A stretch of 36,186 nucleotides of DNA, taken from assembly GCA_950059285.1 (NCBI GenBank), contig CATLTV010000032.1, positions 1 through 36,186 on the forward strand. The letters are read 5' to 3'. The notes beneath the pieces are model-generated. The model was not told the DNA's origin. It was given only the letters and a program-made list of their open reading frames with translations, and did no database searches. The stretch's first letter is position 1; every line of letters begins with the position of its first letter. A program made the position numbers and the translations under genes. This document shows positions 1 through 36,186 of the stretch, in pieces. This DNA is from an uncultured Pseudomonadota bacterium (lineage in GTDB: Bacteria; Myxococcota_A; Bradymonadia; Bradymonadales; Bradymonadaceae).

Positions 1-34
1 GGGGCGGCCTGTTGCGAATGCAACAGGCCGCCCC
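1..34. terminator. Perfect intergenic hairpin at left edge
   Basis: A 15-bp perfect stem (1-15 with 20-34) closes a 4-nt loop (GAAT). It is GC-rich and lacks a following T-tract. The window begins exactly at the stem, so the outer part of the left arm may be cut off; other hairpins in this window have 25-33 bp stems. It probably ends a transcript from outside the window. The rest of the spacer up to 258 shows no promoter I would defend. Confidence 0.6.
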
Positions 35-258
35 TCACGCGCGTCTTCTTCTTTGAACACATTGCTTTTTTTGTATCAAATCCAGTACTCTGACTCCTGG
101 ATATGAATGTCTTCAATACAGCGAATAAAGTGAGGATGAAATGCGCCCGTTCTCTTTGAATCTGGTCCTTGTGCCTCATCGTAATATCCGCTGTAAGATG
201 TCTGGTCCTCATGGAGCTTCTTGAATTATTGAGTTATTGAAAGTGAAGGAGATTTGCT

Positions 259-948
259 GTGTATAATGGCAGGTTAATCAGTGTGTGTATGTGTGGTGCT
301 CTTGCCCTTGTGGCATGTTCCCCAGACCAGGAGTCTGACTCCGAGGGTGGTGTCATGACCCAGGCGCAAAGCCTCGCCGAATCCGCCCCCTTGACGGGAG
401 CAACTGGCGCAGGTGATGTGGGTAACATATTGAAAAAGAAGGGGACTCCGTTGCCCGTGTTGGAGGTTATGAAGCCTGATATGGAAGCGGTCAAGGCTCA
501 CAAGAGCATCAAGGTTCCAGAGGGGCTGCCTGCATCACAGGTGGAAAAACTCCAGGGATCTCCCATGCCTGTGATGTTGCCATCAATCCTCTCTGCGTCA
601 CAGTTGAGTGTGGCGCAAGCCACCACAGGAAAGCACTGGTATGCAGTGTCGATGAAGGACGAAGGTTTGACGGTCTATGTCCAGGGCACACGTACTCAGG
701 TTGAGCACGCCCAGCTTGAGCTTTCAAAGGAGGGGGATGAGCTGACAAAGCAACCCTTCATTCTCTCAAGAACACATGCCATAGTTACGCTCTCGTTTGA
801 GCGTTTTGGCCTCAGTTATCACATGGACATCGAGTGCGCGCGACCGCTTGAGGATAGCCGCTGTACCGAGGATGACTATGCGCGCTCGCTGTATGATTCA
901 TTTGCTGTGGTGTCCAATGACACGGGCATCATGGGAGGTGTTCAATGA
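259..948 (+). CDS. Lipoprotein of unknown function
   Basis: This encodes a 229-residue exported lipoprotein. The GTG start is supported by an AAGGAG sequence about 7 nt upstream. Residues 1-20 form a short hydrophobic signal ending in a lipobox (LVAC, Cys20), so the protein should be lipid-anchored in the cell envelope. The mature part begins with a low-complexity stretch rich in Asp, Ser, Gly and Ala, followed by a soluble region whose C-terminal part (from about residue 125) looks beta-rich. I recognise no catalytic motif. Its stop overlaps the start of the M23 peptidase gene by 4 nt (ATGA), which indicates translational coupling and suggests the two act together at the envelope. An ATG at codon 11 would shorten the signal too much and is less likely. 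Confidence 0.75.
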   Translation: MYNGRLISVCMCGALALVACSPDQESDSEGGVMTQAQSLAESAPLTGATGAGDVGNILKKKGTPLPVLEVMKPDMEAVKAHKSIKVPEGLPASQVEKLQGSPMPVMLPSILSASQLSVAQATTGKHWYAVSMKDEGLTVYVQGTRTQVEHAQLELSKEGDELTKQPFILSRTHAIVTLSFERFGLSYHMDIECARPLEDSRCTEDDYARSLYDSFAVVSNDTGIMGGVQ

Positions 949-2393
949 AAAAGATTTATCTCGCAAGCATGCTCTTTGCTCTGGCCATCCCCTCGATCGC
1001 CTCCGCGCAATCCTTTCAGTACAATCCTCCAGGACAGCTCAAGGCAGGTTCTGGTACAGGTCGTGTGGATGACACCGTATTTGTTCCTGGTATGCGCTAT
1101 CCGATTGAGAATGCACCATCATTTCCGAACTCACAGGTGTGGGGCAAGGGTGGTCTAAATGGTGGTGGCGGCGGTCAGTGTGATTCTGAAAACTACAGCT
1201 ACCCGTGGTGGGATAACTTCTGTGAGACGCGCTCATGGACTGTGCCCATGTGTCCAGGTGGAACAGGTCACCAGGGCCAGGATATTCGTCCTGCGACCTG
1301 CGAGAAGAACCTGCACTGGGCAGTGGCCGCAGAGGATGGTGAGATCACAAACATTGGTACATACACCGTGACGCTCGTGGGAGAGAGCGGCACAAAACAC
1401 CGTTATTTGCACATGGAGCCAAGCTCTTTACAGGTGAGCGTGGGGAGTTCTGTGAGTCGAGGCGATCGCCTCGGGCGAGTCTCCAACTCGTTTGGTGACA
1501 CGGCGACTACAATTCACCTCCATTATGACATCTTTCAAACGGTCGCGGGTGTGGGGCAGTCGTATGTGCCTCCCTATATGTCGCTGGTGCGCTCTTATGA
1601 AGAGTTGATCGGTATGCCTGCCGAGCCTTGCGGTATTATTGCTGAAGAGGGTGGCATCATTGATGATGACTCCAAGTGTTTCAGGTTAGCAGGCAAGACA
1701 CAGTTCTGGCGTACGCTTGATGGTGAGGGTCATGGAGGTCGTCTGTACTGGACGTACGCCTTTACCAATGCAAACCCAAGCGCCTGGGCGCAGTGGGACT
1801 TTGAGTTTGCGCAGGGAGGAAAGTACAGGCTTGATGTGTACCTGACCCCATCTGAAGCAACCTCCACGAAGACGCGTTATGTGGTGCGCCACAGTGGTTC
1901 AATGCAGGAACTTATTGTGGATCTTTCCGAGGACAACAATGGTTGGCGAAGTCTTGGAGAGTTTGAGTTTGCGCAGGGCGGCACGCAGTCGCTCTCGGTG
2001 TACGACAATACAGGTGAGGATGGTGATCTTCAGCTCAAGATCCCTGCCGATGCGGTGCGATTGACACGTACTGATCTTGTCATTGAACCCGACATGGGCA
2101 CCACAGAACCGATGGATATGGGGAGTGATCCTGTAGACCTGGGATCAGATAGTCAGGATATGGGCGGTGGTTCATCTCCAGTTGATATGGGGTCCACAGG
2201 TGGAGGCTCCTCACAGCCTGATATGAACACAGGAGGCAGCTCGCAAGGTGGCACGCCTTCAACAGGTTCGACCACCACGACAACCTGTGGAGGTTGTGCG
2301 ACAGGGCGCAAGAATCAGGAGCCTTCTGTTCCTGTTGAACTGCTTGTGCTCGGCGCAGGTGCGTTTCTGATGCGTAGAAGAAAGCGTTCTTGA
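945..2393 (+). CDS. Secreted M23 (LytM-type) peptidase with MYXO-CTERM-like tail
   Basis: This is a 482-residue exported protein. It has a Sec signal peptide (cleavage likely after Ala21) and then a LytM/M23 zinc peptidase domain at about residues 105-200. Candidate metal and catalytic residues are His109 and Asp113 (HxxxD), His156 (YLHM) and His191/His193 (HLH). M23 enzymes cut peptide cross-bridges in peptidoglycan. Residues about 245-380 form a beta-rich region that resembles golvesin/xanthan-lyase-type binding domains and ends in an 'ADAVRL' motif. A linker with repeated Asp-Met-Gly units (about 385-430) follows, then a Cys-Gly-Gly-Cys segment, a hydrophobic helix and an Arg-rich end. The last part matches the layout of MYXO-CTERM sorting tails, so surface anchoring after processing is likely. 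It is coupled to the upstream lipoprotein gene. Confidence 0.82.
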   Translation: MKKIYLASMLFALAIPSIASAQSFQYNPPGQLKAGSGTGRVDDTVFVPGMRYPIENAPSFPNSQVWGKGGLNGGGGGQCDSENYSYPWWDNFCETRSWTVPMCPGGTGHQGQDIRPATCEKNLHWAVAAEDGEITNIGTYTVTLVGESGTKHRYLHMEPSSLQVSVGSSVSRGDRLGRVSNSFGDTATTIHLHYDIFQTVAGVGQSYVPPYMSLVRSYEELIGMPAEPCGIIAEEGGIIDDDSKCFRLAGKTQFWRTLDGEGHGGRLYWTYAFTNANPSAWAQWDFEFAQGGKYRLDVYLTPSEATSTKTRYVVRHSGSMQELIVDLSEDNNGWRSLGEFEFAQGGTQSLSVYDNTGEDGDLQLKIPADAVRLTRTDLVIEPDMGTTEPMDMGSDPVDLGSDSQDMGGGSSPVDMGSTGGGSSQPDMNTGGSSQGGTPSTGSTTTTTCGGCATGRKNQEPSVPVELLVLGAGAFLMRRRKRS

Positions 2394-2409
2394 TGGTTTG
2401 ATGGTAGAC

Positions 2410-2469
2410 AAGAAAAGCAAAGAGGGGGCGGCTGTGATTTATCACAGCCGCCCCCTCTTTGCTTTTCTT
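2410..2469. terminator. 28-bp perfect hairpin between convergent genes
   Basis: Positions 2410-2437 pair without mismatch with 2442-2469, leaving a 4-nt loop (TTTA). The arms start A-rich and end T-rich, so the same element can serve the + strand M23 gene (ends 2393) and the - strand BRCT gene (ends 2495) as a bidirectional terminator. The stem is far longer than in a usual intrinsic terminator. Confidence 0.85.
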
Positions 2470-2494
2470 CGGCCAGTTCTTTCTTTATTACGCT

Positions 2495-3928
2495 CTATAC
2501 CAGCTCAATCTGCGGAGCATATTCATTCAGATGTTCCAGAACCGTGGGTTCAAGGCCGTAAATTCCAAGCTTGAGAGTGTTTATGTGTCTCAGGATTTTG
2601 TCTTGCGTTAACCGTTTGAATATAAAGCTTAATGCCTCTTGTTTTTGTGCATTGTAATGCTGAGGTTTTGTGGTTGGTACAATGAGTTGAATGTCACTGA
2701 TGTCCAGTGTGGTGATGGTCTTGGGTAGCTTGACGCCAACGAACCTGTTCCACAGGTTTTCACTGGAACTTTTCTTGTAGTGTAAGACAAGGTTACTGAG
2801 CTTGAGCGTGGAGAATTGTGCGAAGCTTTCAGGGTAATTGTGGAGATGAGTAGTCAGGGCCTTGGGGTTGAGTCCCCGTGTGTAGTGTAGGGTGTGTAAC
2901 GCGTTGAACACATCAGGGTGTGTGGCAAGCCATTCATGTACCGAGGCTTCTCCTGAGCCCTTCTGGCTGTGTAGTTTGATGATTTGAACGCCCTGGAACA
3001 GAGGAGCTGCGAGTATGCGTTGTTCCTTATTGGGGATGGGAGTGACATAACTATCGAGGGTGGAAAGGTTAAGTACTTTGATTTTGGTGTCCTCGCCACA
3101 TGCTTCAAGGGCTTCAATCGTCTTGAGTTGTATACGTCGTAAGGTGAGGTTGTTGAGCGTGGGGTGTGCGGCGATTCTCTTGATAAGAGCTGGTGTGGGC
3201 TCCTTGTGACGGGATAGCACAAGTGTCGTGAGGTGAGAGAGATCAGGATGTGTGATGAGCTTGTTAATTGCAGCCGATGAGAGCTTTGATTCTCCGAAAT
3301 CGAGGGCTCGTATGAGGTTGTATTTTGATAATCTGACACCTTGGCTAAGCTCACCAATCCACTCGTGTGGTGCGAGGCGGAACTCGGGCATCATGTCATG
3401 ATGAACCTGTGACATTCTTGCATGAGAATACCAGTCGGCGCGCTGTGCTTGTGTGTAGTCTTGTTTAAACGAGCCCTGGAGAAGTTGTTCATCCCACTGG
3501 TTCATGAACGTCTGAATATAGTCGCAAAGCGGTTCAATCTGAGAGGGGTCACAGCGATCAACATATGTGATGATCTCATTCCATCGTGCCTGTGATGGTG
3601 GTGCTTGAAGGATGCTGCGAACCTCGCCAAAGACCTTTGAGAGAGCGGCGTCATGTGTTTGGCTACGCTCTGTCGCTGTGGAGACAGCGATCTTATTGCC
3701 TTTCAGGAGCTCAAGTAGCTTTTGTTCGGTGATGATGGGGATTCCCATACTCTTGGCCTGGTTGTATTTACTGCCAGGTCTCTCTCCCACAACGAGCAGA
3801 TCTGTTTTGCTGCTTACGCTCTTGCTTACCTTGCCTCCTGCGTTGGTAATCATATTCGTAATATCAACACGAGTAGAGGAGAGCTTGCCTGTAAGGACGA
3901 TGTTTTGCTCTTTGATTTCAATGTTCAT
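2495..3928 (-). CDS. BRCT-domain protein with leucine-rich C-terminal region (copy 1)
   Basis: The 477-residue protein begins with a BRCT domain (about 1-75) closest in style to the one at the end of NAD-dependent DNA ligase: the 'VLTGK', 'AGGKVSKSVSSKTD' and 'GSKYNQA' segments are typical. A helical module follows (about 90-150, with 'FGEVRSILQAPPS'). From about residue 190 there are irregular leucine-rich repeats. No signal peptide or membrane helix is present, so it should be cytosolic. BRCT domains bind phosphopeptides, partner proteins or DNA ends; the leucine-rich part is probably a second binding surface. The function is unknown. It lies 16 nt downstream of a paralogue of the same layout and is probably co-transcribed with it. 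No strong ribosome-binding site precedes the ATG. Confidence 0.75.
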   Translation of the reverse strand: MNIEIKEQNIVLTGKLSSTRVDITNMITNAGGKVSKSVSSKTDLLVVGERPGSKYNQAKSMGIPIITEQKLLELLKGNKIAVSTATERSQTHDAALSKVFGEVRSILQAPPSQARWNEIITYVDRCDPSQIEPLCDYIQTFMNQWDEQLLQGSFKQDYTQAQRADWYSHARMSQVHHDMMPEFRLAPHEWIGELSQGVRLSKYNLIRALDFGESKLSSAAINKLITHPDLSHLTTLVLSRHKEPTPALIKRIAAHPTLNNLTLRRIQLKTIEALEACGEDTKIKVLNLSTLDSYVTPIPNKEQRILAAPLFQGVQIIKLHSQKGSGEASVHEWLATHPDVFNALHTLHYTRGLNPKALTTHLHNYPESFAQFSTLKLSNLVLHYKKSSSENLWNRFVGVKLPKTITTLDISDIQLIVPTTKPQHYNAQKQEALSFIFKRLTQDKILRHINTLKLGIYGLEPTVLEHLNEYAPQIELV

Positions 3929-3944
3929 GGTATTCTCAAGTGGT

Positions 3945-5396
3945 TTAAACGCGTGTCACATCAGGTGCATTGAGAAGAAACTTTTCGATCACCTCGGGGA
4001 CCATGCCATGCACACCAAGTTTAACGGTCTTGATATGTTGCATGATGCGTCCGCGTGTGAGGGTGCCAAAGAAGTCGCGCGTCATGTGTTTGAGTTGTGT
4101 GTTGTAGATGTCTGTATCAAGCGTTCCATACTGGTTATAAGCGCGTACATTGAGTCTAAGTCCGCTCAAATCAAGTGTGTGGATGGACTCGGGGAGGCGA
4201 AGGTTTGAGAAGACCCTCCACTGATTACGGTCCTCTTTTTTGCCGTATTGAAAGCAGAGGAACCCTGTGTTGATGGTGTTTACACGTGTGAGCGTGTCGT
4301 TCTTGAAGCTCTCAGCAAACATATCCACAGATCGGTACGTGGTGGAGCCAAAGACCAGCGTGTCGAGGTTTGGAAACAGGGCAGGGTGTTTGTCCAGGTA
4401 GCACAGTGTCAGCCAGTCGTAATTACTTGCAGCGGGGAGCTTGAGCGTGGTGATCGTTTGAAACATGGGTGAGTGGAGCAATGGATAGATGGAGGGATAG
4501 TTTCCTCTGAAATCACAGATGTTTAGCGTGCGCATTTGTCGAGGTTCGCCAAGCTTCTCAAAGGACTCCGCGTCTTGTGGTCGAAGCTGGCCGATGACGA
4601 TCTCCTTGAGGGCCGCCGTGTTGTCGTGGGTGCACAAGGTCTTGATCAGCGTCTTGCTAAGGTTCTTCTTTTCACTCAGGAGAAGCGTCGAGACATCGGT
4701 GAGGTTGGGATGTTGAAGGATTGCGTCGATGGATTTTGCGGAGAGTTTGGAGTCACGAAGGTCGAGCAATCGGATGAGCTGAAACTTGGGTGAGGGGGTG
4801 CCACTTGATAGCTCTCCGATCCAGCTCTCTGGGGTTTCTCTGAACTCGGGCTCAATGTTGTGGTGTGAGGCGAGGTGTAGAGGATCTTGATAAAGCGTGC
4901 GGAGGTCGGTGGGGCGAAGTTCGTGGTTGAACTGGTCTTGAGCGATCAGAGCATCCCAGTGCGACATGTAGGCGTTGATGTAGTTGCACATGGTTTCAAG
5001 ATCCTCCTCTTTGCAGTGTTGTACAAAGGAGAGAATTTTTTGCCAGTTTGTGTGTGATGGTGGGCGTTGCAAGAGGCTACGAATGTCACCAAAGATCTCT
5101 TGTAGGGAGTTTTTGAGTTCCTCTTCTTCTGCTGGATCTTTACCCATGGTGATAGGTTTTCCAGAGAGCAGGATGTTGAGCTGCTCTGAATCGATGATGG
5201 GGATGTTAAGCTGTATGGCCTTGTTATATTTGCTGCCTGCTTTTTCACCTGCCACGAGGACATCGATCTTGGTGGTGACAGACTTTGCAACGCGACCGCC
5301 CAGCGAGGTGACTTTGCGCTCCAGAGAAGCGCGATCGAGGTCAAACTTACCTGTGAACACGAACGTGGTGTCTTTGATGGAGAGCTGACTTTTCAT
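3945..5396 (-). CDS. BRCT-domain protein with leucine-rich C-terminal region (copy 2)
   Basis: This 483-residue paralogue of the following gene has the same order of parts: a BRCT domain (about 1-78, 'FVFTGKFDLDRAS', 'GSKYNKA'), a helical module ('FGDIRSLLQRPPS') and leucine-rich repeats. I chose the ATG at 5396 because it aligns with the paralogue's start. Reading further upstream to 5549 would run into the hairpin at 5501-5562 and adds a segment with no counterpart in the paralogue. The pair looks like a tandem duplication that has since diverged clearly in sequence. A role in DNA repair is suggested only by the BRCT fold; nothing else in the neighbourhood supports it. Confidence 0.75.
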   Translation of the reverse strand: MKSQLSIKDTTFVFTGKFDLDRASLERKVTSLGGRVAKSVTTKIDVLVAGEKAGSKYNKAIQLNIPIIDSEQLNILLSGKPITMGKDPAEEEELKNSLQEIFGDIRSLLQRPPSHTNWQKILSFVQHCKEEDLETMCNYINAYMSHWDALIAQDQFNHELRPTDLRTLYQDPLHLASHHNIEPEFRETPESWIGELSSGTPSPKFQLIRLLDLRDSKLSAKSIDAILQHPNLTDVSTLLLSEKKNLSKTLIKTLCTHDNTAALKEIVIGQLRPQDAESFEKLGEPRQMRTLNICDFRGNYPSIYPLLHSPMFQTITTLKLPAASNYDWLTLCYLDKHPALFPNLDTLVFGSTTYRSVDMFAESFKNDTLTRVNTINTGFLCFQYGKKEDRNQWRVFSNLRLPESIHTLDLSGLRLNVRAYNQYGTLDTDIYNTQLKHMTRDFFGTLTRGRIMQHIKTVKLGVHGMVPEVIEKFLLNAPDVTRV

Positions 5397-5500
5397 GGTT
5401 TTGCCTGACATGCATGAGTATAATAAAGCTATATTTTGAGTATGATTCTCGCACGATGTCATGTGTTTGAACAGGATGAGGGTAGTGTTTATACGATCGA

Positions 5501-5562
5501 AAAAGAGCCCGAGATGGGGCGGCTGTTGCGGAAGCAACAGCCGCCCCATCTCGGGCTCTTTT
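5501..5562. terminator. 29-bp perfect hairpin downstream of mdh
   Basis: Positions 5501-5529 pair perfectly with 5534-5562 around a GGAA loop, which fits the GNRA class. The stem base is AAAA/TTTT. It lies 40 nt past the mdh stop on the - strand and upstream of the BRCT gene pair, so it should end the mdh transcript. Its inner core closely resembles that of the hairpin at 1-34. Confidence 0.85.
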
Positions 5563-5602
5563 GAGGTTACCCTCGAATGTCACACAGTTTTGAAACTAGT
5601 TC

Positions 5603-6589
5603 TTACTTGAGGAGGTCAGCGATTGCTTCGCGCTCGCCTTTAAGCTCTTCAAGTGTGGTGGTCATTTTCTCACGAGCGAAGTCGTTGATGTCGAGGTCTT
5701 CCACGATCTCGTAGTTGCCTTCGCCGTCGCAGCGGACAGGGAAGGAGTACATCAGGCCTTCGTCGATGCCGTAAGCGCCTGTGGAAGGCACGGACATGCT
5801 GGTCCACTGACCTTCAGGTGTTTTGGTGTACCAGTCACGCATGTGCTCAAGAGCAGCGTTTGCTGCGCTAGCTGCGCTGGATGCGCCGCGAGCGTCGATG
5901 ATCGCCTTACCGCGCTGCTGCACGGTGTCGATGAAGTCGCCTTTGAGCCATTCCATGTCGGTGATGACATCGGTAACAGCCTTGTCGCCGATCTTGGCGT
6001 TGAAGAAGTCGGGGTACATGGTCTTGGAGTGGTTACCGAAGATACCCACGTTGGTGACTTCAGAGACAGCCACGCCAGCTTTCATGGCGAGCTGGTGACG
6101 TGCGCGGTTCTGGTCAAGACGTGTAAGGGCGCTGAAGCGCTCTTTGGGGACGTCAGGTGCGTTGGCCATGGTGATCAACGCGTTGGTGTTGCAGGGGTTG
6201 GCGACGACCACGACGCGGATGTCGTCAGCGGCTTTCTCGTTGATTGCTTTACCCATGCTTGTGAAGATAGGGCCGTTTGCCTTGATGAGGTCAGCGCGCA
6301 CCATGCCTGGTCCACGAGGACGACCGCCCACAAGGATTGCGGAGTTCACACCATCAAAACCTGTGTTGACGTCATCGGTGACGACGACATCTTGCAAGAG
6401 TTCAAAAGCGCAGTCGTTCAGCTCCATCACGACACCTTCCACGGCTTTGATCGCCTGTGGGATTTCGATGAGGTGGAGGATCACAGGCTGGTCTTTGCCA
6501 AACATTTCACCTGAGGCAATGCGGAATAACAGAGCATAGCCAATGGAACCAGCAGCACCAGTAACAGCAACACGAATTGGAGTGGTCAT
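5603..6589 (-). CDS. mdh: Malate dehydrogenase
   Basis: This encodes NAD(P)-dependent malate dehydrogenase (328 residues), which interconverts malate and oxaloacetate in the citric acid cycle. The N-terminal Rossmann motif is TGAAGSIG (10-17). The substrate-binding and catalytic segments 'GGRPRGPGM', 'LTRLDQNRA' and '[12 protein letters not shown]' (catalytic His) are intact. The GSIGYALL-type N-terminus and the length put it with the group related to eukaryotic cytosolic enzymes rather than the LDH-like MDHs. An AAGGAGA lies 7 nt before the ATG. The gene is alone between hairpin terminators, so it is probably monocistronic. Confidence 0.96.
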
Positions 6590-6759
6590 GTGTCGATCTC
6601 CTTGAAGAAAAAAGAACTAATTAAAAAGTGGTATAACGCAGCGTAAACTCACCCTGATACTGGATATCAATGCAGTCAGTCTCGCCAACATGTGACGGAA
6701 AATTGGCTTCCAATACACGTCTTGGACCATAGCGATTTTTCATCAGGTTGACCAGAGCA

Positions 6760-6819
6760 CAATGAAACAAAAGGGAGGATCGGGTGACATGTCACCCGAT
6801 CTTCCCTTTTGTTTCATTG
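6760..6819. terminator. Long hairpin downstream of the PPIase gene
   Basis: Positions 6760-6788 pair with 6791-6819 except for one G-T pair at 6777. The closing CATG forms the loop, which leaves about 28 stem pairs. It starts 13 nt past the stop of the - strand PPIase gene. The odd pair is a G-U wobble in RNA from the + strand but an A-C mismatch in RNA from the - strand, which is the strand that should need it. Confidence 0.8.
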
Positions 6820-6831
6820 CAAGATATTGAT

Positions 6832-7956
6832 TTATTTTATGTTTTCAAGCTTCAGTTCAATGCTTGCGCTCTCCTGTAACTTGGCTACATATTGCTCCAG
6901 GGATTGCTGGAATTTCAGCCCTGTGAGCTGGGTCGTGAGGCGCTCCTTGATATCTTCAAATGGAATCGGGCCTTCCTGTTTGTAGTCCACGCGCTTGACG
7001 ATGTGCCAGCCAAACTGTGAGCGGAACGGCTCGGAGACCTCGCCATTTTCAAGTTCAAAGGCGACCTTCTCAAATTCAGGCACCATGGCGTTACGTGGGA
7101 AGAAGCCAAGATCCCCACCCTGAGGTGCGCTGCCATCCTCGGAGTATTCCTTGGCGAGCGCTGCAAAGTCGGCGCCGTCAGCAGTGGTCTTCTTGTGGAC
7201 CTTGGTGATTTCCTTTTTGGCCTTCATCCACGCATCATCGTTGTCGGTCTCCGTGACCTTGATCAGAATATGTCGTGCGTGTACCTGCTCGGGTTGATAG
7301 AACTCCGAGGTGTTCTCATCGTAATAGCTGCGAGCATCGGCTTCAGTGGCATCTTCATACTGATACTCCTTGCGCACCAGCGCCTCAAGCACAAGAGACT
7401 GCTTGATGGACTTCATCAGCTCTTCCTTTGAGATGCCCATCTGCTTTTGCATGTCTTCAATGGTGGTGATTCTTCCCTGACTTGCCATGGAGAGCTCCAT
7501 CTCCATTTGTTGGATACGTGCATCAAGCTGTGGTTGCGTGATCTCAATAGGGTTCTTCTTGATCTCCTGCTCCAACAAACGCTGCACGATCATGCTTTGT
7601 ACAAGTTGCTTCTTGAGTTGTTCGCGTTGCTCGCCCTGAATCTGAGACAGGATGTGGGGTGGAAGCTGGCCATTGTTCACAAGCTTCTGCACCTCTGTAT
7701 CAAATTGTGTGGCAGTGATCGGCTCACTGTTTACGATCGCCACATCGCCCGAGGCCGAGAGGGAGTCAGGCGCGCTGGTCTCGGTATCTGTGTCTGTAGT
7801 CTCGGCGGTGGTCGTGTCTTCAGAGGTGGTGGTGGTAGATCTGTATGCGGGCTGCTCTGTAGGGGCGTCGTCTGGAATATCTGGTGTGGAGTTACACGCA
7901 GCCAGGAGTGCGATAAGCAGTGTGAGAAGAAGTGGTGTGGTTGTATGTTTCATCAT
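6832..7956 (-). CDS. Parvulin-type peptidyl-prolyl isomerase lipoprotein (SurA/PrsA-like)
   Basis: The 374-residue protein has a lipoprotein signal with lipobox LAAC (Cys21), so it should be anchored in the membrane facing the periplasm. After a Thr/Ser/Asp-rich linker (about 30-68) comes a SurA-N-like helical chaperone region (about 70-200) and then one parvulin rotamase domain (about 222-330), with the segments 'HARHILIKV', 'FAALAKEYSED', 'GGDLGFF' and 'FGWHIVKR'. Such proteins help exported and outer-membrane proteins fold by isomerising prolyl bonds. Two adjacent ATGs (7956, 7953) are equally possible starts and neither has a clear Shine-Dalgarno sequence. A stem-loop at 8013-8045 lies upstream. 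Confidence 0.9.
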   Translation of the reverse strand: MMKHTTTPLLLTLLIALLAACNSTPDIPDDAPTEQPAYRSTTTTSEDTTTAETTDTDTETSAPDSLSASGDVAIVNSEPITATQFDTEVQKLVNNGQLPPHILSQIQGEQREQLKKQLVQSMIVQRLLEQEIKKNPIEITQPQLDARIQQMEMELSMASQGRITTIEDMQKQMGISKEELMKSIKQSLVLEALVRKEYQYEDATEADARSYYDENTSEFYQPEQVHARHILIKVTETDNDDAWMKAKKEITKVHKKTTADGADFAALAKEYSEDGSAPQGGDLGFFPRNAMVPEFEKVAFELENGEVSEPFRSQFGWHIVKRVDYKQEGPIPFEDIKERLTTQLTGLKFQQSLEQYVAKLQESASIELKLENIK

Positions 7957-8012
7957 AAATATAGTGTGCTCAGTATAGTTAATGTCATGTGAGTGCCATG
8001 GGTATGGACGAA

Positions 8013-8045
8013 TAAACTCACTGTCGTTGTAACGCAGCGAGTTTA
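8013..8045. promoter_or_regulatory. Inverted repeat upstream of the PPIase gene
   Basis: TAAACTC (8013-8019) pairs with GAGTTTA (8039-8045), with an inner CGTT/AACG helix. The words TAACGCAGCG and TAAACTCAC also occur upstream of mdh (6634-6652), in the opposite order. It may be an operator or a 5' leader hairpin; the role is unknown. Confidence 0.35.
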
Positions 8046-8088
8046 AGACTTATTCTCATGGGATAGTCAAGGCACGATTGTGCAACCA

Positions 8089-8156
8089 GCAAGAAGAGGA
8101 GGCGCGGGTGCGACTATTTGCTAGCAAATAGTCGCACCCGCGCCTCCTCTTCTTGC
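8089..8156. terminator. 33-bp perfect hairpin downstream of the VWA gene
   Basis: Positions 8089-8121 are the exact reverse complement of 8124-8156, with TA at the centre, so about 32 pairs can form around a CTAG loop. It begins 22 nt past the stop of the - strand VWA gene. No T-tract follows on either strand, so if it stops transcription it does not do so by the textbook intrinsic mechanism. Confidence 0.75.
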
Positions 8157-8178
8157 GTCACCCCCATGTGAATTGAAC

Positions 8179-9783
8179 CTAATCTTCAGGCCAGGGGTTT
8201 GGTGCTGGCTCAGGTTGCCCGTTCTCCTGTTCTGCAATGGGCTCAAGCGTCTTGATTAACTGATCCATGGTCACAAGATCGTCCTCAATGTCTTCATCGG
8301 GGTTATCCTGAAGCCACGCCTCGACGTTATCAACCAGAGGCTCCAGTACATCAAGGGCACGTTGGGCGCTACCTGCCGAGTAACGCTCCACAGCAAGCTT
8401 GAATCCTACATACAGGTTCAACGTGACAAATGCCTTCTCCACAGTTGCGTTATCAAAGACCCCCTCTTCAGGGGTATCACCTGGTGCGAGCGTATTCACA
8501 ATGGTGGTGCTCTGTGTGACCTCCTGATCTGTTCCTGGAGTGCGGAAGGTCATCGTGATCTGGCCCACAGGTTCATTGGGATCAATGCTGTCAAGCTCAT
8601 CGACATCTGCGGTTGGCACGACCTCAAACAGGATCGCTCCACCACCGCCACGACGTCCACCTCCTGGCCCAATATCATCCACACTTGTACGCGTCGCAAT
8701 AAAGAGCGCAGGGATCTCTACCGATGCGCGATCGTCCTCGCCTTCCCATGTGCGCGTGCCATAGGTCGCTCTGAAGCGGTAACCCTTGGCGATATCAAGA
8801 TCAATGCGCACATCTTCCGCGACAGGGATCAGGAAGGTGTCAACCTCTTCCTCAAAGACCTCGATGACCGTGCTGATGTTTTCGATGAAGTAGAAGTTAC
8901 CAGCTCCACTCTCACTGAGGCGCTGCATCAACTCAATGTCAAAGCTCTTGCCAACACCGATGGTGGAGATGCCAATGCCTTGCTCCGCGTAAGACTTGCC
9001 AAGGTTAATGATGCGCTCGCGGTTTTGAATGCCTTCACTTGCCATCCCATCCGAGAGCAGGAGGACACGATTTTGTCGGTTGGGATCTTTGGACTCATCC
9101 ACGATGGTCAATGCTTGCTTAAGCCCTTCATAGATGTTGGTCCCACCCTGAGCTTGAAGTTCAGAGATACCATTTACCAAAAGTGCGCGATCGGGATCGG
9201 TCTCGGGAGAAGACTCCACCACGACGCGAGCATCTCCCGCGTAGCTGATCAAGGTGACAGTGTCCTTGGGGTTGAGACTTTCGGCAAGCTTTGCCAGTCC
9301 ATTCTTCACCAGACGAATTGGCTCGCCATTCATGGAGCCCGAGGTGTCCACAGCGATCGCCATATTTAATGGAGGGCGCTCAAACTCCTTGGGATCAAGT
9401 GGTGTGTTAAACCCAAGCATCGTCAATGTGCAATTTGCGCCATTGAGCATGTTTCCCCACACACCAAACATGCCGTGTAAGCACACATTCTCACCGCAAT
9501 CGGGCGATGGAAGTTCGTACTTATGCTCATTAAAGAACCCCACCACATCAAGTGTATTGGGTGCGGGCACCTCACCAGCTTCAATGATGGAACGAAAGCG
9601 TCCAAAATCTTGCGCGCCAGACTGACCCACACCAGAACCACCCCCTTCTTCTCCTGAGCTGGGCGTTTCATTGTATACCCCATCTGCCGCATCACTCGCA
9701 CAACTTGCCATCATACCCCAGCTTAATGTGAGGATAAGAACTGCGCCGATGCGTGCGATGTGTTTATATCGTGTTGATTTCAT
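8179..9783 (-). CDS. von Willebrand factor A lipoprotein (YfbK-like)
   Basis: This is a 534-residue envelope lipoprotein: a signal peptide with lipobox MASC (Cys28), a Gly/Ser/Glu-rich linker, a family-specific N-terminal region (about 58-138) and a VWA domain (about 138-320). The metal-ion-dependent adhesion site is intact (DTSGS at 146-150, later GGTNIYEGL and LLLSDGM). The order N-terminal region, VWA, beta-rich C-terminal region resembles E. coli YfbK-type proteins, whose role is poorly known. The C-terminus is acidic and Pro-rich. An AAAGGA lies about 8 nt before the ATG. It sits 45 nt downstream of the membrane-protein gene on the same strand, so the two are probably one operon closed by the hairpin at 8089-8156. 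Confidence 0.85.
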   Translation of the reverse strand: MKSTRYKHIARIGAVLILTLSWGMMASCASDAADGVYNETPSSGEEGGGSGVGQSGAQDFGRFRSIIEAGEVPAPNTLDVVGFFNEHKYELPSPDCGENVCLHGMFGVWGNMLNGANCTLTMLGFNTPLDPKEFERPPLNMAIAVDTSGSMNGEPIRLVKNGLAKLAESLNPKDTVTLISYAGDARVVVESSPETDPDRALLVNGISELQAQGGTNIYEGLKQALTIVDESKDPNRQNRVLLLSDGMASEGIQNRERIINLGKSYAEQGIGISTIGVGKSFDIELMQRLSESGAGNFYFIENISTVIEVFEEEVDTFLIPVAEDVRIDLDIAKGYRFRATYGTRTWEGEDDRASVEIPALFIATRTSVDDIGPGGGRRGGGGAILFEVVPTADVDELDSIDPNEPVGQITMTFRTPGTDQEVTQSTTIVNTLAPGDTPEEGVFDNATVEKAFVTLNLYVGFKLAVERYSAGSAQRALDVLEPLVDNVEAWLQDNPDEDIEDDLVTMDQLIKTLEPIAEQENGQPEPAPNPWPED

Positions 9784-9828
9784 TTTAAAATCCTTTCTTT
9801 ATTTGCGCGGTTGTGTCGAGGCAAATGT

Positions 9829-11643
9829 TTAAAACTCGAGCGTGGAGATCACCACCGCATCTACAGTGGGAACGTATGGAGATGTCAGTCTGTTTGTGTC
9901 ACAGGACCAGTTGAAGACAGGTTTATATACAGCTCGCACCAGGAAGAACTTGCCATAACTCAGGTCGACAAACTGACCTGGGACAGCGAGGACATTACTC
10001 TGATTGGTGAGCCTCAAATCGACTGGGAGAGAGACTTCACCACAGGTTTCTTGTATTGGCGCACAGCCATCACGTGTCTCGGCCTTCCAATAGATGTCAT
10101 ACACGGATGGAAAGTTTGCGCCCTTGGATAAGATGATCTCACGGATTGAGGTGTGGTTCTCTACTCGAATTGCGATTGAGCTCTCGGTCAGTGTTCTATC
10201 TAAATTTGCGTTGATAAGTCTTATTTGTAAGTTCTGGGTCTCGATTTCTTCGGCCAGAGGTTGAAGCACATCGTAAGGAGCACAGACGGTCCAGTCCGCA
10301 AATGTCGTTTCTCCTTGAGACATTTGAAGTGTGTGACAACCGTCTAGCCCTTGCTCGATTGCATCCAGATTAAACTCTCGTCCAATATCGCGGAAGTCTT
10401 CCCATGCCAGGGCTTCACCCGCGTCAGGCACGCGACAGCGCGCAGGAATGTTTAGTGGCATGCCTCGATCAAGGCTGCTTGAAGGGAAGAACAGGGGGAT
10501 GTCATTGTTGACTGACTCCCAACTGTAGCGTGTGCCTTCGGGGATGCGAGCAGCCTCTTGTTGAGTTTCATCATCCAACTCGATGCACTGGTCCCATTCA
10601 AAGTCTTGCTCAGGGCACACATGTTCTCGCCATGTATGAAGTGTGCTTGTGTCTTCTACATGTGAGTAGTCAGCCTGAATGACAATGGTTTGTGGGGATG
10701 CTTCGATTGATTTGGGGACATCGATGTTGTGATAGTATGTTTTGATATTTGCCCTGCCGTAGAACACGATGATGTCATTTAACGCAGGCGTTGTGACCAT
10801 GAATGCACTGCAACCAGACCATCGCCTGTCTGTGTTGAAGTTATTGAACCATTCGGCAGGGTTTACGGCGAGTTCTTCGCCTGAAAAGAGCGGTATATTG
10901 AACGTGGGTCCTGGGGCTTCAAGGAACAGATCACGCGTGATGATCTCACCTGGGTTTTTGGAGACTTCGTTGCAATTTAACTCAATGTCACTGGAGAGCT
11001 CTTGAATTGTGATCCTGTGCATCTCGTTGCTTTTATTGAGTAATGTGACGCTTCCTGTGAAGGAAGGGGTCCCCTCAAATGGAGCTAGCTCAGGAGGTGT
11101 ACCTGATGCAAGACATGCTGCGGCACCTGCGACAACCAGAGGTTTGTGTGCGTTCACAGGCATGTATGAGGTGCGTGGTGCATGCGATGTGGCGTAATAG
11201 AATCCAGCAAAAAGTGCGGGCAGGCACAGCACATCTGTGGGGTCCGTTGTGGTGTGAAACGGAATCAGCAGCGAGATCAGTTGATCCATCAGGAGTGCGA
11301 CGGGTTCAAACACATTGATTGCGGCAAAGAGCACACCCACACCCGTGGTGAGCAGTGCCAGTGAGCGCACGTTTTTGATGCGAAGCAAGGTTGCTAACAA
11401 GGCAGGCACAATAAACAGCCCCGCAACATCGCTGAGTTTACCCGTCAACAGCCCTGGATACATGGCCTTGAAGACATGATCGTTCAGCACCAACGTGGCC
11501 AGTGCGGCTAGCCAGAGTGGATGACCTAATGTGTGATGTGCAATCTTATGCGTGTTCATTGTGTGTGTCATTCGTATGCTGTCCATGGGCGTAATACGCG
11601 TAGAGGTTTTGCCTGAATCTTCGCTACTGATCGTGTTGAACAT
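9829..11643 (-). CDS. Polytopic membrane protein with large Cys-rich exported domain
   Basis: I do not recognise a named gene. About 604 residues are predicted. The first roughly 180 hold four or five hydrophobic helices; the segment 'HPLWLAALATLVLNDHVFK' followed by 'GLLTGKLSDVAGL' recalls a family of uncharacterised bacterial membrane proteins. The remaining roughly 400 residues are soluble, beta-rich and contain many cysteines, as expected for a disulphide-bonded domain outside the cytoplasm. The start is uncertain: ATG codons at 11643, 11586, 11571 and 11559 are in frame and none has a good ribosome-binding site. Family resemblance begins just after the 11559 ATG, so a shorter protein is quite possible. 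It is followed closely by the VWA lipoprotein gene. Confidence 0.7.
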   Translation of the reverse strand: MFNTISSEDSGKTSTRITPMDSIRMTHTMNTHKIAHHTLGHPLWLAALATLVLNDHVFKAMYPGLLTGKLSDVAGLFIVPALLATLLRIKNVRSLALLTTGVGVLFAAINVFEPVALLMDQLISLLIPFHTTTDPTDVLCLPALFAGFYYATSHAPRTSYMPVNAHKPLVVAGAAACLASGTPPELAPFEGTPSFTGSVTLLNKSNEMHRITIQELSSDIELNCNEVSKNPGEIITRDLFLEAPGPTFNIPLFSGEELAVNPAEWFNNFNTDRRWSGCSAFMVTTPALNDIIVFYGRANIKTYYHNIDVPKSIEASPQTIVIQADYSHVEDTSTLHTWREHVCPEQDFEWDQCIELDDETQQEAARIPEGTRYSWESVNNDIPLFFPSSSLDRGMPLNIPARCRVPDAGEALAWEDFRDIGREFNLDAIEQGLDGCHTLQMSQGETTFADWTVCAPYDVLQPLAEEIETQNLQIRLINANLDRTLTESSIAIRVENHTSIREIILSKGANFPSVYDIYWKAETRDGCAPIQETCGEVSLPVDLRLTNQSNVLAVPGQFVDLSYGKFFLVRAVYKPVFNWSCDTNRLTSPYVPTVDAVVISTLEF

Positions 11644-11725
11644 GAATTTTTCTAGCAACTACACCATAACGCTTCAAGAGTGTTGATGGAATTCTTTGCA
11701 CGCTGTGTGCCATGTGTTTTCAGAA

Positions 11726-11792
11726 GCGTAGCGAGGGCGATGGGGGCGCCTGATTGCGCAGCAATCAGGCGCCCCACTCGCCCTCGCTACGC
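11726..11792. other. Long hairpin in a divergent intergenic region
   Basis: Positions 11726-11757 pair with 11761-11792 over 32 positions with only a 2-nt internal mismatch, around a GCA loop. The membrane-protein gene leaves to the left and the cyclase gene leaves to the right, so no flanking gene ends here and a terminator role is not obvious. The inner core resembles the hairpins at 1-34 and 5501-5562. Confidence 0.7.
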
Positions 11793-11800
11793 GTTCTTTT

Positions 11801-11816
11801 GTGTAAAGATTTACAC
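11801..11816. promoter_or_regulatory. Short inverted repeat, possible operator
   Basis: GTGTAA and TTACAC are separated by 4 nt, about 110 nt before the cyclase start. The symmetry fits a small dimeric regulator site in the promoter region of the lasso-type operon. Nothing else supports it. Confidence 0.25.
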
Positions 11817-11832
11817 GAAAACATGAGCGAGA

Positions 11833-11931
11833 GTGGATATCCTGACCTGTTATGGAGTAAGTCTTCTCCAGATACGGAGTAGAGGTTATCGTAGGTGCCA
11901 GAGTGATGCAAAGTTGAACGGATTGATATGA
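11833..11931 (+). CDS. Possible 32-residue peptide gene before the cyclase
   Basis: A GTG-initiated frame of 32 codons ends with a TGA that overlaps the ATG of the next gene (ATGA), as in coupled genes. The last 15 residues begin with Gly and carry Asp at position 8, the pattern of a lasso core (Gly1-Asp8 ring). A 'YGVSLL' segment has the spacing of the YxxPxL recognition motif, with Ser in place of Pro. Against it: no clear ribosome-binding site, a leader of only 17 residues, and Ser rather than Thr two residues before the core. Such a frame can easily occur by chance, so treat it as a candidate precursor only. Confidence 0.25.
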   Translation: MDILTCYGVSLLQIRSRGYRRCQSDAKLNGLI

Positions 11932-13595
11932 GTATATACAGGCAAATTAAGCCATATTCACGCATCGCGCTTTGTTTGGGTGGGCCGCTTGATACATTGC
12001 AAGTTCCTGACTGGAGCGTCTCCACAGAGGTGGTATGCTCGGGGGCAGGATGCATTTTTTATGAGCATGAAAGCGCTCGCATCGATCCTCTGGAACATGG
12101 ACCTGTCAACGCATCCTTGTGGGTTGAACACTCGCCTTCTTCGGTTGTCATCTGGAGGGACGCTCCTGGACTTGGCCTGATGTGGTATGCACAGTCAGGA
12201 TCACGCATTGTCTGTAGTAATGATATGATCTGGTTGTGTAAGCAGCTTGAGTGCATCACGCCAAATGCGACACGACTGGCCAGAGTCAGCGCGGGTCTTG
12301 ATCCTTATGACCAGACCACAGAGGGCTACATCCAGGGAGTTCATCGCATACGTCCTGGCCACAAGCTCATGATGTGGCGAAACGGAACCTGTGAGCAATA
12401 TGACTGGTGGCGCGAGAAAGTTCAGCTTTATCAGGGGATCGATCCTGAGGGTGAACAATTTATCGAGCGCCTTGATGACGCGCTCCTGCTGACACACAGG
12501 CAAGGTCGAGCAGGGCTTGCTGTGAGCAGTGGTCTTGATTCGACCTTGCTCGCTGCGCGTGCTCAAGCACTGGGGTTGAACCTTGAGTGGGGCAGCATGA
12601 GCTTTCCTCATACGCCCGAGAGCGATGAAACCGCACTCACCATGCAGTGGTCTTCAATGTTTCAGAAGGATGTATGTTTTGTGGACATGACTGCGAGTCT
12701 TCTGTGGCCAGAAGACTGCGCAATGACGGGATGGTCTACAGGTGTGCAGATTCATCCAGGTGAGAGTTACGAGCGCCGTTTTATTCGTGCGTTCGTCGAA
12801 CAACAGGACTTACGCTGGATATACACAGGTGTGGGAGCGGATCAACTCTTTGACGTGCAACCTGTCGAGGTGTTTCGAGAGTATGTACAACATGGAGAGT
12901 GGGCAAAAATAACGCAAGGTAGAAGGCGTACAGATGTGTTTCGTCTTGTGCGGTTGGTTTATGGCTCTGCGCTCTGGCGTTCGCTGATGCCCGACACATT
13001 GAGGCGCTCTCGCCTGCATTCTCAGCTTGTAGAGTGTGCACAACCTCTACTTTCAGAGGTACACCTGGATGAGCTTGTGGAAGGACTTCTGGAGGTAGGT
13101 GAACACAGCGTGTTACAACGTATGTTGTCCTGGAGTTGGGAGAACTTGATGCGATCGCTCTGGCGCTTGAATCAGAGCGCCCGTGCATGTGGTGCAGAGC
13201 TTGTGACACCTTATCTTGATGAGTCGTTGTGGCTCTGGAGGGCTCAACTTTCGGCAAGTGTGTGTATGAACAGATACCATGGCACGCTCTATAACAAGTT
13301 CAAGCTCAGACAAAGTCACCATCAGTTGCATCATGATCAATTTCCTGAAGGGTTTGCCTGGCGAGGAAAGGCTGCGGTGTTTGATGCGCACATTAGCAAA
13401 GCGATGTGTGGAGAGGATCGTATGACGTTAGAGGGGTTGATTCATGGTATGGATGAGGAGTTGCGAGCGCCATCTTGGCAACGGTGGGAGAAGGTCAAGG
13501 ATGGCATGCTCGGGAGAGATCTGGTAGAGCTTTACAGGTTATGTGCTGTGCAGAAATGGAAGCAAACGGTGAGGAGTCAGAATGACAGTGAATAG
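11928..13595 (+). CDS. Asparagine-synthetase-like lasso cyclase (C protein)
   Basis: The 555-residue protein has an N-terminal glutaminase-like fold (about 1-165; 'RIRPGH' at 140-145 is typical) but lacks the Met-Cys start that provides the catalytic Cys in true AsnB. The C-terminal synthetase domain has the ATP-binding PP-loop SSGLDST (200-206) and GVGADQLFD (301-309). In lasso-peptide biosynthesis such proteins adenylate an Asp or Glu side chain of the core so that the N-terminal amine closes a macrolactam. Neighbouring genes for a PqqD-type element and a B2-type protease favour this over asparagine synthesis. Its 3' end overlaps the next gene by 14 nt. The Shine-Dalgarno sequence is weak, so translation may depend on coupling from upstream. 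Confidence 0.85.
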   Translation: MSIYRQIKPYSRIALCLGGPLDTLQVPDWSVSTEVVCSGAGCIFYEHESARIDPLEHGPVNASLWVEHSPSSVVIWRDAPGLGLMWYAQSGSRIVCSNDMIWLCKQLECITPNATRLARVSAGLDPYDQTTEGYIQGVHRIRPGHKLMMWRNGTCEQYDWWREKVQLYQGIDPEGEQFIERLDDALLLTHRQGRAGLAVSSGLDSTLLAARAQALGLNLEWGSMSFPHTPESDETALTMQWSSMFQKDVCFVDMTASLLWPEDCAMTGWSTGVQIHPGESYERRFIRAFVEQQDLRWIYTGVGADQLFDVQPVEVFREYVQHGEWAKITQGRRRTDVFRLVRLVYGSALWRSLMPDTLRRSRLHSQLVECAQPLLSEVHLDELVEGLLEVGEHSVLQRMLSWSWENLMRSLWRLNQSARACGAELVTPYLDESLWLWRAQLSASVCMNRYHGTLYNKFKLRQSHHQLHHDQFPEGFAWRGKAAVFDAHISKAMCGEDRMTLEGLIHGMDEELRAPSWQRWEKVKDGMLGRDLVELYRLCAVQKWKQTVRSQNDSE

Positions 13596-13872
13596 CCCCG
13601 GGGTATTTCAAATAAGAGAGGATCTCCTGATCGAGGAGGTGGATGGGGAGTTTGTAATCCTGGACATGCACCACAATGTATACTTTGGTCTTGAGGCGAT
13701 GGGAAAGCTGATCTGGGAGCTGCTACAGCAAGAGCAAGATGTTGATTCTATTGTGAATACTATCGCAAGTCACTATGGCGTGTCCGAGGATGTCGTACGA
13801 CGTGATGTGATGACTTTTATAGATCAACTTGTGGAGCAGGGGTTGATCACCACCCGTGTGAATAGAGCGTGA
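13582..13872 (+). CDS. PqqD-family RiPP recognition element (B1-type)
   Basis: This 96-residue protein has the PqqD fold pattern: two or three beta strands ('FQIREDLLIEEVDGEFVILDM'-like order) followed by helices with 'MGKLIWELLQ' and a C-terminal winged-helix-like part. In split lasso clusters this B1 protein binds the leader peptide, commonly at a YxxPxL motif, and presents it to the B2 protease and the cyclase. The length is normal for a free-standing element. It overlaps the cyclase gene by 14 nt and the kinase-like gene by 4 nt (GTGA), so all three are translated from one message. Confidence 0.88.
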   Translation: MTVNSPGVFQIREDLLIEEVDGEFVILDMHHNVYFGLEAMGKLIWELLQQEQDVDSIVNTIASHYGVSEDVVRRDVMTFIDQLVEQGLITTRVNRA

Positions 13873-14843
13873 GCGTGCATCACCACTACCTGATCTATGA
13901 TGAGCATGTATGCAGCGATCAACCTCTTGATTATCCGATCTCTGAGGCCGCAGATGATGGGTGTGCCTGGCGATTGTATGAGGGTGATCTCTCTGTATGT
14001 GATGATCTGAACTCCTGGACAAGGATTCATGAGGAGTTTGATTTTGAGGGTGGGCCATGCCTTATGATCTACGAGGATCAACACGATCCCACTTCAAGTC
14101 TCATCTCATATGCAGGTTGGCGAGCTTTAATCAGAGCGCATGAGGTCATCTACACCTATGACAGGACAGCATCGCCTTACGCCATTCCATTTGCCCAGGT
14201 CATTGAGCGCGTGATCGCACCATGGAAAGTGCTCTCACAGCGTGATCACATCCTCGCTGTGCATGGAGGGGCCGTAAGTATGAGTGGTCAGGCATGGATT
14301 TTTATTGGAGAAAGTGGGGTAGGCAAGTCGAGCGCTGCACTGGAGCTTGTGCACAAGGGAATGACGCTCTTGAGTGATGACATGGCTCTTGTCGATGTTG
14401 AGCATATGTGTGTGTTGCCTGGTCCATGGGTTGTAAGGATGTGGGGATCTTCACACGTTGATGGTACGAGCGATGGTGGAGCTGTGGTGGGTACACAGGG
14501 CCAAAAACGACGAGTTTTGGTTGCTCGTGTGCACACTCCGAGCGTGCAGGTTCAGAAGAATGAGCTTCAAGCGATCTTTGTGTTGGAACGTGTGCACGAA
14601 GGTTCACCCGAGGGCAAGTTTCATGAGATGCGCGGGGCAAAAGGGTTGATCAAGGTGTTGGGGCAGTGTTTTGACTTGAGTCATCCTTCACCCATGTGGT
14701 CACGGCGAAGGCTTACGCTTGCGCGTCGCATGTGTGATGAACTGCAAGGGATAAGTGTGTGTTCCTATGGAGAAAGTCCTGATGGCAGGCCAGCACATGT
14801 GGAGGGGTTGTGGCATCAGATCACACAACGCGAGGGACAGTAA
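13869..14843 (+). CDS. HPr kinase-like protein of the lasso cluster
   Basis: The 324-residue protein carries a HprK-type nucleotide-binding core: 'HGGAV' at 132-136, Walker A GESGVGKSS (147-155) and an Asp pair 'LLSDDM' (168-172), the order seen in HPr serine kinases. The region before residue 110 is specific to this subfamily. In some lasso clusters a homologous kinase phosphorylates the precursor peptide, often at a C-terminal Ser; that role is an inference here. No C-terminal HprK signature for HPr binding is evident. The start is GTG, overlapping the preceding stop. The next gene begins 34 nt before this one ends. Confidence 0.82.
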   Translation: MSVHHHYLIYDEHVCSDQPLDYPISEAADDGCAWRLYEGDLSVCDDLNSWTRIHEEFDFEGGPCLMIYEDQHDPTSSLISYAGWRALIRAHEVIYTYDRTASPYAIPFAQVIERVIAPWKVLSQRDHILAVHGGAVSMSGQAWIFIGESGVGKSSAALELVHKGMTLLSDDMALVDVEHMCVLPGPWVVRMWGSSHVDGTSDGGAVVGTQGQKRRVLVARVHTPSVQVQKNELQAIFVLERVHEGSPEGKFHEMRGAKGLIKVLGQCFDLSHPSPMWSRRRLTLARRMCDELQGISVCSYGESPDGRPAHVEGLWHQITQREGQ

Positions 14844-15232
14844 GCGAGAACATCGAGATGTTGTTGTGGCTTGGTGCCGCATATCTGTTCACACGCAAGC
14901 TTACACCAGAGCAGATCACCTTGTGGTCGGCAAGGAGTGCAGCGTGGTTAAACAATGGTGGGTCAATCAGTTCATCAAGTGCTCCTGATGTGTGCGATTT
15001 GGCTGCATGTCTGGCGCTACGTTGGAGTCGAGTGATTCATGGGGATTGTTATGATCGCGCAGTTGCAATGCGTTGGTGGTGTGCGAGGCGAGGTCTTGAT
15101 CTACAGGTTGTGCTCGGCATTCGACGAGGTGCACGGGGTGATGTGGAAGGGCATGCCTGGGTAGAGGACATGCAGGGGGAGCTGTATCTGGTACAGCAAG
15201 ATGCAGGATATCAGGAGGTCACACGTGGTTAG
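14810..15232 (+). CDS. Lasso peptide B2 protease (McjB C-terminal type)
   Basis: The 140-residue protein has the transglutaminase-like fold of McjB/B2 proteases: catalytic Cys80 in 'HGDCYDRAVAMRWW', then 'RRGLDLQVVLGIRRG', His115 in 'GHAWVE' and a following Asp as the likely third residue. These enzymes remove the leader of a lasso precursor together with the PqqD-type partner. The GTG start at 14810 follows a GGAGGGG sequence by only a few bases. Translation from an internal ATG near 14861 is possible but would trim the N-terminal helix. The length is usual for B2 when B1 is a separate gene, as here. Confidence 0.88.
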   Translation: MASDHTTRGTVSENIEMLLWLGAAYLFTRKLTPEQITLWSARSAAWLNNGGSISSSSAPDVCDLAACLALRWSRVIHGDCYDRAVAMRWWCARRGLDLQVVLGIRRGARGDVEGHAWVEDMQGELYLVQQDAGYQEVTRG

Positions 15233-16322
15233 TATGGTTGAGCGCACGCTGGCGTATGCATTGGCAGAGCATCGTGGCGCAGAGGTGATCTGGGAGGATA
15301 GCATTGACCTTGGTATTGAGCCGACACTTTATATGCACAGGGAGTTTCTTGCTCTTGAGGGCAACACAAACTGGAAGATGCATTGGCGCCAGCATATTGC
15401 CGAGACGATGGTCTTACGCCAGGACATGCATGCGATCTATGATCTGTTGTCTGAGCATGTAGGACGAGTCCTGATCCTCAAAGGCGAGCCCATGGCGGTC
15501 CAGTTATACGACAACAGCTATGCTCGCCGATCGGGAGACGTTGATGTTTTATGTGCTCCAGAGGACGTGGAGCGTATATGGCATGTGTTGACCGAGAGAG
15601 GCTACAGGGGGTTATACGATGAGAAGCCAAGGCCATGGTTGTACAACCAATGGGCGGTTGCACAGGGGCAAGGTCAGCGCGTCATTGAGGTGCACTGGAA
15701 GCTGAGCGCCCCCGAGATTGGTGAACCGTCTTTTGATGATCTGTATAACAGGAGTGAGACACTGGATGTTGGTGGGCGTGATGTGCGCGTGTTGTGTCCT
15801 GGAGATCAGCTCTTACAGGTTTGTTATCACTTTCATCATCACATGGGTTTTTTCAAGGGTTTGATCGATGTGGCCGCGTGGTGGGATCGGTTTGGAGATC
15901 GGCCAGAGGTGTTACGCGAGGTGTTTGAGCGAGCCAGTGAGCATGGTGTGTTGAGGATTGTGCACTGGCCTCTTGATGTGCTTGATCGGATCTCGGGCGG
16001 AGAGATTTGGCGAGGAGATCGCCCTGTGAATTTGGCGAGCTTGTATGGGGCATGGACTACGCGATGTGTGTCAGGTGTGTTGGGGGAAGGGGTTGATGTG
16101 AAGTCGTTGGATTTCAAGACCTTTGGGGTGAGCCAGGAAGAGGTCTTGGCGTGGCGATTGTTAGGTTTGATGTTGGTGGATGGGGGGTGGTCGAAGGCGG
16201 CAACGGTTGTGTTTCGGAGTCCCGAGATGATGCGAATGGAGAGGGGAGGAGAGCGTGTACAGATGGAGGATTGGCGAAGGTGGGGGCAAAGGATCCTGAG
16301 TGGAGGAGAGCGAAGAAAGTAA
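15225..16322 (+). CDS. Nucleotidyltransferase-fold protein of the lasso cluster
   Basis: The protein of about 365 residues belongs to the NTP_transf_5-like group. 'LILKGEPMAVQLY' is followed by 'RRSGDVDVL', the GS-DxD signature of the polymerase-beta nucleotidyltransferase fold. Its job in lasso clusters is not established; nucleotide transfer to the peptide or to a partner is conceivable. I chose the GTG at 15225 because a perfect AGGAGG (15213-15218) lies 6 nt upstream. The in-frame ATG at 15201 has no ribosome-binding site and the ATG at 15234 is spaced worse. It is the last gene of the operon and overlaps the B2 gene by 8 nt. Confidence 0.82.
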   Translation: MVSMVERTLAYALAEHRGAEVIWEDSIDLGIEPTLYMHREFLALEGNTNWKMHWRQHIAETMVLRQDMHAIYDLLSEHVGRVLILKGEPMAVQLYDNSYARRSGDVDVLCAPEDVERIWHVLTERGYRGLYDEKPRPWLYNQWAVAQGQGQRVIEVHWKLSAPEIGEPSFDDLYNRSETLDVGGRDVRVLCPGDQLLQVCYHFHHHMGFFKGLIDVAAWWDRFGDRPEVLREVFERASEHGVLRIVHWPLDVLDRISGGEIWRGDRPVNLASLYGAWTTRCVSGVLGEGVDVKSLDFKTFGVSQEEVLAWRLLGLMLVDGGWSKAATVVFRSPEMMRMERGGERVQMEDWRRWGQRILSGGERRK

Positions 16323-16341
16323 ACATCTGGTGATGATCGCT

Positions 16342-16369
16342 TGACATGATACAAAACCTTCTTATAATG
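16342..16369 (+). promoter_or_regulatory. Strong sigma-70-type promoter of the str operon
   Basis: A consensus TTGACA (16342-16347) and consensus TATAAT (16364-16369) are separated by 16 nt. Transcription should start near 16376, giving a leader of about 220 nt before rpsL. It lies 20 nt after the lasso operon ends, with no clear terminator between, so read-through from that operon is possible. Confidence 0.8.
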
Positions 16370-16376
16370 CCGCCTC

Positions 16377-16417
16377 TTGAACCCCCAAGGCGTCGGCTCG
16401 CCAAGTCAGGGGTCAAG
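16377..16417 (+). promoter_or_regulatory. 5'-terminal hairpin of the str leader
   Basis: CTTGACCCC (16377-16385) pairs perfectly with GGGGTCAAG (16409-16417), with an inner GGCG/CGCC helix. It starts at the predicted transcription start, so the mRNA would begin with this hairpin. It may protect the 5' end or be a protein-binding site. A T6 run follows at 16455-16460 without a convincing terminator stem. Confidence 0.5.
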
Positions 16418-16597
16418 TTGTAAAGATATAAGCTATGTAAGTGCACTTGCTGCCTTTTTTGAAGCTCCAACGACCCGGCGATGTTGGGAGTAGACACGAT
16501 AATGTGTTGTGAAAAGGTAAGGGCAAGGGATTTTGAGCGTGTGTTTTAATTCATAAAGCACATGATGATTGAATATACAGGCAACCAGGTTAACGAG

Positions 16598-16969
16598 ATG
16601 CCAACAATTAACCAGCTCGTCCGCAAAGGGCGTAAACAAATCAAGAAGAAGACCACAGCCCCTGCACTCAAGGGCTGCCCACAGAAACGCGGCGTGTGCA
16701 CACGCGTGTACACCACAACCCCAAAGAAGCCTAACTCAGCGCTTCGTAAGGTTGCTCGTGTTCGCTTGACCAACCAGATGGAAGTGACCAGCTACATTCC
16801 TGGTGAGGGACACAACCTCCAGGAGCACAGTGTGGTTCTCATCCGCGGCGGTCGTGTGAAAGACCTTCCCGGTGTGCGTTACCACATCATTCGCGGCACA
16901 TTGGATGCTGTGGGTGTTCAGGAGCGTCGTCAGGGTCGCAGCAAGTACGGCACCAAGCGTCCTCGCTAA
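16598..16969 (+). CDS. rpsL: 30S ribosomal protein S12
   Basis: S12 (123 residues) sits at the decoding centre of the small subunit. The canonical [12 protein letters not shown] start, TPKKPNSA loop (Lys43) and [10 protein letters not shown] loop (Lys88) are present, so no classical streptomycin-resistance substitution is seen. The start at 16598 gives the normal S12 N-terminus; an in-frame ATG 36 nt upstream would add residues foreign to the family. An AGG lies about 8 nt upstream. It is the first gene after the strong promoter and long structured leader. Confidence 0.97.
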
Positions 16970-17021
16970 GTCCGTGCCACACGCGTTGTGGTTAGAAGGT
17001 TTTGATAAACATATAAAGCGA

Positions 17022-17043
17022 CAAGGGAAGGTGACTTCCCTTG
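17022..17043 (+). promoter_or_regulatory. Hairpin before rpsG
   Basis: A perfect 9-bp stem (17022-17030 with 17035-17043) closes a GTGA loop of the GNRA class, about 15 nt ahead of the rpsG ribosome-binding site. No T-tract follows, so it is not a terminator. It may act in translation control or mRNA processing. Confidence 0.5.
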
Positions 17044-17069
17044 AGCTAGCAATACGATAAGGAAATAAG

Positions 17070-17540
17070 ATGCCTAGAAGAAGGGAAGTGCCAAAGCGCC
17101 CTATATTGCCAGATCCCAAGTACAAAGAAGAGTTGATCACACAGTTTGTGAACGCCATGATGTACGACGGCAAGAAATCCACCAGCGAGCAGATCTTGTA
17201 CGATACCCTTGACGCCATGGAAGGAACAGGCGACGAGGAGTCCGTGAAGATGTTCAAGCGCGCGGTTGAAAATGTCCGCCCTGTGGTTGAGGTTCGTTCT
17301 CGCCGCGTTGGTGGTTCAACCTACCAGGTTCCTGTTGAAGTTCGTCCCGAGCGCCGTACAGCACTCGCAATCCGCTGGATCCTTGCTGCTGCTCGTAAGC
17401 GCGGTGAGAAGACCATGGTTGAGCGTTTGACCGCTGAGCTTCTTGACGCAGCCAACAACCGTGGCAGCGCAGTCCGTAAGAAGGACGAAACACACCGCAT
17501 GGCAGAAGCAAACAAAGCGTTTGCTCACTACCGCTGGTAA
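17070..17540 (+). CDS. rpsG: 30S ribosomal protein S7
   Basis: S7 (156 residues) starts assembly of the 30S head and contacts 16S rRNA and the E-site tRNA. The family start [10 protein letters not shown], the '[20 protein letters not shown]' region and the C-terminal '[17 protein letters not shown]' are present and the length is standard. An AAGGAAA precedes the ATG. In enterobacteria S7 represses the str operon by binding between S12 and S7; the hairpin at 17022-17043 occupies that position here, though no direct similarity is claimed. Confidence 0.97.
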
Positions 17541-17593
17541 TTTAGCATAGTGGGTCGTGCCTTTTCACAAGGTGCGACCCATGCATAAAAGAG

Positions 17594-17665
17594 AACCGTC
17601 CGGGTGACGCAGGTTCATGGCTTCCATGTGAGGCAGTGAGCTGGAGTTACCAAGGCGGTTTTTTT
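17594..17665 (+). promoter_or_regulatory. Three-helix element with T-tract before fusA
   Basis: Three nested helices can be drawn: AACCG/CGGTT (17594-17598 with 17656-17660), GGTGAC/GTTACC (17603-17608 with 17646-17651) and CATGG/CCATG (17616-17620 with 17624-17628). Seven T residues (17659-17665) follow the outer helix, as in an intrinsic terminator or attenuator. It lies between the rpsG stop and the fusA start. A weaker hairpin occupies 17551-17580. Confidence 0.5.
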
Positions 17666-17747
17666 AATAGTTTTACACATAGTTTGTGAATTTTCTTGGA
17701 TCAAGAGCGCATGAGAGCGCTGGGTGACGTCAGACGGAGGTGGTGTT

Positions 17748-19892
17748 ATGGCCCGCAAGACAGCATTGGAAAACGTGAGAAACATAGGGATTATGGCTCA
17801 TATTGATGCCGGTAAGACCACAACCACGGAGCGAATCCTTTATTACACAGGAAAGTCGCACAAGATCGGTGAAGTGCATGATGGTGCCACCGAGATGGAC
17901 TGGATGGAGCAGGAGCGTGAGCGTGGGATCACGATCACAAGCGCTGCGACCACGTGTTACTGGAAGCTTGATAAAGAGACGTTGCGCATCAACATCATTG
18001 ATACGCCTGGTCACGTGGACTTCACCATGGAAGTGGAGCGATCCCTGCGTGTGCTTGATGGAGCGATCGCTGTGTTTGATGCGGTTGCAGGTGTGGAGCC
18101 ACAGAGTGAGACTGTGTGGCGTCAGGCCAACCGTTACCATGTCCCCAGGATGGCGTTCGTCAACAAGATGGATCGTGTGGGCGCAGACTTCGACATGACC
18201 ATCGACATGATGCATGGGCGTCTCAAGGCAAATGCCGTGAGAATTCAGCTGCCCATTGGTGCAGAGGATCGCTTTGCAGGTGTTGTGGATTTGATCGAAA
18301 TGGATGCGATCATCTGGCATGAAGAGACACTTGGGGCATCTTTTGATCGCGTCGAGATTCCTGATGACTTGAAGGATGAGGCAGAGCTTGCCAGAGAGCA
18401 AATCATTGAAGCTGTGGCGGATTATGATGAGGAGCTGATGATGAAGTTCCTTGAGGGAGAGGAGATCTCTGCCGAGGAGCTTCATGCTGCGGTCAGGACC
18501 GCAACGTTGGGATTCCATATTGTCCCCGTATTATGTGGTTCAGCGTTCAAGAACAAGGGTGTTCAGCCCTTGCTTGATGCGGTCGTGCGCTATTTGCCAT
18601 CTCCTGTCGATGTGCCCGATGTGGAGGGTGTTGATCCCAAGGCGTTTGCAAAGAGCGTGGAGAACAAGACCGAGCTTACTGATGAGGACAAGCGCTACAG
18701 GAAGCCATCTGACAAGGAGCCGTTTGCTGCGCTTGCGTTCAAGATTATGAACACCCAGCACATGGGGCCGTTGACCTTCTTCAGGGTTTACTCGGGTCAG
18801 ATCGAGTCAGGAAAGCATGTATACAATGTGACCAAGAACAAGCGTGAGCGCATGGGTCGTATTGTGCTGATGCATGCAAACAAGATGGAAGAGCTTGATG
18901 CTGTGTATGCGGGTGAGATCGCTGCTGTGGTTGGGTTAAGGAACACCACCACAGGTGATACGCTGAGTGATCAGCAGGCCCCAATTATTCTTGAAGCGAT
19001 GGACTTCCCTGATCCTGTGATTCAGATTGCAATCGAGCCTTTGACGCAGGCAGATCAGGCGAAGTTGTCAGAGAGCTTACAGAAGTTGGCTGTGGAAGAT
19101 CCAAGTTTCCAGGTGAACGTCAACGAGGAGAGTGGTCAGACGATCATCGCAGGTCAGGGTGAGCTTCACCTGGAGATTATTGTCGATCGCCTGCTTCGCG
19201 AGTTCAAGGTTGAGGCCAGGGTTGGTGATCCCGAGGTGGCGTACAGGGAGACTGTGCGTGAGAAGGTTGAGCATCGTGAGGTGTTTGAGCGCCAGACTGG
19301 TGGCAAGGGAATGTTTGCGGATGTGAAGTTGCGCGTGGAGCCTCTTGAGCGAGGCAAGGGCGTGGAGTTCGTTGAAGAGATCAAGGGTGGTGTGATTCCC
19401 AAGGAGTTCTTCAGCGCCATTGAGAAGGGGGTTCGCGAGGCCGCTGAAGGTGGTATTCTCGTGGGTTATCCTGTGCTGGATGTGAAGGTGACATTGCTTG
19501 ATGGATCGGCGCACGATGTGGATTCCAATGAGATGGCGTTCAAGGTGTGTGCATCCATGGCGTTCAGGCAGGCTGTGATGGCAGCGCGTCCGATGGTGCT
19601 GGAGCCGATGATGGATGTTGAGGTTGTGACGCCTGATGTGTTCATGGGCGACGTGATCGGAGACATTAACAGCCGCAGGGGCAGTGTGCAGGGCATGACC
19701 CAGCGCGGAGATGCTCAGGTAATCAAGGCGAAGGTGCCGTTGCGCGAAATGTTTGGTTACTCCACAGGCTTGAGGAGTAAGACACAGGGTCGAGCAAGCT
19801 ATTCCATGCACTTTGATGGCTATGAAGCCACACCACAGAACGTGGGGCAGGAGATTGTGCAAAGGATCATGGGACCAAACTTCAAGTATTGA
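17748..19892 (+). CDS. fusA: Translation elongation factor G
   Basis: EF-G (714 residues) is the GTPase that moves tRNAs and mRNA through the ribosome. The GTP-binding motifs are intact: [10 protein letters not shown] (17-26), DTPGH (85-89) and NKMD (139-142). Domains II-V follow in the usual order, including the domain IV stretch '[15 protein letters not shown]'. The ATG at 17748 follows GGAGG by 7 nt and gives the family start [15 protein letters not shown]; reading from 17724 would add 8 foreign residues. It is the last gene of the str operon here, ending at a strong terminator, because no tuf gene follows. Confidence 0.97.
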
Positions 19893-19916
19893 AAATTTGG
19901 TTCTTGGGTCGAATGA

Positions 19917-19970
19917 AAAAAGGAGAGGCCAGGAGGGTGTGTGAGCACACCCTCCTGGCCTCTCCTTTTT
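19917..19970. terminator. 25-bp terminator after fusA
   Basis: Positions 19917-19941 pair perfectly with 19946-19970 around a TGAG loop. The stem base is AAAAA/TTTTT, which supplies the U-tract within the stem. It separates the str operon from the S10 operon. Confidence 0.88.
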
Positions 19971-19994
19971 ATCCTCAAACCATCAAGAAACAGC

Positions 19995-20023
19995 TTGATC
20001 TCTCTATAGTGCTCCTGTATGTT
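19995..20023 (+). promoter_or_regulatory. Candidate distal promoter of the S10 operon
   Basis: TTGATC (19995-20000) and TATGTT (20018-20023) are 17 nt apart, each matching consensus at four of six positions. Its position just after the fusA terminator fits a restart of transcription. The leader would be about 235 nt. Confidence 0.35.
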
Positions 20024-20203
20024 CCGCATCCCTGCCTGTGGAAATCAGTCCAAAAAGTCAGGGAAATAGCCCAAATGCCTGAGAAAAAGCAGTATACATG
20101 CTCCAGATAGCAACGAATATTTGGAGGAGCCGGGTGAGTACAGCCTTTTTTCAAGTTCAGGGTAGAATGAAAAAGTTATAGAAGTAGAAAGCAAACATAG
20201 AGT

Positions 20204-20233
20204 TTGAAGGTGAGTCTTCCCGACTAATATAAA
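20204..20233 (+). promoter_or_regulatory. Candidate proximal promoter of the S10 operon
   Basis: TTGAAG (20204-20209) and TATAAA (20228-20233) are separated by 18 nt, about 35 nt before rpsJ. It could act instead of, or together with, the distal candidate at 19995-20023. Confidence 0.35.
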
Positions 20234-20246
20234 AAGGGTAAGGCTC

Positions 20247-20264
20247 GGCTAACCAGAGGTAGCC
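20247..20264 (+). promoter_or_regulatory. Hairpin holding the rpsJ ribosome-binding site
   Basis: GGCT (20247-20250) pairs with AGCC (20261-20264) and ACC (20252-20254) with GGT (20258-20260), with one bulged A and an AGA loop. The likely Shine-Dalgarno AGAGGT lies in the loop and right arm, and the ATG follows 2 nt later. Folding would mask the site. Confidence 0.45.
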
Positions 20265-20266
20265 AG

Positions 20267-20581
20267 ATGGCAAGCAACAAGATTCGAATCAGACTCAAGG
20301 CATATGATCACAAGCTCCTTGATGCGTCGACAGCAGACATCGTAGAGACAGTGCGTCGAACAGGTGCAAGAGTGGCAGGTCCTATTCCGCTTCCCACAAA
20401 GACCAGTCGATGGACCGTGCTCAAGAGTCCGTTCATTGACAAGAAGTCAAGGGAGCAGTTTGAGATTCGCACACACAAACGTCTTCTTGATATTCTTGAT
20501 CCTACTCAGCAAACGCTTGATGCGTTGATGAGGCTGGATCTGTCAGCAGGCGTGGACGTGGACGTGCAGGTCAAGTCCTGA
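20267..20581 (+). CDS. rpsJ: 30S ribosomal protein S10
   Basis: S10 (104 residues, the usual size) binds in the 30S head and, in other bacteria, also joins NusB in antitermination. '[14 protein letters not shown]', '[17 protein letters not shown]' and '[12 protein letters not shown]' are diagnostic. An AGAGGT ribosome-binding site lies within a small hairpin directly before the ATG. It opens the S10 operon, but the usual next gene, rplC, does not follow. Confidence 0.97.
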
Positions 20582-20901
20582 GAGTTTGAGGACAGTAATT
20601 TCAGGAAGCGTTATGTCAGGAGTTCTCGAGTGAGAGAACATGCATAACAAGCGAATAGAAGTAATACATTGCATGTGAGGCGTTATTCGCCAGGGTGTGA
20701 TGTCTTTGTCCTCCTCAAGACGTTTGCAGCAAAAGTGAGATGCCTGAGTTGTCGTATGTGCGATGCCAGGTGGTGAGAGGTTTGAATCCTCTTACAAGGA
20801 AGCGAAAGCTCCCGGGTCCCCCAGAGAGGAAATGGATCCGGGGTGAACGCATTCACTGCGCGGCGGTTTGAGGAGCAAAGTTAGAAGAATGGAGCAACGG
20901 A
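20582..20901 (+). other. Structured rpsJ-rplD spacer in place of rplC
   Basis: This spacer has no coding capacity for L3, which needs about 630 nt, and no trace of its C-terminal motifs. Several helices can be drawn: GTTCTC/GAGAAC (20622-20627 with 20634-20639); a possible pseudoknot of CATGCA/TGCATG (20639-20644 with 20670-20675) crossed by GCGAATA/TATTCGC (20651-20657 with 20684-20690); and, near the 3' end, GAGG/CCTC and GTGAA/TTCAC hairpins. It leads directly into rplD. In E. coli, L4 regulates its own operon through a leader RNA; a similar role here is only a guess. Confidence 0.55.
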
Positions 20902-21570
20902 ATGAAGGCACAGGTATTTGACCTTGAGCACAAGGCAGTTGGCGAGATTGAGCTCGCAGACAGCGTCTTCGGTGCTGAGGTACGTGAGCATCTCTTTTGG
21001 GAGGTGATCAACTGGCAGCGCGCCAAGCGTCGTGCTGGTACACACGCGACCAAGGTGCGTGCTGAAGTAAGTGGTGGTGGTAAGAAGCCTTTCAAGCAGA
21101 AGGGTACAGGTCGAGCACGTCAGGGTTCGACACGCGCACCTCACTGGGTAGGTGGTGCAGTGGTGCATGGTCCTCAGCCACGCAGCTACGCATACAAAAT
21201 GCCCAAGAACAAGCGTCGTGCAGCGTTGGTGTCAGCCCTGTCATACAAGGCAAAAGAAGGAAAGTTGTTTGTAATTGACAGCTTTGACTTTGACGCACCC
21301 AAGACCAAGAAGGCCGCAGCAGCAATGGGTTCATTTGATGCGCCCAAGGCATTGTTTGTGGATGTGACCAAGAAGGCAGAGCTTGATGAGGCGACAGGAA
21401 AGCCTCTGAGCAAGCCTGAGCACAACGAGAACTTGCGTTTGTCGGTGAGAAACCTCGCTCGCGCCAAGTACCTTGCTGTGGAAGGTTTGAACGTGGAAGA
21501 TGTGGTAGGACATGACGTCTTGCTTATCAGCCGTCAAGCTGTCGAGCAGATCCAGGAGGTGATGAAATGA
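20902..21570 (+). CDS. rplD: 50S ribosomal protein L4
   Basis: L4 (222 residues) reaches into the peptide exit tunnel and is a known autoregulator in several bacteria. The tunnel-loop signature '[19 protein letters not shown]' and '[17 protein letters not shown]' are present. The first 25 residues are the normal N-terminal strand region. A GGAG lies about 10 nt before the ATG. The last 4 nt overlap the rplW start (ATGA), so L4 and L23 are coupled. It follows a 320-nt structured spacer instead of rplC. Confidence 0.97.
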
Positions 21571-21926
21571 GTCAACTTCACCAGACATTGATTCGTCCTA
21601 TTTTGACCGAGAAGAGCACCCTTGATGGAGAGCTCCACAACAAGGTCTCATTCAAGATTGATCCCAAGGCCACAAAGCAGCAGGTACGTAAAGCTGTGGA
21701 AGAGCTTTTTGGTGTGACAGTCGTCAAGGTTAACACTCAGGTTGTGCCAGGGAAGCCCAAGCGCAGCGGACGTCGTACGTATCGCCGCAGCGGTTACAAG
21801 AAGGCTGTGGTGACACTTGCTGAAGGCTCAAGCATTGACTTCTTTGCGATGGAAGGCGATGGGTTTGAGGAAGACGAGTTTGGCCCAGAGGACTTTGCGG
21901 ATGATGCCGACGAGACCGTCGAGTAA
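21567..21926 (+). CDS. rplW: 50S ribosomal protein L23 with acidic tail
   Basis: L23 lies at the tunnel exit, where trigger factor and SRP dock. 'LIRPILTEKST', 'FKIDPKATKQQVRKAVEELF' and 'KVNTQVVPGKPKRSGRR' identify it. At 119 residues it is longer than the usual 95-100. The excess is a C-terminal tail of about 23 residues (from 'GDGFEEDEFG') that is almost entirely acidic, unusual for a protein at an RNA surface. The gene overlaps rplD by 4 nt. Confidence 0.95.
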   Translation: MSQLHQTLIRPILTEKSTLDGELHNKVSFKIDPKATKQQVRKAVEELFGVTVVKVNTQVVPGKPKRSGRRTYRRSGYKKAVVTLAEGSSIDFFAMEGDGFEEDEFGPEDFADDADETVE

Positions 21927-22004
21927 GCATTGTTTGAGAGTGTGATGCGAGATGGCACGTGGTGTTGTCGCGTTGAATGAAGCAAAGAAGAGCTAAAGAA
22001 AGAT

Positions 22005-22041
22005 GTCACAGTTGATACACCGATAAGAGGTGCACTGTGAC
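22005..22041 (+). promoter_or_regulatory. Hairpin abutting the rplB ribosome-binding site
   Basis: GTCACAGT (22005-22012) pairs perfectly with ACTGTGAC (22034-22041), with an inner CACC/GGTG helix (22018-22021 with 22029-22032). The Shine-Dalgarno AAGGAG begins at the very next base (22042). This placement is suggestive of translational control of L2. Confidence 0.55.
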
Positions 22042-22056
22042 AAGGAGATAAAGAAC

Positions 22057-22884
22057 ATGGGAACAAAGCAGTTCAAGCCCACAAGCCCCGGGCAGCGTTT
22101 TGCGAAGCTCTCTGATTTTGGCGAGGTCACACGATCCAAGCCAGAGAAGAAGTTGACCGCAAAGCTGACCAAGAAGGGTGGACGTAACAACAACGGCCGC
22201 ATTACTGTCCGTCACCACGGTGGTGGTCACAAGCGTCGTTACCGTATCATCGACTTCAAGCGTAACAAGACTGGTGTGCCCGCGAAGGTTGCCGCGATCG
22301 AATACGATCCAAACCGTTCCGCATACATTGCTCTGTTGCACTACACCGATGGTGAGAAGAGCTACATCATCGCTCCCCAGAAGCTTTCTGTGGGCGATCA
22401 GGTGGTGAGCAGCGCACATGCTGACATCAAGCCTGGCAACGCACTGAAGATGAAGTACATCCCCGTGGGTACAATTATCCACAACATCGAGATCAAGCCT
22501 GGTAAAGGCGCACAGATGATCCGTTCCGCAGGTGGTTGGGGTCAGTTGGTGGCTAAAGAGGGCAAGTATGCCTCGATCAAGCTTCCTTCCGGTGAAGTTC
22601 GCAAGGTGTTGCAGGAGTGTCGTGCTACCATTGGTGCAGTGAGCAACCGTGAGCACGAGAACCGCACACTTGGTAAAGCTGGTCGTACACGCTGGATGGG
22701 CGTCCGTCCTACCGTGCGTGGTGTGGCTATGAACCCCGTCGATCACCCCCATGGTGGTGGTGAGGGTCGTACATCTGGTGGTCGTCACCCTGTGACACCC
22801 TGGGGTACACCGACCAAGGGTTACAAGACACGTAAGAACAAGCGTACCACGGCTCTTATTGTCAAGAACCGCAAGCGTCGTTAA
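22057..22884 (+). CDS. rplB: 50S ribosomal protein L2
   Basis: L2 (275 residues) binds near the peptidyl-transferase centre and links the subunits. 'KPTSPGQRF', '[20 protein letters not shown]' and the C-terminal '[14 protein letters not shown]' with the conserved His are intact. The start at 22057 follows AAGGAGA by 8 nt and gives the normal [12 protein letters not shown] beginning; an upstream GTG at 22030 falls inside the leader hairpin and is rejected. Confidence 0.97.
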
Positions 22885-22899
22885 TTCATGAACCAAGAG

Positions 22900-22928
22900 A
22901 GGGTTGCTTGATGTAGTTCAGCAACCCT
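22900..22928 (+). promoter_or_regulatory. Hairpin before rpsS
   Basis: A perfect 9-bp stem (22900-22908 with 22920-22928) closes an 11-nt loop in the short rplB-rpsS spacer, ending 12 nt before the AAGGAGG of rpsS. No T-tract follows. Confidence 0.5.
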
Positions 22929-22954
22929 TGGAGATAGATGAAGGAGGCATCGAG

Positions 22955-23233
22955 ATGCCACGTTCGATTAAAAAAGGGCCATACGTTGATATCGGCCTGA
23001 TGAGAAAAATCCGTAAGACGAAAGAAGGTAACGACCGTCGTGCGATCAAGACATGGAGCAGGAGTTCCATGATCCTTCCTGACATGGTTGGTTTGACCTT
23101 CGCAGTGCACAACGGAAAAGAATTTGTGCCTGTGTTTGTGACAGAGAACATGGTTGGTCACAAGCTTGGTGAGTTCTCTCCCACACGTACCTACTACGGT
23201 CACGCAGTGGACAAGAAGGCCAAGCGTCGATAA
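22955..23233 (+). CDS. rpsS: 30S ribosomal protein S19
   Basis: S19 (92 residues) sits in the 30S head beside S13. '[12 protein letters not shown]', '[16 protein letters not shown]' and '[12 protein letters not shown]' are diagnostic and the length is standard. AAGGAGG lies 7 nt before the ATG at 22955; an in-frame codon at 22904 would add 17 unrelated residues. Confidence 0.97.
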
Positions 23234-23356
23234 GACAGGAGTGCGGTAGGGCGATCTCTTGAGTGTAAGGGGTCAGCAAAACATCGCACCAGGCAAGTTT
23301 AGGATATTCCAGAGCTCTCCTGAAGAGGAGGGCCACAGAATGGATTGAGAATACAG

Positions 23357-23734
23357 ATGGGTAAGCAAAGTAATAAAGCAAGCAGCGCGAACAAAGCGAC
23401 TCAGAAGCTTGTACGCATCGCTCCACAGAAGGTACGCCTGGTTGTGGATCTGATTCGTGGCAAGGGAGTTGATGAAGCGTTGAACATTTTGCAGTTCACA
23501 GCCAAGCGAGCCGCACCAGTCGTGAGCAAGCTTGTTGAGAATGCGATGAACAACATTGAAAGAAGCGACGCGTTTGACTGGGACATCGACGACCTGTATG
23601 TGTCTGAGGTGTATGTGGATGAGGGCCCGACATTGCGTCGATTCAAGCCTCGTGCACAGGGTCGCGCAACGCGTATCAACAAGCGTACAAGCCACATCAC
23701 TGTGGTGTTGGAGTCACGAAAGGCAGACGCCTGA
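23357..23734 (+). CDS. rplV: 50S ribosomal protein L22
   Basis: L22 (125 residues) lines the exit tunnel with its beta-hairpin loop. '[18 protein letters not shown]', '[10 protein letters not shown]' and the hairpin '[20 protein letters not shown]' are present. The ATG at 23357 is preferred; an in-frame TTG at 23345 is nearer to the GAGGAGG at 23325-23331 and remains possible. A CTCCT/AGGAG stem in the spacer could hide that purine-rich site. Confidence 0.93.
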
Positions 23735-23752
23735 GAGAAGGTGTCTCTGAAG

Positions 23753-23780
23753 GGGCAGCAAGTCGCCAGCGACGCTGCCC
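23753..23780 (+). promoter_or_regulatory. Two-helix hairpin before rpsC
   Basis: GGGCAGC (23753-23759) pairs with GCTGCCC (23774-23780); inside, GTCG/CGAC (23762-23765 with 23770-23773) closes a CCAG loop, with an AA bulge between helices. It ends 6 nt before the GAGGAGGT of rpsC. Confidence 0.5.
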
Positions 23781-23799
23781 TGATATGAGGAGGTAAGTT

Positions 23800-24444
23800 T
23801 TGGGTCAGAAAGTTCATCCTACAGGATTTCGCCTTGGAGTGACCAAATATTGGAACTCCAAATGGTACGGCGAGAAGAACTATGCACAGTGGTTGTACGA
23901 AGATCTCAAGTTGAAGGAGTATATCTCCAAGGACCTTTCACACGCAGGTGTGAGCAAGGTTGAGATTGAGCGTATGGCAAACAAGGTCAAGATCACAATC
24001 CACACAGCCAAGCCAGGTATTGTCATTGGTAAGCGTGGAGCAGGCATCGAAGATTTGAAAGGTCGTCTTAAGAGCCTTACAGATTCCGACGTGTTCTTGA
24101 ACATCCAGGAAGTCCGTAAGCCCGATCTCGATGCAACACTTGTTGCACAGGGTATCGCGCAGCAACTTGAGCGCCGCGTCAGCTTCCGTCGTGCGATGAA
24201 GAAGAGCGTTCAGACAGCAATGAAGCTTGGTGCCAAGGGTATCCGCGTGAACTGCTCCGGCCGCCTTGGTGGTGCTGAGATGAGCCGTCGTGAGTGGTAT
24301 CTTGAAGGTCGAGTGCCATTGCACACCTTGCGAGCCGACATTGACTACGGTTTCGCAGAAGCCTCCACAACCTATGGTATCATTGGTGTGAAGGTATGGA
24401 TCTTCAAGGGAGAGATCCTTGATGGCGAAGCGCTCTACTCATAA
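23800..24444 (+). CDS. rpsC: 30S ribosomal protein S3
   Basis: S3 (214 residues) is at the mRNA entry channel and has helicase-related contacts. The [12 protein letters not shown] start, KH-domain loop 'IGKRGAGIE' and '[20 protein letters not shown]' are intact. The start codon is TTG at 23800: it sits 5 nt after GAGGAGGT, the next residues are the conserved GQKVHP, and no ATG fits. The C-terminal tail after 'VWIFKGEIL' is short, as in many bacteria. Confidence 0.96.
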
Positions 24445-24684
24445 GCGTTAAGGGGCAACAGGGCCATGTTGACGTGGCACCTGGGCCAAAAATCGGGGCA
24501 GATCAAAAAAGATCGCCCCGATCGCTTGTCTTGAGTCGTGTGATGGTGTAGAGACGCACGAAGATTTTGTGCGCGCCAACGGTGAGAGCGCAAGCGTCCT
24601 GGATAGCAGATGATTCTGTGGTCCAGGAGAGTAGAGAGAATTAAGAAAGAAGAATGCGAAAGCATCAAGCAAGAGAGATAAATC
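24445..24684 (+). other. Structured rpsC-rplP spacer
   Basis: These 240 nt contain no gene, although rpsC and rplP are usually adjacent. Two hairpins stand out: GCCATG/CGTGGC (24463-24468 with 24473-24478, TTGA loop) and a 12-bp stem with one bulged A (24492-24504 with 24511-24522, A6 loop). Neither is followed by a T-tract. The region just before rplP is purine-rich. Confidence 0.5.
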
Positions 24685-25101
24685 ATGCTTAGTCCAAAGA
24701 GAGTCCGATGGCGTAAGACGCAGAAGGGCCGTATGAAAGGAAAAGCCATGCGAGGAAACTCGGTGGAATTCGGTTCCTACGGGCTGGTTGCGATGGAGCC
24801 AAGCCGCATTACAGCGCGCCAGATTGAGGCAGCTCGTATTGCGATGAACCGCTACATCAAGCGTGGTGGTAAGATCTGGATCCGCGTTTTCCCTCACAAG
24901 CCAATCACACGCAAGCCTGCTGAAACTCGTATGGGTAAAGGTAAAGGTTCCCCTGAAGAATGGGTTGCTATTGTGAAGCCTGGCAAGGTGATGTACGAGA
25001 TTGACGGTGTGCCAAGAGAAGTTGCTCAGGAAGCAATGCGTCTTGCAGGTCACAAGCTGCCAATCAAGACCAAGTTTATTGTGCGAGGTGAAGGGCTATG
25101 A
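24685..25101 (+). CDS. rplP: 50S ribosomal protein L16
   Basis: L16 (138 residues) is near the A-site tRNA elbow of the large subunit. '[19 protein letters not shown]', '[20 protein letters not shown]' and '[14 protein letters not shown]' (with the Arg that is hydroxylated in some species) are present. The length is standard. It overlaps rpmC by 4 nt (ATGA), so the two are coupled. Confidence 0.97.
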
Positions 25102-25295
25102 AAGCTTCCGAATTGAAAGGTAAAAGTGCAGGAGAGCTCGTTGAGCTTGAGCGTCAGTTGCGCGACGAGCTGTTTCGTCTTCGTATGAAGCACTACAGCG
25201 GTCAGCTTCAGAGTGTGTCTGAGCTTCGTAAAAAGCGTCGTGCGATTGCACGCGTGAAGACGGTGCAGAGCCAGCTTAAGAATCAGGCATCCTGA
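25098..25295 (+). CDS. rpmC: 50S ribosomal protein L29
   Basis: L29 (65 residues) is a small two-helix protein near the tunnel exit, next to L23. '[24 protein letters not shown]' style helices and '[13 protein letters not shown]' are typical, as is its place between L16 and S17. Its start overlaps the rplP stop. Confidence 0.96.
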
Positions 25296-25416
25296 ACAAG
25301 ATATAGAAGTGGGGTCAGCATCAGGTATGCTACTGGCCCATAAATTAGTGTGGACAACAAGAAGACACATCATGGCCTGATTTTAGAAGATCAGGGGAGT
25401 GATGTCAGGAGAAGAT

Positions 25417-25701
25417 ATGGCGAGCGATAAGACTGCAGCCAAGCCACGTGGGCACCGCAAGACACGCATCGGCTATGTCGAGAGCGACAAAATGGATAAG
25501 ACCATTGTCGTATCGGTGGTCAGGCGTTACAGGCACCCCAAGTACAAAAAATTCGTCAAAGAGCGTACCCGTTACAAGGCGCATGACGAAGTGAACGAGT
25601 GCGCTGTAGGCGACAAGGTTTTGATCGAGGAGACACGTCCTCTCTCCAAGCAGAAGCGCTGGAGGGTGAAAGAGATCCTTGAGAAAGCACCTATTGTGTA
25701 A
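25417..25701 (+). CDS. rpsQ: 30S ribosomal protein S17
   Basis: S17 (94 residues) is an OB-fold protein of early 30S assembly. '[16 protein letters not shown]', '[22 protein letters not shown]' and '[17 protein letters not shown]' identify it. The start at 25417 has AGGAGA 5 nt upstream. In-frame codons at 25399 and 25402 are less well placed. It is 121 nt from rpmC, a gap that includes a CCTGAT/ATCAGG hairpin. Confidence 0.95.
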
Positions 25702-26051
25702 GTTCGAATAAAGAGCTTGATATGCGGAAGTAAACCGTGTAGTTCAAGCGAGCTTTGTGGTCGAGTATGAGCTTGAGAGAGTTCCAGGCGACAGGGTTAC
25801 AGAAGAAGATAAAAAGCAGTCATGTGCTACCTGAACGATCCTTGTGCTATGTAAGTCACATCTTCTTACATGAATCAAACAAGATGAGACTGCATATGCA
25901 GCAGGGCTGAGTGTTCGGGAGCATACATGGTATTCATAGGCCATCTGTCATCCCCTCGGGAATGAGAAGAGGGTCGCTTTTATGTGGTGAGGCGTCCTGG
26001 TTTGATACGGTGGCGAACCCATCACATCACGTAAGTGAAGAGAGGTCTAAA
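25702..26051 (+). other. rpsQ-rplN spacer with hairpin
   Basis: These 350 nt contain no gene I can support; a frame from 25911 joins rplN but is not conserved in kind. The clearest structure is ATGTAAG/CTTACAT (25849-25855 with 25865-25871, 9-nt loop). A 12-nt palindrome, CTGCATATGCAG, lies about 20 nt later. The purpose of this long gap is unclear, since rpsQ and rplN are normally close together. Confidence 0.45.
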
Positions 26052-26420
26052 ATGATTCAAATGCAGACCCAGCTTGAGGTGGCAGATAACTCAGGCGCTA
26101 AAAAGGTTCAGTGCATCAAAGTTCTTGGCGGTTCCAAACGCCGTTATGCGTCCATTGGCGATACAATCATCGTGTCCGTCAAGGAGGCTCTTCCTGGCTC
26201 CAAGGTCAAGAAAGGCGATGTGCGCCGAGCAGTTGTGGTGCGCACAAAGAAAGAGGTTGCTCGTCCTGACGGCACCTACATCCGTTTTGACGACAACGCA
26301 GCTGTGTTGATCAACCTTCAGCATGAGCCAGTCGGCACACGTATCTTTGGTCCTGTGGCCAGAGAGCTTCGTGCCAAGGACTACATGCGTATTGTGAGTC
26401 TTGCGCCGGAAGTCCTCTAA
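26052..26420 (+). CDS. rplN: 50S ribosomal protein L14
   Basis: L14 (122 residues) forms an intersubunit bridge and is the docking site of the silencing factor RsfS. The '[17 protein letters not shown]' start, '[14 protein letters not shown]' and '[12 protein letters not shown]' are intact. The start at 26052 is the normal family start, with AGAGGT upstream. Confidence 0.97.
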
Positions 26421-26464
26421 GACAACATTTCATTCAGTACACGATTTTTTGAGGAGACAGTGCC

Positions 26465-26854
26465 ATGCACGTCAAAATGAAAGATACAGTTGTCCTCCTC
26501 TCAGGCAAGGACAAGGGAACAACGGGTGAGATCATCGCAATTGATCACGCCAAGAATCGCGTCAAAGTGGCGCGTCGCAATATCATTGTGAAGCACAAGA
26601 AGCCTAACCCCATCACAGGTGAAGCAGGAAACCGTCTTGAAGTTGAAGGCTGGTTGGACTCTTCCAATGTGGCTCTCTACAATGAAGAGCTTGGGAAAGG
26701 CGAGCGCACAAGCAACCGCTATGTGGGCAAAGACGGCGAGCTCTTCGCGAGCAAGCCTGCAGCAAAAGCAAGCTTTGGCGACGCAGCTCCTGCCACGATC
26801 AAAAAAGTGCGCGTTGGAAAGAAGAGCAACCATGTCTATGGTGCTACTGAGTAA
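26465..26854 (+). CDS. rplX: 50S ribosomal protein L24
   Basis: L24 (129 residues) starts 50S assembly. The KOW motif region 'MKDTVVLLSGKDKGTTGEI' is followed by 'RRNIIVKHKKPNP'. The protein is longer than the typical 100-105; the C-terminal third includes an Ala/Lys-rich stretch after 'FASKPAAKA'. GAGGAG lies about 8 nt before the ATG. A terminator follows 23 nt after the stop. Confidence 0.95.
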   Translation: MHVKMKDTVVLLSGKDKGTTGEIIAIDHAKNRVKVARRNIIVKHKKPNPITGEAGNRLEVEGWLDSSNVALYNEELGKGERTSNRYVGKDGELFASKPAAKASFGDAAPATIKKVRVGKKSNHVYGATE

Positions 26855-26877
26855 GACGCAGCTGCAATCGTTTTAAG

Positions 26878-26915
26878 AAAAAGGCCATCACCTGGAGACA
26901 GGTGGTGGCCTTTTT
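26878..26915 (+). terminator. Intrinsic terminator after rplX
   Basis: A 17-bp stem with one G-T pair (26878-26894 with 26899-26915) closes a GAGA (GNRA) loop and ends in TTTTT. It would end the S10 transcription unit in the middle of the normal spc operon. Confidence 0.85.
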
Positions 26916-26978
26916 CTTTGTGTGCTCTTTTTGATGCGTAGGATGTGCTAAACATTTGAAAACGATCAAAGAACAAGC

Positions 26979-27007
26979 TTGACAGCCATCCTTAGTTTCG
27001 ATATCAG
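26979..27007 (+). promoter_or_regulatory. Promoter upstream of rplE
   Basis: Consensus TTGACA (26979-26984) and TATCAG (27002-27007) are 17 nt apart. It follows the rplX terminator, so transcription can restart here. The start is expected near 27014, only about 12 nt before the hairpin at 27026. Confidence 0.6.
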
Positions 27008-27025
27008 TGCTCGCCCCCGGAGTTC

Positions 27026-27067
27026 CGATGAGCCCTCCGCATCTTATTGGAGGTTCATCGTTTTTTT
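27026..27067 (+). terminator. Attenuator-like terminator in the rplE leader
   Basis: CGATGA/TCATCG (27026-27031 with 27055-27060) and CCTCC/GGAGG (27034-27038 with 27049-27053) form a stem followed directly by seven T residues (27061-27067). Because it lies just after the promoter, it would stop most transcripts early unless an alternative fold or factor prevents it. The remaining 204 nt up to rplE contain no gene. Confidence 0.65.
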
Positions 27068-27271
27068 GTGCCGGGTCCAAGATAGATGTAAATCAAGATT
27101 GCTTGGAAAAACCTTGTGGTTCATATGTTTATGGCTATGATGTGAGCGGTTTTTGTCCGCGTGTATTGTGGCCATGTGCTGTATCTGCGAGGGAAGACAC
27201 AAGATGATGTTGATATGAAAGACGTGACAGATCGGTGGTATGGAAACCTGCCGAACCCAGGAGACTAAAAC

Positions 27272-27859
27272 ATGTCGTTTTTGCTTGAAAAGTATCAGAA
27301 AGAGATCGTACCTGCTCTTATGGAGCAATACTCTTACCGTAACCCCATGATGGTCCCTCGTATCGAGAAGGTCGTGATCAACATGGGCCTTGGTGAAGCA
27401 GTTCAGAAGCCTTCCGTGATCGAGTTGGCTGTGAACGAACTTACCGCGATTACAGGTCAGAAGCCCGTGGTGACACGTGCTCGCCGCTCCATCGCTGGTT
27501 TTAAGCTTCGTGAAGGTATGCCTATTGGTGTGAAAGTGACTCTGCGCAACCAGCGCATGTATGAGTTCCTTGAGCGTCTCTTGTATGTGGCCCTTCCTGC
27601 TGTGCGTGACTTCAAAGGCGTGAGTGATACAGCGTTTGATGGTCACGGCAACTACTCACTGGGTATCAAAGAGCAGACAATCTTCCCTGAGATTGACTAC
27701 GATCGCGTCGATACAATGCGCGGTATGAATATTACAATTGTGACCACAGCAGAGAACGATGAGCAATCACAGACATTGCTTCGTCTTGTCGGTATGCCTT
27801 TCCGTCGTCGTAAGAAGAAGGAAGAGGCTACAGCTGAAGAAGCTACTGCTGAGTCTTAA
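27272..27859 (+). CDS. rplE: 50S ribosomal protein L5
   Basis: L5 (195 residues) binds 5S rRNA in the central protuberance. '[15 protein letters not shown]', '[25 protein letters not shown]' and 'GISVTIVTTA'-like C-terminal sequence are recognisable. After the normal end near 'VGMPFRR' it has a short Lys-rich then Glu/Ala-rich tail not usual in the family. It begins a new transcription unit behind its own promoter. Confidence 0.97.
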
Positions 27860-28172
27860 GAAGGAGTTTGTGTAGCACCTCCTGTGCTGTGGCTAGATAA
27901 AAAATAAGGCGCTCGCCATCAGAGCGCTTTGGTCCACAGCGAGATAAAGAGGTGATGCACGAAGCCCTACGTACCCATTCCCGACGCATTCAGTTTGAGT
28001 GTGTGCTTGTGATGCATGAGCCGTGGGTATGTTGCTGTCTTGCAGGGTGCAGGTTGGCTATAATCAAAGGGTAATCAACAAGAAGTCGGAGAAGGCCTTG
28101 TAAGTGCGTGTTTGGGAAGTATTCCAGGGAGAGCACAAACGACAAGAGGAACCGTTTCGCTGGAGAAGAAAG
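27860..28172 (+). other. rplE-rpsH spacer where rpsN is normally found
   Basis: No S14 gene is present: I checked the three forward frames for the short zinc-type protein with its CxxC pairs and saw none. A clear hairpin exists: AAGGCGCTC/GAGCGCTTT (27906-27914 with 27922-27930, one G-T pair), enclosed by CTGTGG/CCACAG (27887-27892 with 27934-27939). A consensus-like TATAAT at 28059-28064 has no good -35 partner. Confidence 0.6.
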
Positions 28173-28574
28173 ATGGCATTTGTGACCGATCCGATCTCGG
28201 ATCTGCTCACCAGGATTCGTAATGCTCAACTTGCGCGTCACGCGTATGCAGAGATCCCTGGCAGCAAGATCAAGTATGAGATCACCAAAATTCTCGAGAA
28301 GCATGGCTATGTAGAGTCTACTCAGTGGCTTGATGAAGGCTACCAGGGCAAGATTCGCGTTGGCCTGCGTTACGACGAGCAGAATGCTCCAATCATCCAC
28401 AAGATTGAGCGCGTCAGTCGTCCATCTCGTCGAGTTTACGTTGGTGTGGGAGAGATCCCAAGCGTGCTGAACGGCATGGGTATCGCGATTTTGTCAACCT
28501 CACACGGGCTCGTGACTGGCAAGGAGGCGAAAGCTGCCAATGTCGGTGGTGAGTTGTTGTGCACGGTTTACTAA
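28173..28574 (+). CDS. rpsH: 30S ribosomal protein S8
   Basis: S8 (133 residues) binds the central domain of 16S rRNA and represses the spc operon in E. coli. 'TDPISDLLTRIRNA', 'RVSRPSRRVY' and 'GIAILSTSHGLVTGKEA' are diagnostic. The start at 28173 follows GGAGA by about 7 nt; an upstream in-frame GTG at 28104 would add 23 unrelated residues. Confidence 0.97.
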   Translation: MAFVTDPISDLLTRIRNAQLARHAYAEIPGSKIKYEITKILEKHGYVESTQWLDEGYQGKIRVGLRYDEQNAPIIHKIERVSRPSRRVYVGVGEIPSVLNGMGIAILSTSHGLVTGKEAKAANVGGELLCTVY

Positions 28575-28616
28575 GATCAATTAATAACACAACACGCAGC
28601 ATAGACGAGAGAGATT

Positions 28617-29150
28617 ATGAGTCGCGTAGGAAAATTGCCCATCGACATCGTCGACAAAGTCGAGGTTAAGCTTGATGGGAATCACATTACAGTCAAAGGC
28701 CCCAAGGGTGAGCTTGAGCGTACCCTCTCTGACGTCGTTGAGGTCGCTATTGAAGACAACCAGATTGTCGTCAAGCGTCCCGATGACTCAAGTCAGGCAC
28801 GTGCACACCAGGGCCTCGTCAGAAGCCTTGTTGCAAACATGGTCGAAGGCGTGAGCAAAGGTTTTGAGCGCACACTTGAGATTAACGGTGTGGGTTACCG
28901 TGCAGAGCAGAAAAGCAGCTTTGTGCGTCTTGACCTTGGTTTCAGCCACCCTATCATGTTTGAACTTCCCGAAAACGTGGATGTGGAGATCAAGGGTACA
29001 ACCTTGACCCTCAAAGGTGTGAGCAAGGAATCCGTAACTCAGGCAGCAGCGCAAATTCGCAGCTTGCGTCCCCCAGAGCCCTACAAGGGCAAGGGAATCA
29101 AGTACAGCGACGAGACCATTCGTCGTAAAGCTGGTAAGGCTGGTGGCTAA
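28617..29150 (+). CDS. rplF: 50S ribosomal protein L6
   Basis: L6 (177 residues) lies near the GTPase-associated centre. The duplicated fold is visible: 'MSRVGKLPIDI', 'VKGPKGELERTL' in the first half and 'VEIKGTTLTLKGVSKE' in the second, ending in 'PPEPYKGKGIKYSDE'. The length is standard. A purine-rich GAGAGAG precedes the ATG. It is only 42 nt from rpsH. Confidence 0.97.
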   Translation: MSRVGKLPIDIVDKVEVKLDGNHITVKGPKGELERTLSDVVEVAIEDNQIVVKRPDDSSQARAHQGLVRSLVANMVEGVSKGFERTLEINGVGYRAEQKSSFVRLDLGFSHPIMFELPENVDVEIKGTTLTLKGVSKESVTQAAAQIRSLRPPEPYKGKGIKYSDETIRRKAGKAGG

Positions 29151-29268
29151 GTTTTGGTTTGATGGCTGGGTGAACCGGTTGTTGAGTCAATCTAAATACA
29201 GTAATTCAGTCTGCTGGCACGTCAGTTGAGTAGTTGGCAGGCTCACATATACTAGAGAGGCAACTAAC

Positions 29269-29637
29269 ATGCTTCGAAGAGCACAAAGAGATAGCGCACT
29301 GCAGCGACGTAAACGTCGCGTGCGCAAAAAGGTATCGGGGACAGCAGACCGTCCTCGTATGTCGGTGTTTCGCTCAAACAAGAACATCTACGCTCAGTTG
29401 ATTGACGACATGAGCGGAGAGACACTTGCGAGTGCATCCACCATTGATGGCGAGTTGCGTGACAAAGTAGCTTCAGTGGATAAAACTGAAGCAGCTCGCG
29501 AGGTAGGAAAGCTTCTGGCATCGCGCGCACAGAGCAAAGGATTCAACAAGGTAGTCTTCGACCGAAATGGCAACCTGTACCATGGCCGTGTAGCGGCAGT
29601 GGCAGAGGGAGCTCGTGAAGGTGGACTGGAATTCTGA
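29269..29637 (+). CDS. rplR: 50S ribosomal protein L18
   Basis: L18 (122 residues) binds 5S rRNA with L5. '[35 protein letters not shown]' style N-terminus and '[26 protein letters not shown]' end are typical. A GAGAGG lies about 8 nt before the ATG. It is followed by rpsE after 9 nt. Confidence 0.97.
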
Positions 29638-29646
29638 GGAGTCAAC

Positions 29647-30162
29647 GTGGCTTACGGACATCGTAATTCGAAAAAAGAAGAGCAAGTAGACCTTCAAGAG
29701 ACCATCGTCGCGATTAATCGTGTGGCGAAGGTTGTGAAGGGTGGTCGTCGATTCAGCTTTGGTGCAATCGTCGTGGTTGGAGATGGCAACGGACGCGTCG
29801 GCGTCGGCCATGGTAAGGCTAACGAGGTTCCCGAGGCGATCCGCAAAGCGAACCAAAAAGCGCGCGGATCTATGATCGAGGTGCCAATTATCAATGAGAC
29901 AATCCCCCACGAGATCATCGGTCGTTACGGCGCAGGCAGCGTGCTGCTCAAGCCCGCGAGCGAAGGTACTGGTGTGATCGCAGGTGGTGCTGTTCGCGCC
30001 ATCCTTGAGGCTGCTGGTGTGAGCAACATCTTGACCAAGAGCCTTGGATCAAACAACCCACACAACGTGGTGCGTGCGGTGATGAACGGTCTTGAGACCT
30101 TGGTGGACCCTGACGTCTACCGTCGTCGTCTTGGCCAGGATGTCGAGAAAGAAGACGCATAA
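29647..30162 (+). CDS. rpsE: 30S ribosomal protein S5
   Basis: S5 (171 residues) helps maintain decoding accuracy. The double-stranded RNA-binding region with '[20 protein letters not shown]' and the C-terminal '[20 protein letters not shown]' are intact. The start is GTG at 29647, supported by GAGGAG about 6 nt upstream; an ATG at the right place is absent. Confidence 0.97.
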
Positions 30163-30173
30163 GTAAGAGCAGG

Positions 30174-30205
30174 CTGTAAGTGGGGAGAGCATTCCTCGCT
30201 TACAG
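30174..30205 (+). promoter_or_regulatory. Hairpin after rpsE
   Basis: CTGTAAG (30174-30180) pairs with CTTACAG (30199-30205), with a weaker inner GGGA/TCCT helix. It opens the 208-nt rpsE-rpmD spacer, genes that are usually adjacent. No T-tract follows. Confidence 0.4.
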
Positions 30206-30370
30206 TCTGATCGTATGAATGCTTCTTTTATGTTTATCAAGTTAATTAAAGCGTCTTGTAGACACGGCGAGCTTCCAGCAGTGAAGTTTCTCCGCGCACG
30301 GGTTGTGCGTTTGTGACGTGTCTGGATCTAAGCGTTAAGTCCGTTTGCAAGGTGCAGAGGAGAATGAATT

Positions 30371-30556
30371 ATGTCGCAAGTTAAAGTGACACTCATGAAA
30401 GGACTGTCTGGTCGTACACAGAACCAGCGTCTTACAGTTAAAGGCCTTGGGCTGCGTCGTCGTCACCACTCCGTGACACTTGAGTCCACCCCCTCCGTCA
30501 GAGGGATGATTGCAAAAGTAAGCCACCTTGTGAAGGTGGAGGAAGTGGAGGGCTAA
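30371..30556 (+). CDS. rpmD: 50S ribosomal protein L30
   Basis: L30 (61 residues) is a small two-helix, three-strand protein. '[25 protein letters not shown]' style sequence and the '[16 protein letters not shown]' end are typical. GAGGAG lies about 10 nt before the ATG. One nucleotide separates it from rplO, so the pair is coupled. Confidence 0.96.
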
Positions 30557-30557
30557 G

Positions 30558-31034
30558 ATGGATCTTTCAACATTGAAAGCACCAAAAGGTGCAAATAAAG
30601 CGCGTAAGCGTCTTGGTCGTGGTCCTGGTTCTGGTCAGGGCAAAACAGCTGGTAAAGGTCACAAGGGTCAGAACGCTCGTGCTGGCGGTGGCGTGCGCCG
30701 TGGTTTCGAGGGTGGTCAGATGCCACTCCAGAGGAGGCTTCCAAAGCGTGGCTTCTACAACCGCTTCGCCAAAGAAGTTGCAGCTGTCAACGTGCGTGAC
30801 CTTGAGAAGTTCTTTGAAGCTGGCGACGATGTGACCCTTGAGGTCCTCGCCAAGCGTGGTCTTATTCCTGCTCGTTTTGAGGGCGACAAGCTCATCCTCA
30901 AAGTCGATTACGTCAAGGTTCTTGGCGACGGTGAATTGAGCAAGAAGATGACAGTTCACGCGCACAAGTTCAGCAAATCAGCAGTGAGCAAGATCGAAGC
31001 CGCTGGTGGTAGCGCTCAGGTGGTCGAAGGCTAG
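30558..31034 (+). CDS. rplO: 50S ribosomal protein L15
   Basis: L15 (158 residues) is a late 50S assembly protein. The Gly/Lys/Arg-rich N-terminus with '[19 protein letters not shown]' and '[18 protein letters not shown]' is diagnostic. The globular C-terminal half ends in '[10 protein letters not shown]'. It closes this block; the next gene, secY, is 405 nt away behind its own candidate promoter. Confidence 0.97.
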
Positions 31035-31230
31035 AGCCTTTAACATTACTGCCTGGTCAGTAAGTGCTTGAGTAGGGAAGGATGGGCAGCGTGAGTAGAG
31101 CCAATTGAGGGTCGCTTATGCAGTTCATCCTTCCTTACGCTTTGGCGGTTTTTTAAGGATGCATGCCTTGGTTGTGTGGGTGAATTAAAAAACTTGCTTT
31201 CGTTAAGTTTGAGAGCATGTTCTGGGCAGT

Positions 31231-31259
31231 TTGCACTTGTGTGATACTGGTGCTATGTT
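31231..31259 (+). promoter_or_regulatory. Candidate promoter of secY
   Basis: TTGCAC (31231-31236) and TATGTT (31254-31259) are 17 nt apart, and TG one base before the -10 forms an extended -10. The predicted start, near 31266, coincides with the following hairpin. Confidence 0.5.
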
Positions 31260-31264
31260 GCGCG

Positions 31265-31283
31265 CTCTCCACCTGCTGGAGAG
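31265..31283 (+). promoter_or_regulatory. Hairpin at the predicted 5' end of the secY mRNA
   Basis: CTCTCCA (31265-31271) pairs perfectly with TGGAGAG (31277-31283) around CCTGC. As in the str leader, it would form the very beginning of the transcript. Confidence 0.45.
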
Positions 31284-31439
31284 TTAAACCGTGTGAAATA
31301 AGAATAAAAAATGCTCTGCTGACACACCTCTGACATGCTCATGTCATGTGGGTATGGTGTATCAAGGGGTGATGTTGCTGCCTTGAGAATGTAAACATGA
31401 CTGGCAGCGCTGTAGTTATAAGAAAGAGGGTCAAAGACC

Positions 31440-32780
31440 GTGTTTGGTAACCTTGCAAATATCACAAAGATTCCAGAGCTCAGGCGTCGACTGTTTCTGA
31501 CGCTGGCGCTTCTGGCGATTTATCGTATTGGTGTGTTTATTACTGTTCCTGGCGTGAACCGTTCTGTGCTGTCCAAGCTTGTCTCGGGCGGAGGCGGCGG
31601 TGGCGTCCTGGGGTTGTTGAACCTCTTCACAGGTGGTGCGACTCAGTTGATGAGTATCTTTGCGTTGGGCATCATGCCGTACATCTCTGCATCTATTATC
31701 ATGCAGATGTTGGGTGTGATGCTTCCTTCTGTCGAGCGCCTCAAGCGTGAAGGGCAGACAGGACAGCGTAAGATCAGTCAGTACACACGTTATGGTACTG
31801 TGGGCCTCAGCCTTGTTCAGGGTTTCCTGATCTCCTCCTACCTGATCAACTTGAATGAAGGTAGTCCAGGGTTGTTGATCGATCCTGATATGGGATTCAG
31901 GTTGCTTACCATGCTTACGTTGACCACAGGTGCTGTGTTCATGATGTGGCTTGGCGAGCAAATCACGGAGCATGGTCTTGGGAATGGTATCTCTTTGTTG
32001 ATTACAGCAGGTATTATTGCGCAGTTCCCCATGGCCGTGATTAACACGTATCAACAGTTTGACTCGGGTGCGATGAGCATCTTCCAGGTGTTGTTGATTG
32101 TGGGTGTGGCCCTGATTGTGACTGCATTTATTGTGTATGTGGAGAGCGCTCAGAGGCGCATTCCTTTGCAGTATGCCAAGCGCATGGTGGGTCGTCGAAT
32201 CTACGGTGGTCAGCAGCATAACTTGCCATTGAAGCTGAACATGGCAGGTGTGATGCCTCCTATCTTTGCATCATCCTTCCTTGTGTTCCCTACCACAGCA
32301 GCGAGCTACTTTCAGGACTACCCAATTAGCCAGCAGATCCAGACGATCTTGCAACCTGGCGACTGGCGTTATGCCGTGGTGTACATTGTCCTGACCGTGT
32401 TCTTCTGCTTCTTCTGGGTATCAACACAGTACAATGTGGTGGATATGGCAGATAACCTGCGTCGCTCAGGGGCTTATATCCCAGGCATTCGTCCAGGAAA
32501 GAAGACCGCAGATTACCTTGATGATGTGATGACGCGTTTGACCGTGGCGGCCAGTGTGTACATCTCTGCCGTGTGTGTGATGCCTTTCATTCTTCAAGAC
32601 TACCTGAACGTCTCCTTCTACTTCGGTGGCACAAGCTTGCTGATTGTGGTGAGTGTTGGTCTTGACACCGTGGCCCAGATTGAGAGCCACCTGCTTACTC
32701 GCCATTATGACGATGTGAGCCAGATGGCAACCGCTGGTGCGAAGGGAATCAAAGGGCGTGATCGTGATAGCGAGTCCTGA
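31440..32780 (+). CDS. secY: Preprotein translocase subunit SecY
   Basis: SecY (446 residues) is the channel of the Sec translocon in the inner membrane. About ten hydrophobic helices are present. The plug/TM2 region 'GIMPYISASIIMQMLG', the cytosolic loop 'YVESAQRRIPLQYAKRM' and 'KLNMAGVMPPIFASS' are conserved, and 'GVGLDTVAQIESHLL'-type sequence ends TM10. The start is GTG at 31440 with GAGGG about 9 nt upstream. The last 20 residues form a charged tail. It has its own leader and is followed by a perfect palindromic terminator-like hairpin. Confidence 0.96.
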   Translation: MFGNLANITKIPELRRRLFLTLALLAIYRIGVFITVPGVNRSVLSKLVSGGGGGGVLGLLNLFTGGATQLMSIFALGIMPYISASIIMQMLGVMLPSVERLKREGQTGQRKISQYTRYGTVGLSLVQGFLISSYLINLNEGSPGLLIDPDMGFRLLTMLTLTTGAVFMMWLGEQITEHGLGNGISLLITAGIIAQFPMAVINTYQQFDSGAMSIFQVLLIVGVALIVTAFIVYVESAQRRIPLQYAKRMVGRRIYGGQQHNLPLKLNMAGVMPPIFASSFLVFPTTAASYFQDYPISQQIQTILQPGDWRYAVVYIVLTVFFCFFWVSTQYNVVDMADNLRRSGAYIPGIRPGKKTADYLDDVMTRLTVAASVYISAVCVMPFILQDYLNVSFYFGGTSLLIVVSVGLDTVAQIESHLLTRHYDDVSQMATAGAKGIKGRDRDSES

Positions 32781-32819
32781 GCTACCCATGGGTGATCAGG
32801 TGATCGCATGACAGTGCTA

Positions 32820-32859
32820 ACAAGCGCCTCGTGAAAGAGCTCTTTCACGAGGCGCTTGT
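32820..32859. terminator. 40-nt perfect palindrome after secY
   Basis: Positions 32820-32839 are the exact reverse complement of 32840-32859, so an 18-bp stem with an AGCT loop can form. It has no strong T-tract. It belongs to the same class as the long hairpins in the left part of the window and separates secY from adk. Confidence 0.7.
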
Positions 32860-32938
32860 CGTGTGCGCTCTGATAATGTTATGAGAAGTAAAACGTGAGT
32901 CTGGATCAATTTACGAACCATTGAGTAGGAGTACAATT

Positions 32939-33583
32939 ATGGGAAAGAAGACCAAATTGATGATGTTGGGACCTCCTGGCGCAGGAAAAGGAACTCAGGC
33001 GCAGAGGCTTGCTAGCCGCATGGGGATCCCACAGATCTCCACAGGTGATATGTTGAGGGCTGCAAAGAAGAGCGGCTCTGAGATGGGCAAGAAAGCTGCG
33101 GAGTACATGGACAAGGGTCATCTTGTACCTGATCAGGTTGTGATCGGGATCGTGGAGGAGAGTTTGAAGTCTCCTGATGTGGCAGATGGATTTATCCTTG
33201 ATGGATTTCCTCGCACAGTTGAGCAGGCTGAAGCGCTTGATTCACTTGGAATCAAGCTTGATGCGGTGCTGAACATTCAGGTGGATGAGGACGTCCTCGT
33301 GAAGAGGCTCGGTGGTCGTCGTGCGTGTTTGACATGTGGAGCGACCTATCACGTGGAGCATAACCCCTCGAAAGAAGAGGATATTTGTGACAAGTGTGGC
33401 AGTGAGACCATTCAACGTGATGATGACAAGCCCGAAGCGATCCGTACGAGGATGGGAGCATACCGTGGGAAGACCGCGCCATTGATCGAGTTTTATCGTG
33501 AACGTGGCCGATTGTATGATTTTGACGGTGCCCAATCGCCTGATGAGGTGACTGCTGCGATCATGAGCGTGATCGAGGAGTAA
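32939..33583 (+). CDS. adk: Adenylate kinase
   Basis: Adenylate kinase (214 residues) catalyses ATP + AMP = 2 ADP. It has the P-loop GPPGAGKGT (11-19), the AMP-binding 'DGFPRT' (88-93) and a long LID with four cysteines (130, 133, 150, 153), so it is the zinc-binding LID type. The ATG at 32939 lies 8 nt after AGGAG; a TTG at 32921 would add six residues. The usual next gene, map, is absent. Confidence 0.96.
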   Translation: MGKKTKLMMLGPPGAGKGTQAQRLASRMGIPQISTGDMLRAAKKSGSEMGKKAAEYMDKGHLVPDQVVIGIVEESLKSPDVADGFILDGFPRTVEQAEALDSLGIKLDAVLNIQVDEDVLVKRLGGRRACLTCGATYHVEHNPSKEEDICDKCGSETIQRDDDKPEAIRTRMGAYRGKTAPLIEFYRERGRLYDFDGAQSPDEVTAAIMSVIEE

Positions 33584-33640
33584 AAAATCGGGTTGGGGGA
33601 GTGTAGAAAAGGTGAAATATAAAGAGAGTTAATGATCGTC

Positions 33641-33669
33641 TTGACATGTTCGGGGGAAGCATGTATCAA
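33641..33669 (+). promoter_or_regulatory. Promoter upstream of infA
   Basis: Consensus TTGACA (33641-33646) and TATCAA (33664-33669) are 17 nt apart. The start would be near 33676, leaving a 65-nt leader with a TCTTGG/CCAAGA hairpin before infA. It likely drives infA-rpmJ-rpsM-rpsK-rpoA. Confidence 0.65.
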
Positions 33670-33740
33670 TTCGCGTCCTTGCTCTTGGGTCGGCCAAGAC
33701 CTGTGGAGCGTTAAAGAGTTAGAGTTAAAGAGGCTTTCTT

Positions 33741-33959
33741 ATGGCAAAAGAAGAAGCGATCGAGGTCGAAGGTAAAGTGATCGAACCACTTCCCAACGCG
33801 ATGTTTCGCGTCGAGCTCGAGAATGGACATCAAGTGTTAGCACATATTTCAGGAAAGATGAGGTTGCACTTTATCAAGATCCTTCCTGGCGACGTGGTCA
33901 CAGTGGAGCTTTCTCCCTATGATCTCTCTCGCGGCCGTATCGTGTACAGGGCCAAGTAA
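33741..33959 (+). CDS. infA: Translation initiation factor IF-1
   Basis: IF-1 (72 residues, standard) is an OB-fold protein that occupies the 30S A site during initiation. '[35 protein letters not shown]' style sequence and '[21 protein letters not shown]' are nearly canonical. It is the first gene after its own promoter. The Shine-Dalgarno match, AAAGAGG, is moderate. Confidence 0.97.
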
Positions 33960-34066
33960 TGTGTAGCGTGTTGAGTTGCTGATGTGTATGGCGCTTTATT
34001 GGTCGTAAGATACAAGTTGTCTTTTACATGTGGATTCAATAAACAACTAGACAGTACAACGTGATC

Positions 34067-34103
34067 GCCCTTGAGCGTGCTCATAAGGTATGAGTGACAG
34101 GGC
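34067..34103 (+). promoter_or_regulatory. Hairpin before rpmJ
   Basis: CTCATA/TATGAG (34080-34085 with 34089-34094, AGG loop) is enclosed by GCCCT/AGGGC (34067-34071 with 34099-34103). It lies in the 204-nt infA-rpmJ spacer. Confidence 0.45.
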
Positions 34104-34163
34104 AAGCTGAGTTGATGACTTGGTTTGTGGTTTAAAGGCGAGTGATGTTGTGGAGAAAAGATT

Positions 34164-34277
34164 ATGAAGGTTCGTCCCTCAGTCAAAAAGATGTGCGACA
34201 AGTGCAAGGTCATTCGCCGTAAAGGTGTGGTTCGCATTATATGTGAGAACCCTCGTCACAAGCAGCGTCAGGGCTAA
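34164..34277 (+). CDS. rpmJ: 50S ribosomal protein L36
   Basis: L36 is the smallest ribosomal protein (37 residues). It starts '[15 protein letters not shown]' and has the zinc-ribbon ligands Cys11, Cys14, Cys27 and His32, so it is the zinc-containing form. It ends in 'NPRHKQRQG', as expected. TGGAGA precedes the ATG. Its place between infA and rpsM is the normal one. Confidence 0.96.
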
Positions 34278-34285
34278 GTCAGGTT

Positions 34286-34318
34286 TCGCTCGTGGCTGGA
34301 TATTTCAGCTTCGGGCGA
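34286..34318 (+). promoter_or_regulatory. Hairpin after rpmJ
   Basis: TCGCTCG (34286-34292) pairs with CGGGCGA (34312-34318) with one G-T pair, and GCTG/CAGC (34295-34298 with 34306-34309) forms an inner helix. It begins 8 nt after the rpmJ stop and lacks a T-tract. Confidence 0.45.
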
Positions 34319-34433
34319 TCGGCTTGATGAAGAGTCGCATAGATTTGAAGTAAGTTTTTAGTAAAGAAGATAAGAATACATCGCCGCCCCCGGAAGAAGG
34401 GGCTAGTGTGGTGATAGTAAAGGAGTTCAAGCA

Positions 34434-34802
34434 GTGGCACGTATTGCTGGCGTCGACTTGCCTCGTCGCAAGAGAATGGAGATTGCGCTGACCTACATCT
34501 ACGGAATTGGTCGCACGCGCGCATTGGAGATCCTTGAGAAGACAGGAATTGATCCTGCAACAAGCTCAGACGATTTGACGGAAGCAGAAGTCCGCCAGAT
34601 TCGTGACGTGCTTGAAGCAGAGTACAAGGTGGAGGGTGAGCTTCGTTCGCAGGTGCGTTCGGACATCAAACGCCTCAAGGACCTTGGTTGCTACAGGGGA
34701 TTGCGTCACCGTCGCAACCTCCCAGCTCGTGGGCAGCGCACACGTACGAACGCTCGTACACGTCGTGGACCACGTCGCACCACAGTGGGCAAGAAGAAGT
34801 AA
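34434..34802 (+). CDS. rpsM: 30S ribosomal protein S13
   Basis: S13 (122 residues) contacts the P-site tRNA and the 50S subunit. '[14 protein letters not shown]', '[14 protein letters not shown]' and the basic C-terminus '[18 protein letters not shown]' are typical. The start is GTG at 34434 with AAGGAG about 9 nt upstream. In E. coli the leader before this gene binds S4; here rpsD is missing from the operon. Confidence 0.97.
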
Positions 34803-34907
34803 GACCAATGGTCAGGATGTGTGGCGCTAAGGTGAGTGAGATAAACTTATCGAGCCCATGATTCCTGGACGCTGTCTGCTTTACTGTCCTGGCGGAGTTT
34901 ATACTAA

Positions 34908-34940
34908 GCGATCGTGCTCCACATTGAGGGAGACGATCGC
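34908..34940 (+). promoter_or_regulatory. Hairpin before rpsK
   Basis: GCGATCGT (34908-34915) pairs perfectly with ACGATCGC (34933-34940), and CTCC/GGAG (34917-34920 with 34929-34932) forms an inner helix. A 16-nt palindrome of CAT/ATG repeats (35010-35025) follows, 10 nt before the rpsK ribosome-binding site. Together they fill the 245-nt rpsM-rpsK spacer. Confidence 0.5.
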
Positions 34941-35047
34941 CTCTTCGTCATCGGGAGAGTTCAAGCGTTCGGAGTGTTGTTGCGACACATCCTGTTATCA
35001 CATAGTAAGCATCATCATGATGATGACGTTATTCTGGAGAGTAAGTC

Positions 35048-35437
35048 ATGGCCAAGGCCAAAAAAACAGTTAAGCGTAAAGTACGTAAGAACGTACAGAC
35101 TGGTATCGCGCACATTCACGCGACATTCAACAACACTGTGGTAACCATCACAGATGCAGCTGGCAACGCGTTGTCCTGGTCGAGCGCAGGCTCGAAAGGC
35201 TTCCGTGGCTCCAAGAAGTCTACTCCTTATGCAGCAAGCATCGCTGCTGAGGATGCAGCACGCAAGGCTCAGGAGTACGGTGTCAAGCAGTTGTCCGTGA
35301 ACCTCAAAGGACCTGGCACTGGTCGCGAGTCTGCTCTGCGCGCACTTCAGTCCGCAGGATTCAAGATCACCACGATTCGTGACGTGACACCCATCCCTCA
35401 CAATGGCTGTCGCCCACCCAAGCGTCGTCGCGTGTAA
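35048..35437 (+). CDS. rpsK: 30S ribosomal protein S11
   Basis: S11 (129 residues) forms part of the platform near the E site. '[18 protein letters not shown]', '[13 protein letters not shown]' and the end '[16 protein letters not shown]' are diagnostic, including the Asn-Gly that can form isoaspartate in E. coli. TGGAGA lies about 8 nt before the ATG. The gene normally following, rpsD, is absent. Confidence 0.97.
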
Positions 35438-35439
35438 GT

Positions 35440-35498
35440 TTGAAGATGGGCTCAACCAGGCTGCTGATGTCATCCTGCGTTGGGCTTTCAGTCTTCAA
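35440..35498 (+). promoter_or_regulatory. Extended hairpin after rpsK
   Basis: Three stacked helices can be drawn: TTGAAGA/TCTTCAA (35440-35446 with 35492-35498), GCTCAAC/GTTGGGC (35450-35456 with 35479-35485, one G-T pair) and CAGG/CCTG (35457-35460 with 35474-35477). It starts 2 nt after the rpsK stop, in the 275-nt spacer where rpsD usually lies. No T-tract follows. Confidence 0.5.
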
Positions 35499-35712
35499 AA
35501 CACGGAGCGGACATGTGCTTTGATGGGTACGTGTCGCAGACTCTTGGTTTTGTGTGCATGGGTCGTAGAGGTGAGTATTGTAGCTTGCCTCCCCAAACTA
35601 GGTTGTATTTGCAGCGAAACGCCTGACTGAGTGTGGTACGCCACTTCAGCAGTCTCGGCGTCGTGTGCAAGTGTTATATTTTTTAGAATTTTCCAAAGCG
35701 GAGGCACCGCAT

Positions 35713-36186
35713 ATGTATATGAACTGGCGAGACCTGATTAAGCCACGTGAGGTCGTCATTGACCCTCGCTCAAAATCTGCGACTTACGCAAAGTTTGTGT
35801 GCGAGCCGCTTGAGCGCGGTTATGGCAGCACTCTTGGTAACTCTCTGCGTCGAGTCCTCTTGAGCAGCATCCGTGGTGCGGCCGTCACCAAGATCAAGAT
35901 CGATGGCGCTCTCCACGAGTTTACAAACCTTCCTGAAGTCAAGGAAGATGTCACCGATATCGTGCTCAACCTCAAGGAGCTTCGCTTGAAGCTTCATGGC
36001 GATGATGAGCGTGTTGTCACCATCGATGTAGAAGGTCCCAAGGTTGTGACCGCTGCTGATATCTCCACTGGAGGTGCAGTTGAGGCTCTTAACCCTGACC
36101 ATGTGATCGCGACCGTGGGAGAAGGTGGCCGCTTGCGTATGGAGATGACCGTGGCCAAGGGGCGCGGCTATGTCCCTGCTGAGGAG
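35713..36186 (+). CDS. rpoA: RNA polymerase alpha subunit, N-terminal part (runs off the window)
   Basis: The first 158 codons of rpoA are present; the frame is open to the right edge. The assembly domain is recognisable by '[20 protein letters not shown]', '[18 protein letters not shown]', '[20 protein letters not shown]' and '[12 protein letters not shown]'. Alpha dimerises and nucleates RNA polymerase assembly. GGAGG (35700-35704) lies 8 nt before the ATG at 35713; a second ATG at 35719 is possible. It probably shares the promoter upstream of infA. Confidence 0.95.

What the first reader, a model, noticed from the sequence alone, without database searches (positions are those of the whole stretch)
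11928..16322. Lasso-peptide-type maturation operon without a visible precursor or exporter
Five overlapping genes encode a cyclase (PP-loop SSGLDST), a PqqD-type recognition element, an HprK-like kinase, a B2 protease (Cys80, His115) and a nucleotidyltransferase-fold protein. Known lasso clusters need a precursor gene and usually an ABC exporter; neither is evident, and the operon sits directly against the ribosomal-protein cluster. The product could be made from an unusual or distant precursor. The kinase and nucleotidyltransferase suggest an additional modification.
Basis: partly seen in the sequence, partly recalled or inferred. Interest (0 to 1): 0.62.

Follow-up and report, generated by a model that had tools for sequence, protein, structure and literature searches.

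The report
Lasso-peptide operon with a remote precursor
This is the enzyme set for making a knotted (lasso) peptide in a Bradymonas-type bacterium; the peptide it works on is not missing but appears to be encoded alone in another part of the genome.

Summary
Window 11928-16322 carries five overlapping genes: lasso cyclase, PqqD-type recognition protein, HprK-like kinase, B2 protease and NTP_transf_5 protein, with no precursor or exporter among them. It belongs to a described kind: the bsf phospho-lasso cluster of Bradymonas sediminis (PMC10368454), order C-A-D-B1-K-B2-N beside ribosomal genes. The window has the same order and the same rpsL-rpsG-fusA neighbour, minus A (precursor) and D (exporter). 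In 14 genomes of this family the operon lies against rpsL; most relatives whose operon is fully covered carry A, and often D, between C and B1. A precursor profile built from relatives finds one match in the window's own genome, on another contig: an 82-aa ORF with Tyr(-17), Pro(-14), Leu(-12), Gly(-8), Ile(-2), Gly1 and ring Asp9, apparently its own transcription unit between dciA and a DEAD-box helicase gene. No exporter of the bsfD clade was found. Relatives show similar dispersal: separate cyclase-precursor pairs beside one B1-K-B2 core. Most likely the operon matures the remote precursor in trans into a phosphorylated lasso peptide. The dispersed layout is new to me; the chemistry is known. 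Product, enzyme-substrate pairing, the N step and export are inferred.

The parts
11928..13595 (+). lasso cyclase (C), asparagine-synthetase-like macrolactam synthetase, 555 aa, SSGLDST PP-loop
   Evidence: PF00733 8e-9; macrolact_Ik_Al 7e-8; 23% identity to BsfC, E 6e-16; only full-length cyclase in the genome
13582..13872 (+). B1, PqqD-type RiPP recognition element, 96 aa
   Evidence: PF05402 1.7e-19, lasso_PqqD_Bac 1.5e-17; 38% identity to BsfB1
13869..14843 (+). K, HprK-like precursor kinase, 324 aa
   Evidence: PF07475; 28% identity to BsfK; all eight reported BsfK residues kept
14810..15232 (+). B2, leader peptidase, 140 aa, Cys80 and His115
   Evidence: PF13471, lasso_biosyn_B2 above cut-off; 35% identity to BsfB2; only copy in the genome
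15201..16322 (+). N, NTP_transf_5 nucleotidyltransferase-fold protein, 373 aa, RRSGDVDVL motif
   Evidence: PF14907 3.8e-33; 32% identity to BsfN
11659..11927 (.). divergent intergenic region upstream of the operon; holds no precursor but a long near-perfect hairpin at about 11722-11797
   Evidence: z -11.4
16341..16368 (+). consensus promoter TTGACA-N16-TATAAT between the N gene and rpsL, probably the promoter of the ribosomal operon
   Evidence: 12 of 12 matches
16562..19892 (+). conserved neighbour rpsL-rpsG-fusA (not part of the pathway); the operon is next to it in 14 genomes of the family

Best explanation
The five genes are a bsf-type phospho-lasso operon (C-B1-K-B2-N) that lost its precursor (A) and exporter (D) genes from the usual place between C and B1. 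Its substrate is most likely the 82-aa ORF on contig C70 of the same genome (L095 7319-7567), apparently its own transcription unit. Proposed steps: B1 binds the leader (YTAPELITYGPLRQMIR); K, helped by B1, phosphorylates a hydroxyl in the ring segment (Ser4 is the nearest equivalent of BsfA Ser3); B2 cuts after Ile(-2)-Arg(-1); C closes Gly1 onto Asp9 around the tail; N may modify the phosphate further. Shown by sequence: gene identities, intact catalytic residues, shared synteny, one precursor with the exact leader spacing. Shown in the literature for Bsf: K, B1 and B2 activities. Inferred: that these enzymes act on the C70 peptide in trans, ring size, phosphosite, the N step and the export route.
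For: Same gene order and same rpsL neighbour as bsf, whose precursor is identical in L052. The window B1, K, B2, N and C match the Bsf proteins at 38, 28, 35, 32 and 23% identity. All eight BsfK residues are kept. The precursor profile gives one own-genome match, E 4.1e-5, and 1.9e-4 with a second profile from 30 sequences that exclude it; next best is 0.8. The grammar Y..P.[LIV]...G.....[IVT].G.{6,7}[DE] gives no match in 24 Mb of random sequence, and in about 1.08 Mb of held loci essentially every match is a lasso-type precursor. Independent weak match to NCBIfam lasso_cyano, E 0.004. A strong hairpin followed by T-rich sequence lies just after the ORF. B2 and the cyclase are single copy in the genome. 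Unlinked C-A pairs in relatives have no B1, K or B2 nearby, so trans action is already needed there.
Against: No expression, binding or product data. The C70 core would be 46 aa with two Cys, longer than the lasso cores in this set. Its ring would be 9 residues (Asp9) and its Ser is at 4, not 3. The genome is a draft (441 contigs, 95% complete), so a nearer second precursor could be missed. Contig gaps hide the true distance; at least about 19 kb.
Confidence: 0.8

Rival explanations
1. The operon is a decaying remnant: A and D are gone and the remaining enzymes no longer make anything.
For: A and D are absent from the locus, and no bsfD-clade transporter is found in the genome.
Against: All five frames are open and overlapping, with catalytic residues of all enzymes intact. 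The C70 precursor keeps the exact leader grammar. Some working-looking relatives also lack D (L049, L050; the paper's mmv) or have A elsewhere.
Confidence: 0.1
2. The operon has another, undetected precursor (one or more) and the C70 ORF is a coincidence or is processed by nothing.
For: The C70 core is unusually long and departs from Asp8 and Ser3; draft genome with 441 contigs.
Against: Two profiles find nothing else in the genome at E below 0.8; chance of the grammar is negligible.
Confidence: 0.08
3. The operon makes a non-lasso product, for instance the cyclase and kinase act on a carrier protein or polysaccharide as in HprK-rel-A type cassettes.
For: The kinase also hits NCBIfam HprK_rel_A (E 1e-14, far below its cut-off) and B1 weakly hits PqqD_rel_X.
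Against: B2 and B1 hit lasso models better, and every fully covered family operon found has lasso-type precursors in or near it, or elsewhere in the genome; BsfK, BsfB1 and BsfB2 act on a lasso precursor (PMC10368454).
Confidence: 0.02

Closest known systems
bsf lasso cluster, Bradymonas sediminis FA350 (Duan et al. 2023, PMC10368454)
   Same: Same C, B1, K, B2, N genes in the same order; ribosomal genes at the same end; Ile(-2) leader with Y(-17), P(-14), L(-12); kinase residues identical.
   Different: Window lacks A and D in the operon; putative precursor on another contig with Asp9 and Ser4 instead of Asp8 and Ser3, and a 46-aa core; proteins only 23-38% identical.
mmv cluster, Microvenator marinus (same paper)
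   Same: No exporter gene in the cluster.
   Different: According to the paper it has a precursor and lacks only D.
Pseudomycoidin cluster, Bacillus pseudomycoides (reviewed in PMC9266682)
   Same: Kinase plus annotated nucleotidyltransferase beside lasso enzymes; there K phosphorylates and N is needed for hexose on the phosphate.
   Different: Phosphorylation at the C-terminal Ser and not in the ring; Thr(-2) type leader is the rule in such clusters; homology of PsmN with the window N gene was not tested here.

Membership tests
bsf-type phospho-lasso clusters of Bradymonadales | C, B1, K, B2 (and often N) genes with intact catalytic residues, in this order | tested here: met
bsf-type phospho-lasso clusters of Bradymonadales | precursor gene within the cluster | tested here: not met
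   no leader motif in flanks or gaps; the only genome match is on contig C70
bsf-type phospho-lasso clusters of Bradymonadales | precursor with Y(-17), P(-14), L(-12), Ile(-2), Gly1 | tested here: met
   C70 ORF YTAPELITYGPLRQMIR-G
bsf-type phospho-lasso clusters of Bradymonadales | Asp8 ring residue and Ser/Thr3 phosphosite | tested here: not met
   C70 core GAGSPTRAD has Asp9 and Ser4; several relatives also vary at position 3
bsf-type phospho-lasso clusters of Bradymonadales | ABC exporter D | tested here: not met
   none in operon; none of the seven best own-genome ABC matches falls in the D clade, 100/100 support. Not universal: mmv lacks it
lasso peptide biosynthesis in general | threaded Gly1-Asp/Glu macrolactam product | not testable with these tools
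   needs expression and mass spectrometry
lasso peptide biosynthesis in general | B2 leader peptidase above curated model cut-off | tested here: met
   NF033537 38.6 bits, cut-off 33

The most novel reading that the evidence does not exclude
In this family the lasso pathway is modular and dispersed: one B1-K-B2(-N) core, held beside rpsL-rpsG-fusA, serves precursors encoded in trans, alone (window genome) or with their own extra cyclase (several relatives), including a conserved second core peptide GAS(W/Y)KG(V/I/T)DS found across several genera.
Probability: 0.6. Interest if true: 0.5.

Novelty: new variant of a known kind. Interest (0 to 1): 0.4.

Why it matters
Lasso genome mining commonly looks for precursors next to the enzymes. 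Here the enzymes are intact and the precursor is remote, so such searches would call the operon orphan and would miss both this peptide and the unlinked cyclase-precursor pairs of relatives. A shared B1-K-B2 core working on several remote precursors would be a natural combinatorial system, testable with purified proteins. The steady place beside the ribosomal str operon in 14 genomes raises the question of growth-linked production.

Tried and rejected
Precursor inside the window: no leader motif in flanking gaps or elsewhere (the DNA pattern hit lies within fusA and is chance). Exporter elsewhere in the genome: 40 ABC matches, but the seven best lie outside the D clade; the long branches make only their exclusion, not their own places, meaningful. 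A named organism for the window: two genome-contig scans; the single-protein scan found no relative, the second named only related MAGs, 'Myxococcales' CSSed isolates. The HprK alignment was too variable for a collection scan. Viral contigs: none. Solved structures for the N protein by sequence: none. Rfam: none in the window. Literature on trans-encoded lasso precursors: nothing fitting in the searched open-access set, which is not proof of absence.

Full report
Observation. Domain scans give Asn_synthase, PqqD, Hpr_kinase_C, Transglut_core3 / lasso B2 and NTP_transf_5. The cyclase and PqqD genes overlap by 14 nt, so nothing can lie between them. The gaps on either side, 11659-11927 and 16323-16561, contain no ORF with a lasso leader.

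Relatives. The whole-genome search placed homologous cyclases in the same family and B2-type proteins in most of its members. Larger stretches around these show the same operon again and again. Where it is fully covered the usual order is cyclase, short ORF, ABC transporter, PqqD, kinase, B2 and often NTP_transf_5. The short ORFs are lasso precursors: a leader YxxPxL, Gly(-8), Ile or Val(-2), then Gly1 and Asp or Glu at core position 8. In L049 and L050 there is no transporter between, as in the window. In L051 and L054 the precursor stands just before PqqD and the cyclase is elsewhere (L069, L070). In G006 the cyclase and precursor are on one contig and PqqD-kinase-B2-N on another (L071, L055).

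Place in the genome. In 14 genomes of the family (window, L049, L050, L052, L053, L055, L056, L057, L058, L059, L061, L062, L063, L064) the operon lies beside rpsL-rpsG-fusA; in L057 it is in the opposite orientation. The two exceptions, L051 and L054, are one genus; L060 ends before the point. So the position against the ribosomal cluster is an inherited feature. A perfect consensus promoter at 16341-16368 suggests that the ribosomal genes have their own start.

Literature. Duan et al. 2023 (PMC10368454) describe the bsf cluster of Bradymonas sediminis FA350: bsfC, A, D, B1, K, B2, N, bordered by ribosomal proteins. The precursor ORF in L052 translates to the published BsfA, so G008 is that strain or a near-identical one. 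They showed that BsfK phosphorylates Ser3 with help from BsfB1, and that BsfB1 and BsfB2 remove the leader after Ile(-2). The mature lasso peptide was not detected, and the role of BsfN is unknown. The window kinase keeps all eight residues they tested or listed, with a constant offset of 16. In pseudomycoidin, a kinase and an annotated nucleotidyltransferase lead to phosphate and hexose on a C-terminal Ser (PMC9266682).

The missing precursor. A profile from 12 precursors of relatives gives exactly one match in the window's own genome, at C70:7367-7456, E 4.1e-5. A second profile of 30 sequences that excludes this ORF gives E 1.9e-4, next best 0.8. The ORF (L095 7319-7567) reads MVTYMCNDTVPKKQFPEEYTAPELITYGPLRQMIR followed by GAGSPTRADFSSLDSNPNDGVNTCLGDPADDGGELFDSDCNGGYFPF. 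Spacing gives Tyr(-17), Pro(-14), Leu(-12), Gly(-8), Ile(-2), Arg(-1), Gly1 and Asp9. It stands alone between a dciA gene and a DEAD-box helicase gene and is followed by a strong hairpin with a T-rich tail. A regular expression of this grammar had no match in 24 Mb of random sequence, and in the held loci essentially all matches are precursors. The genome has one B2 and one full cyclase, both in the window. The two contigs are separate, so the distance is at least about 19 kb.

The missing exporter. Forty ABC matches exist in the genome. The nine lasso D proteins of relatives form one clade with full support, and none of the seven best own-genome matches falls in it. The published mmv cluster also lacks D. 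How the peptide leaves the cell, if it does, is open.

A wider pattern. Searching 115 related genomes with the precursor profile found further precursors. In several family members these are next to a second cyclase but have no PqqD, kinase or B2 within the few kb fetched (L125-L136). Their cores are alike across genera (GASWKGVDS and variants). In G006 two such pairs exist with one B1-K-B2-N core found. In another family of the class, precursors stand directly before an ABC exporter with no other enzyme near by, while cyclases lie on other contigs. The window's layout is one case of a dispersed pathway.

Mechanism. B1 binds the remote leader; K with B1 phosphorylates the ring segment; B2 cleaves; C closes the ring; N may act on the phosphate. 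Activities of K, B1 and B2 are published for the Bradymonas proteins. For the window they are inferred from 23-38% identity, intact residues, order and synteny. The unusual features of the C70 core, its 46 residues, two Cys, Asp9 and Ser4, are the main reason for caution.

Verdict. A real, ordinary-chemistry lasso operon of a published type, in a new layout: precursor in trans and no recognisable exporter. Interest is moderate, mainly for genome mining and for the possible sharing of one maturation core by several remote precursors.

Noticed in passing
L050 6611-8263 (-) (G004:C77): The precursor motif (YEPPALEYLGELGEVVRG AASDVYD) is in frame with and continuous with the C-terminus of the cyclase: a possible cyclase-precursor fusion, or a precursor started from an internal ATG.
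   Followed up: partly
L125, L126, L127, L128, L129, L131, L133, L134, L135, L136: Second, unlinked cyclase-precursor pairs with a conserved core (GASWKGVDS..., GATSKGVDA...) and no PqqD, kinase or B2 near by.
   Followed up: partly
L137, L138, L139 (another family of the class): Lasso-like precursors (for example YETPKIEYLGVLSALIQG SSGSVRDAF) directly before an ABC exporter, behind a sugar-phosphate nucleotidyltransferase-like gene, with no maturation enzymes near by.
   Followed up: partly
window 11722-11797: Near-perfect hairpin of about 35 bp (z -11.4) between the divergent membrane-protein gene and the cyclase gene; its inner part has weak matches elsewhere in the genome.
   Followed up: partly
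window 9829-11658 (-): Membrane protein without Pfam match; homologues lie near the lasso genes in L050, L053 and directly after the precursor in L071, so it may be a conserved neighbour.
   Followed up: partly
L095 7319-7567, L049 about 7300-7489, L050 C-terminus: Three exporter-less genomes have long cores (28-46 aa) with two Cys in the tail, suggesting a tail disulfide.
   Followed up: no
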